NCBI GenBank assembly: GCA_009843735.1
Contig: VYCW01000118.1
Span: forward strand, 1-64,000
Length of the DNA stretch: 64,000 nt
Origin: Acidimicrobiaceae bacterium
GTDB taxonomy: Bacteria; Actinomycetota; Acidimicrobiia; Acidimicrobiales; Aldehydirespiratoraceae
Direction of reading: 5' to 3'
How positions within the stretch are numbered: the first letter of the stretch is position 1; each line of letters starts with the position of its first letter. Under the pieces are notes generated by a model. The model did no database searches. It worked only from the letters and a program-made list of their open reading frames with translations, and was not told the origin of the DNA. Of the stretch, positions 1 to 64,000 are shown piece by piece. Position numbers and translations under genes: made by a program.

Positions 1-1
1 C

Positions 2-2185
2 GCAAACACCCCACCCGCAGACGAGTCCACCAGGTCACTGGGGATCTGGTCGCGCATTTCCACCAAGCTCTACATGGGCATCGGCGGGGCGGTCGCCATG
101 ACCCTGGCCGCCAGCCTCGTCGGCTGGTTCTCCTTCAACCGGGTGGGCGATGCGCAGAGGCGGGTCAACGAGGGCAGCGTGCCCGAGCTGGCCGCCGCAT
201 TCCAGGTCGCTCAGTACGGCGGCATCCTGGCCAACGCGGCCCCCAGCCTGGCCGCAGCCTCGTCGTCGCTGGAGCTCTTCCAGGAGAGCCAGCGGGTCGA
301 TGAGACCGTGCTGACCTTCGAGGAGCAGATGACCATCCTCCAGCAGGGCGACAGCAACAGCGCCAGCGTGGCGCAGATCCGCCTCAGCGCCGACATGCTC
401 ATCTCCAACATCGAGGAGATCCGCAGCGAGGTCTCAGCGAGACTCCAGCTGATCGACCAGCGAACCGCTCAGCAGGGCGAGCTGGTGGGGTTGCGGAACC
501 AGGTGAGCGCAGTGCTGGTCCCCGCCATCGACGATCAGCTCTTCTACACCTTGACGGGCTACACCGAGCTGGACGGCGCTCCGGTCGCCCGATCCGAGCA
601 CTTCTCCGAGGCAGAAGTCTTCCGCTACCGTCGCCTTGCCGAGCTGGAGGCCGACGCCAACATCGCCTCGGACCTACTGGCCACCGGGTTCACCCTCTCC
701 GACGCGAGTCTGCTGGAGCCGCTCAGGGAGCGATTCGAGGTGGCAGCCAGCCGGATCCAACGGAACCTGGCGACGCTGGTGGGCACGCGGTTCCACGCCG
801 ACGCCGCGCCGATCTTTCAGCGGCTGCTCGATCTGGGACTCGGCTCCATCAACTCCTTCGATCTGGCTGCAAGAGAGTTCGCGATCCTGGACCGGAATGA
901 GGAACTGCTCGCCCAGAACAATCAGCTCGCGCTGACGCTGGTGTCCGAGGTCGACAACCTGGTGGGTGACTCCCAGGCCCGGGCTGCGGAGGCCACCGCC
1001 GCGTCCGAGCAGGCCATCACCACGGCCAGGACGATCCTGCTGGCGATCAGCGCCGTGAGCGTCCTGGGGGCGCTCCTGATCGTCTGGCTGTTCGTCGGCA
1101 GGGTCCTTGTGCGACGCATAGGCCTGCTGTCGGACTGGATGCGCCGGATGGCGGGCGGTGACCTCGAGGTGATCGTCCCGATCAGCGGCCGGGACGAGGT
1201 CGCCGACATGGCCGCCACGCTGGAAGTGTTCCGGCGCCACGCCCTGGAGGTGCAGCGCCTCAACCTGGTGGAGCAGCTCGCTGACGAGTTGCAGGGCAAG
1301 AACGAAGAGCTCGAAGGGGTCCTAGCCGAGTTGCACAAGGCCCAGGACCAGATAGTGACCCGGGAGAAGCTGGCCGCTCTGGGCGAGCTCACTGCCGGCG
1401 TCGCCCACGAGATCAAGAACCCGCTCAACTTCGTCAAGAACTTTGCCGAGGCATCCAATGAGCTGATCGACGAGCTCAAGGAGCTGCTGGAGGACATAGG
1501 CGGGGACCTCAGCGACGACAACAAGGACTACATCAACGAGATCGCGGGCGACCTGACCGGCAACGTGGAACGCATCCGCTCCCACGGTGAGCGGGCCGAC
1601 CGGATCGTGCGCGACATGCTCATGATGGGCCGCGACTCCGGTGAGTGGCAGCTCACCGACATCAACGGCCTCATCGAGCAGCACGCCCAGCTGTCCTTCC
1701 ACAGCGCCAGGGCCCTGGATCCCGACTTCCAGCTGGACATCCAGCAGGACTTCGACCCGGACGTCGGCTCGCTGACGGTCATCGCCCAGGACCTGGGGCG
1801 GGTCTTCCTGAACATGGTGACCAACGCCGGCCATGCAACCAAGGAGCGCCACCTCTCCGAGGTCGCGGCCGGCAACGAGGCCTTCCAGCCGACCATCTGG
1901 CTCAAGACGGTGCGGTCCAACGAGCACATCGAGGTTCGCATCCGCGACAACGGCACCGGGATGCCACCCGACGTCATCGAGAAGATCTTCAACCCCTTCT
2001 TCACCACCAAGCCCACCGATCAGGGCACCGGGCTGGGTCTCTCAATCTCGAGCGACATCGTGCGCCGCCACGGCGGCAACATCCAAGTCGAGTCCGAGCC
2101 GGGAGAGTTCACCGAGATGATCATCACCCTGCCGATGGAGGCACCCGCGGAGGCCAGCGCCACCGACGGCGACTCCTGGGTCTGA
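2..2185 (+). CDS. Sensor histidine kinase (extracytoplasmic sensor, TM, HAMP, HisKA, HATPase_c), 5'-truncated by window edge
   Basis: ORF 74..2185 stays open upstream in frame to position 2 (ANTPPADESTRSLGIWSRISTKLYMGIGG...); HisKA motif GELTAGVAHEIKNPLNF; N/G boxes NMVTNAGHAT, DNGTGMPP, FTTKPTDQGTGLGLSIS. Confidence 0.93.
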   Translation, partial: ANTPPADESTRSLGIWSRISTKLYMGIGGAVAMTLAASLVGWFSFNRVGDAQRRVNEGSVPELAAAFQVAQYGGILANAAPSLAAASSSLELFQESQRVDETVLTFEEQMTILQQGDSNSASVAQIRLSADMLISNIEEIRSEVSARLQLIDQRTAQQGELVGLRNQVSAVLVPAIDDQLFYTLTGYTELDGAPVARSEHFSEAEVFRYRRLAELEADANIASDLLATGFTLSDASLLEPLRERFEVAASRIQRNLATLVGTRFHADAAPIFQRLLDLGLGSINSFDLAAREFAILDRNEELLAQNNQLALTLVSEVDNLVGDSQARAAEATAASEQAITTARTILLAISAVSVLGALLIVWLFVGRVLVRRIGLLSDWMRRMAGGDLEVIVPISGRDEVADMAATLEVFRRHALEVQRLNLVEQLADELQGKNEELEGVLAELHKAQDQIVTREKLAALGELTAGVAHEIKNPLNFVKNFAEASNELIDELKELLEDIGGDLSDDNKDYINEIAGDLTGNVERIRSHGERADRIVRDMLMMGRDSGEWQLTDINGLIEQHAQLSFHSARALDPDFQLDIQQDFDPDVGSLTVIAQDLGRVFLNMVTNAGHATKERHLSEVAAGNEAFQPTIWLKTVRSNEHIEVRIRDNGTGMPPDVIEKIFNPFFTTKPTDQGTGLGLSISSDIVRRHGGNIQVESEPGEFTEMIITLPMEAPAEASATDGDSWV

Positions 2186-2196
2186 CGGGCCGGCGC

Positions 2197-4524
2197 TCAG
2201 GCGCTCACCGGCGGATTCGAGCGCTCCGAACTCCCCTCGACGTCGAGGTTGGGCAGGATCCGGTCCAGCCAGCCCGGCAGCCACCAGTTGCGGGCCCCGA
2301 GCAACTCCATGGTCGAAGGCACGATGAGCATCCGGACGAGGCTGGCGTCGACCGCCACCGCGGCCGCCAGGCCGAGACCGAACATCTTGATGGCTCGCTG
2401 ATCCTCGAGCACGAAGCTGCCGAACACGAACACCATGATCAGCGCGGCGGCCGTGATGACCCGGGCCGTGGCGGCCAGCCCGTCGGCAACAGAGTTCACC
2501 GCGTCGCCGGTGCGCTCGAACTCCTCCTTCATCCTTGAGAGCAGGAAGACCTCGTAGTCCATGGACAGGCCGAACAGCACCGCGAACAGCATCATCGGCA
2601 TGAACGGCTCGATCGGTCCCGGCTCGATGCCCACGAGGCTGCCCAGCCAGCCCCACTGGAACACGGCCACCAGAACGCCGTAGGCCGCGCCGATCGAGAG
2701 CATGTTCATGATGACCGCCTTGAGCGGCACCACCAGCGAGCGGAATACGGCCATCAGCAACAGGAAGGAGGCGCCCAGCACCGCGATGAAGAACACCGCG
2801 GTGCGCGACTTCAGGAAGTCGCTGACGTCAGCCTTCACCGCCACCAGCCCGGTGATCGCGGGATCCAGGCCCGTGCCCGCAGTGGCTGCGGGGATCACCG
2901 CGGTGCGGAGGTGCTTGACGAGTTCCTCGGTCTCGGCGGCCTGAGGCCCGGTCGCCGGCCGGACCTCGATGGCGGCTGCGGTCGGCGCCAGCGGGCTGTT
3001 CGGGATGGCCGGGCTGACGAATACGACTCCGTCGGTAGCCGCAAGGGCCTGTCCCAGACGGTTCAACTCCGCCATCTGGGAGCTTCCCGATACCTCGGTC
3101 ACCACCAGCAAGGGACCGTTGGCGCCCACTCCGAAGCCGTCGACCAGCAGCTCATAGGCCTTCCGGGTCGTGGTCTCGGCGGCGTAGTTGCTCTCGTCCG
3201 CGAAGCCGAACCGCAGAGCCAGCACCGGTGCGGCCAGCAGCAGCAGGAGCAGGGTACCGCCGACGGCGAACACCCAGGGCCGGGCCTGCACGGTGCGGCT
3301 CAGGCGGTACCACCCGGTCTCACGCAGCGGCCGGACCTGACGTGGCTCCAAGCGCCTTCGCAGCGGGTTCCGGTCCCGCCCGAAGAGTCCGATCACCAGC
3401 ACGATGATCGCCGCGGGCAAGGCTCCGGCCAGTGGCTCGATACCGGCCCCGAATCCGAACAGGGACACGCTCAGGAGGACGGCGGCCACCATTCCCCGGA
3501 CGCGGGTGACGGTCATGCGGTCGCCCAGCAGGACGATGAGCGAGGGCAGCAGCGTCACCGATCCGACCATCACCACCGCCACTGTGGCGGCTGCGGCCAC
3601 TCCGAAACCGGTGACGAACGGGATGCCGATGAACAGCATCCCCAGCAGCGACACGACGACAGTCGCTCCCGCGAAGATGACGGACCTGCCCGCGGAGTCG
3701 AGCGCCACCACCAGCGCCTGCTCACGCCCGTGACCCTCGCCCAGAGCGTCCCGGTAGCGGGTGATGATGAACAGGGCGTAGTCGATCCCCACCCCCAGCC
3801 CGATCATCAAGCCGATGGCCGGCGCGAAGTCGGGCACGGTCATGAAGTTGCTGAAGGCGATGATGGCCGCTGCGCCGATCCCGACGGTGACCAGCGCCGC
3901 GCCGACGGTCACTCCCATGGCCACCACCGAGCCCAGCACGGCGATCAGGATGAAGACGGCGAAGGCCAACCCGATGGCCTCGGACTCGGGCGGCCGCAAC
4001 TCCGCGAACCAGATGCCGCCGACCTGCACATCGAGCCCATCGACGGAATGCAGGTCGAGCTCTTCGATCAGGCCCTCGATGGTCCTCCCCATGTCCTGGG
4101 CCTCAGTGCCGCTCGTGCCGGGTGGGAGGCTCACGTCGGCGTATGCGATCCGGCCCGCCTCGGGGCCGTCACGGGCGATGCGGAGCGGTCCTACCAGCGG
4201 GTCGTAGGGCGAGATCAAGCTGGTCTCCTCCAGCGCCCTCACCCGATCGAACAGGTCGTCCATCGCAGCTCTCACCGCAGGATCGTCGACCCCCTGCTCC
4301 GCCCGGAACACGATGGTCCCGCCGGGGCCGGCACCCGCGCCGGAGAAATGGCGCTTGAGGAGGTCGTTCCCGTCGTGGCTCTCGGTGCCGGCGATGGCCA
4401 GGTCGCCGCTGTAGGCCTCCCCGAGGTTCCTGGCGACACCCAGGATCGCGAACAGGATCAGGAGCCATGTGACGACGCCCCACCACGGGTGGGCGAAGCA
4501 CCAGCGAGCCAGCCGGACGTACAT
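2197..4524 (-). CDS. MMPL/RND family transporter
   Basis: 775 aa, two 6-TM repeats with MIGLGVGIDYALFIITRYRD and GLSMDYEVFLLSRMKEE motifs typical of MMPL. Confidence 0.93.
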   Translation of the reverse strand: MYVRLARWCFAHPWWGVVTWLLILFAILGVARNLGEAYSGDLAIAGTESHDGNDLLKRHFSGAGAGPGGTIVFRAEQGVDDPAVRAAMDDLFDRVRALEETSLISPYDPLVGPLRIARDGPEAGRIAYADVSLPPGTSGTEAQDMGRTIEGLIEELDLHSVDGLDVQVGGIWFAELRPPESEAIGLAFAVFILIAVLGSVVAMGVTVGAALVTVGIGAAAIIAFSNFMTVPDFAPAIGLMIGLGVGIDYALFIITRYRDALGEGHGREQALVVALDSAGRSVIFAGATVVVSLLGMLFIGIPFVTGFGVAAAATVAVVMVGSVTLLPSLIVLLGDRMTVTRVRGMVAAVLLSVSLFGFGAGIEPLAGALPAAIIVLVIGLFGRDRNPLRRRLEPRQVRPLRETGWYRLSRTVQARPWVFAVGGTLLLLLLAAPVLALRFGFADESNYAAETTTRKAYELLVDGFGVGANGPLLVVTEVSGSSQMAELNRLGQALAATDGVVFVSPAIPNSPLAPTAAAIEVRPATGPQAAETEELVKHLRTAVIPAATAGTGLDPAITGLVAVKADVSDFLKSRTAVFFIAVLGASFLLLMAVFRSLVVPLKAVIMNMLSIGAAYGVLVAVFQWGWLGSLVGIEPGPIEPFMPMMLFAVLFGLSMDYEVFLLSRMKEEFERTGDAVNSVADGLAATARVITAAALIMVFVFGSFVLEDQRAIKMFGLGLAAAVAVDASLVRMLIVPSTMELLGARNWWLPGWLDRILPNLDVEGSSERSNPPVSA

Positions 4525-4564
4525 CAGCCCCTACCGGTCGGCCAAGGGTCGCCCGCTCCCCGCC

Positions 4565-5794
4565 TCACCACCAGCGGGACTCCTCGGAATGTATGTGGTC
4601 GGGGAGCTTGTAGTCGATGTCCAGCTCCTGCAGCGCCGACACCTCGAGCAGCGTGTTGAACGCGGTGAAGCTCGACTCCCTGGACAGCTTGGGGAACCGC
4701 TTCTTCAGGAACTGGTGGTAGCGCCGCTGGAAGCGGAACCACGGCAGCACGCCGAAGGTGTGGTTGGGCGGGTACTGGAGATTGTCGGCCATCGGGTTGC
4801 CGATCATGGCCCGCGACACCAAGAAGACGTACTTGGCGAGCTTCCGGCGGGCGGCCGGCTCGGTGATGCCCGCGACCACCGGGGCCGAGTTCACCAGCGA
4901 GTTGGCCAGGACGACCGACTCCATGCCCGGATCGGGCTCGCACAGCCCGCCCACCCTGAACAGCTCCAGGGCGTCGTCGTAGTCGTGGTAGAGGATCGTC
5001 TCGGGGATCCCCATCAGGTACCCCGAGTACCGCCAGACGGCCATGAAGCCGTCGCGCTCGGTGTCGTCGTAGGAGGCGCCCAGGCCCTTCATGTGCTGCA
5101 GCATCCTCGCGGAGAACGAGGTGAGCGCATACCCGACCTGGGCCGCGCTGAGGGGCACCCCCTGCGCCGCGGAGTCCCACTCGTCGGAGTCGTTGAAGAG
5201 CTGCCGGACCTTGGCGTGGACCAGCCGGATCCGCACCGAGAGCCTCCAGCCGTCGCCCCGAGTCTCCAAGCCTCCCGGGAGGAGTATCTCGATCATGTGA
5301 CGGTTGTTCTGCCGCAGGCGCCTGACCCCCTGGTCGCGCAGTCTCCCGGTGATGAAGAAGGACTTGGCGATGGTGGTCGAGAACCCCTCGACCAGCACCC
5401 CTCCCAGCATGGCGGCCAGGCACGCCGACGAGTCGCGATGGAAGGCGCGGATCCCGTCGGCGAACTCGTCGTAGTCGACCCAGTCCGGGACGGTCTCCAA
5501 CTCCTCGATGAACGCATGCACGCCAGCCGGCGCGTCGTCCAGCGAGGGATCGTCGGGGTTCTCGATGGCCGCCCGTATGAACCGGTCGGCGTCGCGCAGC
5601 GGCACCTCACCGAGCTGCACCATCATCTCGTCGCACACCGGATCGGCGATCATCGTGTGGACGATGTAGTTCCTGGCCCGCTCAGGATCCACACGCCGGG
5701 CCCGTTCGTAGGACTCGACGTAGTCGGAAGGTACTACTAGTGATGCAACGCGGTCAGCGGCACCGGAATCCGCTGAGGGGTCATCCTGCACCAT
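4565..5794 (-). CDS. Oxygenase MpaB family / DUF2236 protein
   Basis: 409 aa; DUF2236-like architecture (VPDWVDYDEF, GVLVEGFSTTIAKSFFITGRL, RLVHAKVR). Confidence 0.65.
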   Translation of the reverse strand: MVQDDPSADSGAADRVASLVVPSDYVESYERARRVDPERARNYIVHTMIADPVCDEMMVQLGEVPLRDADRFIRAAIENPDDPSLDDAPAGVHAFIEELETVPDWVDYDEFADGIRAFHRDSSACLAAMLGGVLVEGFSTTIAKSFFITGRLRDQGVRRLRQNNRHMIEILLPGGLETRGDGWRLSVRIRLVHAKVRQLFNDSDEWDSAAQGVPLSAAQVGYALTSFSARMLQHMKGLGASYDDTERDGFMAVWRYSGYLMGIPETILYHDYDDALELFRVGGLCEPDPGMESVVLANSLVNSAPVVAGITEPAARRKLAKYVFLVSRAMIGNPMADNLQYPPNHTFGVLPWFRFQRRYHQFLKKRFPKLSRESSFTAFNTLLEVSALQELDIDYKLPDHIHSEESRWW

Positions 5795-5882
5795 CGATGA
5801 CGCGCCTTTCCGGGTAATGCACCTGACACAACCGGATCAAGCGTACCGCCGTGCATCGAACGGCGCGTATGCGGAAGCGGGC

Positions 5883-7214
5883 TCAGCTCCAGGGATATGG
5901 GGAGTTGCTCACCGGGTGGAGCTTGCCCTCGGCGTAGCGCGACCACCGGAACGGCTCCAGCAATGCCTGGGGCTCGCCCAGCAGCTCGGAGGCCACGAGC
6001 GTGCCGACGCCGATCATCTTGTAGCCGTGGTTGGAGTCGGCGATGAAGTAGACGTTGTCGCAGAACGTGTCGAACACCGGGAAGTTGTCGGGCGAGAAGC
6101 TGCCGATGCCGCCGGAGGGCTCGGTGCTCATGAGATGCGACTTGCCCTCGAAACGCTTCTGGCAGTGGGCCAGCGCCGCGGTCCACGTGCGGTAGAAGTC
6201 CTCGCCCACGATGAAATCGGGGGAGTCGGGCCCGTACGGGTCGACGGCCACCTCGGAAGCAGGCTTGTCCACGATGTAGGGCATGTAGCCGCCCTGCACG
6301 CCGCCGAAGCTGAAGTCGGGCTTGTAGTAGATGCCCCACGGGCCCTCGGTGACCAGCCCGTCGGGGTCGTAGAGAGGCGCGTCCGTGTCGACGTGGACCA
6401 CGGGCGGCATGTTGCCGTCATTGTCGGTCAGGAAGCCGGGATCGACACCGAGGGTGCCCTCCTGCAGGCACATGTAGGTCCAGGTGGGCCGGCGGTGCAA
6501 CTGGCCGTCGCCGCCGAGCACGTCGACGGTGAAGGGAAGGTCGAGCATGGCCCAGATCTGCTGGACCCATGGCCCCACCGCCACCACCACATGGTCGCAG
6601 GCCACCGGGCCCTGGTCGGTCAGCACCGCGGTGACCGCTCCGGACGCATCCCGGTCGAACCCGGTGACGGTCACGCCGCCCACCACCGCGACCCCTTCGG
6701 CCTCGGCCTTCTGGAGCAGCCCCTTGAGCGACGCCATGTTGTTGGCGTAGCCGCCCCGGTGCTCATGCAGCACGCTGGTGATGCCCTGGGCCTGCCAGTC
6801 GTCGAAGATTCCCCGCATGTAGCGGGTCGAGGCCTCAGCGCCCTCGACGAACGTCGAGGAGTACCCGATGGCCCTCTGCTGCTCGTGGATGGAGGCCACG
6901 TCGGCCCGCATGGCCTCATGGCTGATCTGGAGGTAGCCCACCGGATGGTAGGAGAACGCCTCGGGGTCGCTCTCCCAGACGTCCACGCAGTGGGCCATGA
7001 GCTCGCGCATGGCCGGCTGGAAGTAGTTGTTCCGGACGACGCCGCAGGCGATGCCCGAGGCGCCCGCGCCGACACCGGTCTTGTCGATGACGACGACGTC
7101 GCCGCCCGACCCCCGTCCCGACGACCTGAGGTCGCGGGCCAGGTTCCAGCCGGTGGACAGGCCGTGGATGCCGGCACCGATGATCACGTAGCGCGCGGAG
7201 GCGGGAAGTCCCAT
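5883..7214 (-). CDS. FAD-dependent oxidoreductase, sarcosine oxidase beta / N-methylglutamate dehydrogenase MgdA-like (DAO family)
   Basis: YVIIGAGIHGLSTGWNLA dinucleotide-binding motif; DAO fold; C-terminal GYKMIGVGTLVASELL; adjacent to glutamate-synthase-like genes. Confidence 0.8.
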   Translation of the reverse strand: MGLPASARYVIIGAGIHGLSTGWNLARDLRSSGRGSGGDVVVIDKTGVGAGASGIACGVVRNNYFQPAMRELMAHCVDVWESDPEAFSYHPVGYLQISHEAMRADVASIHEQQRAIGYSSTFVEGAEASTRYMRGIFDDWQAQGITSVLHEHRGGYANNMASLKGLLQKAEAEGVAVVGGVTVTGFDRDASGAVTAVLTDQGPVACDHVVVAVGPWVQQIWAMLDLPFTVDVLGGDGQLHRRPTWTYMCLQEGTLGVDPGFLTDNDGNMPPVVHVDTDAPLYDPDGLVTEGPWGIYYKPDFSFGGVQGGYMPYIVDKPASEVAVDPYGPDSPDFIVGEDFYRTWTAALAHCQKRFEGKSHLMSTEPSGGIGSFSPDNFPVFDTFCDNVYFIADSNHGYKMIGVGTLVASELLGEPQALLEPFRWSRYAEGKLHPVSNSPYPWS

Positions 7215-7258
7215 GGCCGATTGCCCTCCTTGTCTGCTCGATCCAGCCTAGATACTCA

Positions 7259-7714
7259 TCAGTGACCGGCGGGGGCGGTCCATCCCTCCAGCACCGGCTG
7301 CTTCCAGTCGGTGCCCACGATCGGGGACTCGTCCACCCACGGCCCCAACTCCACCTGCGGGAACTTGCAGTGGATGTCCTTGAGCGTGATCCCGTAGGAG
7401 TTGCCCTCGGTCAGGTGCTTGATGAGCACCTTGCGAGCGATCTCGTCCTCGCGGCCCTCCGGGATGTCGAAGTAGATCTTGAGGAACGAGTTCGAATAGC
7501 GGTCGAACACCGCGGGCACGCCGTCCTCCTCCAGCAGGGTGATGTCCTCGAGCCAGTTGATGTCCTGGCCCGGAGTGGCCGCCAGCAGGTCGATGTCCTC
7601 CACCAGGGACATGTCCTCCTGATATGCGAAGCGCTTCCCGGCCAGTACCTCGGCGTCGATGGCGACCGTGCGGGTCTCCCGGGGGCTCTCACCGGTGCTT
7701 GCCGATCCTGCCAT
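7259..7714 (-). CDS. Conserved-looking small protein of unknown function in the glutamate-synthase-like cluster
   Basis: 151 aa ORF, tightly packed between the FMN-synthase and FAD-oxidoreductase genes on the same strand. Confidence 0.7.
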   Translation of the reverse strand: MAGSASTGESPRETRTVAIDAEVLAGKRFAYQEDMSLVEDIDLLAATPGQDINWLEDITLLEEDGVPAVFDRYSNSFLKIYFDIPEGREDEIARKVLIKHLTEGNSYGITLKDIHCKFPQVELGPWVDESPIVGTDWKQPVLEGWTAPAGH

Positions 7715-7715
7715 G

Positions 7716-9110
7716 TCACAGCCCTCCGTCGATGACGTGCTTGTCGAATAGGTCCCGGATCTCCTGGAGCGTCCGCTCCTCGGTTACGCCGGGGATGTAG
7801 TTGGTCCCGGCCAGGGGCACCTTGGCCATGGCCGCGGCCTCGTGGGTGAGCGCGGCCAGGTCCTCGGGCTCCAGCGAGTGGATGTCGGTCTTGCCGCAGG
7901 CCCGGGCCAGCATCTGCACTTCCATGGTCAGGGTGATCAGGAAGTTGTAGACCCGCAGGGCGGCCTCGTCGACGTCGAGCCGCTTGCGCAACTCGACGTC
8001 CTGGGTGGCCACGCCGACCGGGCAGCGACCGGTGTGGCAGTGGTAGCACTCGCCCGCAGGGACGCCGATGGTGCCCTCGTAGTCGGTGACCCCGGGGATC
8101 TCCTTGTTGCAGTTGAGCGCCATCAGGGCGGCGGTTCCCAGTGCGACCGCGTCGGCCCCGAGGGCCAGGCACTTGGCCACGTCGCCGCCGATCCGGATGC
8201 CGCCCGCCACCACCAGGTCGATGTCATCGGCCAGACCCACGTCCTCGAGGGCCCGGCGAGCCTCGGGGATGGCCGCCATCAGCGGGATGCCGGTCTCCTC
8301 GGTGGCCAGGTGGGGTCCCGCACCGGTACCGCCCTCGGCGCCGTCGAGGTAGATCACGTCGGGGCCGCACTTGGCCGCCATGCGCACGTCGTCGTACACC
8401 CGGGCCGAACCGAGCTTGAGCTGGATGGGGATCTGGTAGTCGGTGGCCTCGCGGATCTCTTGAATCTTGAGCGACAGGTCGTCGGGGCCGAGCCAGTCGG
8501 GATGGCGGGCCGGGGAGCGCTGGTCGATGCCGGCGGGCAGCGACCGCATCTCGGCCACCTGCTCGGTGACCTTCTGGCCCATGAGGTGGCCGCCGAGGCC
8601 GACCTTGCAGCCCTGGCCGATGAAGAACTCCACCGCGTCGGCCAGCATCAGATGATGCGGATTGAACCCGTAGCGGCTCTGGATGATCTGGTAGTACCAC
8701 TTGGTGGACAAGTCGCGTTCCGGCGGGATCATGCCGCCCTCGCCCGAGCAGGTGGCGGTGCCGGCCATGGAGGCGCCCTTGGCCAGGGCCATCTTGGCCT
8801 CCAGCGACAGCGCGCCAAAGCTCATGCCGGTGATGTAGACGGGGACCTCGAGCTCCAGCGGCTTGGCCGCGAAGCGCGAGCCGATCACCGTCTTGGTATC
8901 GCACTTCTCGCGGTATCCCTCGATCACGAACCGGGTGAGCGTTCCGGGAAGGAACACCAGCTCGTCCCAGTGGGGGATCTTCTTGAAGATGGAGAAGCCC
9001 CTCATCCGGTAGCGGCCGAGCTCGGACTTCACATGGATGTCGTTGATGACCTCCGGCGTGAAGATCCGGCTCTTGCCTAGGACGTCGGTGCTCTTGTTGA
9101 CTTCGGCCAT
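7716..9110 (-). CDS. FMN-binding glutamate synthase family protein (MgsC/GlxD-like)
   Basis: GEGGMIPPERD, KLGSARVYDDVRMAAKCGPDVIYLDGAEGGTGAGP, GGIRIGGDVAKCLALGADAVALGTA, CYHCHTGRCPVGVATQ; start refined to MAEVNKS at 9110. Confidence 0.9.
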   Translation of the reverse strand: MAEVNKSTDVLGKSRIFTPEVINDIHVKSELGRYRMRGFSIFKKIPHWDELVFLPGTLTRFVIEGYREKCDTKTVIGSRFAAKPLELEVPVYITGMSFGALSLEAKMALAKGASMAGTATCSGEGGMIPPERDLSTKWYYQIIQSRYGFNPHHLMLADAVEFFIGQGCKVGLGGHLMGQKVTEQVAEMRSLPAGIDQRSPARHPDWLGPDDLSLKIQEIREATDYQIPIQLKLGSARVYDDVRMAAKCGPDVIYLDGAEGGTGAGPHLATEETGIPLMAAIPEARRALEDVGLADDIDLVVAGGIRIGGDVAKCLALGADAVALGTAALMALNCNKEIPGVTDYEGTIGVPAGECYHCHTGRCPVGVATQDVELRKRLDVDEAALRVYNFLITLTMEVQMLARACGKTDIHSLEPEDLAALTHEAAAMAKVPLAGTNYIPGVTEERTLQEIRDLFDKHVIDGGL

Positions 9111-9121
9111 GACTAGTACTC

Positions 9122-9916
9122 CTAGTGGATGACGAGCTTGCGCTCGGAGGGCTCCAGCGCGTCGTAGTTGTGGAGTTGCTTGCCGCACACGAACTTCTGG
9201 AACTCGGGCGCGTCGCCGAGCCCGTGAATGCGGAACTTGCGCTCGATGAGCTCGGTATCGGCGTCGGTCCAGTCGCCCGGCACGCAGTCCACGCCCAGGG
9301 AGCGCACCTTGCCGGCCACGTAGATGGCGCCGTCATACATGGAGTCACCGAGGTTCATGCCGGCGTTGCCGCAGATGATCTGGCGGCCCCGCTGCATCAT
9401 GAATCCGGTGTTGATGCCGACGTCACCGGTGACGATGATGGTGCCGCCCTTCTGGTCGATGCCGGTACGGGCCCCGACGTCGCCCTTGACGATGAGGTCG
9501 CCGCCGCGGATGGCCGCGCCGGTGAGCGACCCCGCGCTGCGCTCGATCGTCACCACTCCGGACATCATGTTCTCGGCCACAGACCAGCCCACCCGGCCGT
9601 TGATGGTCACCTCGGGACCGTCGATGAGCCCGCAGGCGAACCAGCCGGGGCTGCCCTCGAAGTGGATCCGGCAGCGCTTGAGGATGCCCACTGCCAGCGA
9701 GTGCTTGGACGACGGGTTGAGCACGGTCACGTCGGTGACGCCGTCGTTGTAGATGAGCTTGCGCAGCGCCATGTTGACCTGCCGGATGGTCAGCGCGGAC
9801 GCGTCGAAGCGGGCCCGGCCCCCATCGACCTCGATGTTGGTGGGCATGTCGGCATGGGGTTCCACCAGCCCCCGGGCGTCGTAGGAGACGCCGCTGCGAG
9901 AGCCTGAGCCTGGCAT
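9122..9916 (-). CDS. GXGXG-domain protein (glutamate synthase alpha C-terminal-like; MgsB/GlxC-like)
   Basis: Repeated GxxGxxxG beta-helix pattern: GGDLIVKGDVGARTGIDQKGGTIIVTGDVGINTGFMMQRGRQIICGNAGMNLGDSMYDG. Confidence 0.85.
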   Translation of the reverse strand: MPGSGSRSGVSYDARGLVEPHADMPTNIEVDGGRARFDASALTIRQVNMALRKLIYNDGVTDVTVLNPSSKHSLAVGILKRCRIHFEGSPGWFACGLIDGPEVTINGRVGWSVAENMMSGVVTIERSAGSLTGAAIRGGDLIVKGDVGARTGIDQKGGTIIVTGDVGINTGFMMQRGRQIICGNAGMNLGDSMYDGAIYVAGKVRSLGVDCVPGDWTDADTELIERKFRIHGLGDAPEFQKFVCGKQLHNYDALEPSERKLVIH

Positions 9917-9947
9917 CAGACCTCTCCTCTGTGACTGCAGTCCGGGA

Positions 9948-10877
9948 TCAGACCTGCCACACCAGCACCTCCCGCTCGTATGGGTCGCGGGTCTCGACCT
10001 CGCGCTCGACCAGGGCCCGGATGGCGGCCTCCTCGGTGGCTACCGCCACCAGCGGATCGGACTCGAACAGCACCAGCGGCTTGGCCGCCATCTCGTCCTT
10101 GGCGATGCCGAGCTCGTTGCCGGTCACGCACACGTAGGTGAACACGCCGTCGAGGTCGTCGAGGCTGTGCTTCATGGCCGTCTCCAGCGAGAGGCCCTGC
10201 GCCATGTACTCGGCCAGGTACACCGCGATGATCTCGGAGTCGCACTCGCTCTGGAAGCGGTGACCGTGCTGCTCGAGGCGCCGGCGCCACTGGTGGTAGT
10301 TGGTGAGCTGGCCGTTGTGAACCACGGCCACGTCGGCGAACGGATAGGCCCAGTAGGGGTGGGCGCTGGCCAGGTCGACCTCGGACTCGGTGGCCATGCG
10401 CACATGGCCGATGCCGTGGGTGCCCCGGAACGAGCCCAACTTGTACTGGCCGCTGACCGTCTCGGCGTCGCCGAGGTCCTTGATGATCTCCAATGAGCTC
10501 CCCAGCGACAGCACCTCACATCCGGGCACGTCCTCCAGGTAGTCGGCCAGGGCCTTGAGGTCGCCGCCGTAGCGGATGGTGGCCCGGAAGGCGTAGCCGG
10601 TGTCGCTGGTGACCGTGGCCACCTCGGCTCCGATCTTGGCCAGGCGGCTCTCGACCTCGGCCCGGTTGCGCTCCAGGCGCTCCTCCATCCCGAAGCCGGT
10701 GCTCTTGTTGGGCTCGGCCAGGACGAACCGGATCACGACCAGGTCGTCGGCCGGCCCGTACACCGCGTAGCCGGTGGAGTCCGGCCCGCGGTGCTTCATC
10801 GACTGGAGCATGGCCGTGAGCTCGGCCCCGATGTCGGCGGTGCCGTCCCGGTGGATCACGCCGGCTATGCCGCACAT
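9948..10877 (-). CDS. Class II glutamine amidotransferase (MgsA/GlxB-like)
   Basis: Starts MCGIAGVIHRDGT (N-terminal nucleophile Cys2), MKHRGPDSTGYAVYG, GIGHVRMATESEVDLASAHPYW; start refined from the longer ORF 9948..11933. Confidence 0.9.
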   Translation of the reverse strand: MCGIAGVIHRDGTADIGAELTAMLQSMKHRGPDSTGYAVYGPADDLVVIRFVLAEPNKSTGFGMEERLERNRAEVESRLAKIGAEVATVTSDTGYAFRATIRYGGDLKALADYLEDVPGCEVLSLGSSLEIIKDLGDAETVSGQYKLGSFRGTHGIGHVRMATESEVDLASAHPYWAYPFADVAVVHNGQLTNYHQWRRRLEQHGHRFQSECDSEIIAVYLAEYMAQGLSLETAMKHSLDDLDGVFTYVCVTGNELGIAKDEMAAKPLVLFESDPLVAVATEEAAIRALVEREVETRDPYEREVLVWQV

Positions 10878-10927
10878 GGTTCTACCCCCTTGTTCTGGGT
10901 GTCTCGAGTTCTTTCGTCTCCGGTCCG

Positions 10928-12328
10928 TTAGGGAAGGACGTCCAGGTACTCCTCCACGTCCCAGTCCGTCACGGTCGCCAGGAACCGCTCCCATTCGTCT
11001 TCCTTGTAGTGGAAGAACACGTTGCTCATCTCGCCCGGCAGGGCCCGCATGACAACCTCGTCGTTGCGCAGGGCCTCCAAGGCCTCGCCCAGGGTGAGCG
11101 GGATCTTCTCGACGGCCTTGCCGGCCTCCATCGCCTCGTAGATGTTGCGCTCCTCCGGCTCGCCCGGGTCGAGACCGCGGTCGAGGCCGTCGTCCATGGC
11201 CTGCAGCAGGCCCGCGAACGACAGGTGCGGGTTGACCGCGCTGTCCACCGAGCGGTACTCGAAGCGGCCGGGGGCGCTGACCCGCAGGGCGGTGGTGCGG
11301 TTCTGGAAGCCCCAGTCCGCGAACACCGGCGCCCAGAAGCCCGTGTCCCACAGACGGCGGTAGGAGTTGACCGTCGGCGAGGTGAGGCAGGTCAGGGCCC
11401 GCACATGCTCGAGGATCCCGCCGATGGCCTTCATGCCGACGGGGCCGGGCATCTGTGGATTGTCGCCCTCGGGCATGAACTTGTTGTTGCCGTCGGCGTC
11501 CCACAGCGAGATGTTGTGGTGGCAGCCGTTGGCCGACACCCCCATGAACGGCTTGGGCATGAAGCACGGGAAAGCCCCGAGCTCCCGGCCGACCTGCTTG
11601 CAGACCTGGCGGTAGGTGGTGAGCCGGTCGGCGGTGAGCTCGGCCCGATCGAAGTTGAAGTTCAACTCGAGCTGGCCGGGGGCGTCCTCGTGGTCGCCCT
11701 GGATCATGTCCAGCCCCATGGCCTCGCAGTACTCGATCACCCTGTGGATCAGGGGCTGCAGCTCGGCGAACTGGTCGATGTGGTAGCAGTTCGGCTTGGT
11801 CATGCCCTCGACGGTGGGCTTGCCGTCGGCGTCGGCCTTGAGCCACATCATCTCGGGCTCGCAGCCGGCCCGCAGGTGCAGCCCGTGCTTGGCCTCGAAC
11901 GCGGCGTGCTGGCGCCGCAGGTTCCCCCGGCAATCAGAGGTCAGGTAGGCGCCGCCGTCCACCTCCTCCTCGCGGCCCCGGAACAAGGTGCACCACACCC
12001 GGGCCGTCCTGGAGTCCCAGGGCAGGGGCATGAAGGTCTCGGGCTCACCGATGCCGACCAACTCGCGGGCCTCGGGGCCGTAGCCGATGTAGTTCCCGTG
12101 GCGGTCGATGAAGAGGTTGGCGGTGGAGCCGTACACCAGCTGGAAGCCCTTGCGCGCGATCATGCCGAAGTGCTTGGCCGGTATGCCCTTGCCCATGATC
12201 CGTCCCGTCACCGAGACGAACTGGCAGTACAGGTACCGGATGTCGTCGGCCTCGATGCGAGCCTCGACCTCTCGGATCTGCTCCTCGCGTCCGTCGGCGG
12301 AGACGAACCTCTCAAGATCAGTGGCCAT
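10928..12328 (-). CDS. Glutamine synthetase family protein (type III / gamma-glutamylmethylamide synthetase-like)
   Basis: GS catalytic motifs (GCEPEMMW, QGDHEDAPGQLELNFNF, KPFMGVSANGCHHNISLW, FEYRSVDSAVNPHLSFAGLL); start refined to MATDLERF at 12328 with AGGGGGG RBS. Confidence 0.9.
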   Translation of the reverse strand: MATDLERFVSADGREEQIREVEARIEADDIRYLYCQFVSVTGRIMGKGIPAKHFGMIARKGFQLVYGSTANLFIDRHGNYIGYGPEARELVGIGEPETFMPLPWDSRTARVWCTLFRGREEEVDGGAYLTSDCRGNLRRQHAAFEAKHGLHLRAGCEPEMMWLKADADGKPTVEGMTKPNCYHIDQFAELQPLIHRVIEYCEAMGLDMIQGDHEDAPGQLELNFNFDRAELTADRLTTYRQVCKQVGRELGAFPCFMPKPFMGVSANGCHHNISLWDADGNNKFMPEGDNPQMPGPVGMKAIGGILEHVRALTCLTSPTVNSYRRLWDTGFWAPVFADWGFQNRTTALRVSAPGRFEYRSVDSAVNPHLSFAGLLQAMDDGLDRGLDPGEPEERNIYEAMEAGKAVEKIPLTLGEALEALRNDEVVMRALPGEMSNVFFHYKEDEWERFLATVTDWDVEEYLDVLP

Positions 12329-12528
12329 TTTCCCCCCTACGGGTGTCGTTGTGTTGCGGCGAAACCGTAGCGCCACGGGTGCGGAGCTCGCCAGCGTGCG
12401 CCGAGTCGGGCCAACTCTAGCGCGACGCCCGCGCACATATCTAATCAGAGTAGTGGATCTTTCATTGCAGTAGAGTTGCCGCGCCGCCGATGCTGCCTGG
12501 GCGACCGCGATCCATAGAGTTTCCCGCG

Positions 12529-13989
12529 ATGGAACCGGTGTCCCGATCGGCGTGGTTGACGCTCGCGGTGGTGTCGGTGGCCGTGTTCATGGTCGCGATG
12601 GAACTCACGATCATCGCGCTGGCGCTGCCCGACATCCGCGCCGCGTTGTCGGGCACCACCCCGGCGGCGCTGTCGTGGGTGGTGAACGCGTACTCGATCG
12701 TGGTGGCGGCGCTGCTGCTGCTGTCGGGCTGGCTGGCCGACCGCTACGGCCGCCGCCGGGTCTTCCGCGCCGGGTTGATGGTGTTCGCGCTGGGCTCGGT
12801 GGCTGCGGGCGCCTCCACGAGCATCGAGATGCTGATTGCGGCCCGGGCCCTGCAGGCCATCGGCGGCTCCATGCAGTACCCCGCGGGAATGGCATTGCTG
12901 CTCGACGCCTTTCCCCGGAGCCGGCACCAAACCGCCATAGGTGTCTGGGGCGCAACGGGAGGGCTGGCCGCCGCGTTGGGGCCGGCCCTGGGAGCGGTAC
13001 TCATCGAGGCCTTCGGCTGGCGAGCCGTGTTCTATGTCAACGTGCCGGTAGCTCTGACCGCTCTGGTGGTCGGGGCCCGTGTGCTTCCCGAGAGCCTGGG
13101 CTCTCCCGCTCTTGTTCGCTCCGCTCGCGGGCCGCTCGGGCCCCGGGAGGCACCCGAGACCAGGGTGGACATGATCGGCGTGCCTCTGGCCTCGGTGGGC
13201 GTCGGCGCGGTCATCCTCGGAATCGTCCAGGGTGAGGCGTGGGGATGGGGATCGGCAGCCACTGTCGGCTCCTTCGTGATCGGAGCCCTGCTGGTGGCAG
13301 CCTTCGCCTGGCGGAGCCGGCGCCACCCCGCACCGCTGTTCGACCTCGACCTGCTTCGCATCCGTTCGTTCGTGCTCGGCAATGTCGGCTCGCTGTTCTT
13401 CGCCCTCGGCTTCTTCGCCCTGCTGGTGCCGCTCCCATCCTTCATCCAGGAAGTCTGGGGGTGGTCGGCGCTGGAGACCGGCCTCGCGTATTCGATAGGT
13501 CCTCTGGTGTCGTTCCTGGTCGCTCCGCAGGCCGGGCGGTTGGCCGACCGGATCGGCAACTCGCCCCTGCTCACCGTGGGATCGGCCTGCGGCGTGGCGG
13601 GGCTGTTGTGGCTCCTGTTCACAATCTCCACCGAGCCCTCGCTCGGCCGGCTCCTCGTCGCCACCGTGCTGGTGGGAGTGTCGGCCGGCACCGGCTTCTC
13701 GCAACTGGTGGGGGCGGCACTGCGCGACATCCCTCCGCAGCGCTACGCCATGGCCACGGCCGGTCGCACCACGTTCTTCCAGTTGTCGGTCGCGTTCGCC
13801 ATCGCGGTCGCGTTCGCCCTGATCGGTCGGCCGCCCAGCCCCGCCGCTGAGCTGGCCGCCTTCAAACGGGTGTGGGTGCTGTGCACCGGCGGGTACCTCT
13901 GCAATCTCGTGCTGTTCACCATCATCTACCCCCGCCGCCAGGTGTTGCCGGGGAAATGGTCTAGAGGCCGAGCGAATAGGCGGGCTTGA
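12529..13989 (+). CDS. MFS transporter, DHA2/EmrB-QacA type, containing an in-frame dispersed repeat copy
   Basis: 14-TM-like hydrophobicity; motif GWLADRYGRRRVFRAG; loop residues LGSPALVRSARGPLGPRE encoded by the repeat; C-terminus and stop lie inside a second repeat copy. Confidence 0.88.
   Translation: MEPVSRSAWLTLAVVSVAVFMVAMELTIIALALPDIRAALSGTTPAALSWVVNAYSIVVAALLLLSGWLADRYGRRRVFRAGLMVFALGSVAAGASTSIEMLIAARALQAIGGSMQYPAGMALLLDAFPRSRHQTAIGVWGATGGLAAALGPALGAVLIEAFGWRAVFYVNVPVALTALVVGARVLPESLGSPALVRSARGPLGPREAPETRVDMIGVPLASVGVGAVILGIVQGEAWGWGSAATVGSFVIGALLVAAFAWRSRRHPAPLFDLDLLRIRSFVLGNVGSLFFALGFFALLVPLPSFIQEVWGWSALETGLAYSIGPLVSFLVAPQAGRLADRIGNSPLLTVGSACGVAGLLWLLFTISTEPSLGRLLVATVLVGVSAGTGFSQLVGAALRDIPPQRYAMATAGRTTFFQLSVAFAIAVAFALIGRPPSPAAELAAFKRVWVLCTGGYLCNLVLFTIIYPRRQVLPGKWSRGRANRRA
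13103..13149 (-). repeat. Dispersed element core copy 1 (inside MFS CDS)
   Basis: Minus strand ctcccggggcccgagcggcccgcgagcggagcgaacaagagcgggag matches core gcccgagcggcccgtgagcgaagcgaacaagagcggga. Confidence 0.9.
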
Positions 13990-14054
13990 ACGGCTGGGAA
14001 CGAGCGAGGCCGTGGCCCGAGCGGCCCGTGAGCGGAGCGAACAAGAGCGGGAAA
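13964..14054 (+). repeat. Dispersed element copy 2, full length (51-nt left module + core); spans MFS stop codon
   Basis: gaggccgagcgaataggcgg...cgaggccgtggcccgagcggcccgtgagcggagcgaacaagagcggga. Confidence 0.9.
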
Positions 14055-14158
14055 CACCCCTTCTCGACATGAAGGACTCGCACCTACTTACGCGCCCTCT
14101 TAGGTGAGCGGCTAGTCCCTGGGCGGCATCCGTTGAGACATCTCGTAGGGTCACGGCC

Positions 14159-15454
14159 GTGAAGTTCGGGATCTTCTACGAGCACCAGCTTCCCCGGCCG
14201 TGGCACGACGGCGACGAGCAGCGGCTGTTCAACGAGGCACTCGAGCAGGTGGAGCTGGCCGACCGGCTCGGCTTCGACTACGCCTGGGAGGTAGAGCACC
14301 ACTTCCTGGAGGAGTACTCCCACTCGTCTGCGCCCGAGGTGTTCCTAGCCGCCTGCAGCCAGCGCACCTCCAGGATCCGGCTCGGTCACGGCATCGTGCT
14401 GATGCCTCCCGGCTACAACCATCCGGCCCGGGTCGCCGAGAGAATCTCCACCCTCGACCTGGTATCGGGCGGCCGGGTGGACTTCGGCACCGGCGAGTCG
14501 TCCTCGATCCTGGAGCTCGGGGGCTTCGGCGTCGACGTAGACAGCAAGCGCCCGGCCTGGCAGGAGGCCGTCGAGCAGTGCTGCAACATGATGGCCATGG
14601 ACCCCTACCCCGGCTATGACGGCGACTTCTTCTCGATGCCGTGCCGCAACGTGGTGCCCAAGCCGGTGCAGAAGCCCCATCCCCCGCTGTGGGTGGCCTG
14701 CTCGAACAGGGAGACGATCAAACTGGCCGCCAGGCTGGGCATGGGCGCGCTCACCTTCTCCTTCGTCGATCCCAGCGACGCGGCCGCATGGGTGCAGGAC
14801 TACTACCGGATCCTCGAGACCGAGTGCGTGCCCATCGGCCACGCCATCAACCCCAACATCGCCATGGTCACCGGGTTGTCGATCCACCCGGATCAGCTGG
14901 AGGCGAAGCGCAGGGGACTCGACGGCTTCCAGTTCTTCGGCTACGGCCTCGGCCACCACTACATCTTCGGCCGGCACAAGCCGGGCCGCACCGACATCTG
15001 GGCCGACTACCTGAAGGCCAGGCCCACGATCGAGGACCGGGGAGAACAGAGCGGCATCGGCACTCCCGAACAGGTCCGGGCGCACCTCCGCGGCTTCGCC
15101 GAGGCCGGCGTCGACCAGGTGGTGTTCATCCAGCAGGGAGGCAACAACCGCCACGACCACATCTGCGAGACTCTCGAACTGTTCGCGGCCGATGTGATGG
15201 GCGAGTTCGCCGAGGGCGAGCCGGAGCGGGACCGGGCCAAGCTGGACCGTCTGGCCCCGGCGCTGGACGCGGCCATGGCCCGCAAAGTGCCGATGCCGGC
15301 TCCGGCCGATGATGAGATCCCGGTGTTCGAGGCGCTGGGCCGGTCCATCGTGGCCGCACTGCCGGCCGAGGAGGCCTCTCAGGTGGCCGACACCGTGAAG
15401 CAATGGGCCAAGACCGACATGCCCATCCACGTGCCCGACGACTTCGGCACCTAA
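14159..15454 (+). CDS. LLM class flavin-dependent oxidoreductase (luciferase-like monooxygenase)
   Basis: MKFGIFYEHQLPRPW; RIRLGHGIVLMPPGYNHPARVAERISTLDLVSGGRVDFGTG. Confidence 0.92.
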   Translation: MKFGIFYEHQLPRPWHDGDEQRLFNEALEQVELADRLGFDYAWEVEHHFLEEYSHSSAPEVFLAACSQRTSRIRLGHGIVLMPPGYNHPARVAERISTLDLVSGGRVDFGTGESSSILELGGFGVDVDSKRPAWQEAVEQCCNMMAMDPYPGYDGDFFSMPCRNVVPKPVQKPHPPLWVACSNRETIKLAARLGMGALTFSFVDPSDAAAWVQDYYRILETECVPIGHAINPNIAMVTGLSIHPDQLEAKRRGLDGFQFFGYGLGHHYIFGRHKPGRTDIWADYLKARPTIEDRGEQSGIGTPEQVRAHLRGFAEAGVDQVVFIQQGGNNRHDHICETLELFAADVMGEFAEGEPERDRAKLDRLAPALDAAMARKVPMPAPADDEIPVFEALGRSIVAALPAEEASQVADTVKQWAKTDMPIHVPDDFGT

Positions 15455-15465
15455 CTACCGCTGGC

Positions 15466-16470
15466 TCAGCCGATGTCGCTGAGCCAGGCCCGCAACTGGG
15501 TGACGGTGGACGTCTCGTGCAGGCCGACCATCAGGGCGAGGCGGGCCTTGGGGCCGTTGAGGTGGCCGGCCCGCAGCACGCCGAGGTCGTCCAGGCTGGC
15601 GCCGCCGCCCGCGCCGCCGTAGGGCGACTCCGGTAGCCCGTAGGGGCACCTCGATGTCACTATCACTGGAAGGCCTGCGTCCACGAGGCGCGCGATTCCC
15701 GGCGCCACCGAGCTGGGAACGTTTCCCGCGCCGGTTCCCTCCACCACCAGGCCGTCTATGCCCCGGTCGAGATGCCAGTCGAAGACGTCGGCCTGCATGC
15801 CCGTGTAGGCCTTCACCAGCGGAACGGTGCCGCGGATGCCGCGGCCCCGGGGCGAGCTGGGCGAGTCGAGCACGAAGACGGGTTCGCCCGCTTGCATCGA
15901 ACCGACCGGGCCTCCCCTGACCGACTGGAACGTCTCCACATGGAGGGTGTTGAGCTTGGATACCCAGCTCGCACAGTGGATCCGGTCGTTCACGCTGAGC
16001 AGCACCCCCCGACCGCGGGCTGCCGTGCTCGTAGCGATGCGAACCGCGTTCAGGAGGTTCCGGGGACCGTCCGCACCCGACTCGGTGCTGGCCCGCATAG
16101 CGCACGCGAACACGATCGGGCCCTGAGCGGTCACCTCGGCAGCCAGCATCTCGCACATGTACATGGTCTCTTCGGTGGTGTCGGTGCCGTGGGTCACCAC
16201 CACCCCGTCAACCGCGCCGGCCAGGAGAAGCTCCCGGGAGCGCCGGGCAACCTCGACCATCCGCTCCGGCCCCATGTCGAAGCCGGACACGTTGCGCAGG
16301 GTCTCGGTCTGGATCGACGCGACCTGTTCCAACTCGGGCACGGAGGCAACCAGCTCCTCTGGCGTGAGTCCGGGCACCATCCGCCCGTCGGGACCGGTGA
16401 TGCAGGCGATGGTCCCGCCCGTCGCCAGCAGAGCCACCCGACGGCGATCGGTGGTTGCCGACCCGGTCAT
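15466..16470 (-). CDS. Asparaginase
   Basis: VALLATGGTIACITG and DGVVVTHGTDTTEETMYM active-site motifs; start refined to MTGSATT at 16470, ATGA overlap with upstream gene. Confidence 0.9.
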   Translation of the reverse strand: MTGSATTDRRRVALLATGGTIACITGPDGRMVPGLTPEELVASVPELEQVASIQTETLRNVSGFDMGPERMVEVARRSRELLLAGAVDGVVVTHGTDTTEETMYMCEMLAAEVTAQGPIVFACAMRASTESGADGPRNLLNAVRIATSTAARGRGVLLSVNDRIHCASWVSKLNTLHVETFQSVRGGPVGSMQAGEPVFVLDSPSSPRGRGIRGTVPLVKAYTGMQADVFDWHLDRGIDGLVVEGTGAGNVPSSVAPGIARLVDAGLPVIVTSRCPYGLPESPYGGAGGGASLDDLGVLRAGHLNGPKARLALMVGLHETSTVTQLRAWLSDIG

Positions 16471-17687
16471 CGAGCCAGCAGGTCGGGGGTGGGGTTGTCT
16501 ACGCCGAGCAGCGCGGCCAGCGCAGCCGTCACCTGATTCCCAACGGCCGGGTTGCGCTCCGGCGGCACGAAGCCGGCCGCGGTCAGGCGGTCGCCCAGGC
16601 GGATGAAGATGGTGCAGAAGCGCATGGCGCCGAACACCTCCCAGTAGTGCGGGTCCCTCACCGTGAGCCCCGAGACCTGCTCGTAGTGGGAGATCATCTC
16701 GTCGCGCGTCGGGTAGCCGTCGAGCCGGTCGATGCCCATGTCGTCGAACGACATCCGGTCGAACATCAGCCACCAGCCCATGTCGGCCTCAGTGGGACTC
16801 AGCGCGCAGACCTCCCAGTCGAGGACGGCCGCGGGCCGGAAGTCTTGCAGGATGATGTTGCCGAGCCGGGCGTCGCCCCATGTCAGCCCGATCCGCTCGT
16901 CATCGGGATCGTTGGCATCAAGCCAGTCCAGGGCGGCATGCAGCACGGGATGCTCCCTGCCCGCGAGTTCGGAGTGCACGTGGTCCCGGTAGAGCCCGAT
17001 CTGAAGTGCGGTCGTCGGCTCGCCGGACCCGCTCGGGTCGAGCCACGCCAGGCCGGCGGTGCGCCAGTCCAGGCTGTGGATGCCGGCGATGACGTCGATG
17101 GCCGACAGCGCCATGCGCCGCCGCTGTGCCGGCGTCGCCTCGTCCACGACGAACCCCGCCTCGGTGTAGCGGGGCACGTCCGCGGGAACACGCCCGCCGA
17201 CGAACCCCATGACGAAGAAAGGCGCTCCCAGCACGTCCGGGTCGGGCTCGTAGCCCAGCAACGGTGGCACCGGTGCGGCTCCCGCGTCGGCGACTGCCTT
17301 CATGGCCCGGTACTGGAGCTCCACCGAGACCGCGCACTGCGGGGTCTGGGGAGGGAACATGCCGCCGTCGGCGGGCTCGATGCGCACCGCGTAGCGCTCG
17401 GTGCGGTCCGAGCCGCCCTCGGTCCAGGCCGTGTCGAGGATCACCGTCTCATTCGAGAACCCGGTGCTTACCGGTATCTCGATGTCGGTGACGGTGAGGC
17501 CGTGCCTGGAGGGATGGGCCCGCCGCATCCACTGCTCGAGCGCGGCCCGGTAATGGCTCCGATCCGTGCGGAACTTGGGGGCGTTGGGCAGCTCGCTCTC
17601 AGGCACGTCGCGGTTCGCTGCGCTCGCCGATTCTGGGGGATTCCCTGTATTCGACACGCCGCGTAGTGTGCCGCAGGTGCCCACCAC
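16467..17687 (-). CDS. Phosphotransferase family protein (APH/choline kinase-like fold)
   Basis: GLTWGDARLGNIILQDFRPAAVLDWEVCALSPTEADMGW (Brenner-like and DxE motifs). Confidence 0.88.
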   Translation of the reverse strand: MVGTCGTLRGVSNTGNPPESASAANRDVPESELPNAPKFRTDRSHYRAALEQWMRRAHPSRHGLTVTDIEIPVSTGFSNETVILDTAWTEGGSDRTERYAVRIEPADGGMFPPQTPQCAVSVELQYRAMKAVADAGAAPVPPLLGYEPDPDVLGAPFFVMGFVGGRVPADVPRYTEAGFVVDEATPAQRRRMALSAIDVIAGIHSLDWRTAGLAWLDPSGSGEPTTALQIGLYRDHVHSELAGREHPVLHAALDWLDANDPDDERIGLTWGDARLGNIILQDFRPAAVLDWEVCALSPTEADMGWWLMFDRMSFDDMGIDRLDGYPTRDEMISHYEQVSGLTVRDPHYWEVFGAMRFCTIFIRLGDRLTAAGFVPPERNPAVGNQVTAALAALLGVDNPTPDLLAR

Positions 17688-17776
17688 TTCGCACTAGAAG
17701 CGAGTGCCTCCGTATCCGCCCGCCGCGGCTGGTGGGCCAGAGCCCCGGAGGCCCCGGCCCAATAGCCGCTTGTTGA

Positions 17777-19066
17777 TCAGATCTGGGTCTGCTGGCTGAG
17801 GAACGACCGCTCGGCGAGGCCGTGCCACTCCGCGATGCCGTCGCGGAAGGCGCGCCACGGTCCGAGGATCCGCGCGAAGTTCGCGTCGTCGCCGGCCACG
17901 GTGTCGAGCACGTTCTCGGTCTCGGCCTTGAACGCGGCCATCATGTCGGCCGGGAACTCGCGGATCTGGGCGAACCCCTTGATGGTCTGCAGGTCCCGCT
18001 GGTTGAGCACGTCGTAGGTCGCCATGGTGTTCATGTTGGCGTCCGCGGCTGCGCACCGGATGACGGCCTGGTACTCGGGGGGCAGGTCGTTCCAGAGGTC
18101 GAGGTTGAACTGCACCTCGACCGCGGTGCCCGGCTCCCACCAGCCCGGGTGGTAGTAGTACAGGTCGCCCTGGAACTGGTCGAGACCGAGGATCAGATCG
18201 TCGGTCGGGCCGACGAACTCGGCTCCGTCGATGGCGCCGGTCTGGATCGCCTGGAGGATCTCGCCGCCGGCCAGCGTGACCTGCTCACCGCCGAGGTTCT
18301 CCAGCACCCGTCCGGCCAGGCCGGGGATACGCATCTTCAGGCCGTTGAGGTCGTCGACCGACTGGAGCTCCTTGGTGAACCAGCCGCCCATCTGGCAGCC
18401 GGTCGCACCCGCGGGGAAGGAGATGGTCCCGTGCTCCTCCGCGTAGAACTCGTTGAGGATCTCGATGCCTCCGCCCTGGTACAGCCAGGCGTTCTGCTGG
18501 CGCTGGGTGAGGCCGAAGGGCACCGCGGTGCCGAACTGCTGAACCGGGCTGAGACCCACGTAGTAGTAGGACGCGGTGTGGCCCACCTGGGCGCCGCCGT
18601 CACGCACGACAGGGAGCACCTCGAGGCCGCCGGCGATCTCGCCCGCGGGGCGGGGGTTGATCTTGAAGCGGCCGCCGGTGAGCTGGCTCACCCTCTCGGC
18701 GAAGAACTGGGCCGACCCGAACAGCGTCACCAGCGCAGTGGGCCAACTGGTGGCCATCTCCCACTCGATCTCGGGACCCTGGGCTGTCACGGCTACGGTG
18801 TCGCTCGCCGTAGTGGTCGTCGCGGCGGCGGTAGTGGTGGTGGCCGCTCCGTCGTCGGGGGCGGCGGCCGGAGCGGGCGCTTCCTCGTCGTCCCCGCACG
18901 CGGCCAGGATCGCAGATGCGGCCGCAAACCCGGCGACGCCGAGGCCGCCCTTTATGAAACCCCGCCGAGCCAGACTCGAAGAACCGGCCTCGTCGAGGAT
19001 CATGTCCACAGCCGGACCGTCGGTCGCGGTCGAGCTTGCTTCTTGAGTCACTTCGTTTCCCTCCAT
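17777..19066 (-). CDS. TRAP transporter substrate-binding protein (DctP/TakP-like), apparent Tat-exported lipoprotein
   Basis: LARRGFIKGGLGVAGFAAASAILAACG (twin-Arg plus lipobox), Thr/Ala-rich linker; solute-binding motifs GLKMRIPGLAGRVLENLG; start refined to 19066. Confidence 0.9.
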   Translation of the reverse strand: MEGNEVTQEASSTATDGPAVDMILDEAGSSSLARRGFIKGGLGVAGFAAASAILAACGDDEEAPAPAAAPDDGAATTTTAAATTTTASDTVAVTAQGPEIEWEMATSWPTALVTLFGSAQFFAERVSQLTGGRFKINPRPAGEIAGGLEVLPVVRDGGAQVGHTASYYYVGLSPVQQFGTAVPFGLTQRQQNAWLYQGGGIEILNEFYAEEHGTISFPAGATGCQMGGWFTKELQSVDDLNGLKMRIPGLAGRVLENLGGEQVTLAGGEILQAIQTGAIDGAEFVGPTDDLILGLDQFQGDLYYYHPGWWEPGTAVEVQFNLDLWNDLPPEYQAVIRCAAADANMNTMATYDVLNQRDLQTIKGFAQIREFPADMMAAFKAETENVLDTVAGDDANFARILGPWRAFRDGIAEWHGLAERSFLSQQTQI

Positions 19067-19250
19067 AGGTTGACTATTGCGCCGCCGCCAGCCGCCTCCC
19101 AGGCGCCGTCGGCCCTGACAGGTGCCACCGGCGTGGGCCGGACAATACACCAACGTCTGGACAGGTGTCGAGAAGAATCTGTCCCAGTCGCTGCGATCGG
19201 ACCCGCCGTCTACCGGCGGGCGCGCGCCACCGTCTCGGGCGGGCCCGGCG

Positions 19251-20864
19251 TCAACCGAATCGGAACGTGTCGATCGAGGTGTAGGTGATGGCGGGGAAGG
19301 CGGCCAGGATGACCAGAGCCAGCGCCTGCAGGCCCATGAAGGGGAAGGCGCCCTTGTGGATGTCGGCCGTCCTAACCTCCGGCGGTGCCACGCTCTGCAG
19401 GTAGAACAGCGAGAACCCCACCGGCGGCGAGATGAAGGCCATGTTCAGGTTCACCGCCATGAGCACCGCGAACCAGATCTTCTCATCGGGGGTGAACCCG
19501 AGGAAGTCCATGGCCGGCACGAAGATGGGCACCACGATGAAGGTGATCTCGATGAACTCCAGGTTGATTCCCAGCAGGAACACCGCGATCATCGCGATGA
19601 CCACGAAGCCCCACTTCCCGCCGCCGATCGAGGTCAGCCACTCGGAGGTCTGATCGGCGCCCCCGAGCCGCTGGAACACCAGACTGAAGAAGGTCGAGCA
19701 GAACAGCAGCGTCATGACCAGCACGACGACGTTGGCGGTGGAATGGGCTGCGTCCTTGATCGCCTGCCAGTTGAGCCGCCAGCCCGATCTGGTGATGTGG
19801 GTGGCGCCCTCCTTCACCAGCAGATGGTCGAACAGCCAGTTCAACCCCGTCAGCAGCAGCGCTCCGAACACCCCGACTGCGCCCGACTCCGAAGGCGTGG
19901 CGATCCCCGCGAAGATGGACAGCAGCACCCCGAAGATCAGCGCCAGTATGGGCACGATGGCCACCATGACCTCGGCGACCAGCATCCGGGTGTTCAACAG
20001 GACCACATAGAAGACGACGAAGTGGGCCACGGCCACGACGAGTGGCGACCACGCGCTGGCCAGCAAAGCAATTCCGCTCGCTCTGGCTAGCAGCGTCACC
20101 CCACCCACCATCAACGCCAGGATCGCCGCGATCAGCAGCTTCGTTCGCGCCGACGGGTTGCCGGAGAGCGTGCGCTGCTCGGCGGGCATCGCCGGACCCG
20201 TCCTAGGCCTCAGCCACGCCAGCACCAGCACATAGGCGATGTAGAGCCCGCTCAGCAGCAGGCCGGGCAACAGCGCACCCGCGAACAGCCCCAGGATGCC
20301 GACGCCGAGCTGTTGGGCCAGCAGGATGAGCACGATGCTGGGCGGCAGTAGCTGGGCGAGGGTGCCCGAGGCGATGATGGCGCCGGTGGAGAGCTTGTTG
20401 TCGTAGCCGAGTCGCACCATGGCCGGCAGTGAGAGCAGCCCCATCACGATCACCGTGGCCGCCACGACTCCGGTAGCGGCCGCCAGCAGGGTGCCCACCA
20501 CCACCACCGCGGCGGCCACGCCGCCCCGAAGCCGGCCCATGAGCATGCCGAAGGCGTTCAGGAGCCGCTCGGCCATGCCCGACCGTTCGAGGATGCCCCC
20601 CATCAGGACGAACAGCGGCACCGCCAGCAGCGTCGGGTCGCTGATGGCCACGAACCAGCGGCTGGGCAGCGCACTGAGAGCGTTCGAGTCGAAGGCCCCG
20701 ATCGCATCGCCGAGGAATGCGAAGGCGATGGCGGTGCACGCGAAGGAGAAGGCCACGTTGTATCCCGACAGGATCACAAGCATGAACACCCCGAACATGG
20801 TGAGGGCCAGGAAGACGCCCGCGTCCACGCCGAGGATGGTCTCCAAGGCGAGCACTCCGACCAC
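19251..20864 (-). CDS. TRAP transporter large permease (DctM family)
   Basis: 537 aa polytopic; [16 protein letters not shown] motif; neighbours DctP and DctQ-like genes. Confidence 0.92.
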
Positions 20865-20867
20865 CGG

Positions 20868-21692
20868 CTACTCGATCCGCTGGGGGGTGTCGCGTTCCAC
20901 GATGTCGCCGTAGTCGTCCCGGCCGATCAGGACGAACCCGGTCTTGATGACCTCGGCCATCAGCTGCAGGCCGAACAGGCCGAATCCGATCAGCAGGAAC
21001 GCCTTGATCGGACCCACCGGCAGCCCGCCCGCGTCCACCGCCTCCTCCCAGCTCTGCCAGACCCTCCAGCCCGCGGGCCACTCGCCGCTGCCCGCCTTCC
21101 GCCCCAGCGACGAGGCCACATAGCTCTGCAGGATGCGGATGCTCATGAACACGAACGGCAGCAGCAGCACGGTGTGCATGGCGAAGTCGAGGGCCGCCTT
21201 GGTCTTGTTGGAGAAGTTGATCCACCAGAAGTCGATGCGCGGGTTGACGCCGTCGCGGATCCCCACGTTCATGGCCACCAGGAACATGAGCCCGAAGGAC
21301 TGCCAGGCCAGGCTGACGACCTCGCCGATGAGGATGTCCTGCTCCACGTACTCGTTGCTGTAGCGGGTGATCACGTTGAAGAACTGGAGCACGAACACGG
21401 CCCACGCCAGGACCATCGTGATCCGCAACGTGAACGACGGGATGGCCTCGATCCAGATCCGCAGGCGGTTGAGGCCCGAGTGCCAGGCCGACATGGCGAT
21501 CGCGGCCACCAGCAGCGGCCACCACCACCACACGAAGTGGGCAATGAGGTACTGGGTGTCGATGAAAAGATGGGCGAAGAGCGCGGCCAGCAAGGTGCCC
21601 AGCGCCACCCACCCCGACGGGTGCAACCTCCGAAGTAATGACGCGCCGGGCTTCGTCTCCGAGCCAGCCCCGACCGACATGGTTCGCGACAC
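20868..21692 (-). CDS. TRAP transporter small permease (DctQ-like)
   Basis: 274 aa, 4-TM-like; located immediately upstream of DctM; NPRIDFWWINFSNKTKA. Confidence 0.8.
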   Translation of the reverse strand: MSRTMSVGAGSETKPGASLLRRLHPSGWVALGTLLAALFAHLFIDTQYLIAHFVWWWWPLLVAAIAMSAWHSGLNRLRIWIEAIPSFTLRITMVLAWAVFVLQFFNVITRYSNEYVEQDILIGEVVSLAWQSFGLMFLVAMNVGIRDGVNPRIDFWWINFSNKTKAALDFAMHTVLLLPFVFMSIRILQSYVASSLGRKAGSGEWPAGWRVWQSWEEAVDAGGLPVGPIKAFLLIGFGLFGLQLMAEVIKTGFVLIGRDDYGDIVERDTPQRIE

Positions 21693-21773
21693 TAGTGGTT
21701 GGAATCCGGCCTGTCGCTGGCCCTCTCAGCGGAGCACGAGCGTGCCGAGACCGCCGACCGTAGGGTTGGAAGC

Positions 21774-22244
21774 GTGACCGGCAACGTCCGAACGGTCCTG
21801 GCAATCGACGTGATCGACGCGCTGCGAGGCGTGGACGATCCCGAATACCCAGGTGTCAGCGTGGTCGACATGGGCATGATCGCCTCGGCCGAGGTCGCGG
21901 ACCGGCGGGCCACGGTGGAGTTGATCACCACGTTCAGCGGCTGTCCCGCCCACGACGTCATCACCACCGACATCGTCGCCGCGGTCGGCGCGCTCGACGG
22001 CATCGATCATGTCGAGGTGCGGCGCAGCACCGAGCGCTGGGACACTGCGAGGCTCAGCGATCACGCCCGGGCCGTCATGACCCGCGAGTTCACAGTCTCG
22101 GTAGCCCTGCCCGGCAAGCCCACCGAGTGCCCGCGCTGCGGAGCCGCGGCGTTGGTCGAGCAGTCTCCGTTCGGCCCGGCCCGGTGCCGGGCCGTGCACC
22201 GCTGCGGAGCCTGCGGTGAGGTGGTGGAGGTCCTACGATCCTGA
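21774..22244 (+). CDS. MIP18/DUF59 family protein resembling PaaD with C-terminal zinc ribbon
   Basis: VIDALRGVDDPEYPGVSVVDMGMI, TFSGCPAHDVITTDIVAAV, CPRCGAAALVEQSPFGPARCRAVHRCGACGE; GTG start inferred. Confidence 0.8.
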   Translation: MTGNVRTVLAIDVIDALRGVDDPEYPGVSVVDMGMIASAEVADRRATVELITTFSGCPAHDVITTDIVAAVGALDGIDHVEVRRSTERWDTARLSDHARAVMTREFTVSVALPGKPTECPRCGAAALVEQSPFGPARCRAVHRCGACGEVVEVLRS

Positions 22245-22412
22245 AAGGGTCATGCTGCAGCGGCGGCACTTGGCCGTCCAGCCCGCGGGGGTGACGGCGG
22301 TGGCCAGCCAGGTCCCGCACCGGCCGCAGTAGCGGGGCGGGTCCAGTTCGGGCAGGCAGCCGGAGCAGCCGCGACGACCGCAGCCCGGGCAGTACGGCTT
22401 CAGATCGCTCAA
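22233..22412 (-). CDS. bsaP: Biotin synthase auxiliary protein (BsaP-like), 59 aa
   Basis: TTG start overlapping bioB stop (TTGA): MSDLKPYCPGCGRRGCSGCLPELDPPRYCGRCGTWLATAVTPAGWTAKCRRCSMTLSGS; Cys-rich and PPRYC..CG pattern typical of the gene after actinobacterial bioB. Confidence 0.78.
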   Translation of the reverse strand: MSDLKPYCPGCGRRGCSGCLPELDPPRYCGRCGTWLATAVTPAGWTAKCRRCSMTLSGS

Positions 22413-23407
22413 ACCGCGGCCGACAGGCTGCCTATGGGCATGCGCAGGTCGGCGAGCATGTCCAGGTCCTGCTGGGGCGACCGACCCAGAGTGGTCAGGT
22501 AGTTGCCGACGATGAGCGCGTTGATTCCCGATGTCATGCCCATGGCCTGCAGGTCCCGGAGGGTGATCTCGCGGCCGCCGGCGTAGCGCAGGATCACCGA
22601 CGGCAGGGCCAGCCGGAACAGTGCGATCCAGCGGATGGCTTCCAGTGCTCCGACCGGCTTGCGGATCTGCAGCGGCGTGCCGGGGCGGGGATTCAAGAAG
22701 TTGATGGGCACCTCGCAGGGCTCCACGGCCCGGATCTGCTCGATCAGCTCCAGACGCTGCTCGGTGGTCTCGCCCATCCCGAGGAGCACGCCGCAGCACA
22801 GCTCCATGCCGGCCTCACGCACGTAGCTGCAGGTGTCGACACGCTCGTCGAAGCTGTGGGTGGTGACGACCTCGCCGAAGAACGAACGGCTCGTCTCCAG
22901 GTTGTGGTTGTAGCGGTGAACCCCGGCCGCGGCCAGCTCGAAGGCCTGCTCCCGGGTGAGGATCCCGGCGCTGACGGCAACGTTCAGGCCGGTGGAGGCC
23001 GACACCAGCGCCGTCAGCTCGATCAGGCGGTCCATGGTGCGGCGGTCCGGGCCCCGAACGGCCAGCACCATGCAGAACTCGGTGGCCCCGAGCTCCGCGG
23101 TCTGTTGGGCGGCAGCCAGAACCTCCTCGGTGTCCAGGAACGGGGTGGCCTTGACCTGGGTGTCGAATGCGGCCGATTGGCTGCAGAAGTGGCAGTCTTC
23201 GGGGCAACCGCCGGTCTTGGCCGACAGGATGCCCTCCACTTCCACGGTCGGGCCGGCCCAGGCCAGGCGCACCTCGTGGGCCAGCGAGGCGAGCGAGGGC
23301 ACGGCTGAGTCGTCGACCGCGGCCAGTTCGGCCAGCTCATCGACAGTGAGTTGGCGACGCTCGTCGAGCAGGGCGGCCGAGGCGCGAGCTATGGCAGGCC
23401 CAGTCAC
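22409..23407 (-). CDS. bioB: Biotin synthase
   Basis: Radical SAM CPEDCHFCSQSA; NHNLETS; NFLNPRPGTPL; FRLALPSVILRYAGGRE. Confidence 0.96.
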   Translation of the reverse strand: MTGPAIARASAALLDERRQLTVDELAELAAVDDSAVPSLASLAHEVRLAWAGPTVEVEGILSAKTGGCPEDCHFCSQSAAFDTQVKATPFLDTEEVLAAAQQTAELGATEFCMVLAVRGPDRRTMDRLIELTALVSASTGLNVAVSAGILTREQAFELAAAGVHRYNHNLETSRSFFGEVVTTHSFDERVDTCSYVREAGMELCCGVLLGMGETTEQRLELIEQIRAVEPCEVPINFLNPRPGTPLQIRKPVGALEAIRWIALFRLALPSVILRYAGGREITLRDLQAMGMTSGINALIVGNYLTTLGRSPQQDLDMLADLRMPIGSLSAAV

Positions 23408-23452
23408 GCCGATGATCCTACGTGGGCGGGCGGTAGGCCTCCCAGTCGATCA

Positions 23453-25120
23453 TTACGGCTTGAAGCAGGGCTCGTACTCCCAGTTCAAAGCGGTCTCGGA
23501 GGCGTAGGGCCCCTTGATGAGGGTAAAGCCGTTGTTGCTTCCCTCCTCCGACACCGTCACACCCGGCGTGTAACGCGAGAGATCGACGTCGTACAGGTAG
23601 GTCTCACGCACGACGTTACTGTTGGGGTTTCCGCGCCAACTCTGGTCCGGCGAGAGGTCCTTGAGGTCGACGGTGATCTGGTTGGCCGCCGCCAGCACGC
23701 CGGCCCTGGTGAGGTTGCCGTTGCTGATGGCCTGGTCCAAGATCTGGTGCGCGATGTAGCCCAGGATCCAGCTGACGATGTAGACGTCATCGAACGGCGC
23801 GTCCGGGCGGTACTCGCGCATCCCGCTGATCATGTCCTGCATGCCCTCCGAGTCTTCGGCGTCCCACAGCACCACATAGGTGGAATGGGTGTAGACGGCG
23901 TCAGCCAGCTCCGCTAGGCCTTCGACGCCGAGCAGGGCCGGGTTCCAGCTGGGTACGTTGCCGGCCCACTGGCCGGTGAAGCCCGCCTGTGCGGCACCGC
24001 CCATCAGGTTCGCGGTCGTGCTGGGGCTGGTGGCCAGCCACACCCAGTCGGCTCCGGACTCGACGATGCGGGTGATGACCGGCGTCAGGTCGGCGCCGGG
24101 GATCACTTGGGCTTGGCCGTCATAGACGATGTTGAGGCCCAGTGCATCGGCCGCGATCTTCGCACCCTGGGCGCCGTCCTCGCCGTAGTCGCCGGGGAAG
24201 CTGACGATGGCGAAGTCGGGGCCGTAGGTCTCCGACATGTACGTCACGCCGTTCATGGCCTCGAGGCAGTAGTTGGTCCCCACCTCGAACACGTTCTTGC
24301 CGATCGAAGGGTCGGCCCACCCCGAGTACCACGAGATCGGGACGGCGACCAGGTTGTCCTCGATGAGCGACTCGGCGGTGGCCGCGGTATGGGGCGAGCC
24401 GACGGACATGCTGAACATCACCACGCTCTGGTCGCCGTCGCCCGCCATGGCCTCATAGTTCTCCAGATGCGTGGGAACGTCATAGCCGTTGTCCATCACA
24501 ACCGGCTCGACCGACCATCCCTGGATCCCGCCTGTGTCGTTGACCCGCTCCCAGTAGGCCAGATGTCCGTCAGTGATCTTGGTTATCAACGGGGCAAAGA
24601 TGCCGGTCAGGTCGGTGTTCAGACCCACCCGGATCGTCTTCGACTCTAGGTCCACGCCGATGTCGTGAGCTATCGCGCCCTCGGCCGCGGCCAGTGCCTC
24701 CTGGGCCTCGGCAACTTCCCCCGCGGCCGCCGCGGCCTCGGCCCGGGCTGCCTCCAGCGTGGCCTGCGCCGCCGCGGCCTCGGCCCGGGCTGCTTCCAGC
24801 GCGGCCTGCGCCTCTGCCTGCTGCTCAGCGCTGGCCTCCGCAGCAGACGCCTCGGCCTCGGCCAGCCTTGCAGCCGCTTCTTCGGCCACCGCCTGGGCCG
24901 CTTCGGCCGCCGCCTGGGCCGCGTCGGCTTCCGCCTGTGCCGCAGCCCTCTCGACTTCAGCCTGCGCCGCAGTCCTCTCCGCTTCAGCCGCCGCAGCCCT
25001 CTCCGCTTCAGCCGCCGCGGCGGCGTCGGCTGCCAACGTGTCCGGCTCATCGTCGCCGCAGGCCGAGGCAACCAGGGCCAAGGCACAGAGGACCACCAGC
25101 ATCCATTTCATGCGTTTCAC
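23453..25120 (-). CDS. Branched-chain amino acid-type ABC transporter substrate-binding lipoprotein with long Ala/Glu-rich coiled-coil tether (paralog 1)
   Basis: Lipobox LALVASAC; about 120-aa AEAERAAAAEAERTAAQ... segment; then periplasmic-binding domain (IRVGLNTDLTGIFAPL...GGIQGWSVEPVVMDNGYD). Confidence 0.9.
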   Translation of the reverse strand: MKRMKWMLVVLCALALVASACGDDEPDTLAADAAAAAEAERAAAAEAERTAAQAEVERAAAQAEADAAQAAAEAAQAVAEEAAARLAEAEASAAEASAEQQAEAQAALEAARAEAAAAQATLEAARAEAAAAAGEVAEAQEALAAAEGAIAHDIGVDLESKTIRVGLNTDLTGIFAPLITKITDGHLAYWERVNDTGGIQGWSVEPVVMDNGYDVPTHLENYEAMAGDGDQSVVMFSMSVGSPHTAATAESLIEDNLVAVPISWYSGWADPSIGKNVFEVGTNYCLEAMNGVTYMSETYGPDFAIVSFPGDYGEDGAQGAKIAADALGLNIVYDGQAQVIPGADLTPVITRIVESGADWVWLATSPSTTANLMGGAAQAGFTGQWAGNVPSWNPALLGVEGLAELADAVYTHSTYVVLWDAEDSEGMQDMISGMREYRPDAPFDDVYIVSWILGYIAHQILDQAISNGNLTRAGVLAAANQITVDLKDLSPDQSWRGNPNSNVVRETYLYDVDLSRYTPGVTVSEEGSNNGFTLIKGPYASETALNWEYEPCFKP

Positions 25121-25222
25121 AGTCTCTTCCTCCCTCGGCGAAGGCTACCCGTCGCTCCCGAGCATGGGCCGGATCTTGCGCCTGCGGGCCCGGCCTCCGG
25201 AGCCGATTCCCGGGCGTCCGGA

Positions 25223-26025
25223 TCACTCGGTGACGGACGCGTCCAGTTCCGTGCTACCGAGATAGGCCGCGATCACGTTGGGATCGCGCTGCACCTCGGC
25301 CGGGGATCCCTCGGAAATCCTGCGACCGAAGTCCAGGACCATCACCCGGTCCGCGATATCCATCACTAGGCCCATGTCGTGCTCCACCATCACCAGCGTG
25401 ACTCCCAGCTCGCGGCGGATGTCGAGAATGAACCGGGCCATGTCCTCGGTCTCCTCGAGGTTCATGCCCGCGACCGGCTCGTCGAGCATCAGCAGCTCGG
25501 GATCCATGGCCAGCGCCCGCCCCAGCTCGACCCGCTTCTGGATGCCGTAGGGCAGCAGGGCCACCGGGTGCTTGCGCCAGCCCTCAATCTCCAGGAAGTC
25601 GATGATGTCTTCGACTCTGCGGCGGTGCTCGATCTCCTCGCGCTTGGCCTTGCCGACCCACACCGCGCCGGCCAGGAACGACCCGGTCATCCGGATGTGC
25701 CGGCCGGTCAGCAGGTTGTCGAGCACGGTCATGTGCGAGAACAGCTCGATGTTCTGGAACGTGCGGGCCACCCCGAGCTGGGCCACCCGGTCGGGGCGGG
25801 TGCCCATGATGGAGGTCCCCTTCCAGCGGATGTCGCCCGACTGGGGCCGGTAGACCTGCGAGATCGAGTTGAAGATCGAGGTCTTGCCCGCGCCGTTGGG
25901 ACCGATGATGGCGAATAGCTCTCCCTCCCGGACGTCGAACGACACCGAGTCGATGGCCGTGACCCCGCCGAAGCGCAGGGATATGTCATCCACCTCGAGC
26001 AGGGCGCGGGCCGGCTCGACGGGAC

Positions 26026-26038
<13 letters not shown>
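25223..26038 (-). CDS. livG: ABC transporter ATP-binding protein, LivG type
   Basis: GPNGAGKTSIFN Walker A; MLDEPVAGMNLEETEDMARFI Walker B; LivG-specific ARTFQNIELF. Confidence 0.92.
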
Positions 26039-26817
<779 letters not shown>

Positions 26818-26828
26818 TGTCAGCAGTC

Positions 26829-26888
26829 TTGCGAGCGGGGAGGGCCCGAGCGGCCCGTGAGCGAAGCGAACAAGAGCGGGAATCAGGC
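26829..26888 (+). repeat. Dispersed element core copy 3 (between livF and SBP paralog 2)
   Basis: gcgagcggggagggcccgagcggcccgtgagcgaagcgaacaagagcgggaatcaggcc; lacks full left module. Confidence 0.9.
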
Positions 26889-26943
26889 CCCGGCGGAGCG
26901 GGCCTGCGATCGCAGGGCCGCCCCGCCGGAAGTCCCTAGTGGG

Positions 26944-28629
26944 CTAGGAGGCCACGAAGCAGGGCTCGTACTCCCAGTTGAGGGCCGTCTCTGAGGCGTA
27001 GGGCCCCTTGATCAGCTTGTAACCGCTGTTGCCGTTCTCATCCGAGATGGTGGCGCCCGGCGTGAACAGCGACAGGTCGACGTCGTACAGGTAGGTCTCG
27101 CGCACCACGTTGTCGTTGGGGTTGCCCACCCAGGACTGGTCGGGCGCCAGACCGTTCAGGTCGGCCGTGACCTGGTTGGCCGCGGCCAGCACCCCGGCCC
27201 GGGTGATGTTGCCGTTGCTGATGGCTTGGTCGAGGATCTGGTGCACGACGTAGCCCTGGATCCAGCTGATGATGTAGAAGTCGTCCCAACTGGCCTCGGG
27301 GCGGTACTCCCGCATCACGTCGAGCAGTTCCTGCATGCCTGCGGCCTCTCCTACCGCGCCGGCACCGGCGCCCTCGCCCAGCAGCACCGTGTAGGTGGAG
27401 TGGGTGTAGAACGCGTCGGCCAACTCCTTGAAGCCGTCGACGAGCAGCAGCGCCGGGTTCCAGCTGGGCGCGCTGCCTATCCACTGACCGGTGTAGCCGG
27501 CCGCGGCCGATCCGCCCAGGAGCTGTGCCGTCGTGCTGGGGTTGAGCGTGACCCACACCCAGTCAGCTCCGGACTCGACGATGCCGGTGATCACCGGGGT
27601 CTGGTCCGCTCCGGGGATGACCGCGCCCTCGCCGTCGTAGACGACGTTCAGGCCCAGGGCCTCGGCCGCGATCTTCACGCCCCGGGCCGCGTCCTGGCCG
27701 TAGTCGCCGGGGAAGGTGGCGATGGCCACGTTCGAACCGTAGGTTTCGGCCATGTAGGTCGTGCCGTTCATGGCCTCGATGCAGTAGTTGGTCTGCACCT
27801 CGAACAGGTTCTTGCCGATCGAGGGGTCGGCCCAGCCCGAGTACCACGACAGCGGGATGGCAGCCATGTTGTCCTCGATGAGCAGCTGCGAGGTGGACGC
27901 AGAGTGGGGCGAGCCGGTGGAGGTGGCGAACATCACCACGCTCTCGGGACCGTCACCCGACATGACCTCGTAGTTCTCGAGGTGGGTTGGCACGTCGTAG
28001 GCGTTGTCGAGCACGACCGGTTCGATCGTCCAGCCCTGGATCCCGCCGTTGTCGTTGACCCACTCCCAGTAGGCCAGATGGGCGTCGGTGATCTTGGTGG
28101 TGAGCGGGGCGAAGATTCCGGTCAGGTCGGTGTTGAGACCCACGCGGATCGTCTTCGACTCAACGTCTACGCCGATGTCGTGAGCTATGGCTCCCTCGGC
28201 TGCGGCTAGCGCCTCCTGGGCCTCGGCAGCCTCACCGGCGGCCATCTCGGCCTCCGCCTGGGCCGCTTCCGCGGCAGCCTGGGCAGCTTCGGCCTCAGCC
28301 TGGGCCTCTTCCAGCGCGGCCTGCGCCTCTGCCTGCTGCTCAGCGCTGGCCTCCGCGGCGGCCGCCTCAGCCTCCGCCAACCTTGCGGCGGCTTCGTCGG
28401 CCGCAGCTTGGGCTTCCTCTGCGGCCGCTTGAGCCGCTTCGGCTTCCGCCTGCGCGGCGGCCCGCTCCGCCTCGGCCGCTTCGGCCTCGGCTTCGGCTGC
28501 GGCGGCTTCCGCCTGTGCCGTGGCGGCCGCGTCGTCGGCTGTCGTCGTGTCCGGCTCGTCGTCGCCGCAGGCTGAAGCGACCAGGGCCAGGGCGCAGAGC
28601 ACTGCGAGCATCCATCTCGTTGATTTCAC
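26944..28629 (-). CDS. Branched-chain amino acid-type ABC transporter substrate-binding lipoprotein with coiled-coil tether (paralog 2)
   Basis: Lipobox LALVASAC; Ala/Glu/Gln-rich segment; body closely resembles paralog 1 (shared DIGVDxESKTIRVGLNTDLTGIFAPL). Confidence 0.9.
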   Translation of the reverse strand: MKSTRWMLAVLCALALVASACGDDEPDTTTADDAAATAQAEAAAAEAEAEAAEAERAAAQAEAEAAQAAAEEAQAAADEAAARLAEAEAAAAEASAEQQAEAQAALEEAQAEAEAAQAAAEAAQAEAEMAAGEAAEAQEALAAAEGAIAHDIGVDVESKTIRVGLNTDLTGIFAPLTTKITDAHLAYWEWVNDNGGIQGWTIEPVVLDNAYDVPTHLENYEVMSGDGPESVVMFATSTGSPHSASTSQLLIEDNMAAIPLSWYSGWADPSIGKNLFEVQTNYCIEAMNGTTYMAETYGSNVAIATFPGDYGQDAARGVKIAAEALGLNVVYDGEGAVIPGADQTPVITGIVESGADWVWVTLNPSTTAQLLGGSAAAGYTGQWIGSAPSWNPALLLVDGFKELADAFYTHSTYTVLLGEGAGAGAVGEAAGMQELLDVMREYRPEASWDDFYIISWIQGYVVHQILDQAISNGNITRAGVLAAANQVTADLNGLAPDQSWVGNPNDNVVRETYLYDVDLSLFTPGATISDENGNSGYKLIKGPYASETALNWEYEPCFVAS

Positions 28630-28710
28630 GGTCTCTCCTCCAAGGGTTTGTCTATTGGGCTGGGAGCACCCTGATGGCTCCCACTATCTTGACTTGAAGA
28701 CGGTGGTTTA

Positions 28711-29961
28711 TCAATAGCTGAACGGCCACCTCTTCCAGTAATTCCGCACTCGGACCCAGATGCCGAAGATTCCGAGCGGCTCGACGATCAGGAACACGAC
28801 GATGAGCGCGCCGAACAGGACGATGTTCCAGTCGAACACGCTCAGCGTCCACCCCGGCGTCTGGATGGCGGTGTTGATGATGCCGAAGTCGTCCCCCTCG
28901 GTGAGCAGGAACCGGGCCAACTGCTCGGTGAGCCCGCCTTCGGCGCGGTCGAGCCACTTGGTGAACTCCTCCACGAACTGCGGCACCATCACCACGAAGA
29001 ATGTGCCGATGAGGGTGCCCGAGGTCGTCCCCGCCCCGCCGATGAGCAGGATGGCTATGAACTCCACCGACAGGAACAGGCCGAAATCGGTGGCCAGGAT
29101 CCGCTGCGACAGGGCCGAGAACAGGGCTCCGGCCACGCCCGCGAAGAACGACGACACCGCGAAGGCGATCACCTTGTAGCGGAACTCGGGTACGCCCATG
29201 ACCTCGGCTGCGATGTCGCGGTCCCGGATCGCCTGCAGGGCCCGGCCGGTGCGGGTGCGGGTCAGGTTCTTGGCTACCAGCGTGAACGCGATGGTGAGCA
29301 CCAGCAGGAACAGGTACCGCTTCTGGAGGTCGGTGACGTCGAACCAGAGCCAGTGGCCATCATCCTCGACATTGATGAGCGGGGTCTCCTCCTTCCACAG
29401 CCGCACGTCCAGGCCAGGGAACTCACGGCCCAGCGCGGGTGGTCCGGCAATCTTGCGGCCCCAGCTGGTGTTGCCGAAATGGATTCCAAGGAAGACCAGG
29501 CCCAACGTGACAATGGCCAGGTAGAGGCCCCGGAGCCTCACCGCCACCGGCGACACAGCCACGCCCACCAGGGCGGCCACGATGCCGGCGGCGGGCAGCC
29601 AGATCCAGATCGGCAGCGAATGGCCCCATGTCTCCTCGCCGCTGCTTCCTCCGAGATACACCGCGGCGCAGGCGCCCACCCCCATGAAGAAGGCGTGGCC
29701 CAGCGACACCTGCCCGGCCACTCCGGCCAGCAGGTTGAGGCCCAGTGCCGCGATGGCCAGCACCATCATTAGGGCCATGGGCCGCATCCAGTCGTTGTCG
29801 CCCAGGAAGCGCACGAGGGGAATGTGGCTGATTACCGGCAGCTCGAAGGGCAGCAGGAACAGCACCGCCACGAACAACGTGCAGATCACCTTCTGGGTCC
29901 ACGTAGGGAGCAGTTGAGCTTCCTGGCGGTATGCGGTGTACAGGCGGGGGCGACCGAGCAC
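28711..29961 (-). CDS. livM: Branched-chain amino acid ABC transporter permease, LivM type
   Basis: 416 aa polytopic; GQVSLGHAFFMGVGA; TRTGRALQAIRDRDIAAEVMGV; LLIGGAGTTSGTLIGT. Confidence 0.92.
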   Translation of the reverse strand: MLGRPRLYTAYRQEAQLLPTWTQKVICTLFVAVLFLLPFELPVISHIPLVRFLGDNDWMRPMALMMVLAIAALGLNLLAGVAGQVSLGHAFFMGVGACAAVYLGGSSGEETWGHSLPIWIWLPAAGIVAALVGVAVSPVAVRLRGLYLAIVTLGLVFLGIHFGNTSWGRKIAGPPALGREFPGLDVRLWKEETPLINVEDDGHWLWFDVTDLQKRYLFLLVLTIAFTLVAKNLTRTRTGRALQAIRDRDIAAEVMGVPEFRYKVIAFAVSSFFAGVAGALFSALSQRILATDFGLFLSVEFIAILLIGGAGTTSGTLIGTFFVVMVPQFVEEFTKWLDRAEGGLTEQLARFLLTEGDDFGIINTAIQTPGWTLSVFDWNIVLFGALIVVFLIVEPLGIFGIWVRVRNYWKRWPFSY

Positions 29962-29998
29962 TACTCAAGCCCTCCCGGCGGCCGACCGTACGGCATCG

Positions 29999-31123
29999 TC
30001 ACACCCTCTCGATCTCGGGTGTGCCGAACAGGCCGTAGGGCCGCACAAGCAGCCCGATGATCATCACGACGTAGGGCACGATCAGCGGGTATCCGGCCCC
30101 GAGCCACGAGGTGTTGGCCGCCGCGTACTGCCCTGCGTATATTTCGGCGACCCCCACTATCAGACCGCCCAGCAGAGCCCCGGTCACCGAATCCAACCCA
30201 CCCAGGATCACCGCGGGAAGGGCCCGGAAAGCGATGTTGGCCGTGCTCTGGTCGACGGAGATCTGCTGCTCGACCGGGGGTTGGGTGGCAAAGATGCCGC
30301 CGATCGCTGCCAAGACCGCGCCCGCGGCCCAGGCGATGGCGAACACCCTGCCGACGTTGATTCCCTGGGCCATGGCCGCTTCCTGGTCGAAGGCAACGGC
30401 CCGCATGGCTATGCCGAGCCTGGACCGGTAGAAGAAGTACACGGCCACGAAGGCGGCCGCGGCCGTGATCATGGCCGCCACGAAGCTCCAGTTGATGAAC
30501 GCGTCGCCCACCCTGAATCCGTCCAGCTTCCAGGGCACGCCGATCGGGCGAAGCTCGATCTCGACCGCGTCGTTGTTGAAGACCCGGAACATGATCTCGA
30601 GGCCGAGCGTGATGACCGCCACCGAGAAGAGCGGCTCGCCGATCATGGGCCGTATCGCCAACCGCTCGACCACGAGTCCGACCACCGCCGCGAATGCGAG
30701 GGCGACGACGACGCTCAACGACCAGTGCACCCACTGGGGACCGCCCAGGTTGTCGAGGGGGTTGGAGATGTTGGTGAAGGGGATGTGGCCGGCTCGCTCG
30801 ACCACGCTCTCCCCCTCAGTGAAGACGCTGCGCTTCTGCACCAGGAATGCCAGGAACAGCGCGCCGGTGGCCGCGAGGGCGCCCTGGGCGAAGTTGACGG
30901 TCTGGGTGGCCTTGAAGATGAGTACGAAGCCGAGCGCGATCAGGGCGTACACCGAGCCGAGTCCAAGCGACTTCATCAGCGTCTGGAAGAACAGGGCGGG
31001 ATCGTTGGCCAGTTGCACCATCCCGAAGATCAACGACGCACCCAGCGCGCCGATCAGGAAGCCCATCGGCGCGCCCTTGCGCAAGTCGACGGCCGAGAGC
31101 CTCGCGCCGGCGGTCCCGACCAT
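29999..31123 (-). CDS. livH: Branched-chain amino acid ABC transporter permease, LivH type
   Basis: GSVYALIALGFVLIFKATQTVNFAQGAL; SRLGIAMRAVAFDQEAAMAQGINV; PAVILGGLDSVTGALLGG. Confidence 0.92.
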   Translation of the reverse strand: MVGTAGARLSAVDLRKGAPMGFLIGALGASLIFGMVQLANDPALFFQTLMKSLGLGSVYALIALGFVLIFKATQTVNFAQGALAATGALFLAFLVQKRSVFTEGESVVERAGHIPFTNISNPLDNLGGPQWVHWSLSVVVALAFAAVVGLVVERLAIRPMIGEPLFSVAVITLGLEIMFRVFNNDAVEIELRPIGVPWKLDGFRVGDAFINWSFVAAMITAAAAFVAVYFFYRSRLGIAMRAVAFDQEAAMAQGINVGRVFAIAWAAGAVLAAIGGIFATQPPVEQQISVDQSTANIAFRALPAVILGGLDSVTGALLGGLIVGVAEIYAGQYAAANTSWLGAGYPLIVPYVVMIIGLLVRPYGLFGTPEIERV

Positions 31124-31160
31124 CAGCGGCGCCCCCGGGCTCGGACTGGTGCGCTGACCA

Positions 31161-33047
31161 TCAGTACATCGACTCCACCAGGTCGCGGAACATGTCCTCC
31201 ATGGCGTTGCGCTTGAGCTTCTGGGTGGCGGTCAGCTCCCCGTCCTCGTGGTCGAGCTCCTTCGGCAGCATCTTGAACTTCTTGATCTGCTCCACCCGGG
31301 CGAACTTCTCGTTGGTCTCGTTCACCACCTTGGAGATGAGCTCGATCACTTCTTTCTTCTCCGACAGGTCCCGGTAGGTGGTGTAGGGGATGTTGTTCCG
31401 CTGAGCCCAGTCGCCCACCGTCTCCAGTTCGATGCCGATGAGTGCGCTCACGAACTTGCGGCCGTCACCGATGACCATGGCCTCCTTGACGTAGGGCGAT
31501 GTCTTGAGGCTGTTCTCGATCTCCGACGGCGAGATGTTCTTGCCGCCCGAGGTGATGATGATGTGCTTGATGCGGTCGACGATCTTCACGTGGGTGCCGT
31601 CCACCCACTCCCCCACGTCGCCGGTCATGAGCCATCCGTCGTCGGTGAACGTCTCCGCGGTCTGATCGGGCTTGTTCCAGTAGCCCGCGAACACGCCCGG
31701 ATGCTTGGTCTGGATTTCGCCGGTCGTCTCGTCGATGCGAAGGCCGATGTCGGCGTAGGGCTCGCCCACAGTGCCCAGCTTCATCCGGCCCGCGAAGTTG
31801 CAGGTGGCCACAGCCGAATTCTCGGTCATGCCGTACAACTCGAACACCGGCACGCCGATGCCGATGAAGAACTCGAGCACCTCCGGCGCGATGGCGGCCG
31901 CGCCCGATCCGGCGTGCCGGCAACGCCGCAGGCCGATCCGTTCCTTCATCGCCCGGAACACCAGAGGCTGGCCCACCGCGTACAGCAGGCGGGTCAACAT
32001 CGTGTGGCTGCCGCCGTTGGCCACCTTCCGGCGGCCGATCACCCGCGCTAGCGCCATGGTGAAGCGCAGGAAGACCCGCTTGAACGGCGTCGCGTCGTTG
32101 CCCTTGATGGTCACCAGGGCGTGCAGACGCTCCCAGATCCTGGGCACCGCAAAAAACAGCGTGGGCTGCACCTCCCTGAGATTCTCGGTGACCGTCTCGA
32201 TCGACTCCGCGAAATTGAGCGACGGACCGGAGCCGACCAGCGTCCAGGTGGAGAAGATCCGCTCGGCCACATGGCACAACGGCAGGTAGGTGACGATCAG
32301 ATCCTTGGGACTGGGGCCGGTGCCGTCGGGGAACCGGTCGACCTCATTGACGATCTTGTCGATGCAGTAGGCCGCGTTGGCGTTGGTGAGCATGGCGCCC
32401 TTGGGTGGCCCGGTGGTGCCGGAGGTGTAGACGAGCGTCATCACGTCGGTGTCGGTGGCCTCCGCCATGCGGGCCGCGACCGCACCGGGGTGAGACTCGC
32501 GGTGACGGCGTCCCATCTCGAGGAAACTGTCCCAGAACAGCAGGCGGGGGTCGTCGTAGTCGCTGAAGCCGCGGGGCTCGGTGTAGATGATCCGGCGGAC
32601 TGAAGTAGCCGTGTCCGCCGGGACCTCCAGCACCTTGTCGGCCTGCTCCTGGTCCTCGGCGAAGAAGATCACGGGAGCGCAGTCCCCGACCAAGTACTCG
32701 ACCTCGGCGGTGGGATTGGTTGGGTAGAGGCCGACCGTGATACCCCGCACCGCCACCGTAGCCAGGTCGAGGATCACCCACTCGGGCCTGTCCTCGGAGT
32801 GGATGGCCACCCGGTCGCCGGCCTCAACGCCCAGTTCCAGAAGGCCGTGAGCCGCGGTCTCGATCAGATCCCAGGTACCGGCCCAGGTGTACTCCTGCCA
32901 GATACCGAAGTCCTTCTCGCGCAAGGCGACCTGCCCGGGGTTGCGCCGGGCCCAGCGCTGGGCCAACGACGCGACTGTGGTCGCACCGGCGGCAGCACCC
33001 GCCGGCGAGGGAACGTCCGGGCCGGGCCGTTCCGAGGTGATTGCCAC
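31161..33047 (-). CDS. AMP-dependent synthetase/ligase (long-chain acyl-CoA synthetase-like)
   Basis: MTLVYTSGTTGPPKGAMLT; ELYGMTENSAVATCN; GWLMTGDVGEWVDGTHVKIVDRIKHIIITSGGKNISPSEIEN. Confidence 0.93.
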   Translation of the reverse strand: MAITSERPGPDVPSPAGAAAGATTVASLAQRWARRNPGQVALREKDFGIWQEYTWAGTWDLIETAAHGLLELGVEAGDRVAIHSEDRPEWVILDLATVAVRGITVGLYPTNPTAEVEYLVGDCAPVIFFAEDQEQADKVLEVPADTATSVRRIIYTEPRGFSDYDDPRLLFWDSFLEMGRRHRESHPGAVAARMAEATDTDVMTLVYTSGTTGPPKGAMLTNANAAYCIDKIVNEVDRFPDGTGPSPKDLIVTYLPLCHVAERIFSTWTLVGSGPSLNFAESIETVTENLREVQPTLFFAVPRIWERLHALVTIKGNDATPFKRVFLRFTMALARVIGRRKVANGGSHTMLTRLLYAVGQPLVFRAMKERIGLRRCRHAGSGAAAIAPEVLEFFIGIGVPVFELYGMTENSAVATCNFAGRMKLGTVGEPYADIGLRIDETTGEIQTKHPGVFAGYWNKPDQTAETFTDDGWLMTGDVGEWVDGTHVKIVDRIKHIIITSGGKNISPSEIENSLKTSPYVKEAMVIGDGRKFVSALIGIELETVGDWAQRNNIPYTTYRDLSEKKEVIELISKVVNETNEKFARVEQIKKFKMLPKELDHEDGELTATQKLKRNAMEDMFRDLVESMY

Positions 33048-33101
33048 GCGTCGACCTCCTTCGCTCCTGCACTCATAGTGCGCTGAACGACGAACGCTAC
33101 T

Positions 33102-34409
<1,308 letters not shown>

Positions 34410-34427
34410 GGGAGGCCTCGCGATGGT

Positions 34428-34637
34428 CTACGACGACAGCAATGATGCTAGGGCCCAGACCGCAGCCACCAAGCCGACGATCATGTAGAGGAGGCAGCGG
34501 CCCACCGGGGCCCGTTCCAGGTCGTCGGGGTCACGCCGGTGGGGTCGGGGCCGCAGCAGGGCGGCCGCGTTTCCCGCAGCCATGGCTCCACCGAGGGCCA
34601 GCATCAGCCAGGCCAGGATGTTCTGCCCGAAGAACAC
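34428..34637 (-). CDS. Small two-TM membrane protein, unknown function
   Basis: 69 aa, hydrophobic segments ILAWLMLALGGAMAAGNAAALL and CLLYMIVGLVAAVWALASLL. Confidence 0.6.
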   Translation of the reverse strand: MFFGQNILAWLMLALGGAMAAGNAAALLRPRPHRRDPDDLERAPVGRCLLYMIVGLVAAVWALASLLSS

Positions 34638-34654
34638 TCTCAGACGCCTCTAAG

Positions 34655-36049
34655 TCAAATGGCGGAGCGGGCCGCGAAGTTGGCGAAGGTGGTGAACCGG
34701 GACAGGAAGGCCAGCGTGGTGGTGGCGGTCGGCCCGTTGCGGTTCTTGGCCACGATGATCTCGGCGGTGCCCGCGGTGTCGGCGTTGTCAGGGTTGTACA
34801 CCTCGTCACGATAGATGAACATCACCACGTCGGCGTCCTGCTCGATGGCCCCGGACTCACGAAGGTCCGCCAGCATGGGACGCTTCTGCTGGCGCATCTC
34901 GAGGTTCCGGGAAAGCTGCGACAACGCCACCACCGGGCATTGCAGCTCGCGGGCCAGGATTTTCAGGCCCCTCGAGATCTCCGCCACCTCGACCTGGCGG
35001 TTGTCCGCGCTCTGCCGGCCGGTCATCAACTGGAGATAGTCCACCACGACCATGGCCAGATCGCCGACCTGACTCTTGAGCCGCCTCGCTCTTGCCCTGA
35101 TCTCCATCACCGTCACGTTGGGGTTGTCGTCGATCCACATCGGCGCGCTCGAGAGCCGGTGTATCGCGCTGGTGATGGCGTCCCAGTCGTCGTCGTTCAG
35201 CCGTCCATCACGCATCTTGGTGGAGTCGATCCGGGCCTCGCTGCACAACAGGCGCTGAGTCAGCTCCATGTGGCCCATCTCCAGCGAGAACACCAGCACC
35301 GGCCGTCGCACCCGTATCGCCGCGTGGGAGGCCATGCCCAGCGCGAACGAGGTCTTGCCCATCGACGGCCGGCCACCCACCACGTACAGGGAACTGGGCT
35401 GCAACCCCGAGAGCAGCTTGTCGAGATCCTTGTAGCCGGTCTCGGTGCCGGTGATCGACCCGCCGTGCTCGTAGAGCTCCTCGAGGCGGTCCAGCGTCCC
35501 GTCCAGCAGCGCCGACAGCTGGACGGTGTTGTCGCCAACCTGGCCCTGGGCCACCTGGTACATCAGGTTCTCGGCCCAGTCCACGGCCTTGGTCACGTCG
35601 TCGGGACGGCCGTAGCCCAGCTCGGCGATCTCCCCGGCCACCTCGATCAGCCGGCGCAATGTGTGGTTCTCGTGAACAATGCGGGCGTAGGAGGCCGCGT
35701 TCGACGTCGCCGGGGTGTTCATCTGGAGCGACAGCAGACCGTCCAGTCCCCCGATGGCTTCCAGGGAGCCGCTGCGCTCGAGGACTTCGGCCACCGTCAC
35801 CGCGTCGGCCGGATCCCCCGCGCCGTAGAGATCCCGGACGGCCTCGAACACACGGGCATGCGCCGGCCGGTAGAAGTGCTCCGCCGACACCGTCTCGAGC
35901 GCGTCGGCTATGGCGTCGCGAGACAGCAGCATCGCGCCCAGCAGGGACTCCTCGGCCACCAGGTTGTGGGGCGGCACGCGCACGTCGCGCCCCTCACCGC
36001 CGGTGGTGGCAACTGCCCTCTGCCACTGCGCGCTGTCAGTGACACTCAT
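34655..36049 (-). CDS. dnaB: Replicative DNA helicase DnaB
   Basis: VPPHNLVAEESLLGAMLLS; VVGGRPSMGKTSFALGMASHAA; VDYLQLM; start MSVTDSAQ at 36049 preferred. Confidence 0.95.
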   Translation of the reverse strand: MSVTDSAQWQRAVATTGGEGRDVRVPPHNLVAEESLLGAMLLSRDAIADALETVSAEHFYRPAHARVFEAVRDLYGAGDPADAVTVAEVLERSGSLEAIGGLDGLLSLQMNTPATSNAASYARIVHENHTLRRLIEVAGEIAELGYGRPDDVTKAVDWAENLMYQVAQGQVGDNTVQLSALLDGTLDRLEELYEHGGSITGTETGYKDLDKLLSGLQPSSLYVVGGRPSMGKTSFALGMASHAAIRVRRPVLVFSLEMGHMELTQRLLCSEARIDSTKMRDGRLNDDDWDAITSAIHRLSSAPMWIDDNPNVTVMEIRARARRLKSQVGDLAMVVVDYLQLMTGRQSADNRQVEVAEISRGLKILARELQCPVVALSQLSRNLEMRQQKRPMLADLRESGAIEQDADVVMFIYRDEVYNPDNADTAGTAEIIVAKNRNGPTATTTLAFLSRFTTFANFAARSAI

Positions 36050-36072
36050 GAATGAACGCCCACGAATACCTA

Positions 36073-36102
36073 CCCCCACAGCGGCCTTGCCCGCTGTGGG
36101 GG
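36073..36102. other. Perfect inverted repeat (12-bp arms, 6-nt loop) upstream of dnaB
   Basis: cccccacagcgg-ccttgc-ccgctgtggggg. Confidence 0.85.
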
Positions 36103-36238
36103 CCGACGGTATCCGGGGGGTATGACAGCCGCGGCTGATCGACGGGGATAACGCCGGGGATTTTCCCGTCCTCGCCGGGGAATTCGGGGGATGTCTCAGC
36201 CGGGGTGTGGACGCGCTGTGGGCAGCCCACTCGGCCTC

Positions 36239-36691
36239 TCAGTCCGTTTGGGCGGTCACCTCTACGGTGACGGGCACCTCCACGTCGGCGTGCAGATGGA
36301 ACAGCACCGTGTGCGAGCCGACTTCGCGGATCGGGGTCTCGAGCATCACCGCCGCGGGGTCGACGACCGCACCGACCTGCTCCTCGACCGCGGCCACGAT
36401 GTCGGCCGGCCCGACCGATCCGTAGAGATGGCCCGTCTCCGCGGCGCGGGCCGCAACCGACAGCGCCGCCGGAGCGAGACGCACAGCGATCTCCTCCGCG
36501 TCGGCCCGGTCGGCCGCCCTGCGCAGGGCGGCGCTGCGTCGCATGGCCTCGGCCTGCCGTTCCGCGCCGGGGGACGACTTCAGGGCCAGACCCTTGGGAA
36601 CGAGATAGTTGCGAGCGAAGCCTGCGGCCACCTCGCAGACATCCCCCTTGCGGCCAAGCCCCTCCACGTCCGCACGCAGGACGACCTTCAC
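36239..36691 (-). CDS. rplI: 50S ribosomal protein L9
   Basis: [40 protein letters not shown] start overlaps rpsR stop (GTGA). Confidence 0.95.
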
Positions 36692-37128
36692 GCCTGCTCC
36701 TCCTCGCTGACGAGCAGATCACCGGCCTCGGCGCCATCGCCGGCCATGTCAGAGCCGTCCACATCGGGCTCGCCGTCATCCGCGGAACCCACCGGAGGCG
36801 GGCTGGAAGGACGTGGCACCGGACCGGCGGCACGGCCCCGGCCGTCGCGGTCCTTGTTCTGGCGCTGGGTCGTGACCCGGTTCGCGTACGGCACGAGAGC
36901 CATCTCCCGAGCCAGCTTGATCGCATCCGCGACGAGCTTCTGCTGTTGAGCGCTGTTGCCCGTGACCCGCCGGGCCCTGATCTTGGCCCGCTCGGACATG
37001 AACTTTCTCAGCAGCTTCTCGTTCTTCCAGTCGACGTAGGTGATCCCCTCTGTCGTGAGGAAGCTCACCTTCTTTTTCGCCCGCCGATTGGTGTCGCGGT
37101 TCTTGCCCCGCACCTTGGTCTTGGCCAC
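36688..37128 (-). CDS. rpsR: 30S ribosomal protein S18 with long acidic C-terminal extension
   Basis: [69 protein letters not shown] start at 37128 with GGAG upstream. Confidence 0.92.
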
Positions 37129-37177
37129 CTGCAGTTCTCCCTCGTCTCGGTATCGGCCGGTCCGCGCTGTCAGCCCG

Positions 37178-37660
37178 TTAGAACGGCTCGTCGTCGGAAG
37201 TCGACGAACCCTGCGAGTAGCTGTCGCCCCGGCTCGGCGCCTGCCTCGGACCGCTGTCACCGCGATGGGAGCCGCCACGGCCGCCGTCGCCGCGATAGTC
37301 GCCCCCGCCGGAACGCTCGTTCTTGGTCACCGCGGCGGTGGCCCACCTCAGGCTGGGAGCCACATCGTCGGCAAGGATCTCCACCTTCGAGCGCCGGTCG
37401 CCCTGATCGTTCTCCCAACTCCTTTGCTGGAGAGTGCCGTAGACGACCACGCGAGCGCCCTTCTTCAGCGACTCGGCGACGTTCTCGGCGAGCTGGCGAA
37501 AGCACGTGACGTCGAAGAATGACACCTCGTCCTCCTGGTCCTGGCGCCTGCGATTCCAAGCCAGCCCGAACTGGGCTATGGCCATTCCGGACTGCGCGAA
37601 GCGCAGCTCGGGGTCGCGGGTCACATTGCCCACGACAGTCACGGTGTTGTCGAATCCCAT
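37178..37660 (-). CDS. ssb: Single-stranded DNA-binding protein
   Basis: [38 protein letters not shown]; acidic tail TSDDEPF. Confidence 0.96.
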
Positions 37661-37676
37661 AAGGAACCTCCGGGTC

Positions 37677-38021
37677 TCAGCCGGCTGTAGCCGGCTCGGC
37701 CTCCCCGAGCAGACCGCGGCGTTCGGCCTCGGTGTCGGGAAGGCGGACTAATTTGTGGCGGACGATGTCGTCCGCGAGCCGCAGTCGCCGTTCGGTGTCG
37801 GGAAGACCGGCCGTTGCCGTCACGATCTCCCACACCACATAGGTGCCTTCGGTCTTGTGATTGATCTTGTAGGCGAGCTTCCTACGACCCCAGTTGTCGG
37901 TGGACTTGATCGTCCCGCCCTCACCGACCACCAGATCGGCGACATTGGAGACCACCGCGTCCGCGTCAGCCGGTGAGACGTCGGAGTCGATGATGATCAT
38001 CAGCTCATAGGCCCGTAGCAC
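37677..38021 (-). CDS. rpsF: 30S ribosomal protein S6
   Basis: MLRAYELMIIIDSDVSPADADAVV; NWGRRKLAYKINHKTEGTYVVWEI. Confidence 0.95.
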   Translation of the reverse strand: MLRAYELMIIIDSDVSPADADAVVSNVADLVVGEGGTIKSTDNWGRRKLAYKINHKTEGTYVVWEIVTATAGLPDTERRLRLADDIVRHKLVRLPDTEAERRGLLGEAEPATAG

Positions 38022-38177
38022 GGGCGATCACCTCCCTACGGATCCGGCGCTGCCGGAGCCCCTCGACGGGGCAGGGTTCGTTGCTGGGCCGAACCGCCCG
38101 GAATCCGACAAGCGAGCCCGAACTGGATCAGCGAGTGGCCCGCAGGGTATCGGCGGTGCGGTCCATACCAACCGCCA

Positions 38178-38354
38178 GAGGCCGAGCGGGCGAGGCCCCG
38201 GGCCCGAGCGGCCCGTGAGCGAAGCGAACAAGAGCGGGAATCAGGCCGAGCGGGCGAGGCCCCGGGCCCGAGCGGCCCGTGAGCGAAGCGAACAAGAGCG
38301 GCGACATTGGCCGGAGCGGCCCTCAGGTCGCAGCAAACAAGAGCGGGAATCAGC
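38178..38354 (+). repeat. Dispersed element cluster: two tandem short-form copies (about 64-nt unit) plus one degenerate core (rpsF-panB intergenic)
   Basis: gaggccgagcgggcgaggccccgggcccgagcggcccgtgagcgaagcgaacaagagcgggaatcag, repeated from 38242; degenerate ggccggagcggccctcaggtcgcagcaaacaagagcgggaatcag from about 38309. Confidence 0.92.
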
Positions 38355-38411
38355 CGCGGCGGTGTCCCCAGCGATCCACAGGGCCATCCCCAGCGAACCG
38401 CGGTCACAGAG

Positions 38412-39257
38412 TCAGAGTTCAGGAATTCCCAGTGCGGCCAGTTCGGCTTCCGACAGGTGATAGGACTCCTGCGAGGACGGGAACGCGCCGGACCGCACGT
38501 CGGAGGCGAACCGCCGGAGCGCGTCGGTCACCAGGGTGTCGAGGTCGGCGTAGCGGCGCACGAACTTCGGCACGAGCCGGGTCTCCAACCCCAGCAGGTC
38601 ATGAAAGACGAGAACCTGGCCGTCGCAATGGGGACCAGCGCCGATGCCGATCGTCGGTATGTCGACTGCATCGGTGACCATCTCCGCGACCTGGACCGGC
38701 ACTCCCTCCAGGACCAGCGAATAACAACCGGCGTGCGCCAGCGACTTGGCCGCCTGGACCAGCCGCCGGGCCGCCTCCGCATGCCGTCCCTGGACCTTGA
38801 AGCCGCCCATGGCGTGCACCGACTGGGGGGTCAGGCCGATGTGGCCCATCACCGGTATCTCGGCGTCGCAGATGCGCTCGATCATCGGCAGGCGCTTGCG
38901 GCCTCCCTCCAGCTTCACCGACTGGGCCCCCGCCCTGATGAGCATGGCCGCGTTCCGCACGGTCTCCTCCGCGGAGACGTGGTAGCTCATCCATGGCAGG
39001 TCGGCCACGATGTGGGCCGCGGGCTTGGCCCGGGCCACGGCTGCGGTGTGGTGGGCCATGTCGCCGACTGTGACCTGCAGGGTGTCGTCGTAGCCCAGCA
39101 CGACCATGGCGAGGGAGTCGCCCACCAGGATGAGGTCGGCGCCGGCCTGGCTCGCCACCCGGGCACCCGGGGCGTCGTAGGCGGTCACCATCACCAGGGG
39201 GTCGGCGCCGTCACGCACCTTGCGGGCCCGTATGGCGGGCGCGGTGAGAGTGCCCAT
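38412..39257 (-). CDS. panB: 3-methyl-2-oxobutanoate hydroxymethyltransferase
   Basis: MVTAYDAPGARVASQAGADLILVGDSLAMVVLGYDDT; MGHIGLTPQSVHAMGGFKVQGR; start MGTLTAP at 39257. Confidence 0.95.
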   Translation of the reverse strand: MGTLTAPAIRARKVRDGADPLVMVTAYDAPGARVASQAGADLILVGDSLAMVVLGYDDTLQVTVGDMAHHTAAVARAKPAAHIVADLPWMSYHVSAEETVRNAAMLIRAGAQSVKLEGGRKRLPMIERICDAEIPVMGHIGLTPQSVHAMGGFKVQGRHAEAARRLVQAAKSLAHAGCYSLVLEGVPVQVAEMVTDAVDIPTIGIGAGPHCDGQVLVFHDLLGLETRLVPKFVRRYADLDTLVTDALRRFASDVRSGAFPSSQESYHLSEAELAALGIPEL

Positions 39258-39362
39258 GGGATGCTCCTTTCCGTCCAGCGCGCTGCGGCTGCCAGCGGTT
39301 CCCCGAACGATACCCGCACCCGTTTCCGCCGTCAATCAGAGCAGCAGAACTGCCGGAGCGAC

Positions 39363-39935
39363 TTAGGCCGAGCGTCTGCCTCCAAGCGTGAAGCGGCGCA
39401 CGAGATGGTTCCATCCGCAGACGGTGCAGACCTCGACCACATACCCGGTCGAGACGCTGACCCGGTGCTGCAGCCGTTGAATCTCCGCCCGGGTCGTGAC
39501 GCAGCGTCCGTGCTTGGGCAGGCGCGACCCGAACACGTAGGTCACCTCGACCAGGCTCCCGCTCTTGTTCGCTTCGCTCACGGGCCGCTCGGGCCGTGCC
39601 TCCCGCTCGCCTTCGCTTCGCTCACGGGCCGCTCGGGCCCGGGGCCTCGCTCGTGCAGGCTGTTCGCGGCCGCCCATTCGCTCGGCCTCCCGGCCCTCCG
39701 GAGCGCCCTCGGAATCACAGACCGGACATGACCGGCCGGTCGGTTGCCCGCAGAACTCTGCGTTTCGCTGGAGCTCGCGCTGAGCGTCGCATACCTCGTG
39801 GCGGCCGAGTTGACCCGACCGCCAGGCCCTCAGCGTGGCCGCCCGGGCGAGCCGGTAGTCCACTGCCGCGGCCACCGGTTGGCCCGATGCGGCAGCCCGG
39901 CCGGCGGTGGCCAGCTTCGACGGACTCGGCTTCAC
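39363..39935 (-). CDS. DUF5318-like protein interrupted in-frame by dispersed repeat-encoded segment
   Basis: AAVDYRLARAATLRAWRSGQLGRHEVCDAQRELQRNAEFCGQPTGRSCPVCDSEG ... LVEVTYVFGSRLPKHGR...YVVEVCTVCGWNHLVRRFTLGG resembles actinobacterial DUF5318; repeat-encoded RARPRARAARERSEGEREARPERPVSEANKSG lies in the middle. Confidence 0.82.
   Translation of the reverse strand: MKPSPSKLATAGRAAASGQPVAAAVDYRLARAATLRAWRSGQLGRHEVCDAQRELQRNAEFCGQPTGRSCPVCDSEGAPEGREAERMGGREQPARARPRARAARERSEGEREARPERPVSEANKSGSLVEVTYVFGSRLPKHGRCVTTRAEIQRLQHRVSVSTGYVVEVCTVCGWNHLVRRFTLGGRRSA
39559..39689 (-). repeat. Dispersed element copies (one full-length copy with 51-nt left module plus an abutting second core) inside DUF5318 CDS
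   Basis: Minus strand gaggccgagcgaatgggcgg...cgaggccccgggcccgagcggcccgtgagcgaagcgaaggcgagcgggaggcacggcccgagcggcccgtgagcgaagcgaacaagagcgggag. Confidence 0.92.
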
Positions 39936-41206
39936 GCTCGCGAACAGTAGTCCGACGCTCGCCGGCGTCGCAGAGCTTCGGTCGCCTCGGCCTTGCCGAT
40001 CGGACCATTCCGGAAGGTCAACTCCCGCAGGAATGCGAGCGCGCGGCCCACTGCCGGGCCGGGTGGGAGGTCCAGCGCGGCCATCACCTCGTCGCCGTCG
40101 AGAGGAAGCTCAGGACGGTCGACGTTCTCGGTGCGCCGGAGTTCGGCCAGCGTCGTCGCGAAGCTGTCCAGCCCGGTCACCGGCTCGCCCAGCGCGGTGG
40201 CCACTGCCCTGCTGAAGGCAAGGGCCTCATCCACCGGCACCGGGCACCGGTACACGAGGCGGCGGACTTCCGGCGGGCTGCAGTCTGCGCCGGCCAGCTC
40301 GATGCGGGCCTCCACCAGACCGGCTGCGGCCGAGACCAGTGCCGCGGAACCTCGCAGGCCTCGCAGACCGGCCGCCGCGGTCTCAGCGGTGTGGCGAGCG
40401 AACAGCGAGGCCCAGCGAGGAGCCGGCTCCGCAGCCACCGCGGCTGCGACCCGACCGATTTCTGCGGGGTCATGGTGAGCGATGTCGGCGAGGACCCGCT
40501 CGATGAGGCCGGTGCGGGACAGGAACCCGAACCCGTCCGACGGGTCATCGAGCAGCAGCAGCTTCTCGAACTCATCGCGGATTCTCTCGACCGCCACGAT
40601 CTCCAACCGCGCTCCCATCTGCCCTACTGCATCCACGACCGCGCCGTCGGGCACAAGTCCGTGGCTGGCGATGAACCGCGCCGCCCGCAGCATGCGCAGC
40701 GGATCGTCTCCGAAGGAGATCGCAGGGTCGAGTGGTGTGCGCAGGCGGCCAGCCGCCAGATCCTGGCGCCCACCGTGAGGATCGAGAAGCCTGCCGCCGG
40801 CAGTGTCGACGGCCATCGCGTTGACCGTGAAGTCGCGACGGGCCAGGTCCTGCTCGACATCCTCGCCGAAAGTCACGACCGGCTTGCGGGAGTGCGGGTC
40901 GTAGCGCTCGGCGCGGTGAGTGGTGATCTCGAACGCCTGCCCGTCCACCACGCAGCCGATCGTGCCGAAGCGCTCCCCCTGGGTCCACACCGACGTCGCC
41001 AGGCCGTCCACGATCCGGCGCACGGCCACCGGACGGGCATCGGTGGTGCAGTCAAGGTCCGCCCCATCCAGGAAGCGCCCGGCCACGGCCTCACGCACGA
41101 CGCCGCCCACGAGGTACAGCCGGTGACCGGCCGCGGCGAACAGCTGCGCCAAGCCCGAGGAGGCCGCCAGGGCGGCCGATAGCGCGTCAGAGGCCGCTGG
41201 GCTCAT
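39932..41206 (-). CDS. cca: CCA tRNA nucleotidyltransferase / poly(A) polymerase family
   Basis: LYLVGGVVREAVAGRFLDGADLDCTTDA; RRDFTVNAMAVD; DPLRMLRAARFIASHG. Confidence 0.93.
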   Translation of the reverse strand: MSPAASDALSAALAASSGLAQLFAAAGHRLYLVGGVVREAVAGRFLDGADLDCTTDARPVAVRRIVDGLATSVWTQGERFGTIGCVVDGQAFEITTHRAERYDPHSRKPVVTFGEDVEQDLARRDFTVNAMAVDTAGGRLLDPHGGRQDLAAGRLRTPLDPAISFGDDPLRMLRAARFIASHGLVPDGAVVDAVGQMGARLEIVAVERIRDEFEKLLLLDDPSDGFGFLSRTGLIERVLADIAHHDPAEIGRVAAAVAAEPAPRWASLFARHTAETAAAGLRGLRGSAALVSAAAGLVEARIELAGADCSPPEVRRLVYRCPVPVDEALAFSRAVATALGEPVTGLDSFATTLAELRRTENVDRPELPLDGDEVMAALDLPPGPAVGRALAFLRELTFRNGPIGKAEATEALRRRRASDYCSRA

Positions 41207-42204
41207 CGGTCCCCGTCGACGGCCTCTAGACGGGCCGCAGCCTCAACGATCTCCATTCCGGGACCGGCCCCGCTGGCAGGCTCCGGGTGCAGGTCGAGGC
41301 CCAACAGCGCCCCGGTCACCGCGTAGGACGAGGCGCGGGTGGCGTCAAAGTCGTAGCCACCTTCGAGAACCGCCACCGTTCGGGGTGCCAGTGGCATGAG
41401 CCGGCGCACAAAGTCGCCGTAGTCGGATGCGGAGTAGCCGAGGCCGGTGAGGGGATCGGCCCGATGCCCGTCGTAGCCGGCGGAGATCAGCATCCAGTCG
41501 GGGACGAACCGCTCGACCGCGGGCACGATCACCTCGTCGAGGGCGGCCCGCGCCGTGTTGCCGGTGGCGCCGGGGGGCAGTGGCACGTTGACCGTGAAGC
41601 CCTCCCCGGCTCCGACGCCCCGCTCGCGGAGAGCGCCGGTGCCGGGGTACAGCGGGTACTGGTGGATGGAGGCATACAGCACATCGTCACGATCCAGGAA
41701 CACGTCCTGGGTCCCGTTCCCGTGATGGGCGTCGACGTCCACGATGGCCACCCGCTGGCCACCGGCCGCGAGCGCCGCGGCGGCCACCGCCACCGAGTTG
41801 AACAGGCAGAAGCCCATCGATACCGAAGGGGTGGCGTGGTGCCCGGGCGGGCGCACCACGCAGTAGGCCGTCGACTCGGTGCCGGCCGCCAGCTGATCCA
41901 CAGCCGAGAGCACCGCTCCCGCCGCGAGGCGGGCCGCTTCGAAGCTGGCCGGCCCCATGGCCGTGTCGGCGTCCAGGTGTCCCCCGCCTGCCGCCGCGAC
42001 GGCCGACACCCGGTCGATCATGGCCGCAGAGTGAACCAGCTCCAGCTCGTCGCGTTCGGCTGGCCTGGGTGAACTGCCCCCGGCCAGCAGCTCGGTGTCG
42101 ACATCGCCGACACCGGCCAGCGCAGCCCGCAGACGGTCGGGCCGCTCCGGGTGCCGGTATCCGGTGTCGTGGTCGAGGAAGCGTTCGTCGGTGATCACGA
42201 GCAT
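41203..42204 (-). CDS. Histone deacetylase family protein
   Basis: YRHPERPDRLRAAL; VRPPGHHATPSVSMGFCLFNSVAVAA; VDVDAHHGNGTQDVF; ISAGYDGHRADPLTGLGYSASDY; start MLVITDERF at 42204. Confidence 0.93.
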   Translation of the reverse strand: MLVITDERFLDHDTGYRHPERPDRLRAALAGVGDVDTELLAGGSSPRPAERDELELVHSAAMIDRVSAVAAAGGGHLDADTAMGPASFEAARLAAGAVLSAVDQLAAGTESTAYCVVRPPGHHATPSVSMGFCLFNSVAVAAAALAAGGQRVAIVDVDAHHGNGTQDVFLDRDDVLYASIHQYPLYPGTGALRERGVGAGEGFTVNVPLPPGATGNTARAALDEVIVPAVERFVPDWMLISAGYDGHRADPLTGLGYSASDYGDFVRRLMPLAPRTVAVLEGGYDFDATRASSYAVTGALLGLDLHPEPASGAGPGMEIVEAAARLEAVDGDR

Positions 42205-42320
42205 GGCCGGATCGTACCGCCCGCCCCCGACCCGATTCGGAGCTCGTGCCAGCGACGTATCGTTAATGGGACATGCCAGGACGACCTGTCGGCGGCCCAC
42301 GGAGCAGGCGCGCGGGCTCA

Positions 42321-42452
42321 GAGGCCGAGCCGATCGACCCGCGAATCGGCTTCATGCGGGCGAGGCCCCGGGCCCGAGCGGCCCGTGAGCGAAGCGAACA
42401 TGAGCGGGGACGGTGGCCCGAGCGGCCCGTGAGCGAAGCGAACAAGAGCGGG
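42321..42452 (+). repeat. Dispersed element: full-length copy plus second core copy (HDAC-GNAT divergent intergenic)
   Basis: gaggccgagccgatcgacccgcg...cgaggccccgggcccgagcggcccgtgagcgaagcgaacatgagcgggga then cggtggcccgagcggcccgtgagcgaagcgaacaagagcgggaa. Confidence 0.92.
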
Positions 42453-42502
42453 AATGGCACCCTTGCGGCCCGACCGGCGTGCATCGATCCGTGCGCGTTC
42501 CC

Positions 42503-43210
42503 ATGGCCCTGACCCCGTTGAGCATCGGCTCGGCCCGATTCCGTGTCGGTGCCTGGCAGGGTGCCGCCGACGTGGCCTATCTCGCGGTCGCATCGGCGGC
42601 CGCGACTATGGCGCCCTGGGTGCTGGCCGCGTTGCGGGACCGGCTCCGCGAGCAGGGGTACCGCGGCGTCGTCACCGCTGCGGTGGCCCCCCGTGAGCGT
42701 GATGTCCTGATCGGCGACGGCTTCGGGATCCGCTCCGAGCTCGCCACCCTCAGCCGAGATCTCGAGGCCGAGGTGCCCAGGCTCGCCGACCCGCGGGGTC
42801 GCACTCGCCGGGGACGGTGGCGCGACCTCGACATCGTGCTGCAGGTGGACGCGGCCGCCTTCTCACCGTTCTGGCGGCTCGACGCGGACGGCATCCACGA
42901 AGCCCGCACGGCCACACCGTCCAGCCGCTGGCGAGTCAACCGCGGCACCGAGATCCAGGCCTACAGCATCACGGGGCGGGCCAGATCCCAGGGTTACGTC
43001 CAGCGGCTGGCAGTGGCGGCCCGCAGCCAGGGCCGGGGATTGGGCACCCTGCTCGTGCTGGACGCACTGATGTGGTTGAAGCAAGGGGGGGCCCGGACTG
43101 CTCTGGTGAACACGCAGCCCGACAATGATCGGGCGCTGGACCTCTACCGGCGTTTCGGGTTCCGCATGGCGCCCGACCGGCTCGCGGTCCTGTACCGCGA
43201 CCTCCGATGA
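42503..43210 (+). CDS. GNAT family N-acetyltransferase
   Basis: C-terminal YVQRLAVAARSQGRGLGTLLVLDALMWLKQGGARTALVNTQPDNDRALDLYRRFGFRMAP; start refined to MALTPLS, since the upstream part of the ORF is repeat-derived. Confidence 0.85.
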   Translation: MALTPLSIGSARFRVGAWQGAADVAYLAVASAAATMAPWVLAALRDRLREQGYRGVVTAAVAPRERDVLIGDGFGIRSELATLSRDLEAEVPRLADPRGRTRRGRWRDLDIVLQVDAAAFSPFWRLDADGIHEARTATPSSRWRVNRGTEIQAYSITGRARSQGYVQRLAVAARSQGRGLGTLLVLDALMWLKQGGARTALVNTQPDNDRALDLYRRFGFRMAPDRLAVLYRDLR

Positions 43211-45333
43211 CAAGAGGCCGAGCCTCCCGCCGTTGGCTCGCGCTCGCGGCCCCGGCCCTTCTCCTCGCAGCGTCCTTGTTGGTTGCTTACGCCCCCGAGG
43301 CAGGTGCCAAGGAGGTCGACGAGGATCGGTCCTCCCTGTCCGTTGTGGACACCTTCGGCGTGGATCTGATCAGCCAGACCGCAGCAACAGCCTCATCACC
43401 GGCTGTCATCCGTCTTCGAATCGCGGCCGAGCTGTCAACCGCGGATCTGAGAGCCCGCCTGTATGAACCGGTGACGACCAGAGCCGAGTTCCTGGCGGCG
43501 AAGAATGGACCGCCGACGCCACTGATCACGGAATGGATCGTCGAGGATGCCCGCATCGTCTCCGCCGACGAGCAAGGTGTCGTCTTGTCGGTGCCCATCC
43601 AGCCACCCGGAGCGGATCTGGAGAGCTCAGCCTTCGACGACCCGCGGCCGTTTCCGCTGCACTTGGAGCTGGTCGATGCCGCTGGTGCCCCCGTGCGAGG
43701 CTTGGCCACGTTCCTGACCCCGGGCGCAAGTGCCGGGGTTGCCGACTCCGGGCGTCTGCTGACGGTTGCCGTGGTCCTCGATCTGCGTCTGCCGCCGTCG
43801 CACCTGGTCGACGGTGGTGCGAGTGTGGATGCGGTTTCGCTCAATCGTTTGCTCGGACTGGCCGAGGTCCTCACTGAACACAGGACCGTGCCGCTCTCCG
43901 TCGTGATCAGTCCCGAGACCCTCGATGCCCTGGCCCTCATCGGTGACGACGCCAGCGTGGAGATGCTGCGCACCGCGCTGCGCGACAGGCAACTGCTCAC
44001 CTCTACGTGGACGAGTCTCAACCTGTTCGATTGGACGTGGGCCGTCCGGGCCGACGTCATACTCGATGGGCTGCGCAGAAGTAAGGAGGCGCTGCGCTGG
44101 ACCGGTCTGGAAGCCAGCACGGTCATGCACATCGAATACCCGCTGACGGTTCGGGCAATCAGGGCCGTCACCGAGCCGACGACCGGAGTGAACGCCTTCG
44201 TGGCCGATACCGTCCCCAACGACGACGGTCCCTTTCCGCCGGTGACGTTGATGGCTGATACATCCGGCGGGAGTCATCTGCTGGCCCAAGTCGACCCGAT
44301 TCTCGCCGAAATGGTGCAGCACCGCGACACGGAACTCGGTATTCGATGGGCGCACGCCGAACTTCTCCGGATTGCCGCCGCGGGCACACCGAGCGCAGTC
44401 CTGCTGCCGGTGTCGGCCCATGGCGCGCAAAGGCCGGACTGGGAGGACTTCTCCACCGGCACCTTCCCCGCCGCAGTCATTGAGCCGTCCGAGCTAGGGG
44501 TGCTGCTCGACATCATCGCCAGCGACCCGGCTCTACGGCCCGCCACCGTGGACGACGTGCTGGCCCAGGAGCCACCGGTGGGCGCGGTCATCGTCGCGCC
44601 GACCGGCGAGCGGCTCTCCGACCCGCGCGACTTCGGCCTGTATCTCGACCGGCGAACCCAGGTGGAGCAACGGCTCGAGGCCTACGAATCGTTCCTGGGG
44701 GACGATCCGTTCCTAGTCGCCCCCCTGCGGACGCTGCTCGCAGTCAGCGCCAGCAGGCTCTTGACGACCGGGGAGCGAACCGAGTTCCTCGACGCCGTCG
44801 ACCAGCAGGTGGCCCAGGGCACCACCGGGGTGGAGTTCCTGCCCCGGGGCCCGATCACTGTCACCGGACGCCGCGCCGACCTGCCGGTGACACTGGTGAA
44901 CAGCCGGCCCGCGGAGGTGACCGTCGCCCTGGAACTGACGTCCGACACGATCAGCTTCACCCGCGGGGAGATCTCCGTCCACACGCTGGAACCGGGGCGC
45001 AACGATCTTCTGGTGCCGATCGAGGCGGCTGCATCCGGTCGCGCTTCAGTCCTGGTGACCGTGACGACCCCGGACGAAGCGGGCGCCATCACCCTCGCCA
45101 CCGGCACCTTCAACGTGCGATTCGCCGACGCCGAAGGGATCGGTCTGATGATCCTCGTGGTGGCCGCGGCCGCGCTGGCGGCATGGTGGCTGCAGACCCT
45201 GCGCAAGCGTTCTCGCGATAACGACAGCGACGGTGCTACGGTCGCAGCACCCGGTCCGGTCAGCGGCAGCGTCGAGACGAGCAGCGATACGGGCACCCCT
45301 CCAAACCGCCGATCACAAGAGGACATGACATGA
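43207..45333 (+). CDS. DUF6049-like large secreted/membrane-anchored protein
   Basis: Signal peptide LALAAPALLLAASLLVAYA; C-terminal TM LMILVVAAAALAAWWLQTLRKRSR; position between cca/GNAT and the sigma operon matches actinobacterial DUF6049. Confidence 0.7.
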   Translation: MTRGRASRRWLALAAPALLLAASLLVAYAPEAGAKEVDEDRSSLSVVDTFGVDLISQTAATASSPAVIRLRIAAELSTADLRARLYEPVTTRAEFLAAKNGPPTPLITEWIVEDARIVSADEQGVVLSVPIQPPGADLESSAFDDPRPFPLHLELVDAAGAPVRGLATFLTPGASAGVADSGRLLTVAVVLDLRLPPSHLVDGGASVDAVSLNRLLGLAEVLTEHRTVPLSVVISPETLDALALIGDDASVEMLRTALRDRQLLTSTWTSLNLFDWTWAVRADVILDGLRRSKEALRWTGLEASTVMHIEYPLTVRAIRAVTEPTTGVNAFVADTVPNDDGPFPPVTLMADTSGGSHLLAQVDPILAEMVQHRDTELGIRWAHAELLRIAAAGTPSAVLLPVSAHGAQRPDWEDFSTGTFPAAVIEPSELGVLLDIIASDPALRPATVDDVLAQEPPVGAVIVAPTGERLSDPRDFGLYLDRRTQVEQRLEAYESFLGDDPFLVAPLRTLLAVSASRLLTTGERTEFLDAVDQQVAQGTTGVEFLPRGPITVTGRRADLPVTLVNSRPAEVTVALELTSDTISFTRGEISVHTLEPGRNDLLVPIEAAASGRASVLVTVTTPDEAGAITLATGTFNVRFADAEGIGLMILVVAAAALAAWWLQTLRKRSRDNDSDGATVAAPGPVSGSVETSSDTGTPPNRRSQEDMT

Positions 45334-46178
45334 CCGCTGGCATTGTCACCGACAGCTCATGCGATCTGGGCGACGACGAGCTCGAAGGGCTCGACGTCGA
45401 GATCGTCCCGCTGTTCATCCGCTTCGGCACCGACGAGTTCGTGGACCGCGAGCAGATCAATGTCGAGGACTTCTACCGGCGGATGGCCACCGTCGATGAG
45501 CTGCCGCAGACGGCGGCCCCGCCGCCAGGGCGCTTCGAGCAGGCCTTCACCCGCTTCCTGGACGCCGGTTGCGAAGCGGTGCTGTGCATCAACCTGTCGT
45601 CGGCGATCTCGGCCACGATGCAGTCGGCGGTGCAGGCCGCCGACTCGGTCCGCTCCCAGCGCAGCGACGCCGACATCAGGGTGCTGGACAGCAAGTCGGT
45701 CACCGCCGGGCTGGGCACGCTGGTGCTTCAGGCCGCCCGCATGGCGACCGCCGGGGACAACGCCGACACCATCGAGGCGTTCGTGGCCGACGCGTCGGAC
45801 CGCACCCATGTGTTCGGCACGCTCGACACGCTCGAGAACCTCCGCAAGGGCGGGCGCATAGGCGGCGCGCAGGCCATGCTCGGCTCGATGCTGTCGATCA
45901 AGCCCATCGTCGACATCTCCAGCGGGGAGGTCGAGGAAGCAGCCAAGCAGCGCACCCGCCGTAAGGCTCTGGGCTGGCTCCGCGACACGTTGAGCGCCGC
46001 CGAGCCGGTGGAGTGCCTCACGGTCATGCACGGAGAGGCCGCCGATGTGGGCGACTTCTGCGACATGCTGGCCGCGGTCCACAGCGGCGACATCCGGGTG
46101 TGCAAGGTCGGGCCGGTAGTGGGCACCCACGCCGGCCAGGGCGTGCTGGGCATGGCCTACCAGGTCCCAGCCACCTGA
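45330..46178 (+). CDS. DegV family protein
   Basis: GIVTDSSCDLGDDELEGLDVEIVPLFIRFG; INLSSAISATMQSAVQAAD; VLDSKSVTAGLGTLVLQAA; TLENLRKGGRIGGAQAMLGSMLSIKPIV. Confidence 0.93.
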   Translation: MTAGIVTDSSCDLGDDELEGLDVEIVPLFIRFGTDEFVDREQINVEDFYRRMATVDELPQTAAPPPGRFEQAFTRFLDAGCEAVLCINLSSAISATMQSAVQAADSVRSQRSDADIRVLDSKSVTAGLGTLVLQAARMATAGDNADTIEAFVADASDRTHVFGTLDTLENLRKGGRIGGAQAMLGSMLSIKPIVDISSGEVEEAAKQRTRRKALGWLRDTLSAAEPVECLTVMHGEAADVGDFCDMLAAVHSGDIRVCKVGPVVGTHAGQGVLGMAYQVPAT

Positions 46179-46206
46179 GCTACAAGGCGGGCCGCAAGGC
46201 ACGGGG

Positions 46207-46812
46207 ATTCTGAAGATTCGTAACGACCTCGATGACGCCAGACTGACGAAGGCGGCACAGGCCGGAGACCGAAGTGCGCTCGAAACGCTGCTGCGGCGCC
46301 ATCAACCCCAGATCCACGCCATCTGCAGGCGCCTCGCGGGCAACGATGCCGACGGGCAGGACGCCACCCAGGAAGCGCTCATCGCCATCGTCAGGGGACT
46401 CCCCCGCTTCCATGGGAAGGCCAGGTTCTCGACCTGGGCCTACCGGGTAGCCACCAACGCGGCCCTGGACGAGCTACGCCGGCGGAGTCGACGGCCGGTT
46501 CCGGCGGGCGACGAAACCGACGACCGCCTGGCCGCGGCGGCCACGGGCGACGACCCGGCCTCGGTGGCCGTGCGTCTCGACCTCGACGCGGCCCTGGCCC
46601 AGCTGCCCGAGGAGTTCCGGGCGCCGGTCGTGCTCCGGGATGTGGCCGGCTGCGACTACGCCGAGATCGGGCAGATCCTGCGGATACCGCCCGGCACGGT
46701 GAGGTCGCGGATCGCGCGGGGCCGGGCCCGGCTGGCCGAGACGATGAGCGCCAACGGCGGGAACCACCACGACACCCGGCAACGTCGTAACGACGAGGCA
46801 AGCAGACCATGA
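46207..46812 (+). CDS. ECF RNA polymerase sigma factor (SigM-like position), apparent non-canonical start
   Basis: Translated by hand: ...RNDLDDARLTKAAQAGDRSALETLLRRHQPQIHAICRRLAGNDADGQDATQEALIAIVRGLPRFHGKARFSTWAYRVATNAALDELRRRSRR...LPEEFRAPVVLRDVAGCDYAEIGQILRIPPGTVRSRIARGRARLAE; frame open from the stop at 46117 with no ATG/GTG/TTG before region 2; candidates ATT 46207, CTG 46210, ATT 46216. Confidence 0.88.
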   Translation: MLKIRNDLDDARLTKAAQAGDRSALETLLRRHQPQIHAICRRLAGNDADGQDATQEALIAIVRGLPRFHGKARFSTWAYRVATNAALDELRRRSRRPVPAGDETDDRLAAAATGDDPASVAVRLDLDAALAQLPEEFRAPVVLRDVAGCDYAEIGQILRIPPGTVRSRIARGRARLAETMSANGGNHHDTRQRRNDEASRP

Positions 46813-47876
46813 GTGACGAACAGCTCCACCAAGACGAACTCGTCTCGGCCTACCTCGACGGTGAGGCGACCCCGGCCGAGATCGCCGAGATCGAGGCGAG
46901 CGACTCTCTGCTGGCCCGGGTCGAGGAGCTCCGGGCCGTCCGCGAGGCGGTGGCCGAGCCGGTCACGCCACTGCCGGCGGACCGGCAGGCCGATCTGATC
47001 GGTGCGGCCCTCGGTGTGGCCGACGCGGAGGAGGCCGCCCGGGTCGAGGCCAGGGTCGTGCCCCTACGGCGCCCCCAGCGGCTGCTGCTGGCAGCGGCGG
47101 CGGCGGTAGTCGTGCTCGCGGCCGTCGTCGGGACCGGCCTGCTAGCCGGCGGGAGCGGCGACGACTCCGAGGAATTCGCCTCAGTGGCATCCTCGGCGGA
47201 CGACGCAGCCCCCGCCGAGATGGCGGACGCGGAGCCGATGGCCGAAGAGGCACCCGCGGCCGAAGAGGAGCCCATGCCCGAGATGGACATGGAGGCCGCT
47301 GACGAGGCGATGGCCGGGATGGACATGGCCGCGGCCTCCGAGACGTTGGCTGAAGAGGCCGCCATGGCCGCAGCACAGCAGGCTGCCGAAGAGGCAATGG
47401 CTGCTGCAGAGACGGCCGCAGAGGCCGCAATGGCCGCCGCGGAGGAGGCCGCCGCCCCCACGACCACCGAGGCCGCTACCTCGACCACCGATGCCCGGCG
47501 AGCGGACGAGGAGCCGCGGCTCTCCGATCCGGCCGCTGACGAGGCCGGCCCCGGCACCGACGCCCAACTCGCGCCGGTGGCGGATCTGGGCACGCTGGAG
47601 ACCCTCGAGGAACTGTTCGAGAGCATCGGGGCGAGCTGGTCCGCCGCGCTGGAGGATGGGGCGGTGGCCGACCCCGGCGCCTGCTCCTCCGCCGTGAACG
47701 AGCGCGCTCTCGAATTGAGCGCCGAGACGCTCCACTCCTTCGTCGCCAGTGTCGGCGTCGAGGATCCGGTTGCCGTCGACGGCCGGTTCGCTCGGCGCGG
47801 CGACGGCACTTCGTTCATCGCCTACGCATCTCCCCCCGACTGCGAGGTCGGGGTCCACGAGATGCCCGGTTCCTGA
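46809..47876 (+). CDS. Transmembrane anti-sigma factor with Met/Ala/Glu-rich extracytoplasmic segment
   Basis: ATGA overlap with sigma gene; zf-HC2-like N-terminal (DELVSAYLDGEATPAEIAEIE), TM LLLAAAAAVVVLAAVVGTGLLAG, then low-complexity MPEMDMEAADEAMAGMDMAAAS... and a distal conserved-looking domain. Confidence 0.8.
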   Translation: MSDEQLHQDELVSAYLDGEATPAEIAEIEASDSLLARVEELRAVREAVAEPVTPLPADRQADLIGAALGVADAEEAARVEARVVPLRRPQRLLLAAAAAVVVLAAVVGTGLLAGGSGDDSEEFASVASSADDAAPAEMADAEPMAEEAPAAEEEPMPEMDMEAADEAMAGMDMAAASETLAEEAAMAAAQQAAEEAMAAAETAAEAAMAAAEEAAAPTTTEAATSTTDARRADEEPRLSDPAADEAGPGTDAQLAPVADLGTLETLEELFESIGASWSAALEDGAVADPGACSSAVNERALELSAETLHSFVASVGVEDPVAVDGRFARRGDGTSFIAYASPPDCEVGVHEMPGS

Positions 47877-47935
47877 CGCCACCCGGTGGCGTGCCTCGAA
47901 GGGCCCGAACGGGTCGCCGGTAGGCTGCCACCCCT

Positions 47936-48367
47936 ATGGCCGATCGTGAGACCGGTAACCGCGAGCGGCCGCCGCTGAGCGTGGGATCCGACGACTGGCC
48001 GGCCACTCTCGCCGGCAAGATCGTCGAGATCGTCGACGCGGTTCGCGTCCAGACCACCGACCGGGTCGTGCTCGTGCTTCGCGCCGTGGTCTATTGCCTG
48101 GTCGCGGCGGTCGCGGCCATAGCCGTTGTCGTCCTGGTCACGATCGCGGCCATAAGGGTGGCCGACGCGTACCTGCCCATAGGAGACGGGGTCGGTTCGG
48201 CCACCTGGGCTGCCCACGGGTTCATCGGGTTGCTGGTGTCGATCATCGGCCTGGGTTTCTGGCGAGCCCGGGCAGGTTCAGCCAAGCCGCTGTACGCGGC
48301 CCTGATCCTGGACGCGGCCATCGTGGTGGCCGTTGTCTTCTACGGTGTGATCGTCGCGGTCGCTTGA
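47936..48367 (+). CDS. Small membrane protein of unknown function (three TM-like segments)
   Basis: 143 aa; LRAVVYCLVAAVAAIAVVVLVTIAAI, AHGFIGLLVSIIGLGFW, ALILDAAIVVAVVFYGVIVAV. Confidence 0.65.
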   Translation: MADRETGNRERPPLSVGSDDWPATLAGKIVEIVDAVRVQTTDRVVLVLRAVVYCLVAAVAAIAVVVLVTIAAIRVADAYLPIGDGVGSATWAAHGFIGLLVSIIGLGFWRARAGSAKPLYAALILDAAIVVAVVFYGVIVAVA

Positions 48368-48389
48368 ACAAGGAAGGGCCCTGACTGAG

Positions 48390-49376
48390 ATGAGCCTCGA
48401 CGGCCGCGCCGACCACCCGGTGGAAGTAGCCATAATCGGCTCCGGCCCGGCCGGGCTGACTGCGGCCATTTACGCGGCCCGGGCCAATCTGGAGCCCGTG
48501 GTGCTCGAAGGTGAACCGAGCTCGACCAGCGACCAGCCGGGCGGCCAGCTCATGCTCACCACCGACGTGGAGAACTATCCCGGCTTCCCCGAGGGCGTCA
48601 TGGGCCCGGAGTTGATGCAGCGATTCCGGGAGCAGGCCATTCGATTCGGCGCTCAGATCCACACCGTGAAGGCTTCCCGGGTGGACTTCTCGTCCCAGCC
48701 TTACGGCATCTGGACCGACGACCCCGACACATCCGAGCCGACCCTGCGAGCCTGGACGGTGATCGTGTCCACCGGAGCCCAGTCTCTCATGCTGGGCCTC
48801 GACCGGGAGATCGAGCTGGTGGGCCACGGCCTGTCCACCTGCGCCACTTGCGACGGCTTCTTCTTCCGCGACCAGCACATCGCGGTGGTCGGCGGGGGCG
48901 ACTCCGCAATGGAGGAGTCGACCTTCCTGACCCGGTTCGCCTCCAAGGTCACCATCATCCACCGTCGTGACGCCTTGAGGGCCTCGAAGATCATGCAGCA
49001 GCGGGCCTTCGAGAACGAGCGGATCGAGTTCATGTGGAACACCGTCGTGGAGGAATACCTGGGCGACCACGCGCTGAGCGGTCTGCGCGTCCGTGACACC
49101 GTCACGGACGAGACATCGACCCTGGACGTGACCGGCTGCTTCATCGCCATCGGTCATTCGCCCAATACGGACCTCTTCGCGGGCCAGCTGGAGATGAAGG
49201 ACAACGGCTACCTCATCACCGCGCCGAACTCCACCAAGACCGCCGTCGAGGGTGTCTTTGCCTGCGGAGACGTGCAGGACGACTACTACCGCCAGGCAGT
49301 GACCGCCGCCGGCACAGGATGCATGGCGGCCATTGAAGCCGAGCGGTATCTGGAGAGTCGCTCACAGGTAGGGTGA
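48390..49376 (+). CDS. trxB: Thioredoxin-disulfide reductase
   Basis: VAIIGSGPAGLTAAIYAARANLEPVV; STCATCDGFFFR active site; VVGGGDSAMEE. Confidence 0.96.
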   Translation: MSLDGRADHPVEVAIIGSGPAGLTAAIYAARANLEPVVLEGEPSSTSDQPGGQLMLTTDVENYPGFPEGVMGPELMQRFREQAIRFGAQIHTVKASRVDFSSQPYGIWTDDPDTSEPTLRAWTVIVSTGAQSLMLGLDREIELVGHGLSTCATCDGFFFRDQHIAVVGGGDSAMEESTFLTRFASKVTIIHRRDALRASKIMQQRAFENERIEFMWNTVVEEYLGDHALSGLRVRDTVTDETSTLDVTGCFIAIGHSPNTDLFAGQLEMKDNGYLITAPNSTKTAVEGVFACGDVQDDYYRQAVTAAGTGCMAAIEAERYLESRSQVG

Positions 49377-49436
49377 CCGCGAAGCACCGCGCCGGGCGAC
49401 GCCGCGCTCCGGTAGACCGACAAAAGGACATCTTCA

Positions 49437-49763
49437 ATGGCAGAGTCAACCATCACTCTCAGCGACGCGACCTTCGACGAGGAGATCAACGGCGCGTCCA
49501 CGCCCGTCCTCGTGGACTTCTGGGCCGAATGGTGCGGACCCTGCAAGGTGATCGCGCCCATCCTCGATGAGATCGCTTCCGAGCAGGAGGGCAGGCTGAC
49601 GGTGGCCAAGCTCAACGTGGACGATGCTCCCAATGTCGCCCGGCGGTTCGGGGTCATGAGCATCCCTACGCTGATCCTCTTCCACGACGGGGAGCCGGCC
49701 AAGCGGGTGGTCGGAGCCAAGCCGAAGGCGGCTCTGCTGGGCGAACTTGCCGATTACCTCTGA
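49437..49763 (+). CDS. trxA: Thioredoxin
   Basis: VLVDFWAEWCGPCKVIAPILDEIA. Confidence 0.97.
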   Translation: MAESTITLSDATFDEEINGASTPVLVDFWAEWCGPCKVIAPILDEIASEQEGRLTVAKLNVDDAPNVARRFGVMSIPTLILFHDGEPAKRVVGAKPKAALLGELADYL

Positions 49764-49773
49764 TCATCGCGGA

Positions 49774-50763
49774 GTGCCCCACTCCCCCGGAGCCGGGGGT
49801 CTGCCGCTACGGCGCGGCGACACTGGTGAGGCGGTTCGCGACCTCCAGGAGAGGCTGGCGCTGATCGGTTACGGCACCGGCGGCGATCATCAAGAATTCG
49901 GCGCGGCCACCGAGGCATCCCTCCGCCAGTTCCAGAGCGACCGCGGCCTGGTGGTCGACGGGATCTGCGGCCCGCAGTCCTGGAACGCTCTCGTGGAGGC
50001 CGATCACCGGCTCGGAGACCGGCTTCTCTACTACCGGGCCCCAATGATGCGCGGTGACGATGTGGCCGAGCTGCAACGTCGCCTCGGCCAACTCGGCTTC
50101 GACGCATACTGGGTTGACGGGATCCTGGGACCGAGGACGCAGACCGCGGTCCGGCAGTTTCAACAGAACGTCGGCCTTCCCGACGACGGCGTGGTGGGAA
50201 GATCCACGGTCGAGGCCCTGGAACGCCTCACCAGGCGGACCGCAGCCGAGGTCACCATCGCGGAGGTGCGTGAGCACGAGCGCCTGCGGCACCAGCCCAG
50301 CAGAGTGGAGGGCCGGCGCGTGGTGATCGGCGACACGGGCGAACTCCCGGTGATCGCACAGGCCGTAGCTCGCCGCCTCCGCCACGTCGGGGCTGAGGTG
50401 CTGTCATTCAGCACGCCGGACCTGAGCCACCAGGCTCGAACCTCCAACCAATGGGACGGGGACATCTATCTCGGGGTGACCCTGGCGGTCGACAACTTCG
50501 GCTTCTCGTACTTCGGTACAAGGGGATTCGAGTCGGTAGGCGGTCGCGCCCTGGCACAACGGTGTTCCGAGATGCTCGCACCTGTGCTCGCAGTACCGAC
50601 ACCGGTCGCGGCCATGCGGCTGCCCATCCTTCGGGAGACCCGGATGCCGGCCGTCTGGTGCCGGCTCGGACCCGGCTCGACGGTAGTGCCGCAGACTCCT
50701 CGCATTGCGCAGGGCCTTGCCCAGGCCGTGATCGACTGGTGTCTCGATCCTAGACTACATTAG
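49774..50763 (+). CDS. CwlM-like protein: two peptidoglycan-binding domains plus degenerate amidase_3-like domain
   Basis: Two PG_binding_1 repeats (LRRGDTGEAVRDLQERL...GICGPQSWNAL; MRGDDVAELQRRLGQLGFDAYWVDGILGPRTQTAVRQFQ); C-terminal domain at the CwlM position lacks DPGHG/SIHxN motifs; GTG start inferred. Confidence 0.8.
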   Translation: MPHSPGAGGLPLRRGDTGEAVRDLQERLALIGYGTGGDHQEFGAATEASLRQFQSDRGLVVDGICGPQSWNALVEADHRLGDRLLYYRAPMMRGDDVAELQRRLGQLGFDAYWVDGILGPRTQTAVRQFQQNVGLPDDGVVGRSTVEALERLTRRTAAEVTIAEVREHERLRHQPSRVEGRRVVIGDTGELPVIAQAVARRLRHVGAEVLSFSTPDLSHQARTSNQWDGDIYLGVTLAVDNFGFSYFGTRGFESVGGRALAQRCSEMLAPVLAVPTPVAAMRLPILRETRMPAVWCRLGPGSTVVPQTPRIAQGLAQAVIDWCLDPRLH

Positions 50764-50801
50764 ACCTTCTTGAAATAGCTTTAAAGGCAGTCACATTCTG
50801 C

Positions 50802-51671
50802 TCACATGAGCAGGTGATAGATGCGTTCCAGATCGGGCAGGCCGCTGAACTGGATCGTGATCCTGCCCTTGCGCTTCCCCAGCTTCACCGATACCCGCGT
50901 GTCAAGCCTTGTCGACAGGAGCTCCTCCAACTCGAGAATGCCGGCCTGGACCTCTCCGGATACGGACGACCCGTTGCCGGGGGACGGAGCCGCGACCGGC
51001 TCGGAGCTGGTTGATTGGCTCTCCGCGACCCGCCGCTCGGTCTCCCGCACGGTCAAGTTGTCACGCACGATCTCGGTGGCCAGCCCTTGCCGGGCCTCCT
51101 CGTCCTCCAGGGCGAGCAGCGCCCGACCGTGTCCGGCCGAGAGATGGCCCTCCACCACCAGACGCTGCACCGAGGGGGCCAAGTTCAGCAAGCGAACCGT
51201 GTTGGCCACCGCCGAGCGGGAACGGCCCACCCGGGAAGCGACCTCATCCTGCCTCAAGCCGAAGTCGTCCATCAGCTGCCGATAGGCCGCGGCCTCCTCA
51301 AGGGCATTCAGATCCTGGCGGTGCACGTTCTCGACGACCGCAGCCTCGAGCGCCCCCTTGTCGTCGGCGGATCGCACAAGGGTGGGAATGCTTCTGAGGC
51401 CGGCCCGCTGGGCGGCGCGCCAGCGACGCTCTCCTGCGATAATTTCATATCCTTCAGTTGCTTCCCGAACAATGATCGGCTGTATCACTCCAACTTCGGA
51501 TATCGACTCAGCCAGGGCCACGAGCGACTCCTCGTCGAACCGGTCCCTCGGCTGGTAGGGGTTCGGCACAATCTGGACGATGTCTATGTCCTGGAAGGCC
51601 GACTCGGTCGTGTCGGGCTCAGTCGGGATCAGAGCCCCGAGCCCCCTCCCCAGGCCACTACGGCGTGCCAC
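50802..51671 (-). CDS. parB: Chromosome partitioning protein ParB
   Basis: RRSGLGRGLGALIP; GYEIIAGERRWRAAQRAGL; VVENVHRQDLNALEEAAAY; HTH VASRVGRSRSAVANTVRLLNL. Confidence 0.96.
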   Translation of the reverse strand: MARRSGLGRGLGALIPTEPDTTESAFQDIDIVQIVPNPYQPRDRFDEESLVALAESISEVGVIQPIIVREATEGYEIIAGERRWRAAQRAGLRSIPTLVRSADDKGALEAAVVENVHRQDLNALEEAAAYRQLMDDFGLRQDEVASRVGRSRSAVANTVRLLNLAPSVQRLVVEGHLSAGHGRALLALEDEEARQGLATEIVRDNLTVRETERRVAESQSTSSEPVAAPSPGNGSSVSGEVQAGILELEELLSTRLDTRVSVKLGKRKGRITIQFSGLPDLERIYHLLM

Positions 51672-52461
51672 GGAGCACCTCCTTTGCCAGGGTGCGATAT
51701 GCCGTCGCGCCCTTGGATAGAGAATCGTAGAGAGTGATCGGTTGGCCGAAGGACGGTGCCTCGCTCAACCGCACGGTGCGCGGCACCACCTGCCAGCAGA
51801 CCTTGTCGCCGTAGTGGGCTCGCACCTCTCGAGCGACGTCTCGCGACAGGTTGGTGCGAGCGTCATACATCGTCAGCACGACCTTCGTGAGTTCCAGACC
51901 CGGGTTCAGGCTGCGCTGGACCATGCCGATGTTCTGGACGAGCTGGGTCAGCCCTTCGAGCGCGAAGTACTCGGTCTGGATGGGGACCATGACCTCATCG
52001 GCCGCGGTCAAGCCATTGATGGTGAGCAGGCCGAGCGAGGGCGGGCAGTCAATCATGACTATGTCGTACTCCCCCACAGCTCCTGAAATCGCCTCCCTGA
52101 GCTGGCTCTCTCTGCTGAAGGCCGGCACCAGTTCGATCTCGGCGCCCGCGAGGTCAAGACTGGATGGAGCGATGTGCAGCCCCTTGATCATCGTGGGTTC
52201 CACAATCTCGTCAAGTTCGATGTCCTGCAGGAGAACCTCATAGATCGAGGCATCCAACCCCCTTGGATCCAACCCGAGACTGGTCGTGGCGTTCGCTTGG
52301 GGATCGAGGTCAACCACCAAGGTCTTGAGCCCGCGCTCGGCGAAGCAGGCGGCGAGATTGACCGTCGTTGTTGTCTTGCCCACCCCGCCCTTCTGGTTGG
52401 CAACGGCAAAGACTCGGGCGCGAGCATCCGTCCTCGGCTGTGCCATCCCCAACGGTGACAT
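51658..52461 (-). CDS. parA: Chromosome partitioning ATPase ParA (Soj)
   Basis: VFAVANQKGGVGKTTTTVNLAACFA; VDLDPQANATTSLG; MIDCPPSLGLLTINGL. Confidence 0.96.
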   Translation of the reverse strand: MSPLGMAQPRTDARARVFAVANQKGGVGKTTTTVNLAACFAERGLKTLVVDLDPQANATTSLGLDPRGLDASIYEVLLQDIELDEIVEPTMIKGLHIAPSSLDLAGAEIELVPAFSRESQLREAISGAVGEYDIVMIDCPPSLGLLTINGLTAADEVMVPIQTEYFALEGLTQLVQNIGMVQRSLNPGLELTKVVLTMYDARTNLSRDVAREVRAHYGDKVCWQVVPRTVRLSEAPSFGQPITLYDSLSKGATAYRTLAKEVLRGTP

Positions 52462-52507
52462 AACCGTTTTCCACAGTCAAGGACTCAGGGGGCTCGGCGG
52501 GTCCCGT

Positions 52508-52523
52508 TGTTTCACGTGAAACT
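52508..52523. promoter_or_regulatory. parS: parS centromere-like site
   Basis: tgtttcacgtgaaact versus consensus TGTTTCACGTGAAACA (15/16 positions). Confidence 0.95.
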
Positions 52524-53201
52524 TCAGAGTTGCTGCGATTCCTCCTGCATCAGGGGGACTCGGCGCCGGGCGGCCCGCCGGCGGGGGAGACCTGCCGGGG
52601 CTCCCCTGACCCTGGTAATCGAAATGAAGCTGCCATGCTGCGTTGACCACTGACCGGACAGCTCGCAACCGGTTCGAGCCCTCAGCGGCATCCCTTCCCA
52701 CTGCCGCCTTGTCTCCGCAGACACCGACACAACCAGTGAACCACCTGTTCGCAGCAGCGGCAGGCCACACTCAGCCAACTCCGAGGCGGGACCGAACAGG
52801 CGAGCCACCATCCCGTCGAAGGCCTCGCGAGCATCGCTCCGGCTGGCGACGCCCTCAATGGGGGAGTGCTCGACCACGACCCGAGCGGTCAAGCCGGCCG
52901 CCACCACGGCCCGCGCCGCCATGTCACAGCGTCGTTCGCTGGCGTCCACCAAGGTCCAGCGCGATGCCGGAAGTTCGAGAGCCAGGAGCACTCCGACCAG
53001 ACCCGCGCCCGCCCCGCAGTCGACAAACTCGCCTCCGGGCATGCCCCGCCAGGCATCCAGAATGAACCCGGTTGAATGAAGGCGCAGCGCCTCCAGGGAC
53101 GAATGCCCTATGACGCCGGCCGCTCGGGCCGGTTCCCACGCCTCCTCGAGGCGCCTCAGTAGTTCGGGTTCGACCTGGGCGAGCGGGCGTGGCGCGGGCA
53201 C
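52524..53201 (-). CDS. rsmG: 16S rRNA (guanine-N7)-methyltransferase RsmG (GidB)
   Basis: FVDCGAGAGLVGVLLALELPASRWTLVDASERRCDMAARAV; parA-adjacent synteny. Confidence 0.9.
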   Translation of the reverse strand: MPAPRPLAQVEPELLRRLEEAWEPARAAGVIGHSSLEALRLHSTGFILDAWRGMPGGEFVDCGAGAGLVGVLLALELPASRWTLVDASERRCDMAARAVVAAGLTARVVVEHSPIEGVASRSDAREAFDGMVARLFGPASELAECGLPLLRTGGSLVVSVSAETRRQWEGMPLRARTGCELSGQWSTQHGSFISITRVRGAPAGLPRRRAARRRVPLMQEESQQL

Positions 53202-53209
53202 GCGGTGCG

Positions 53210-54115
53210 CTAGTCGGGCAGCGCGGTGATGATGACGCGCCGGTGAGGATCCTCGCCCTCGCTGCGACTGTCGACTCGATCGATACCGGTGACTACATCG
53301 TGGACGATCTTCCGGTCAACGCGGCTCATCGACTCGAGAGCGATCTCCTCGCCCGTCTCCAGGGCCTCCTCGGCCACCTTGCGAGTGAACTCCGTCAGAG
53401 CTGCGGTGCGCCGGGAGCGAATCCCGCCCACGTCCATCCGGATCTTGCCTTCGCGCGTGCTGCCACCGGATCGTTGCAGCACTGTACGGACCAGCTCATC
53501 TATGGCCTGGGCGGTAGCACCTCGCCGCCCTACAAGGAGTCCTATGCCTTCTCCGTCGGCTTCGATTCTGAGGATCCCGTCCTCCACGTCGTGCCTCGTG
53601 AAGGCGAGCGGAACACTGAGCGTGTCTCCAACCCCCTTGACGAAGGACTCTGCTAGGTCGGCCTGCTCCAGGAGCGAAGGCCCGGTGTCGTGATCCATCT
53701 TTGGCTCCTCAGTCTTCTTGCTGTTGCTGCGGTGCTGTGCACCTCTGGTCTGTTGAGAACCGTCGCGGGGCTTCGGGCTGGGTGTCGAGCTTGCCGAAGG
53801 CCGTCGATTCTCACCACCGCTCGGACGCGACTCGGACTTCGCAACTGTAGAGGCCCGTGCCGGTTCCGTCCGCTTCGACGACCCGCCGCCGGACTTGCGG
53901 CTGTTGTGACCGCGCCCCCGGCCCTCCTTTGGCCGTACCGGCGTGGGAATCACGCGGGCTCGCACCCGTGCCTCCTCCTTGACACGGCCGAACATCCCGA
54001 CACGTTCTGTGGACAGCACTTCGAACTCGGCGTCGGACTCGTGGACTCCGAGATGGACCAGAGCCTTCTCTTTGGCGCTTTCTACCGATGGGGCCGTAAT
54101 TTCCAACCATTCCAT
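53210..54115 (-). CDS. jag: Jag/KhpB family RNA-binding protein with long disordered linker
   Basis: Jag_N MEWLEITAPSVESAKEKALVHLG; KH-like LLVGRRGATAQAIDELVRTVLQ; R3H-like ESMSRVDRKIVHDVVTGIDRVDSRSEGEDPHRRVII. Confidence 0.92.
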   Translation of the reverse strand: MEWLEITAPSVESAKEKALVHLGVHESDAEFEVLSTERVGMFGRVKEEARVRARVIPTPVRPKEGRGRGHNSRKSGGGSSKRTEPARASTVAKSESRPSGGENRRPSASSTPSPKPRDGSQQTRGAQHRSNSKKTEEPKMDHDTGPSLLEQADLAESFVKGVGDTLSVPLAFTRHDVEDGILRIEADGEGIGLLVGRRGATAQAIDELVRTVLQRSGGSTREGKIRMDVGGIRSRRTAALTEFTRKVAEEALETGEEIALESMSRVDRKIVHDVVTGIDRVDSRSEGEDPHRRVIITALPD

Positions 54116-54149
54116 GTTTCATCAACACCCTTCGTTCAGGAGACGAGCG

Positions 54150-55553
54150 TCAGCGTCTCTTCTTCTTGCTTCGACTTCGGTTCGCATTGCTCCGCTTGGG
54201 AGCCGAACCAGGTGCGGTGGTGCGGCCGCCGGTGGCCCGACTGCTGGACCGGCTGCGCGTGGGGGCCTTGCCGGTCTTCCCGCCCCCGGACCTTCTCGCG
54301 GTCGACGGCCGTTCACGGGCCTGACTATCAGTGTCGTCACCACGACGCCGCCTGGGAATCTTACCCCGCGCCGGGGCCGCGCTCTGCTTGCCGGCACCAG
54401 CCTTGCCCCGCGCCGGGGCGGCTCCCCGCTTGCTGGCCGGAGCCTTGCCCCGCGCTGGGGCCGCGCTCTGCTTGCCGGCACCAGCCTTGCCTCGTGCTGG
54501 GGCTCCGTCCCGCTTCCGGGCGGGCGCCCGCTTTCCCTCGGCTCCCGCACCCCGCTTGCGGGAAGGAGCCTTGCCCTTGGCCGTGGCCGCGTCCCGCTTG
54601 GGAGTGGGTGTGCCCTTCTTCTCGGTGATCGACTTCGCTGAGCGTTGCTTGGGATCGGGCTCGGCCTGAGCCTCGTCCGTCGCGGCAGCTCGCTGCTTGG
54701 CCACCTGCGCTCCCAGCGAGTCCTCGCCCCGGTAGAAGGACCGGGTGATGTAGGCCTGCTGGGCGATACGGACCATGTTCGAGACGATGAAGTAGACCAC
54801 GACCGCGCCCGGCATGACGTAGGAGAACACCGGCAGCATGTACGGGATGAGCTTCATCATCATCTGCTGCTGCGGGGGCATGGCCTGGGTCTGCCTGCCC
54901 TGGATCTGCCGCTGTTGCACGAGGCTCGTGACCAGCACGAACAGGATCATCAGGAAGTAGGGGAGTGCCTCGACGATTCCGGCCGAGAGGGCATCGCTAG
55001 CGCTCCTCGACAGATCAACGCCCCACGAGACCATCTCCAGGTTGCCGCTGAGGTCGCCATAGAGGGCGGTGTCGCGGGACAGGAAGTCCGGATCGAACGC
55101 CAGGTCACCCCTGGGAATCGGGGTCTCGGCGTATTGGGGAACCGTCTCGAACGCGGTGTCGGCGTAGCGACGAGAGGTATATCCGATCTGGGTCCCGATC
55201 TCGGTCGTGCGCCGGGTCAGCCCATCCACAACGCGGTACATGACCAGGAAGATCGGGGCCTGCACCAGCATGGGGAGCAGGCACCCGACCGGGTTGAGGC
55301 CGTGCTCCTTGTAGAAGGCGGCCGTGGCCTCGTTCATAGCCTGGCGGTCGCCCCGGTACTGGGCCTGGATCTTCTTCAGCTCCGGCATGTGCTGTTGCAT
55401 CTGCAGCGTCGAGCGCGTGAACTTCAGGGTGAGCGGGGTCACCGCAATCGTCGTAGTCAAGGTCAGGAAGGCGATCGCCATGCCGTACGAGGGCCACAAC
55501 GAGTAGAACCAGGCCAGTACCGCGGTGATCAGGTCGAACAGCGGATCAAGCAT
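54150..55553 (-). CDS. yidC: Membrane protein insertase YidC with long basic repetitive C-terminal tail
   Basis: [73 protein letters not shown]; tail [28 protein letters not shown] repeated. Confidence 0.94.
54364..54531 (-). repeat. In-frame tandem repeat in yidC 3' end (84-nt / 28-aa period, about 2 units)
   Basis: ccccgcgccggggccgcgctctgcttgccggcaccagccttg at 54364 recurs as ccccgcgctggggccgcgctctgc... at 54448. Confidence 0.8.
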
Positions 55554-55812
55554 CGATCAACCTCGCTGGTTCCGCTGTGCTGCGCCGGGCTGGGGGCACC
55601 GGATCCAGCCCCGTCGAGCCCCACGGGTGGCACCGGGCCAAGCGGCGAGTCGTCAACCAGATCCCCCGCCATGTTCCGTGGGTCTCCAGCGCCTCCAACG
55701 CGTAAGACGAGCAGGACGGTGCGTACCGGCACACCGGCGCACGGCCGGCCCGGACCAATCGGGAGGCTCGCACCGCGAGACAGGCCAGCCGCGCCGAGAG
55801 CCTCATGGACAC
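55546..55812 (-). CDS. yidD: Membrane protein insertion efficiency factor YidD
   Basis: [38 protein letters not shown]. Confidence 0.92.
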
Positions 55813-56138
55813 CTGAACCTGAGATCCCTGAACATGCCGCCCAGCATCAGCCGCAGCTCCGCAGGGGAGAAGCGCTCGAGCGGCGCCGAGACGCGCAGGC
55901 GGTACTCGCCGTCGGCCAGCACGACCGCCTCGTCACGAGCGAGCTCCCGGAGTGTTTCCCGGACGCGACGCCGGACTCGGTTGCGCACGACCGCGGTTCC
56001 CACGGACTTGGGCACGGCCAGGTGGACGCGCACCGGACCGGGCGCGGCGCGGAACGACACCCTCAGCGGGCCGCGGCGGACGTTGGCTGCGGCCGGAGAC
56101 TGGTCGTGCGTCCTCCGGCCCCTCGTCGAGCCCCTCAC
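55803..56138 (-). CDS. rnpA: Ribonuclease P protein component
   Basis: [26 protein letters not shown]; between rpmH and yidD. Confidence 0.9.
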
Positions 56139-56269
56139 GCTGCCAGTCGGCTCCGCCCCTTACGACGACGGGCTTGCAGGACAGCGCGTCCGGAGCGAGT
56201 TCTCATTCTGGCCCGAAAGCCGTGCTTCTTATGCCTTTTCCTGATGTTGGGCTGAAAAGGACGTTTCAT
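56135..56269 (-). CDS. rpmH: 50S ribosomal protein L34
   Basis: [44 protein letters not shown]. Confidence 0.97.
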
Positions 56270-56637
56270 AGCGATCCTCCCTCGGTACTCCCTCGCCTCG
56301 GGCGTTCCGAAAAAAGCCGCCGCTGCAAATGATGCTTGTGGATGGCGGCGGAACCACATCCACGGTAGGGCTGCCCCTACGCTGCGACAACCACGGCCCC
56401 GCGACGGTCACCGGCAGCACCCGGAGTCACCGCAATTTTGGGCTCAACAAACCACACCGGGAAAACATATCTTACATAGTTGTCATTCACTTTGCCTTCA
56501 TCCGGTCTGAACTAGTTGTTTGCATGGTTTGGTTCGTCTGACTTGCAGCCATTCGCGATGCTGCTACGTTCCGCAGGCCGTTACGTCCGAGTCAATCTGA
56601 GACCGGTCCTCCTCCCGCCAAGGGCCGTTCAACTGTC

Positions 56638-56669
56638 TTGTCCACATCTGTGGATGACTCTGTGGAGAA
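56638..56669. promoter_or_regulatory. Cluster of three DnaA boxes immediately upstream of dnaA
   Basis: TTGTCCACA 56638-56646 (perfect TTRTCCACA); tgtggatga 56649-56657 (reverse, 8/9); tgtggagaa 56661-56669 (reverse, 8/9). Confidence 0.8.
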
Positions 56670-56680
56670 AGGAGATCGAG

Positions 56681-58051
56681 GTGAGCAACGATCCCGAAGC
56701 GGAACGGATCTGGACAAGTTGCGCACAGAGCATCCGGAGTCAGGTCAGCGATGCCGTCTGGAGGACCACCTTCAGCGGCGCGCGTGCTACTGCCTTCGAA
56801 GAGCGATCGCTGACTGTGGTCGTTCCGACCAGCCTGCAGAAGGCCCGCATCGAGCGCCGGTACTTCGGCCTGCTGACCGACGCCATCGACGAGACCGAGC
56901 CCGACATCACCGTCCGCATCGAAATCGACCCCGACTGGACCGAGACCAGCCAGCGGCTCGCCCCTGCCGACGACGATTCGACCGAGCCGGGAGCCGACTC
57001 CGAGGCCGCGGGCTCGAGCGGCGAGTCCGGGCCCGACATCCGGCTGACGTTCGAGCAGTTCGTCACAGGAACGTCCAACCGCTTCTCGCACGCGGCCGCC
57101 CTCGCCGTGGCCGAGACTCCCGCCGGGGCCTACAACCCGCTGTTCATCCACGGCGCGTCCGGGCTCGGAAAGACCCATCTGCTGAGAGCCATCAGCCACT
57201 ACGTCAACAACCACTACCCGTCCTACAAGGTTCGATACGTCACTAGCGAGACCTTCCTCAACGAGTTCGTCCAGGCCATCCGCAACAGCACACAGCCCGA
57301 GTTCAAGCAGGTCTACCGAAGCAACGACGTGCTGCTGGTTGACGACATCCAGTTCATGGAGGGCAAGGACGGCCTTCAGGAGGAGTTCTTCCACACCTTC
57401 AACGACCTCCTGCAGAACGGCGCTCAGATCGTCCTCTCCTCCGATCGGGCCCCGGATGCCATGCCCACTCTCGAAGACCGGCTGCGGAGCCGGTTCAAGT
57501 CCGGCCTGATCACCGACATCCAACCGCCCGATCTAGTGACCCGCCTTGCCATCCTTGAGAAGAAGGCCGAGTTCTCCGCCATTGAGATCCCTGGAGACGT
57601 CCTCTCGTTCATCGCCGAGAACATCACCGACTCGATCCGGGAGCTCGAGGGAGCCCTCATCAAGGTCACCGCCTACGCCAGCATCACAGGCCAGCGATGC
57701 TCGTACGACCTGGCCAACCGCGTGCTGGCCGATCTGATCGACAAGACGATCAAGGCGCCGGTGACCGTGGCGAAGATCCTCGAGGCCACCGCCGAAGTGT
57801 TTAATTTCACAATCGAGCAGATCACCGGCGGCAGCCGTCGCCGGCCGCTAGTCGATGCCCGCCAGATCGCCATGTACGTGACACGCAACATGACCGATCT
57901 GTCCTACCCCGAGATCGGTCGGGCCTTCGGCAACCGCGACCACACCACCGTCATCCACGCCGTGCGCAAGATCGAGCACCACATGACCGAGCGCAAGGAG
58001 GTCTTCGACAAGGTCCAGGAGCTCCAGAAGCGCGTCAACGAGATCTCGTGA
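56681..58051 (+). CDS. dnaA: Chromosomal replication initiator protein DnaA
   Basis: NPLFIHGASGLGKTHLLRAI; LLVDDIQFMEGKDGLQEEFFHTFN; RQIAMYVTRNMTDLSYPEIGRAFGNRDHTTVIHAVRKI; GTG start at 56681 with AAAGGAG RBS. Confidence 0.97.
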   Translation: MSNDPEAERIWTSCAQSIRSQVSDAVWRTTFSGARATAFEERSLTVVVPTSLQKARIERRYFGLLTDAIDETEPDITVRIEIDPDWTETSQRLAPADDDSTEPGADSEAAGSSGESGPDIRLTFEQFVTGTSNRFSHAAALAVAETPAGAYNPLFIHGASGLGKTHLLRAISHYVNNHYPSYKVRYVTSETFLNEFVQAIRNSTQPEFKQVYRSNDVLLVDDIQFMEGKDGLQEEFFHTFNDLLQNGAQIVLSSDRAPDAMPTLEDRLRSRFKSGLITDIQPPDLVTRLAILEKKAEFSAIEIPGDVLSFIAENITDSIRELEGALIKVTAYASITGQRCSYDLANRVLADLIDKTIKAPVTVAKILEATAEVFNFTIEQITGGSRRRPLVDARQIAMYVTRNMTDLSYPEIGRAFGNRDHTTVIHAVRKIEHHMTERKEVFDKVQELQKRVNEIS

Positions 58052-58298
58052 ACGCACGCCGGCCGGGACCGGGGGAGAATCCTGGGGACGGTACGCGGGG
58101 CGACCCTGCACCACTGTGGCCACAGGAGCGGTGAATCAACAACCGTCACACCACGCCGCAGGGTCACGCTGGTTGACACGGCAAGCCTGGGGACGCCGGA
58201 TGGCCTGGGATTCCAACGCGAATGACCGACGATCCCCAATCCACAGCACCTAACGTCTTCTACAACACTTAAACAAAAGAGCCACAGGGGTTAGAACC

Positions 58299-59441
58299 AT
58301 GGGCATGAAGTTCCGTTGCGAGCGCGACGCTCTGCTGGATGCGCTCACCGTGGCCGTGCGAGCCGCGGCCGGCGCTAGTTCGAGCCGGGCCGCGCTGACA
58401 GGGGCGCATCTTGATCTGGCTGATGGAGCCCTCGTGGTCACGGGCAGCGACCTGGATCTGACGCTGTCGGTTACCGCCGAGGTGGCGGGTGAGGCGGACG
58501 GGGCGGCCGTCACCCCGGCGCGGCTCCTGACCGATGTTGTGCGGGCTGTTCCGCCGGGATCGGTGGAGTTCTCAGTCACTGACGATGGCGAGGCTTCGAT
58601 TGTTGCGGGCTCTTCCGAGTTCTCTATCCGGCTCATCCCCGAGGAGGACTACCCCCAACTGGCGTTCAAGGATGAGAGCACCGTCGAAGGGGCGGCCTCC
58701 GTGGCGTTCAGCCCGGCGGTCACGTTCGACGGGCCTGAGTTCCGGGAGGCTCTCAGCCAGGTTGTCCGGTCGGCGTCCTCGGACGACTCCCGTCCGATCC
58801 TGACCGGTGTGTTGATGGCCGCCGAGGATGAGGGGCAGTTGCGGCTTGTCTCGACCGACTCCTACCGGCTGTCCGTCCGGGACCTCGAAGGCTCGTCGAT
58901 CCTGGGCGAGCATCAGAGGGTGCTGGTGCCGAGCCGGGCTCTCAGAGAGCTGGAGCGTCTCATCGCGGAGTCCGGTGATGTGACCCTGAAGCTGGCTGAG
59001 CACTACGCCCAGTTCGTGGTCGGAGCAGTCCAACTGACCACCCGCCTGATCCCCGGCGACTTCCCGAACTACCAGGGATTGATCCCCAGTGACCACCCCA
59101 ACTGCCTGACAGTCAACCGGGAGCAGCTGCTGGAGGTCGTGCGCCGGGTGCGGCTGCTGGCCCAGGATTCCACGCCGGTCCGCCTCGTGATGACCAGCGA
59201 AAGCCTCGAGGTCATTGCCATCACGCACGATGTCGGCAAGGCCAACGAATCCATGGACGCGCAGTACGAGGGCGAGGACCTGACCGTGGCGTTCAATCCG
59301 GGCTACCTGATCGACGGCATTGAGGCCACCACCGGGGATGAGATCACTCTGCACACTGCGGACGCGGTGAAGCCTGCCCTGCTTCGCTCGGTGGCCGATG
59401 AGAGCTTCCTCTACTTGCTGATGCCGGTCCGGGTGAGCTGA
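58299..59441 (+). CDS. dnaN: DNA polymerase III beta sliding clamp
   Basis: MKFRCERDALLDALTVAVRAA; SRPILTGVLM; DSYRLSVRDLEG; FLYLLMPVRVS C-terminus. Confidence 0.96.
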   Translation: MGMKFRCERDALLDALTVAVRAAAGASSSRAALTGAHLDLADGALVVTGSDLDLTLSVTAEVAGEADGAAVTPARLLTDVVRAVPPGSVEFSVTDDGEASIVAGSSEFSIRLIPEEDYPQLAFKDESTVEGAASVAFSPAVTFDGPEFREALSQVVRSASSDDSRPILTGVLMAAEDEGQLRLVSTDSYRLSVRDLEGSSILGEHQRVLVPSRALRELERLIAESGDVTLKLAEHYAQFVVGAVQLTTRLIPGDFPNYQGLIPSDHPNCLTVNREQLLEVVRRVRLLAQDSTPVRLVMTSESLEVIAITHDVGKANESMDAQYEGEDLTVAFNPGYLIDGIEATTGDEITLHTADAVKPALLRSVADESFLYLLMPVRVS

Positions 59442-59480
59442 GCAGGGGCCGGTCGGGCGCACTCCGGTGGAGGGGCGGCT

Positions 59481-60584
59481 GTGCGAGTGCGCTCGTTGTC
59501 GCTGACGGACTTCAGGTCCTACGCCAGAGCCGAGGTGGAGTTCGCGGCAGGCCTGACCGCGGTTGTCGGTCCTAACGGTCAGGGCAAGACCAACCTGCTG
59601 GAGGCAATCGGCTTCGCGGCCGGGCTGGGCTCGCTGCGGGGTGCGTCGGAGGCCGCCCTCATCCGGGACGGTGCCGAGTCTGCGGTGGTGCGCTGCCTGG
59701 CGGAGGCATCCGACGGCCGGGAGGTTCGCATCGAGGCGGAGCTGGCCCGGTCCAGACCGAACCGGGTGCGGGTCAACAATCAGCCTGTAGCCCGACGACG
59801 GGATCTGGTCGGTGTGCTCACTGCCACGGTGTTCTCACCCGAGGATCTTGACTTGGTGAAGGGCGAGCCTGCCCGCCGGCGTCGCTGGATCGACGGCGCC
59901 CTGACCGCGGTCCGCCCGCCGCTGGGGGCATTGCGGAGCGAGGTGGACCGGATTCTCCGCCAGCGGAACACCCTGTTGCGCCAGGCCGGGGGCCGGGCCA
60001 GCGACGATGTGGCCATAACCCTGGATGTCTGGGACTCCAGGCTTGCCGCGGCCGGTGACGAGCTGCGGGCTTGCCGCCAGAAATTACTGGACGCACTGGA
60101 GCCCCGGATTCGCTCGCACTACGCGCAGATCGCCAGGGATCGAAGCGATACGGACACCAGCTATGTGTCCAGCTGGGGAGAAGGCTCCCTGGCAGCCGCG
60201 CTAGCGGAGGCGCGACCCGACGATCTGAGACGGGCGACCAGCACGGTAGGACCGCACCGTGACGACGTTCTGCTGCGTATCGGGGGGCTGCCGGCGCGAA
60301 GCCATGCCTCGCAGGGCGAGCAGCGGTCCCTGGCCCTGGCCCTGCGGCTGGCGGTGGACGCCGAGGTACGCGAGCGTCGGGACGTGCAACCGGTGCTGCT
60401 GCTCGATGACGTTTTCTCGGAGTTGGACGCCGACCGGGCGGCCGCCTTGCTGGACGCGCTGCCGCGCAGCCAGCGGATACTCACCACCGCGACGGGCCTG
60501 CCCGCCGGGGTCCGCTCCGACCAGCTGATCCGCCTCGCCGGCGGAGCGGCGCAAACCGTCGTCGTCACCGAGACGCCCTCGTGA
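59481..60584 (+). CDS. recF: DNA replication/repair protein RecF
   Basis: LSLTDFRSYARAEVEFAAGLTAVVGPNGQGKTNLLEAI; SQGEQRSLALALRLA; LLLDDVFSELDADRAAAL. Confidence 0.95.
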   Translation: MRVRSLSLTDFRSYARAEVEFAAGLTAVVGPNGQGKTNLLEAIGFAAGLGSLRGASEAALIRDGAESAVVRCLAEASDGREVRIEAELARSRPNRVRVNNQPVARRRDLVGVLTATVFSPEDLDLVKGEPARRRRWIDGALTAVRPPLGALRSEVDRILRQRNTLLRQAGGRASDDVAITLDVWDSRLAAAGDELRACRQKLLDALEPRIRSHYAQIARDRSDTDTSYVSSWGEGSLAAALAEARPDDLRRATSTVGPHRDDVLLRIGGLPARSHASQGEQRSLALALRLAVDAEVRERRDVQPVLLLDDVFSELDADRAAALLDALPRSQRILTTATGLPAGVRSDQLIRLAGGAAQTVVVTETPS

Positions 60585-60883
60585 GCGGGCTCGAGGATGC
60601 GCCCGTCCCGCTGGGGGACGCCCTGGAACGCCTCTTGGGCTCGATGGATGCCCCGCCGACGGATCTCCTCTCGACGGTGTTCCAGCGGTGGGAGGAGGTG
60701 GTGGGCCCCGAGGTGGCCCGTCACTGCCGCCCGGCTGCGATCGAGGAGGAGCGCCTAGTCGTGCTCGCTTCCGACGCCACATGGGCCAGCGAGGTGCAGT
60801 GGCTGGCAAGCGACGTGCTGGCCCGCATCAATGAGATGTCGACCGCGGGACGGCTGGAATCGCTTACAGTCCGGGTCGAATAG
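60581..60883 (+). CDS. DUF721 family protein
   Basis: VFQRWEEVVGPEVARHCRPAAIEEERLVVLASDATWASEVQWLASDVLARIN; between recF and gyrB. Confidence 0.9.
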   Translation: MSGLEDAPVPLGDALERLLGSMDAPPTDLLSTVFQRWEEVVGPEVARHCRPAAIEEERLVVLASDATWASEVQWLASDVLARINEMSTAGRLESLTVRVE

Positions 60884-61113
60884 GCATCCTGATGCGCGCC
60901 GCGGCCGGGCCTGCGCTGGTAGAATCAGAGCCGTGATCGGCGGCGCGATTCAGGGCTCTCGCCCGGGTCTGCGCCCCCGGCCCGCCCGGTCCTCGTCTGC
61001 TGTGGCCGGGTCGTGGCAGTGAGAGGGCGCGGCTCCCGCACCGGCGCACTGGCAGACCCCCAATCCGACGTTGCCAGGCTCAGCTGTGGCCGGGCAAGGA
61101 AGGCCGATCACTC

Positions 61114-63177
61114 GTGACATCCGACGTCAGCACCGCGGAGGCGAGACAGCAGACTTCATCCGTAGACGGCCCGTCCTATGGCGCGCTCGAAATCACCGTC
61201 CTCGAGGGCCTGGAGGCCGTGCGGGAGCGGCCCAGCATGTACATCGGGTCTACGGGGCCCACGGGGCTGCACCACCTCGTATGGGAGGTCGTGGACAACT
61301 CGGTGGACGAGGCCATGGCCGGGTATTGCACCCGCATCGACGTGACCCTGCACGCCGACGGCTCCTGCGAGGTCGGCGACGACGGGCGCGGCATTCCCGT
61401 GGAGCCCCATCCCCTCCACGACGAGGTACCAGCCGCGGAGTTGGTGATGACGCTGCTGCACGCCGGGGGGAAGTTCGGCGGCGACGGCTACAAGATCTCG
61501 GGTGGCCTCCACGGAGTCGGCGTATCGGTGGTGAACGCGCTGTCGGAGCGGCTCGAGGTGGACATTTACCGGGCCGGGCAGCAACACCGCATGACGTTCG
61601 TTGGCGGGGGTCAGATCGAGGAGGCCCTGTCGGTGCGGGGAGCGGCCCCGGACGTCGACGGCGAGCCTCGAACCGGGACCGCGATCCGCTTCTGGCCCGA
61701 CCCGTCCGTCCTGGAGGACGTGACTTTCCGGTACCAGACCGTGGCCGAGCGCCTGGAGATGATGGCGTTCCTCAACCGGGGCCTGGAGATCCGAGTCCGC
61801 GACCTCAGATCTGGTCCGCATGGGCACTCGGAGTGGAGATCGTTCCGCTATGACGGCGGCATCAGCGACTACGTCGATCGGCTGAACCAGTCGAAGGTCC
61901 GCCTGTTCGACGCGGTCGGGCATTTCTCGGGTGCGGAGAACATCGACGACAACCCCCACGAGGTCGAGGTGGCGTTCCAGTGGAACACCGGGTTCAACAC
62001 CGACGGCCTGCACAGTTTCGCCAACGGCATCTCCACTATCGACGGGGGCATGCACGAGCAGGGTTTCCGGGCCGCGCTGACCCGCACCGTCAACGCCTAC
62101 GCCCGCGAGAAGGGCCTGCTGAAGGAGAAGGCCGACAACCTTCAGGGCGAGGACATCCGGGAAGGCCTCACCGCCATAGTCAGCGTCAGGATCGGCAAGC
62201 CTCAGTTCGAGGGCCAGACCAAGGCCAAGCTCGGCAACATGTCGATGCGGTCCTTCGTGGAGCGGGTCACCAACCGCTATCTCGCCGAATGGCTCGAGGA
62301 GCATCCGGCCGAAGCGAAGAGGGCGGTGCTGAAGGCGGTGGCCGCCTCCGCGGCCCGGGAGGCCGCGGCCAGGGTGCGGTCCGAGGTCCGCTCCAAGTCG
62401 CTGCTGGACGGGGCGGGGATGCCCGACAAGCTCAAGGACTGCACCTCCACCGACTCGGCCCGGCGGGAGCTGTTCATCGTGGAGGGAGATTCCGCCGGCG
62501 GGTCCGCGGTGCGAGCCCGCGACCCAGAGACGCAGGCCGTGCTTCCCATCCGGGGCAAGATCCTCAACGTCGAGCGGGCCCGCATCGACCGGATGCTCAA
62601 GAACAACGAGATCCAGGCGATCATCGCCGCCCTGGGCACCGGCATAGGCGGCCTGCACGGCTCCAACGGCAACTCCGATGGCAGCTCCAACGGCAGTACG
62701 GCCAGTGACGAGGGCTGCGACATCGGCAAGGCCAGGTACCACAAGGTGATCGTGCTCGCTGACGCCGACGTGGATGGGAGCCACATCCGCACGCTGCTGC
62801 TGACCTTCTTCTACCGCCAGATGCGGCCCCTGGTCGAGGCCGGCTACGTGTACGTGGCCCAGCCGCCCCTGTACTCCACCAAGGTCTCGAACTCGAAGAC
62901 TGTCTACCTGCTCGACGATGCCGCCAAGGACGCCTTCCTGGCCGAGCGGCCCAAGCACAATCGCGAGTTCCAGCGGCTGAAGGGCCTCGGCGAGATGGAT
63001 TGGGACGAGCTGCGCTCAACCACTATGGACCCCCGTACCCGCAGCCTGCTTCAGGTGTCCGTCGAGGAGGCCGCCATCGCTGATCAGGTGATCTCTGTGC
63101 TCATGGGTGACGATGTCGAACTGCGCAAGAACTTCATCGTCACCAACGCCAGAGAAGTCCGGAACCTCGACTTCTAG
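61114..63177 (+). CDS. gyrB: DNA gyrase subunit B with low-complexity insert in the Toprim region
   Basis: [80 protein letters not shown]. Confidence 0.97.
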
Positions 63178-63197
63178 CCCGGCCCCGGAGCGGTCCC

Positions 63198-64000
63198 ATG
63201 AGCGACGTGACTGAAGTACCGGCCGGCGGTCCAGGCGATCCCGTCCCCGGCCAGGGCACCGGCGTGACGGTCGTTGAGATCCAGGAGGAGATGGAGAGCT
63301 CCTTCCTGGAGTACGCCATGTCGGTCATCATCAGCCGGGCCCTGCCCGACGCTCGGGATGGCCTCAAGCCAGTGCACCGTCGGATCCTGTGGTCCATGTA
63401 CGACCAGGGCTTCCGTCCCGATCGGGGCCACGTGAAGTGCGCCCGAGTGGTGGGCGATGTGATGGCCCGGTTCCATCCCCACGGCGATGCCGCCATCTAC
63501 GACGCCCTGGCCCGCATGGCGCAGCCCTTCTCGCTCCAGCACCCCCTCATCGACTTCCACGGGAACTACGGGTCTCCCGAGGATCCGCCGGCCGCGGCCC
63601 GCTACACCGAGTGCCGGCTGGACGCGCTGGCCATGTCGATGCTGGCCGACATCGGTGAGGACACCGTCGACTTCGTCGACAACTACTCCGGGGACTTCAC
63701 CGAGCCCGCGGTGCTGCCCGCCCGCCTGCCCAACCTGTTGGTGAACGGAAGCCAGGGAATCGCGGTGGGCATGGCCACCTCCATCCCCCCGCACAATCTC
63801 GCCGAGGTGATCGACGCGGTGGTGCACCTGCTGGAGAATCCCGACGCCGGCACCGAGGACCTGATGGCGCACCTGCATGGCCCGGACTTCCCCACCGGCG
63901 GCCAGATCCTCGGCCGGACCGGGTTCGAGTCGGCCTACCGCACCGGGCGCGGCTCGGTGAAGATCCGGGCCGAGGTCGCAGTCGTTGAGACGGCCGGGGG
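63198..64000 (+). CDS. gyrA: DNA gyrase subunit A, 3'-truncated by window edge
   Basis: Translated by hand: [84 protein letters not shown]; continues open to window end. Confidence 0.96.

Follow-up and report, generated by a model that had tools for sequence, protein, structure and literature searches.

A probable non-autonomous MITE-like repeat of an Acidimicrobiia genus, found in frame in a DUF5318 gene and in other conserved protein genes

Introduction

The bcr1-type repeats of Bacillus cereus are mobile, intergenic sequences of about 150 nt with pairing arms, and in-frame coding insertion is, to our knowledge, not their hallmark. As far as we know, translated in-frame selfish DNA is known chiefly from Rickettsia. 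Insertions of Rickettsia palindromic elements (RPEs) into unrelated metabolic genes make translational fusions, other RPE copies lie outside genes, and in-frame fusions are also known for some bacterial MITEs (PMC10969869).

The repeat analysed here shares features with each of these systems. Like RPEs, it is a dispersed repeat of roughly 100-150 nt that lies in frame in unrelated genes. In contrast to them, it is not a strong palindrome, occurs in several forms and belongs to Actinomycetota; it is read in at least two frames of its sense strand and one of its antisense strand, whereas an RPE encodes one conserved peptide. Since it lacks the palindrome and comes from another phylum, we do not file it as an RPE and liken the two by function, not by sequence. 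With MITEs (ERIC, BOX, QMITE1, Correia) it has in common that it is short, high-copy, mobile and intergenic, encodes no protein of its own and bears imperfect terminal inverted repeats. It differs from them in that no parent insertion sequence was found and target-site duplication is not clear; MITE-like is the most fitting label.

The RAYT-moved REP/REPIN sequences are likewise high-copy short intergenic repeats with tandem or dimer arrangements. Unlike them, our repeat has no notable core hairpin, and Y1 transposase occurs in 0 of 16 same-genus genomes under a search that gave matches in five control genomes, so a RAYT/Y1 mobiliser was rejected. The bcr1 repeats, compared by description only, resemble it in size, mobility, intergenic sites and pairing arms. 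A literature search returned no description of this repeat family.

Results

The window, which is the whole 64,000-nt stretch of DNA analysed here and comes from the genome denoted G000, contains a DUF5318 gene with one copy of the repeat inside it. The features of this locus are as follows.

39363..39935, minus strand: DUF5318 protein gene with in-frame insert, 190 aa (Pfam, dN/dS, AlphaFold)
39555..39704, minus strand: insertion relative to the empty orthologues of G004, G013 and G001, 150 nt, 50 aa (orthologue alignment)
39559..39689, minus strand: mobile repeat copy of the dimer subfamily, about 131 nt, composed of the left arm GAGGCCGAGC...GCGAGGCCCCGGGCCC, core 1, core 2 and the end CAAGAGCGG
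39612..39634, minus strand: core 1 (GAGCGGCCCGTGAGCGAAGCGAA), read ARAARERSE
39568..39590, minus strand: core 2, read PERPVSEANKSG

The sequence, strand and coordinates of the open reading frame are as the initial annotation described, and the DUF5318 assignment is confirmed by a Pfam profile match (PF17249, 95.7 bits, E 2.5e-27, against a curated cut-off of 31). The match is split into one stretch on each side of an Arg/Glu-rich tract, and the minus-strand protein runs from GRSCPVCDSEG through this tract to SLVEVTYVFG. The annotation had stated that such proteins pass directly from CPVC to VEVTYVFG. A class-wide search bears this out: in 35 of 37 homologues the linker is invariant, and the CPVC-to-VTYVFG spacing comprises four residues plus L/V-V-E or a near variant. 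The two linker-length exceptions are G010 (MAG SB0665_bin_5) and G008, the nearest sister species. Sister orthologues without the segment, which had been proposed as a check, do exist in G004, G013 and G001. Relative to these empty sites, the protein is longer by 50 aa in G000, 19 aa in G010 and 4 aa in G008, and other same-genus genomes add none. The corresponding alignment gaps are -150 against G001, -138 against G008 and -93 against G010.

The bounds of the element (39559-39689, about 131 nt) stand as annotated, while the estimate of about 45 added residues is replaced by the 50 aa seen against the empty orthologues (150 nt, 39555-39704). Almost the entire 50-aa insert is mobile repeat. The copy belongs to the dimer subfamily with CCCCGGGCCC ahead of the first core, a subfamily present at several other loci. 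As had been noted, its two cores are read in two different frames, giving ARAARERSE and PERPVSEANKSG; they are exact 23-nt copies, 44 nt apart. One of the three sense frames of the 131-nt copy is open, namely the frame that is used. The G010 insert has the two ends of the G000 insert but lacks 93 nt that lie there between two GAGC motifs. G010 carries a single-core version of the repeat at the same position.

For the sequence outside the insert, comparison with G010 gives a dN/dS of 0.06 (dS 0.22) and comparison with G008 one of 0.08 (dS 0.16), from which we conclude that the DUF5318 gene is under purifying selection. The reading frame has no stops and retains all cysteines, and it is intact in both G000 and G010. 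The AlphaFold model that the initial annotation had called for, built on an alignment of 38 natural sequences, predicts that the insert is a disordered loop in an intact DUF5318 fold: in 10-residue blocks the fold mostly reaches pLDDT 74-93, and residues 77-124, corresponding to the insert, form a disordered stretch with pLDDT below 50 inside it. Searching the PDB with this model gave no significant fold match. Because the frame is open and under selection, the insert is probably expressed, being translated as a disordered arginine/glutamate-rich loop.

On the basis of the aligned G000 copies, the 5' part of the repeat comprises the left arm AGAGGCC(GA or CC)GC..., a loop whose length varies from 0 to about 40 nt, and GCGAGGCC or GCGGGGCC. 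Downstream follow GTGGCCC or CCGGGCCC, the core and CAAGAGCGGGAA; in about a third to a half of the copies there is also a 3' arm, about 60 nt long, with an end resembling CACCTATCCGCGCACGCTCT. Full copies measure about 140 nt and have imperfect terminal inverted repeats; in one subfamily, 13 of 17 positions pair by eye between AGAGGCCGAGCGGATTG and the complement of CAATCCGCGCACGCTCT. Forms of about 45, 93, 140 and 180 nt occur. Long insertions are mostly of about 137-154 nt and short ones of 45-50 nt, the ends of short copies being approximate.

When partners were exchanged within genome group and subfamily, arms paired better with their own partner than with a swapped one (138 copies, p ~0.001; flank control p 0.7), and where one of the two left-arm subfamilies has G.A pairs, the other has C-G pairs. 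For 34 long copies RNAalifold found a weak consensus; the column-wise covariation signal came mainly from the two subfamilies and from misaligned arms, and the repeat matched no known RNA family in Rfam. A hairpin or palindrome at the core was rejected, as its folding on both strands is no better than chance (z -0.15 to 0.61 against shuffles). Meanwhile, multi-frame openness, which the initial annotation took for a property of the element, does not hold: 3.5 of 6 frames are open per copy against 4.0 in shuffles, the dimer copy has one of its three sense frames open, and the core carries a TGA in the third sense frame. The parallel that it drew with RPEs survives in part. A dispersed repeat does lie in frame in a conserved, selected gene and in several others; a strong palindrome (z ~0), frame openness beyond base composition and a preference for proteins do not apply, most copies being intergenic.

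One class of copies has a left-arm loop of about 35-40 nt that is apparently unique to each copy, the remainder being conserved (L136, L140, L147, L149, L150, L164); L170, L175, L178, L185, L188 and L196 are further copies with an apparently copy-unique loop.

Nine cores with at most 3 mismatches are present in the window and none in 100 dinucleotide shuffles, which excludes chance occurrence. The G000 genome holds 88 cores at no more than 2 mismatches, and a reversed control pattern gave 0. Cores occur in 15 of 16 same-genus genomes (12-274 in each), and the sister genus has 1 to 33. In a sample across the class they are confined to 6 of 296 genomes, G000 counted among the six. All genomes are metagenome assemblies (MAGs), 84-98% complete (G000 85%), and from isolate names those of the genus appear to derive from sponge microbiomes. 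We also notice a near-identical full-length copy in G197 (L311), a genome that belongs to a different order of the class, and a copy at the end of a contig in a relative, G228 (L310); these reflect either horizontal transfer or MAG contamination.

The window was compared with the syntenic segments of five sister genomes at 92-94% identity. Besides the DUF5318 copy, the following features were compared.

13102..13146, minus strand, antisense and in frame: short copy in an MFS transporter gene, 45 nt, 15 aa
13963..14101, plus strand: full-length copy at the MFS gene end, about 139 nt, imperfect terminal inverted repeats
26840..26888, plus strand: short intergenic copy, about 49 nt, ends approximate
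38175..38354, plus strand: intergenic tandem copy of two identical 59-nt units, about 180 nt, ends approximate
42320..42500, plus strand: intergenic dimer copy with 3' arm, about 187 nt, ends approximate

Clean empty sites in the sister species demonstrate that the repeat inserts. The 45-nt MFS copy is common to G000 and G010, and G001 has a 39-nt copy; it is missing, by exactly 45 nt, from G008 and G012 in the alignment and from G003 by gap size. G010 and G008 both lack the copy at 13963-14101. Near 14019, inside its span, G001 and G012 carry copies in the opposite orientation, which suggests independent hits. The short copy at 26840..26888 is shared by G010 and G008, and G001 and G012 lack it by 49 nt. 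The tandem copy (38206) is absent from G010 and represented by a single divergent unit in G008, and the dimer copy at 42320..42500 (42376) is absent from G010. One site fits a 2-nt TA target-site duplication and the others show none, giving no clear duplication overall.

Two further observations concern the window. The 59-nt tandem units at 38179-38301 (D1 repeat family) are 100% identical, which marks a recent local duplication. At 15453-15466 there is a large indel, where G010 and G008 have 13-14 kb that the window lacks.

Gene context was taken from self-trained iterative gene calls with a coding fraction of 0.88. Among 80 elements of G000, about 72 are intergenic, 7 lie at gene edges and 1 is interior to a gene; the caller missed the DUF5318 gene and counted its copy as intergenic, which brings the actual interior figure to 2 or more. 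The 59 elements of G010 comprise 51 intergenic, 4 edge and 4 interior copies. Genic copies are thus strongly under-represented against a coding fraction of about 88%, as purging of most such insertions would lead one to expect. Many copies begin at a stop codon or provide one.

About six in-frame coding cases were found, DUF5318 included, in which the repeat adds 13 to 50 aa to otherwise conserved proteins. All six genes have orthologue alignments, and dN/dS refers to DUF5318. The cases come from inspected copies with the strict core pattern, the G000 copy in the class II ribonucleotide reductase (NrdJ) gene being outside that list, and under this pattern older, degenerate coding copies are under-counted. 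The MFS transporter gene (12568-13989, plus strand; Pfam MFS_1, E 1.3e-63) has its C-terminal end and stop supplanted in G000 by the downstream copy, giving the new tail RGRANRRA. In this one gene, both the insert in an internal loop and the new C-terminal tail thus derive from the element. An acyl-CoA dehydrogenase of G010 has a 15-aa insert that five orthologues lack. The NrdJ linker carries a short copy in G000, G008, G010 and G001, none in G012, and a long copy read in another frame in G013. An AlkB-like oxygenase has 31 aa (93 nt) in G010; at this site G013 keeps a remnant that consists of an arm only, and five others are empty. In Era of G009 and G015, an N-terminal segment contains cores, the start codons being uncertain. 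Across the coding copies, at least two sense frames and one antisense frame are read.

No parent insertion sequence or transposase was found for the repeat. Inspection of 190 nt at each of 20 matches to the element 5' end in G000, a genome 85% complete, showed no autonomous copy nearby. Carriage by viruses was rejected, as viral contigs had no match to the repeat.

Discussion

Our findings make it very probable that a non-autonomous MITE-like repeat is active in this Acidimicrobiia genus and that some of its insertions survive in frame, among them the DUF5318 copy, with the protein fold kept. Full (about 140 nt) and short (about 45-50 nt) copies would insert genome-wide, presumably through transposition by a trans-acting enzyme, and insertions within genes would mostly be purged. 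The surviving minority would be those with a frame-keeping length, read in a frame without the core TGA and placed in a permissive loop, linker or terminus; because the sites are of these kinds, the inserts are likely to be tolerated. In DUF5318, the element may have entered the ancestor of G000 and G010 after the CPVC zinc-knuckle-like motif, and in the G010 lineage it would later have shrunk through the in-frame loss of 93 nt between short GAGC repeats. Since both inserts share their left and right ends, we infer a single ancestral insertion followed by the G010 deletion as the simplest reading.

The long linker might instead have grown as an ordinary low-complexity loop, by tandem duplication or slippage and with no mobile insertion, and its Arg/Glu-rich composition, its two 44-nt units and its varying length among sisters would suit such growth. 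However, the tract holds the entire left arm and dimer core of a dispersed family that has clean empty sites elsewhere, and G010 has the single-core version at the same site. As linker slippage could not create the left arm, loop growth is largely refuted, and we regard it as extremely unlikely. It also seems highly improbable that the gene is decaying as a pseudogene and retains the insertion simply because its removal has yet to occur. Although an insertion adjoining the cysteine pair could disturb a metal site, the low dN/dS outside the insert (0.06-0.08 at dS 0.16-0.22 for the two nearest sisters) and the stop-free, cysteine-complete frame kept in G000 and G010 speak against decay.

The element might also be a structured functional RNA or a terminator kept between genes, its coding copies being rare accidents of spread. 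The preference of arms for their own partners, the exchange of G.A for C-G pairs between the left-arm subfamilies and the crowding of copies at intergenic sites, often starting from a stop codon, are in line with this. Yet arm pairing is equally expected from the terminal inverted repeats of subfamilies, core folding does not exceed that of shuffles, Rfam gives no match and presence differs among close species, so that we consider this explanation unlikely. That the peptides are useful to the host, and insertion into proteins favoured rather than only tolerated, could be argued from the NrdJ linker, where two element forms are read in two frames across sisters, and from the MFS loop and the AlkB loop (G010, G013), each occupied in more than one sister. 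Permissive sites explain such recurrence as well, however; the peptides from different frames and strands are unrelated, genic copies are strongly under-represented against the coding fraction of about 88%, and openness is not above shuffles. We find this very unlikely. Very little credence goes as well to a broader speculation, in which a structured mobile element of sponge co-residents, possibly passed between orders, would be a recurrent source of core-enzyme segments (ribonucleotide reductase, Era, AlkB-like, acyl-CoA dehydrogenase), some kept for function, and the copy-unique left-arm loops would point to RNA-guided or RNA-based movement.

With the MITE-like repeat as the preferred reading, a high-GC actinobacterial genus would harbour an unrelated family with the behaviour known from Rickettsia. 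Since one site has empty, short and long alleles among sister species, insertion, frame filtering, shrinkage and tolerance can be tested step by step, and the insertions in class II ribonucleotide reductase and Era offer a measure of what conserved proteins tolerate. Annotators of these MAGs should be aware that such protein segments are repeat-derived.

The G000 genome also contains about 15-18 core-less solo 5'-end stubs of about 20 nt (AGAGGCCGAGCGGATAGG, few mismatches), often located between a stop codon and the next start (L332, L333, L337, L338, L341, L342, L345 and others), which look like remnants of lost copies. At positions 1501 and 2024 of L328 (G000:C29), two inverted 5'-end motifs lie about 500 nt apart and possibly form a composite element.
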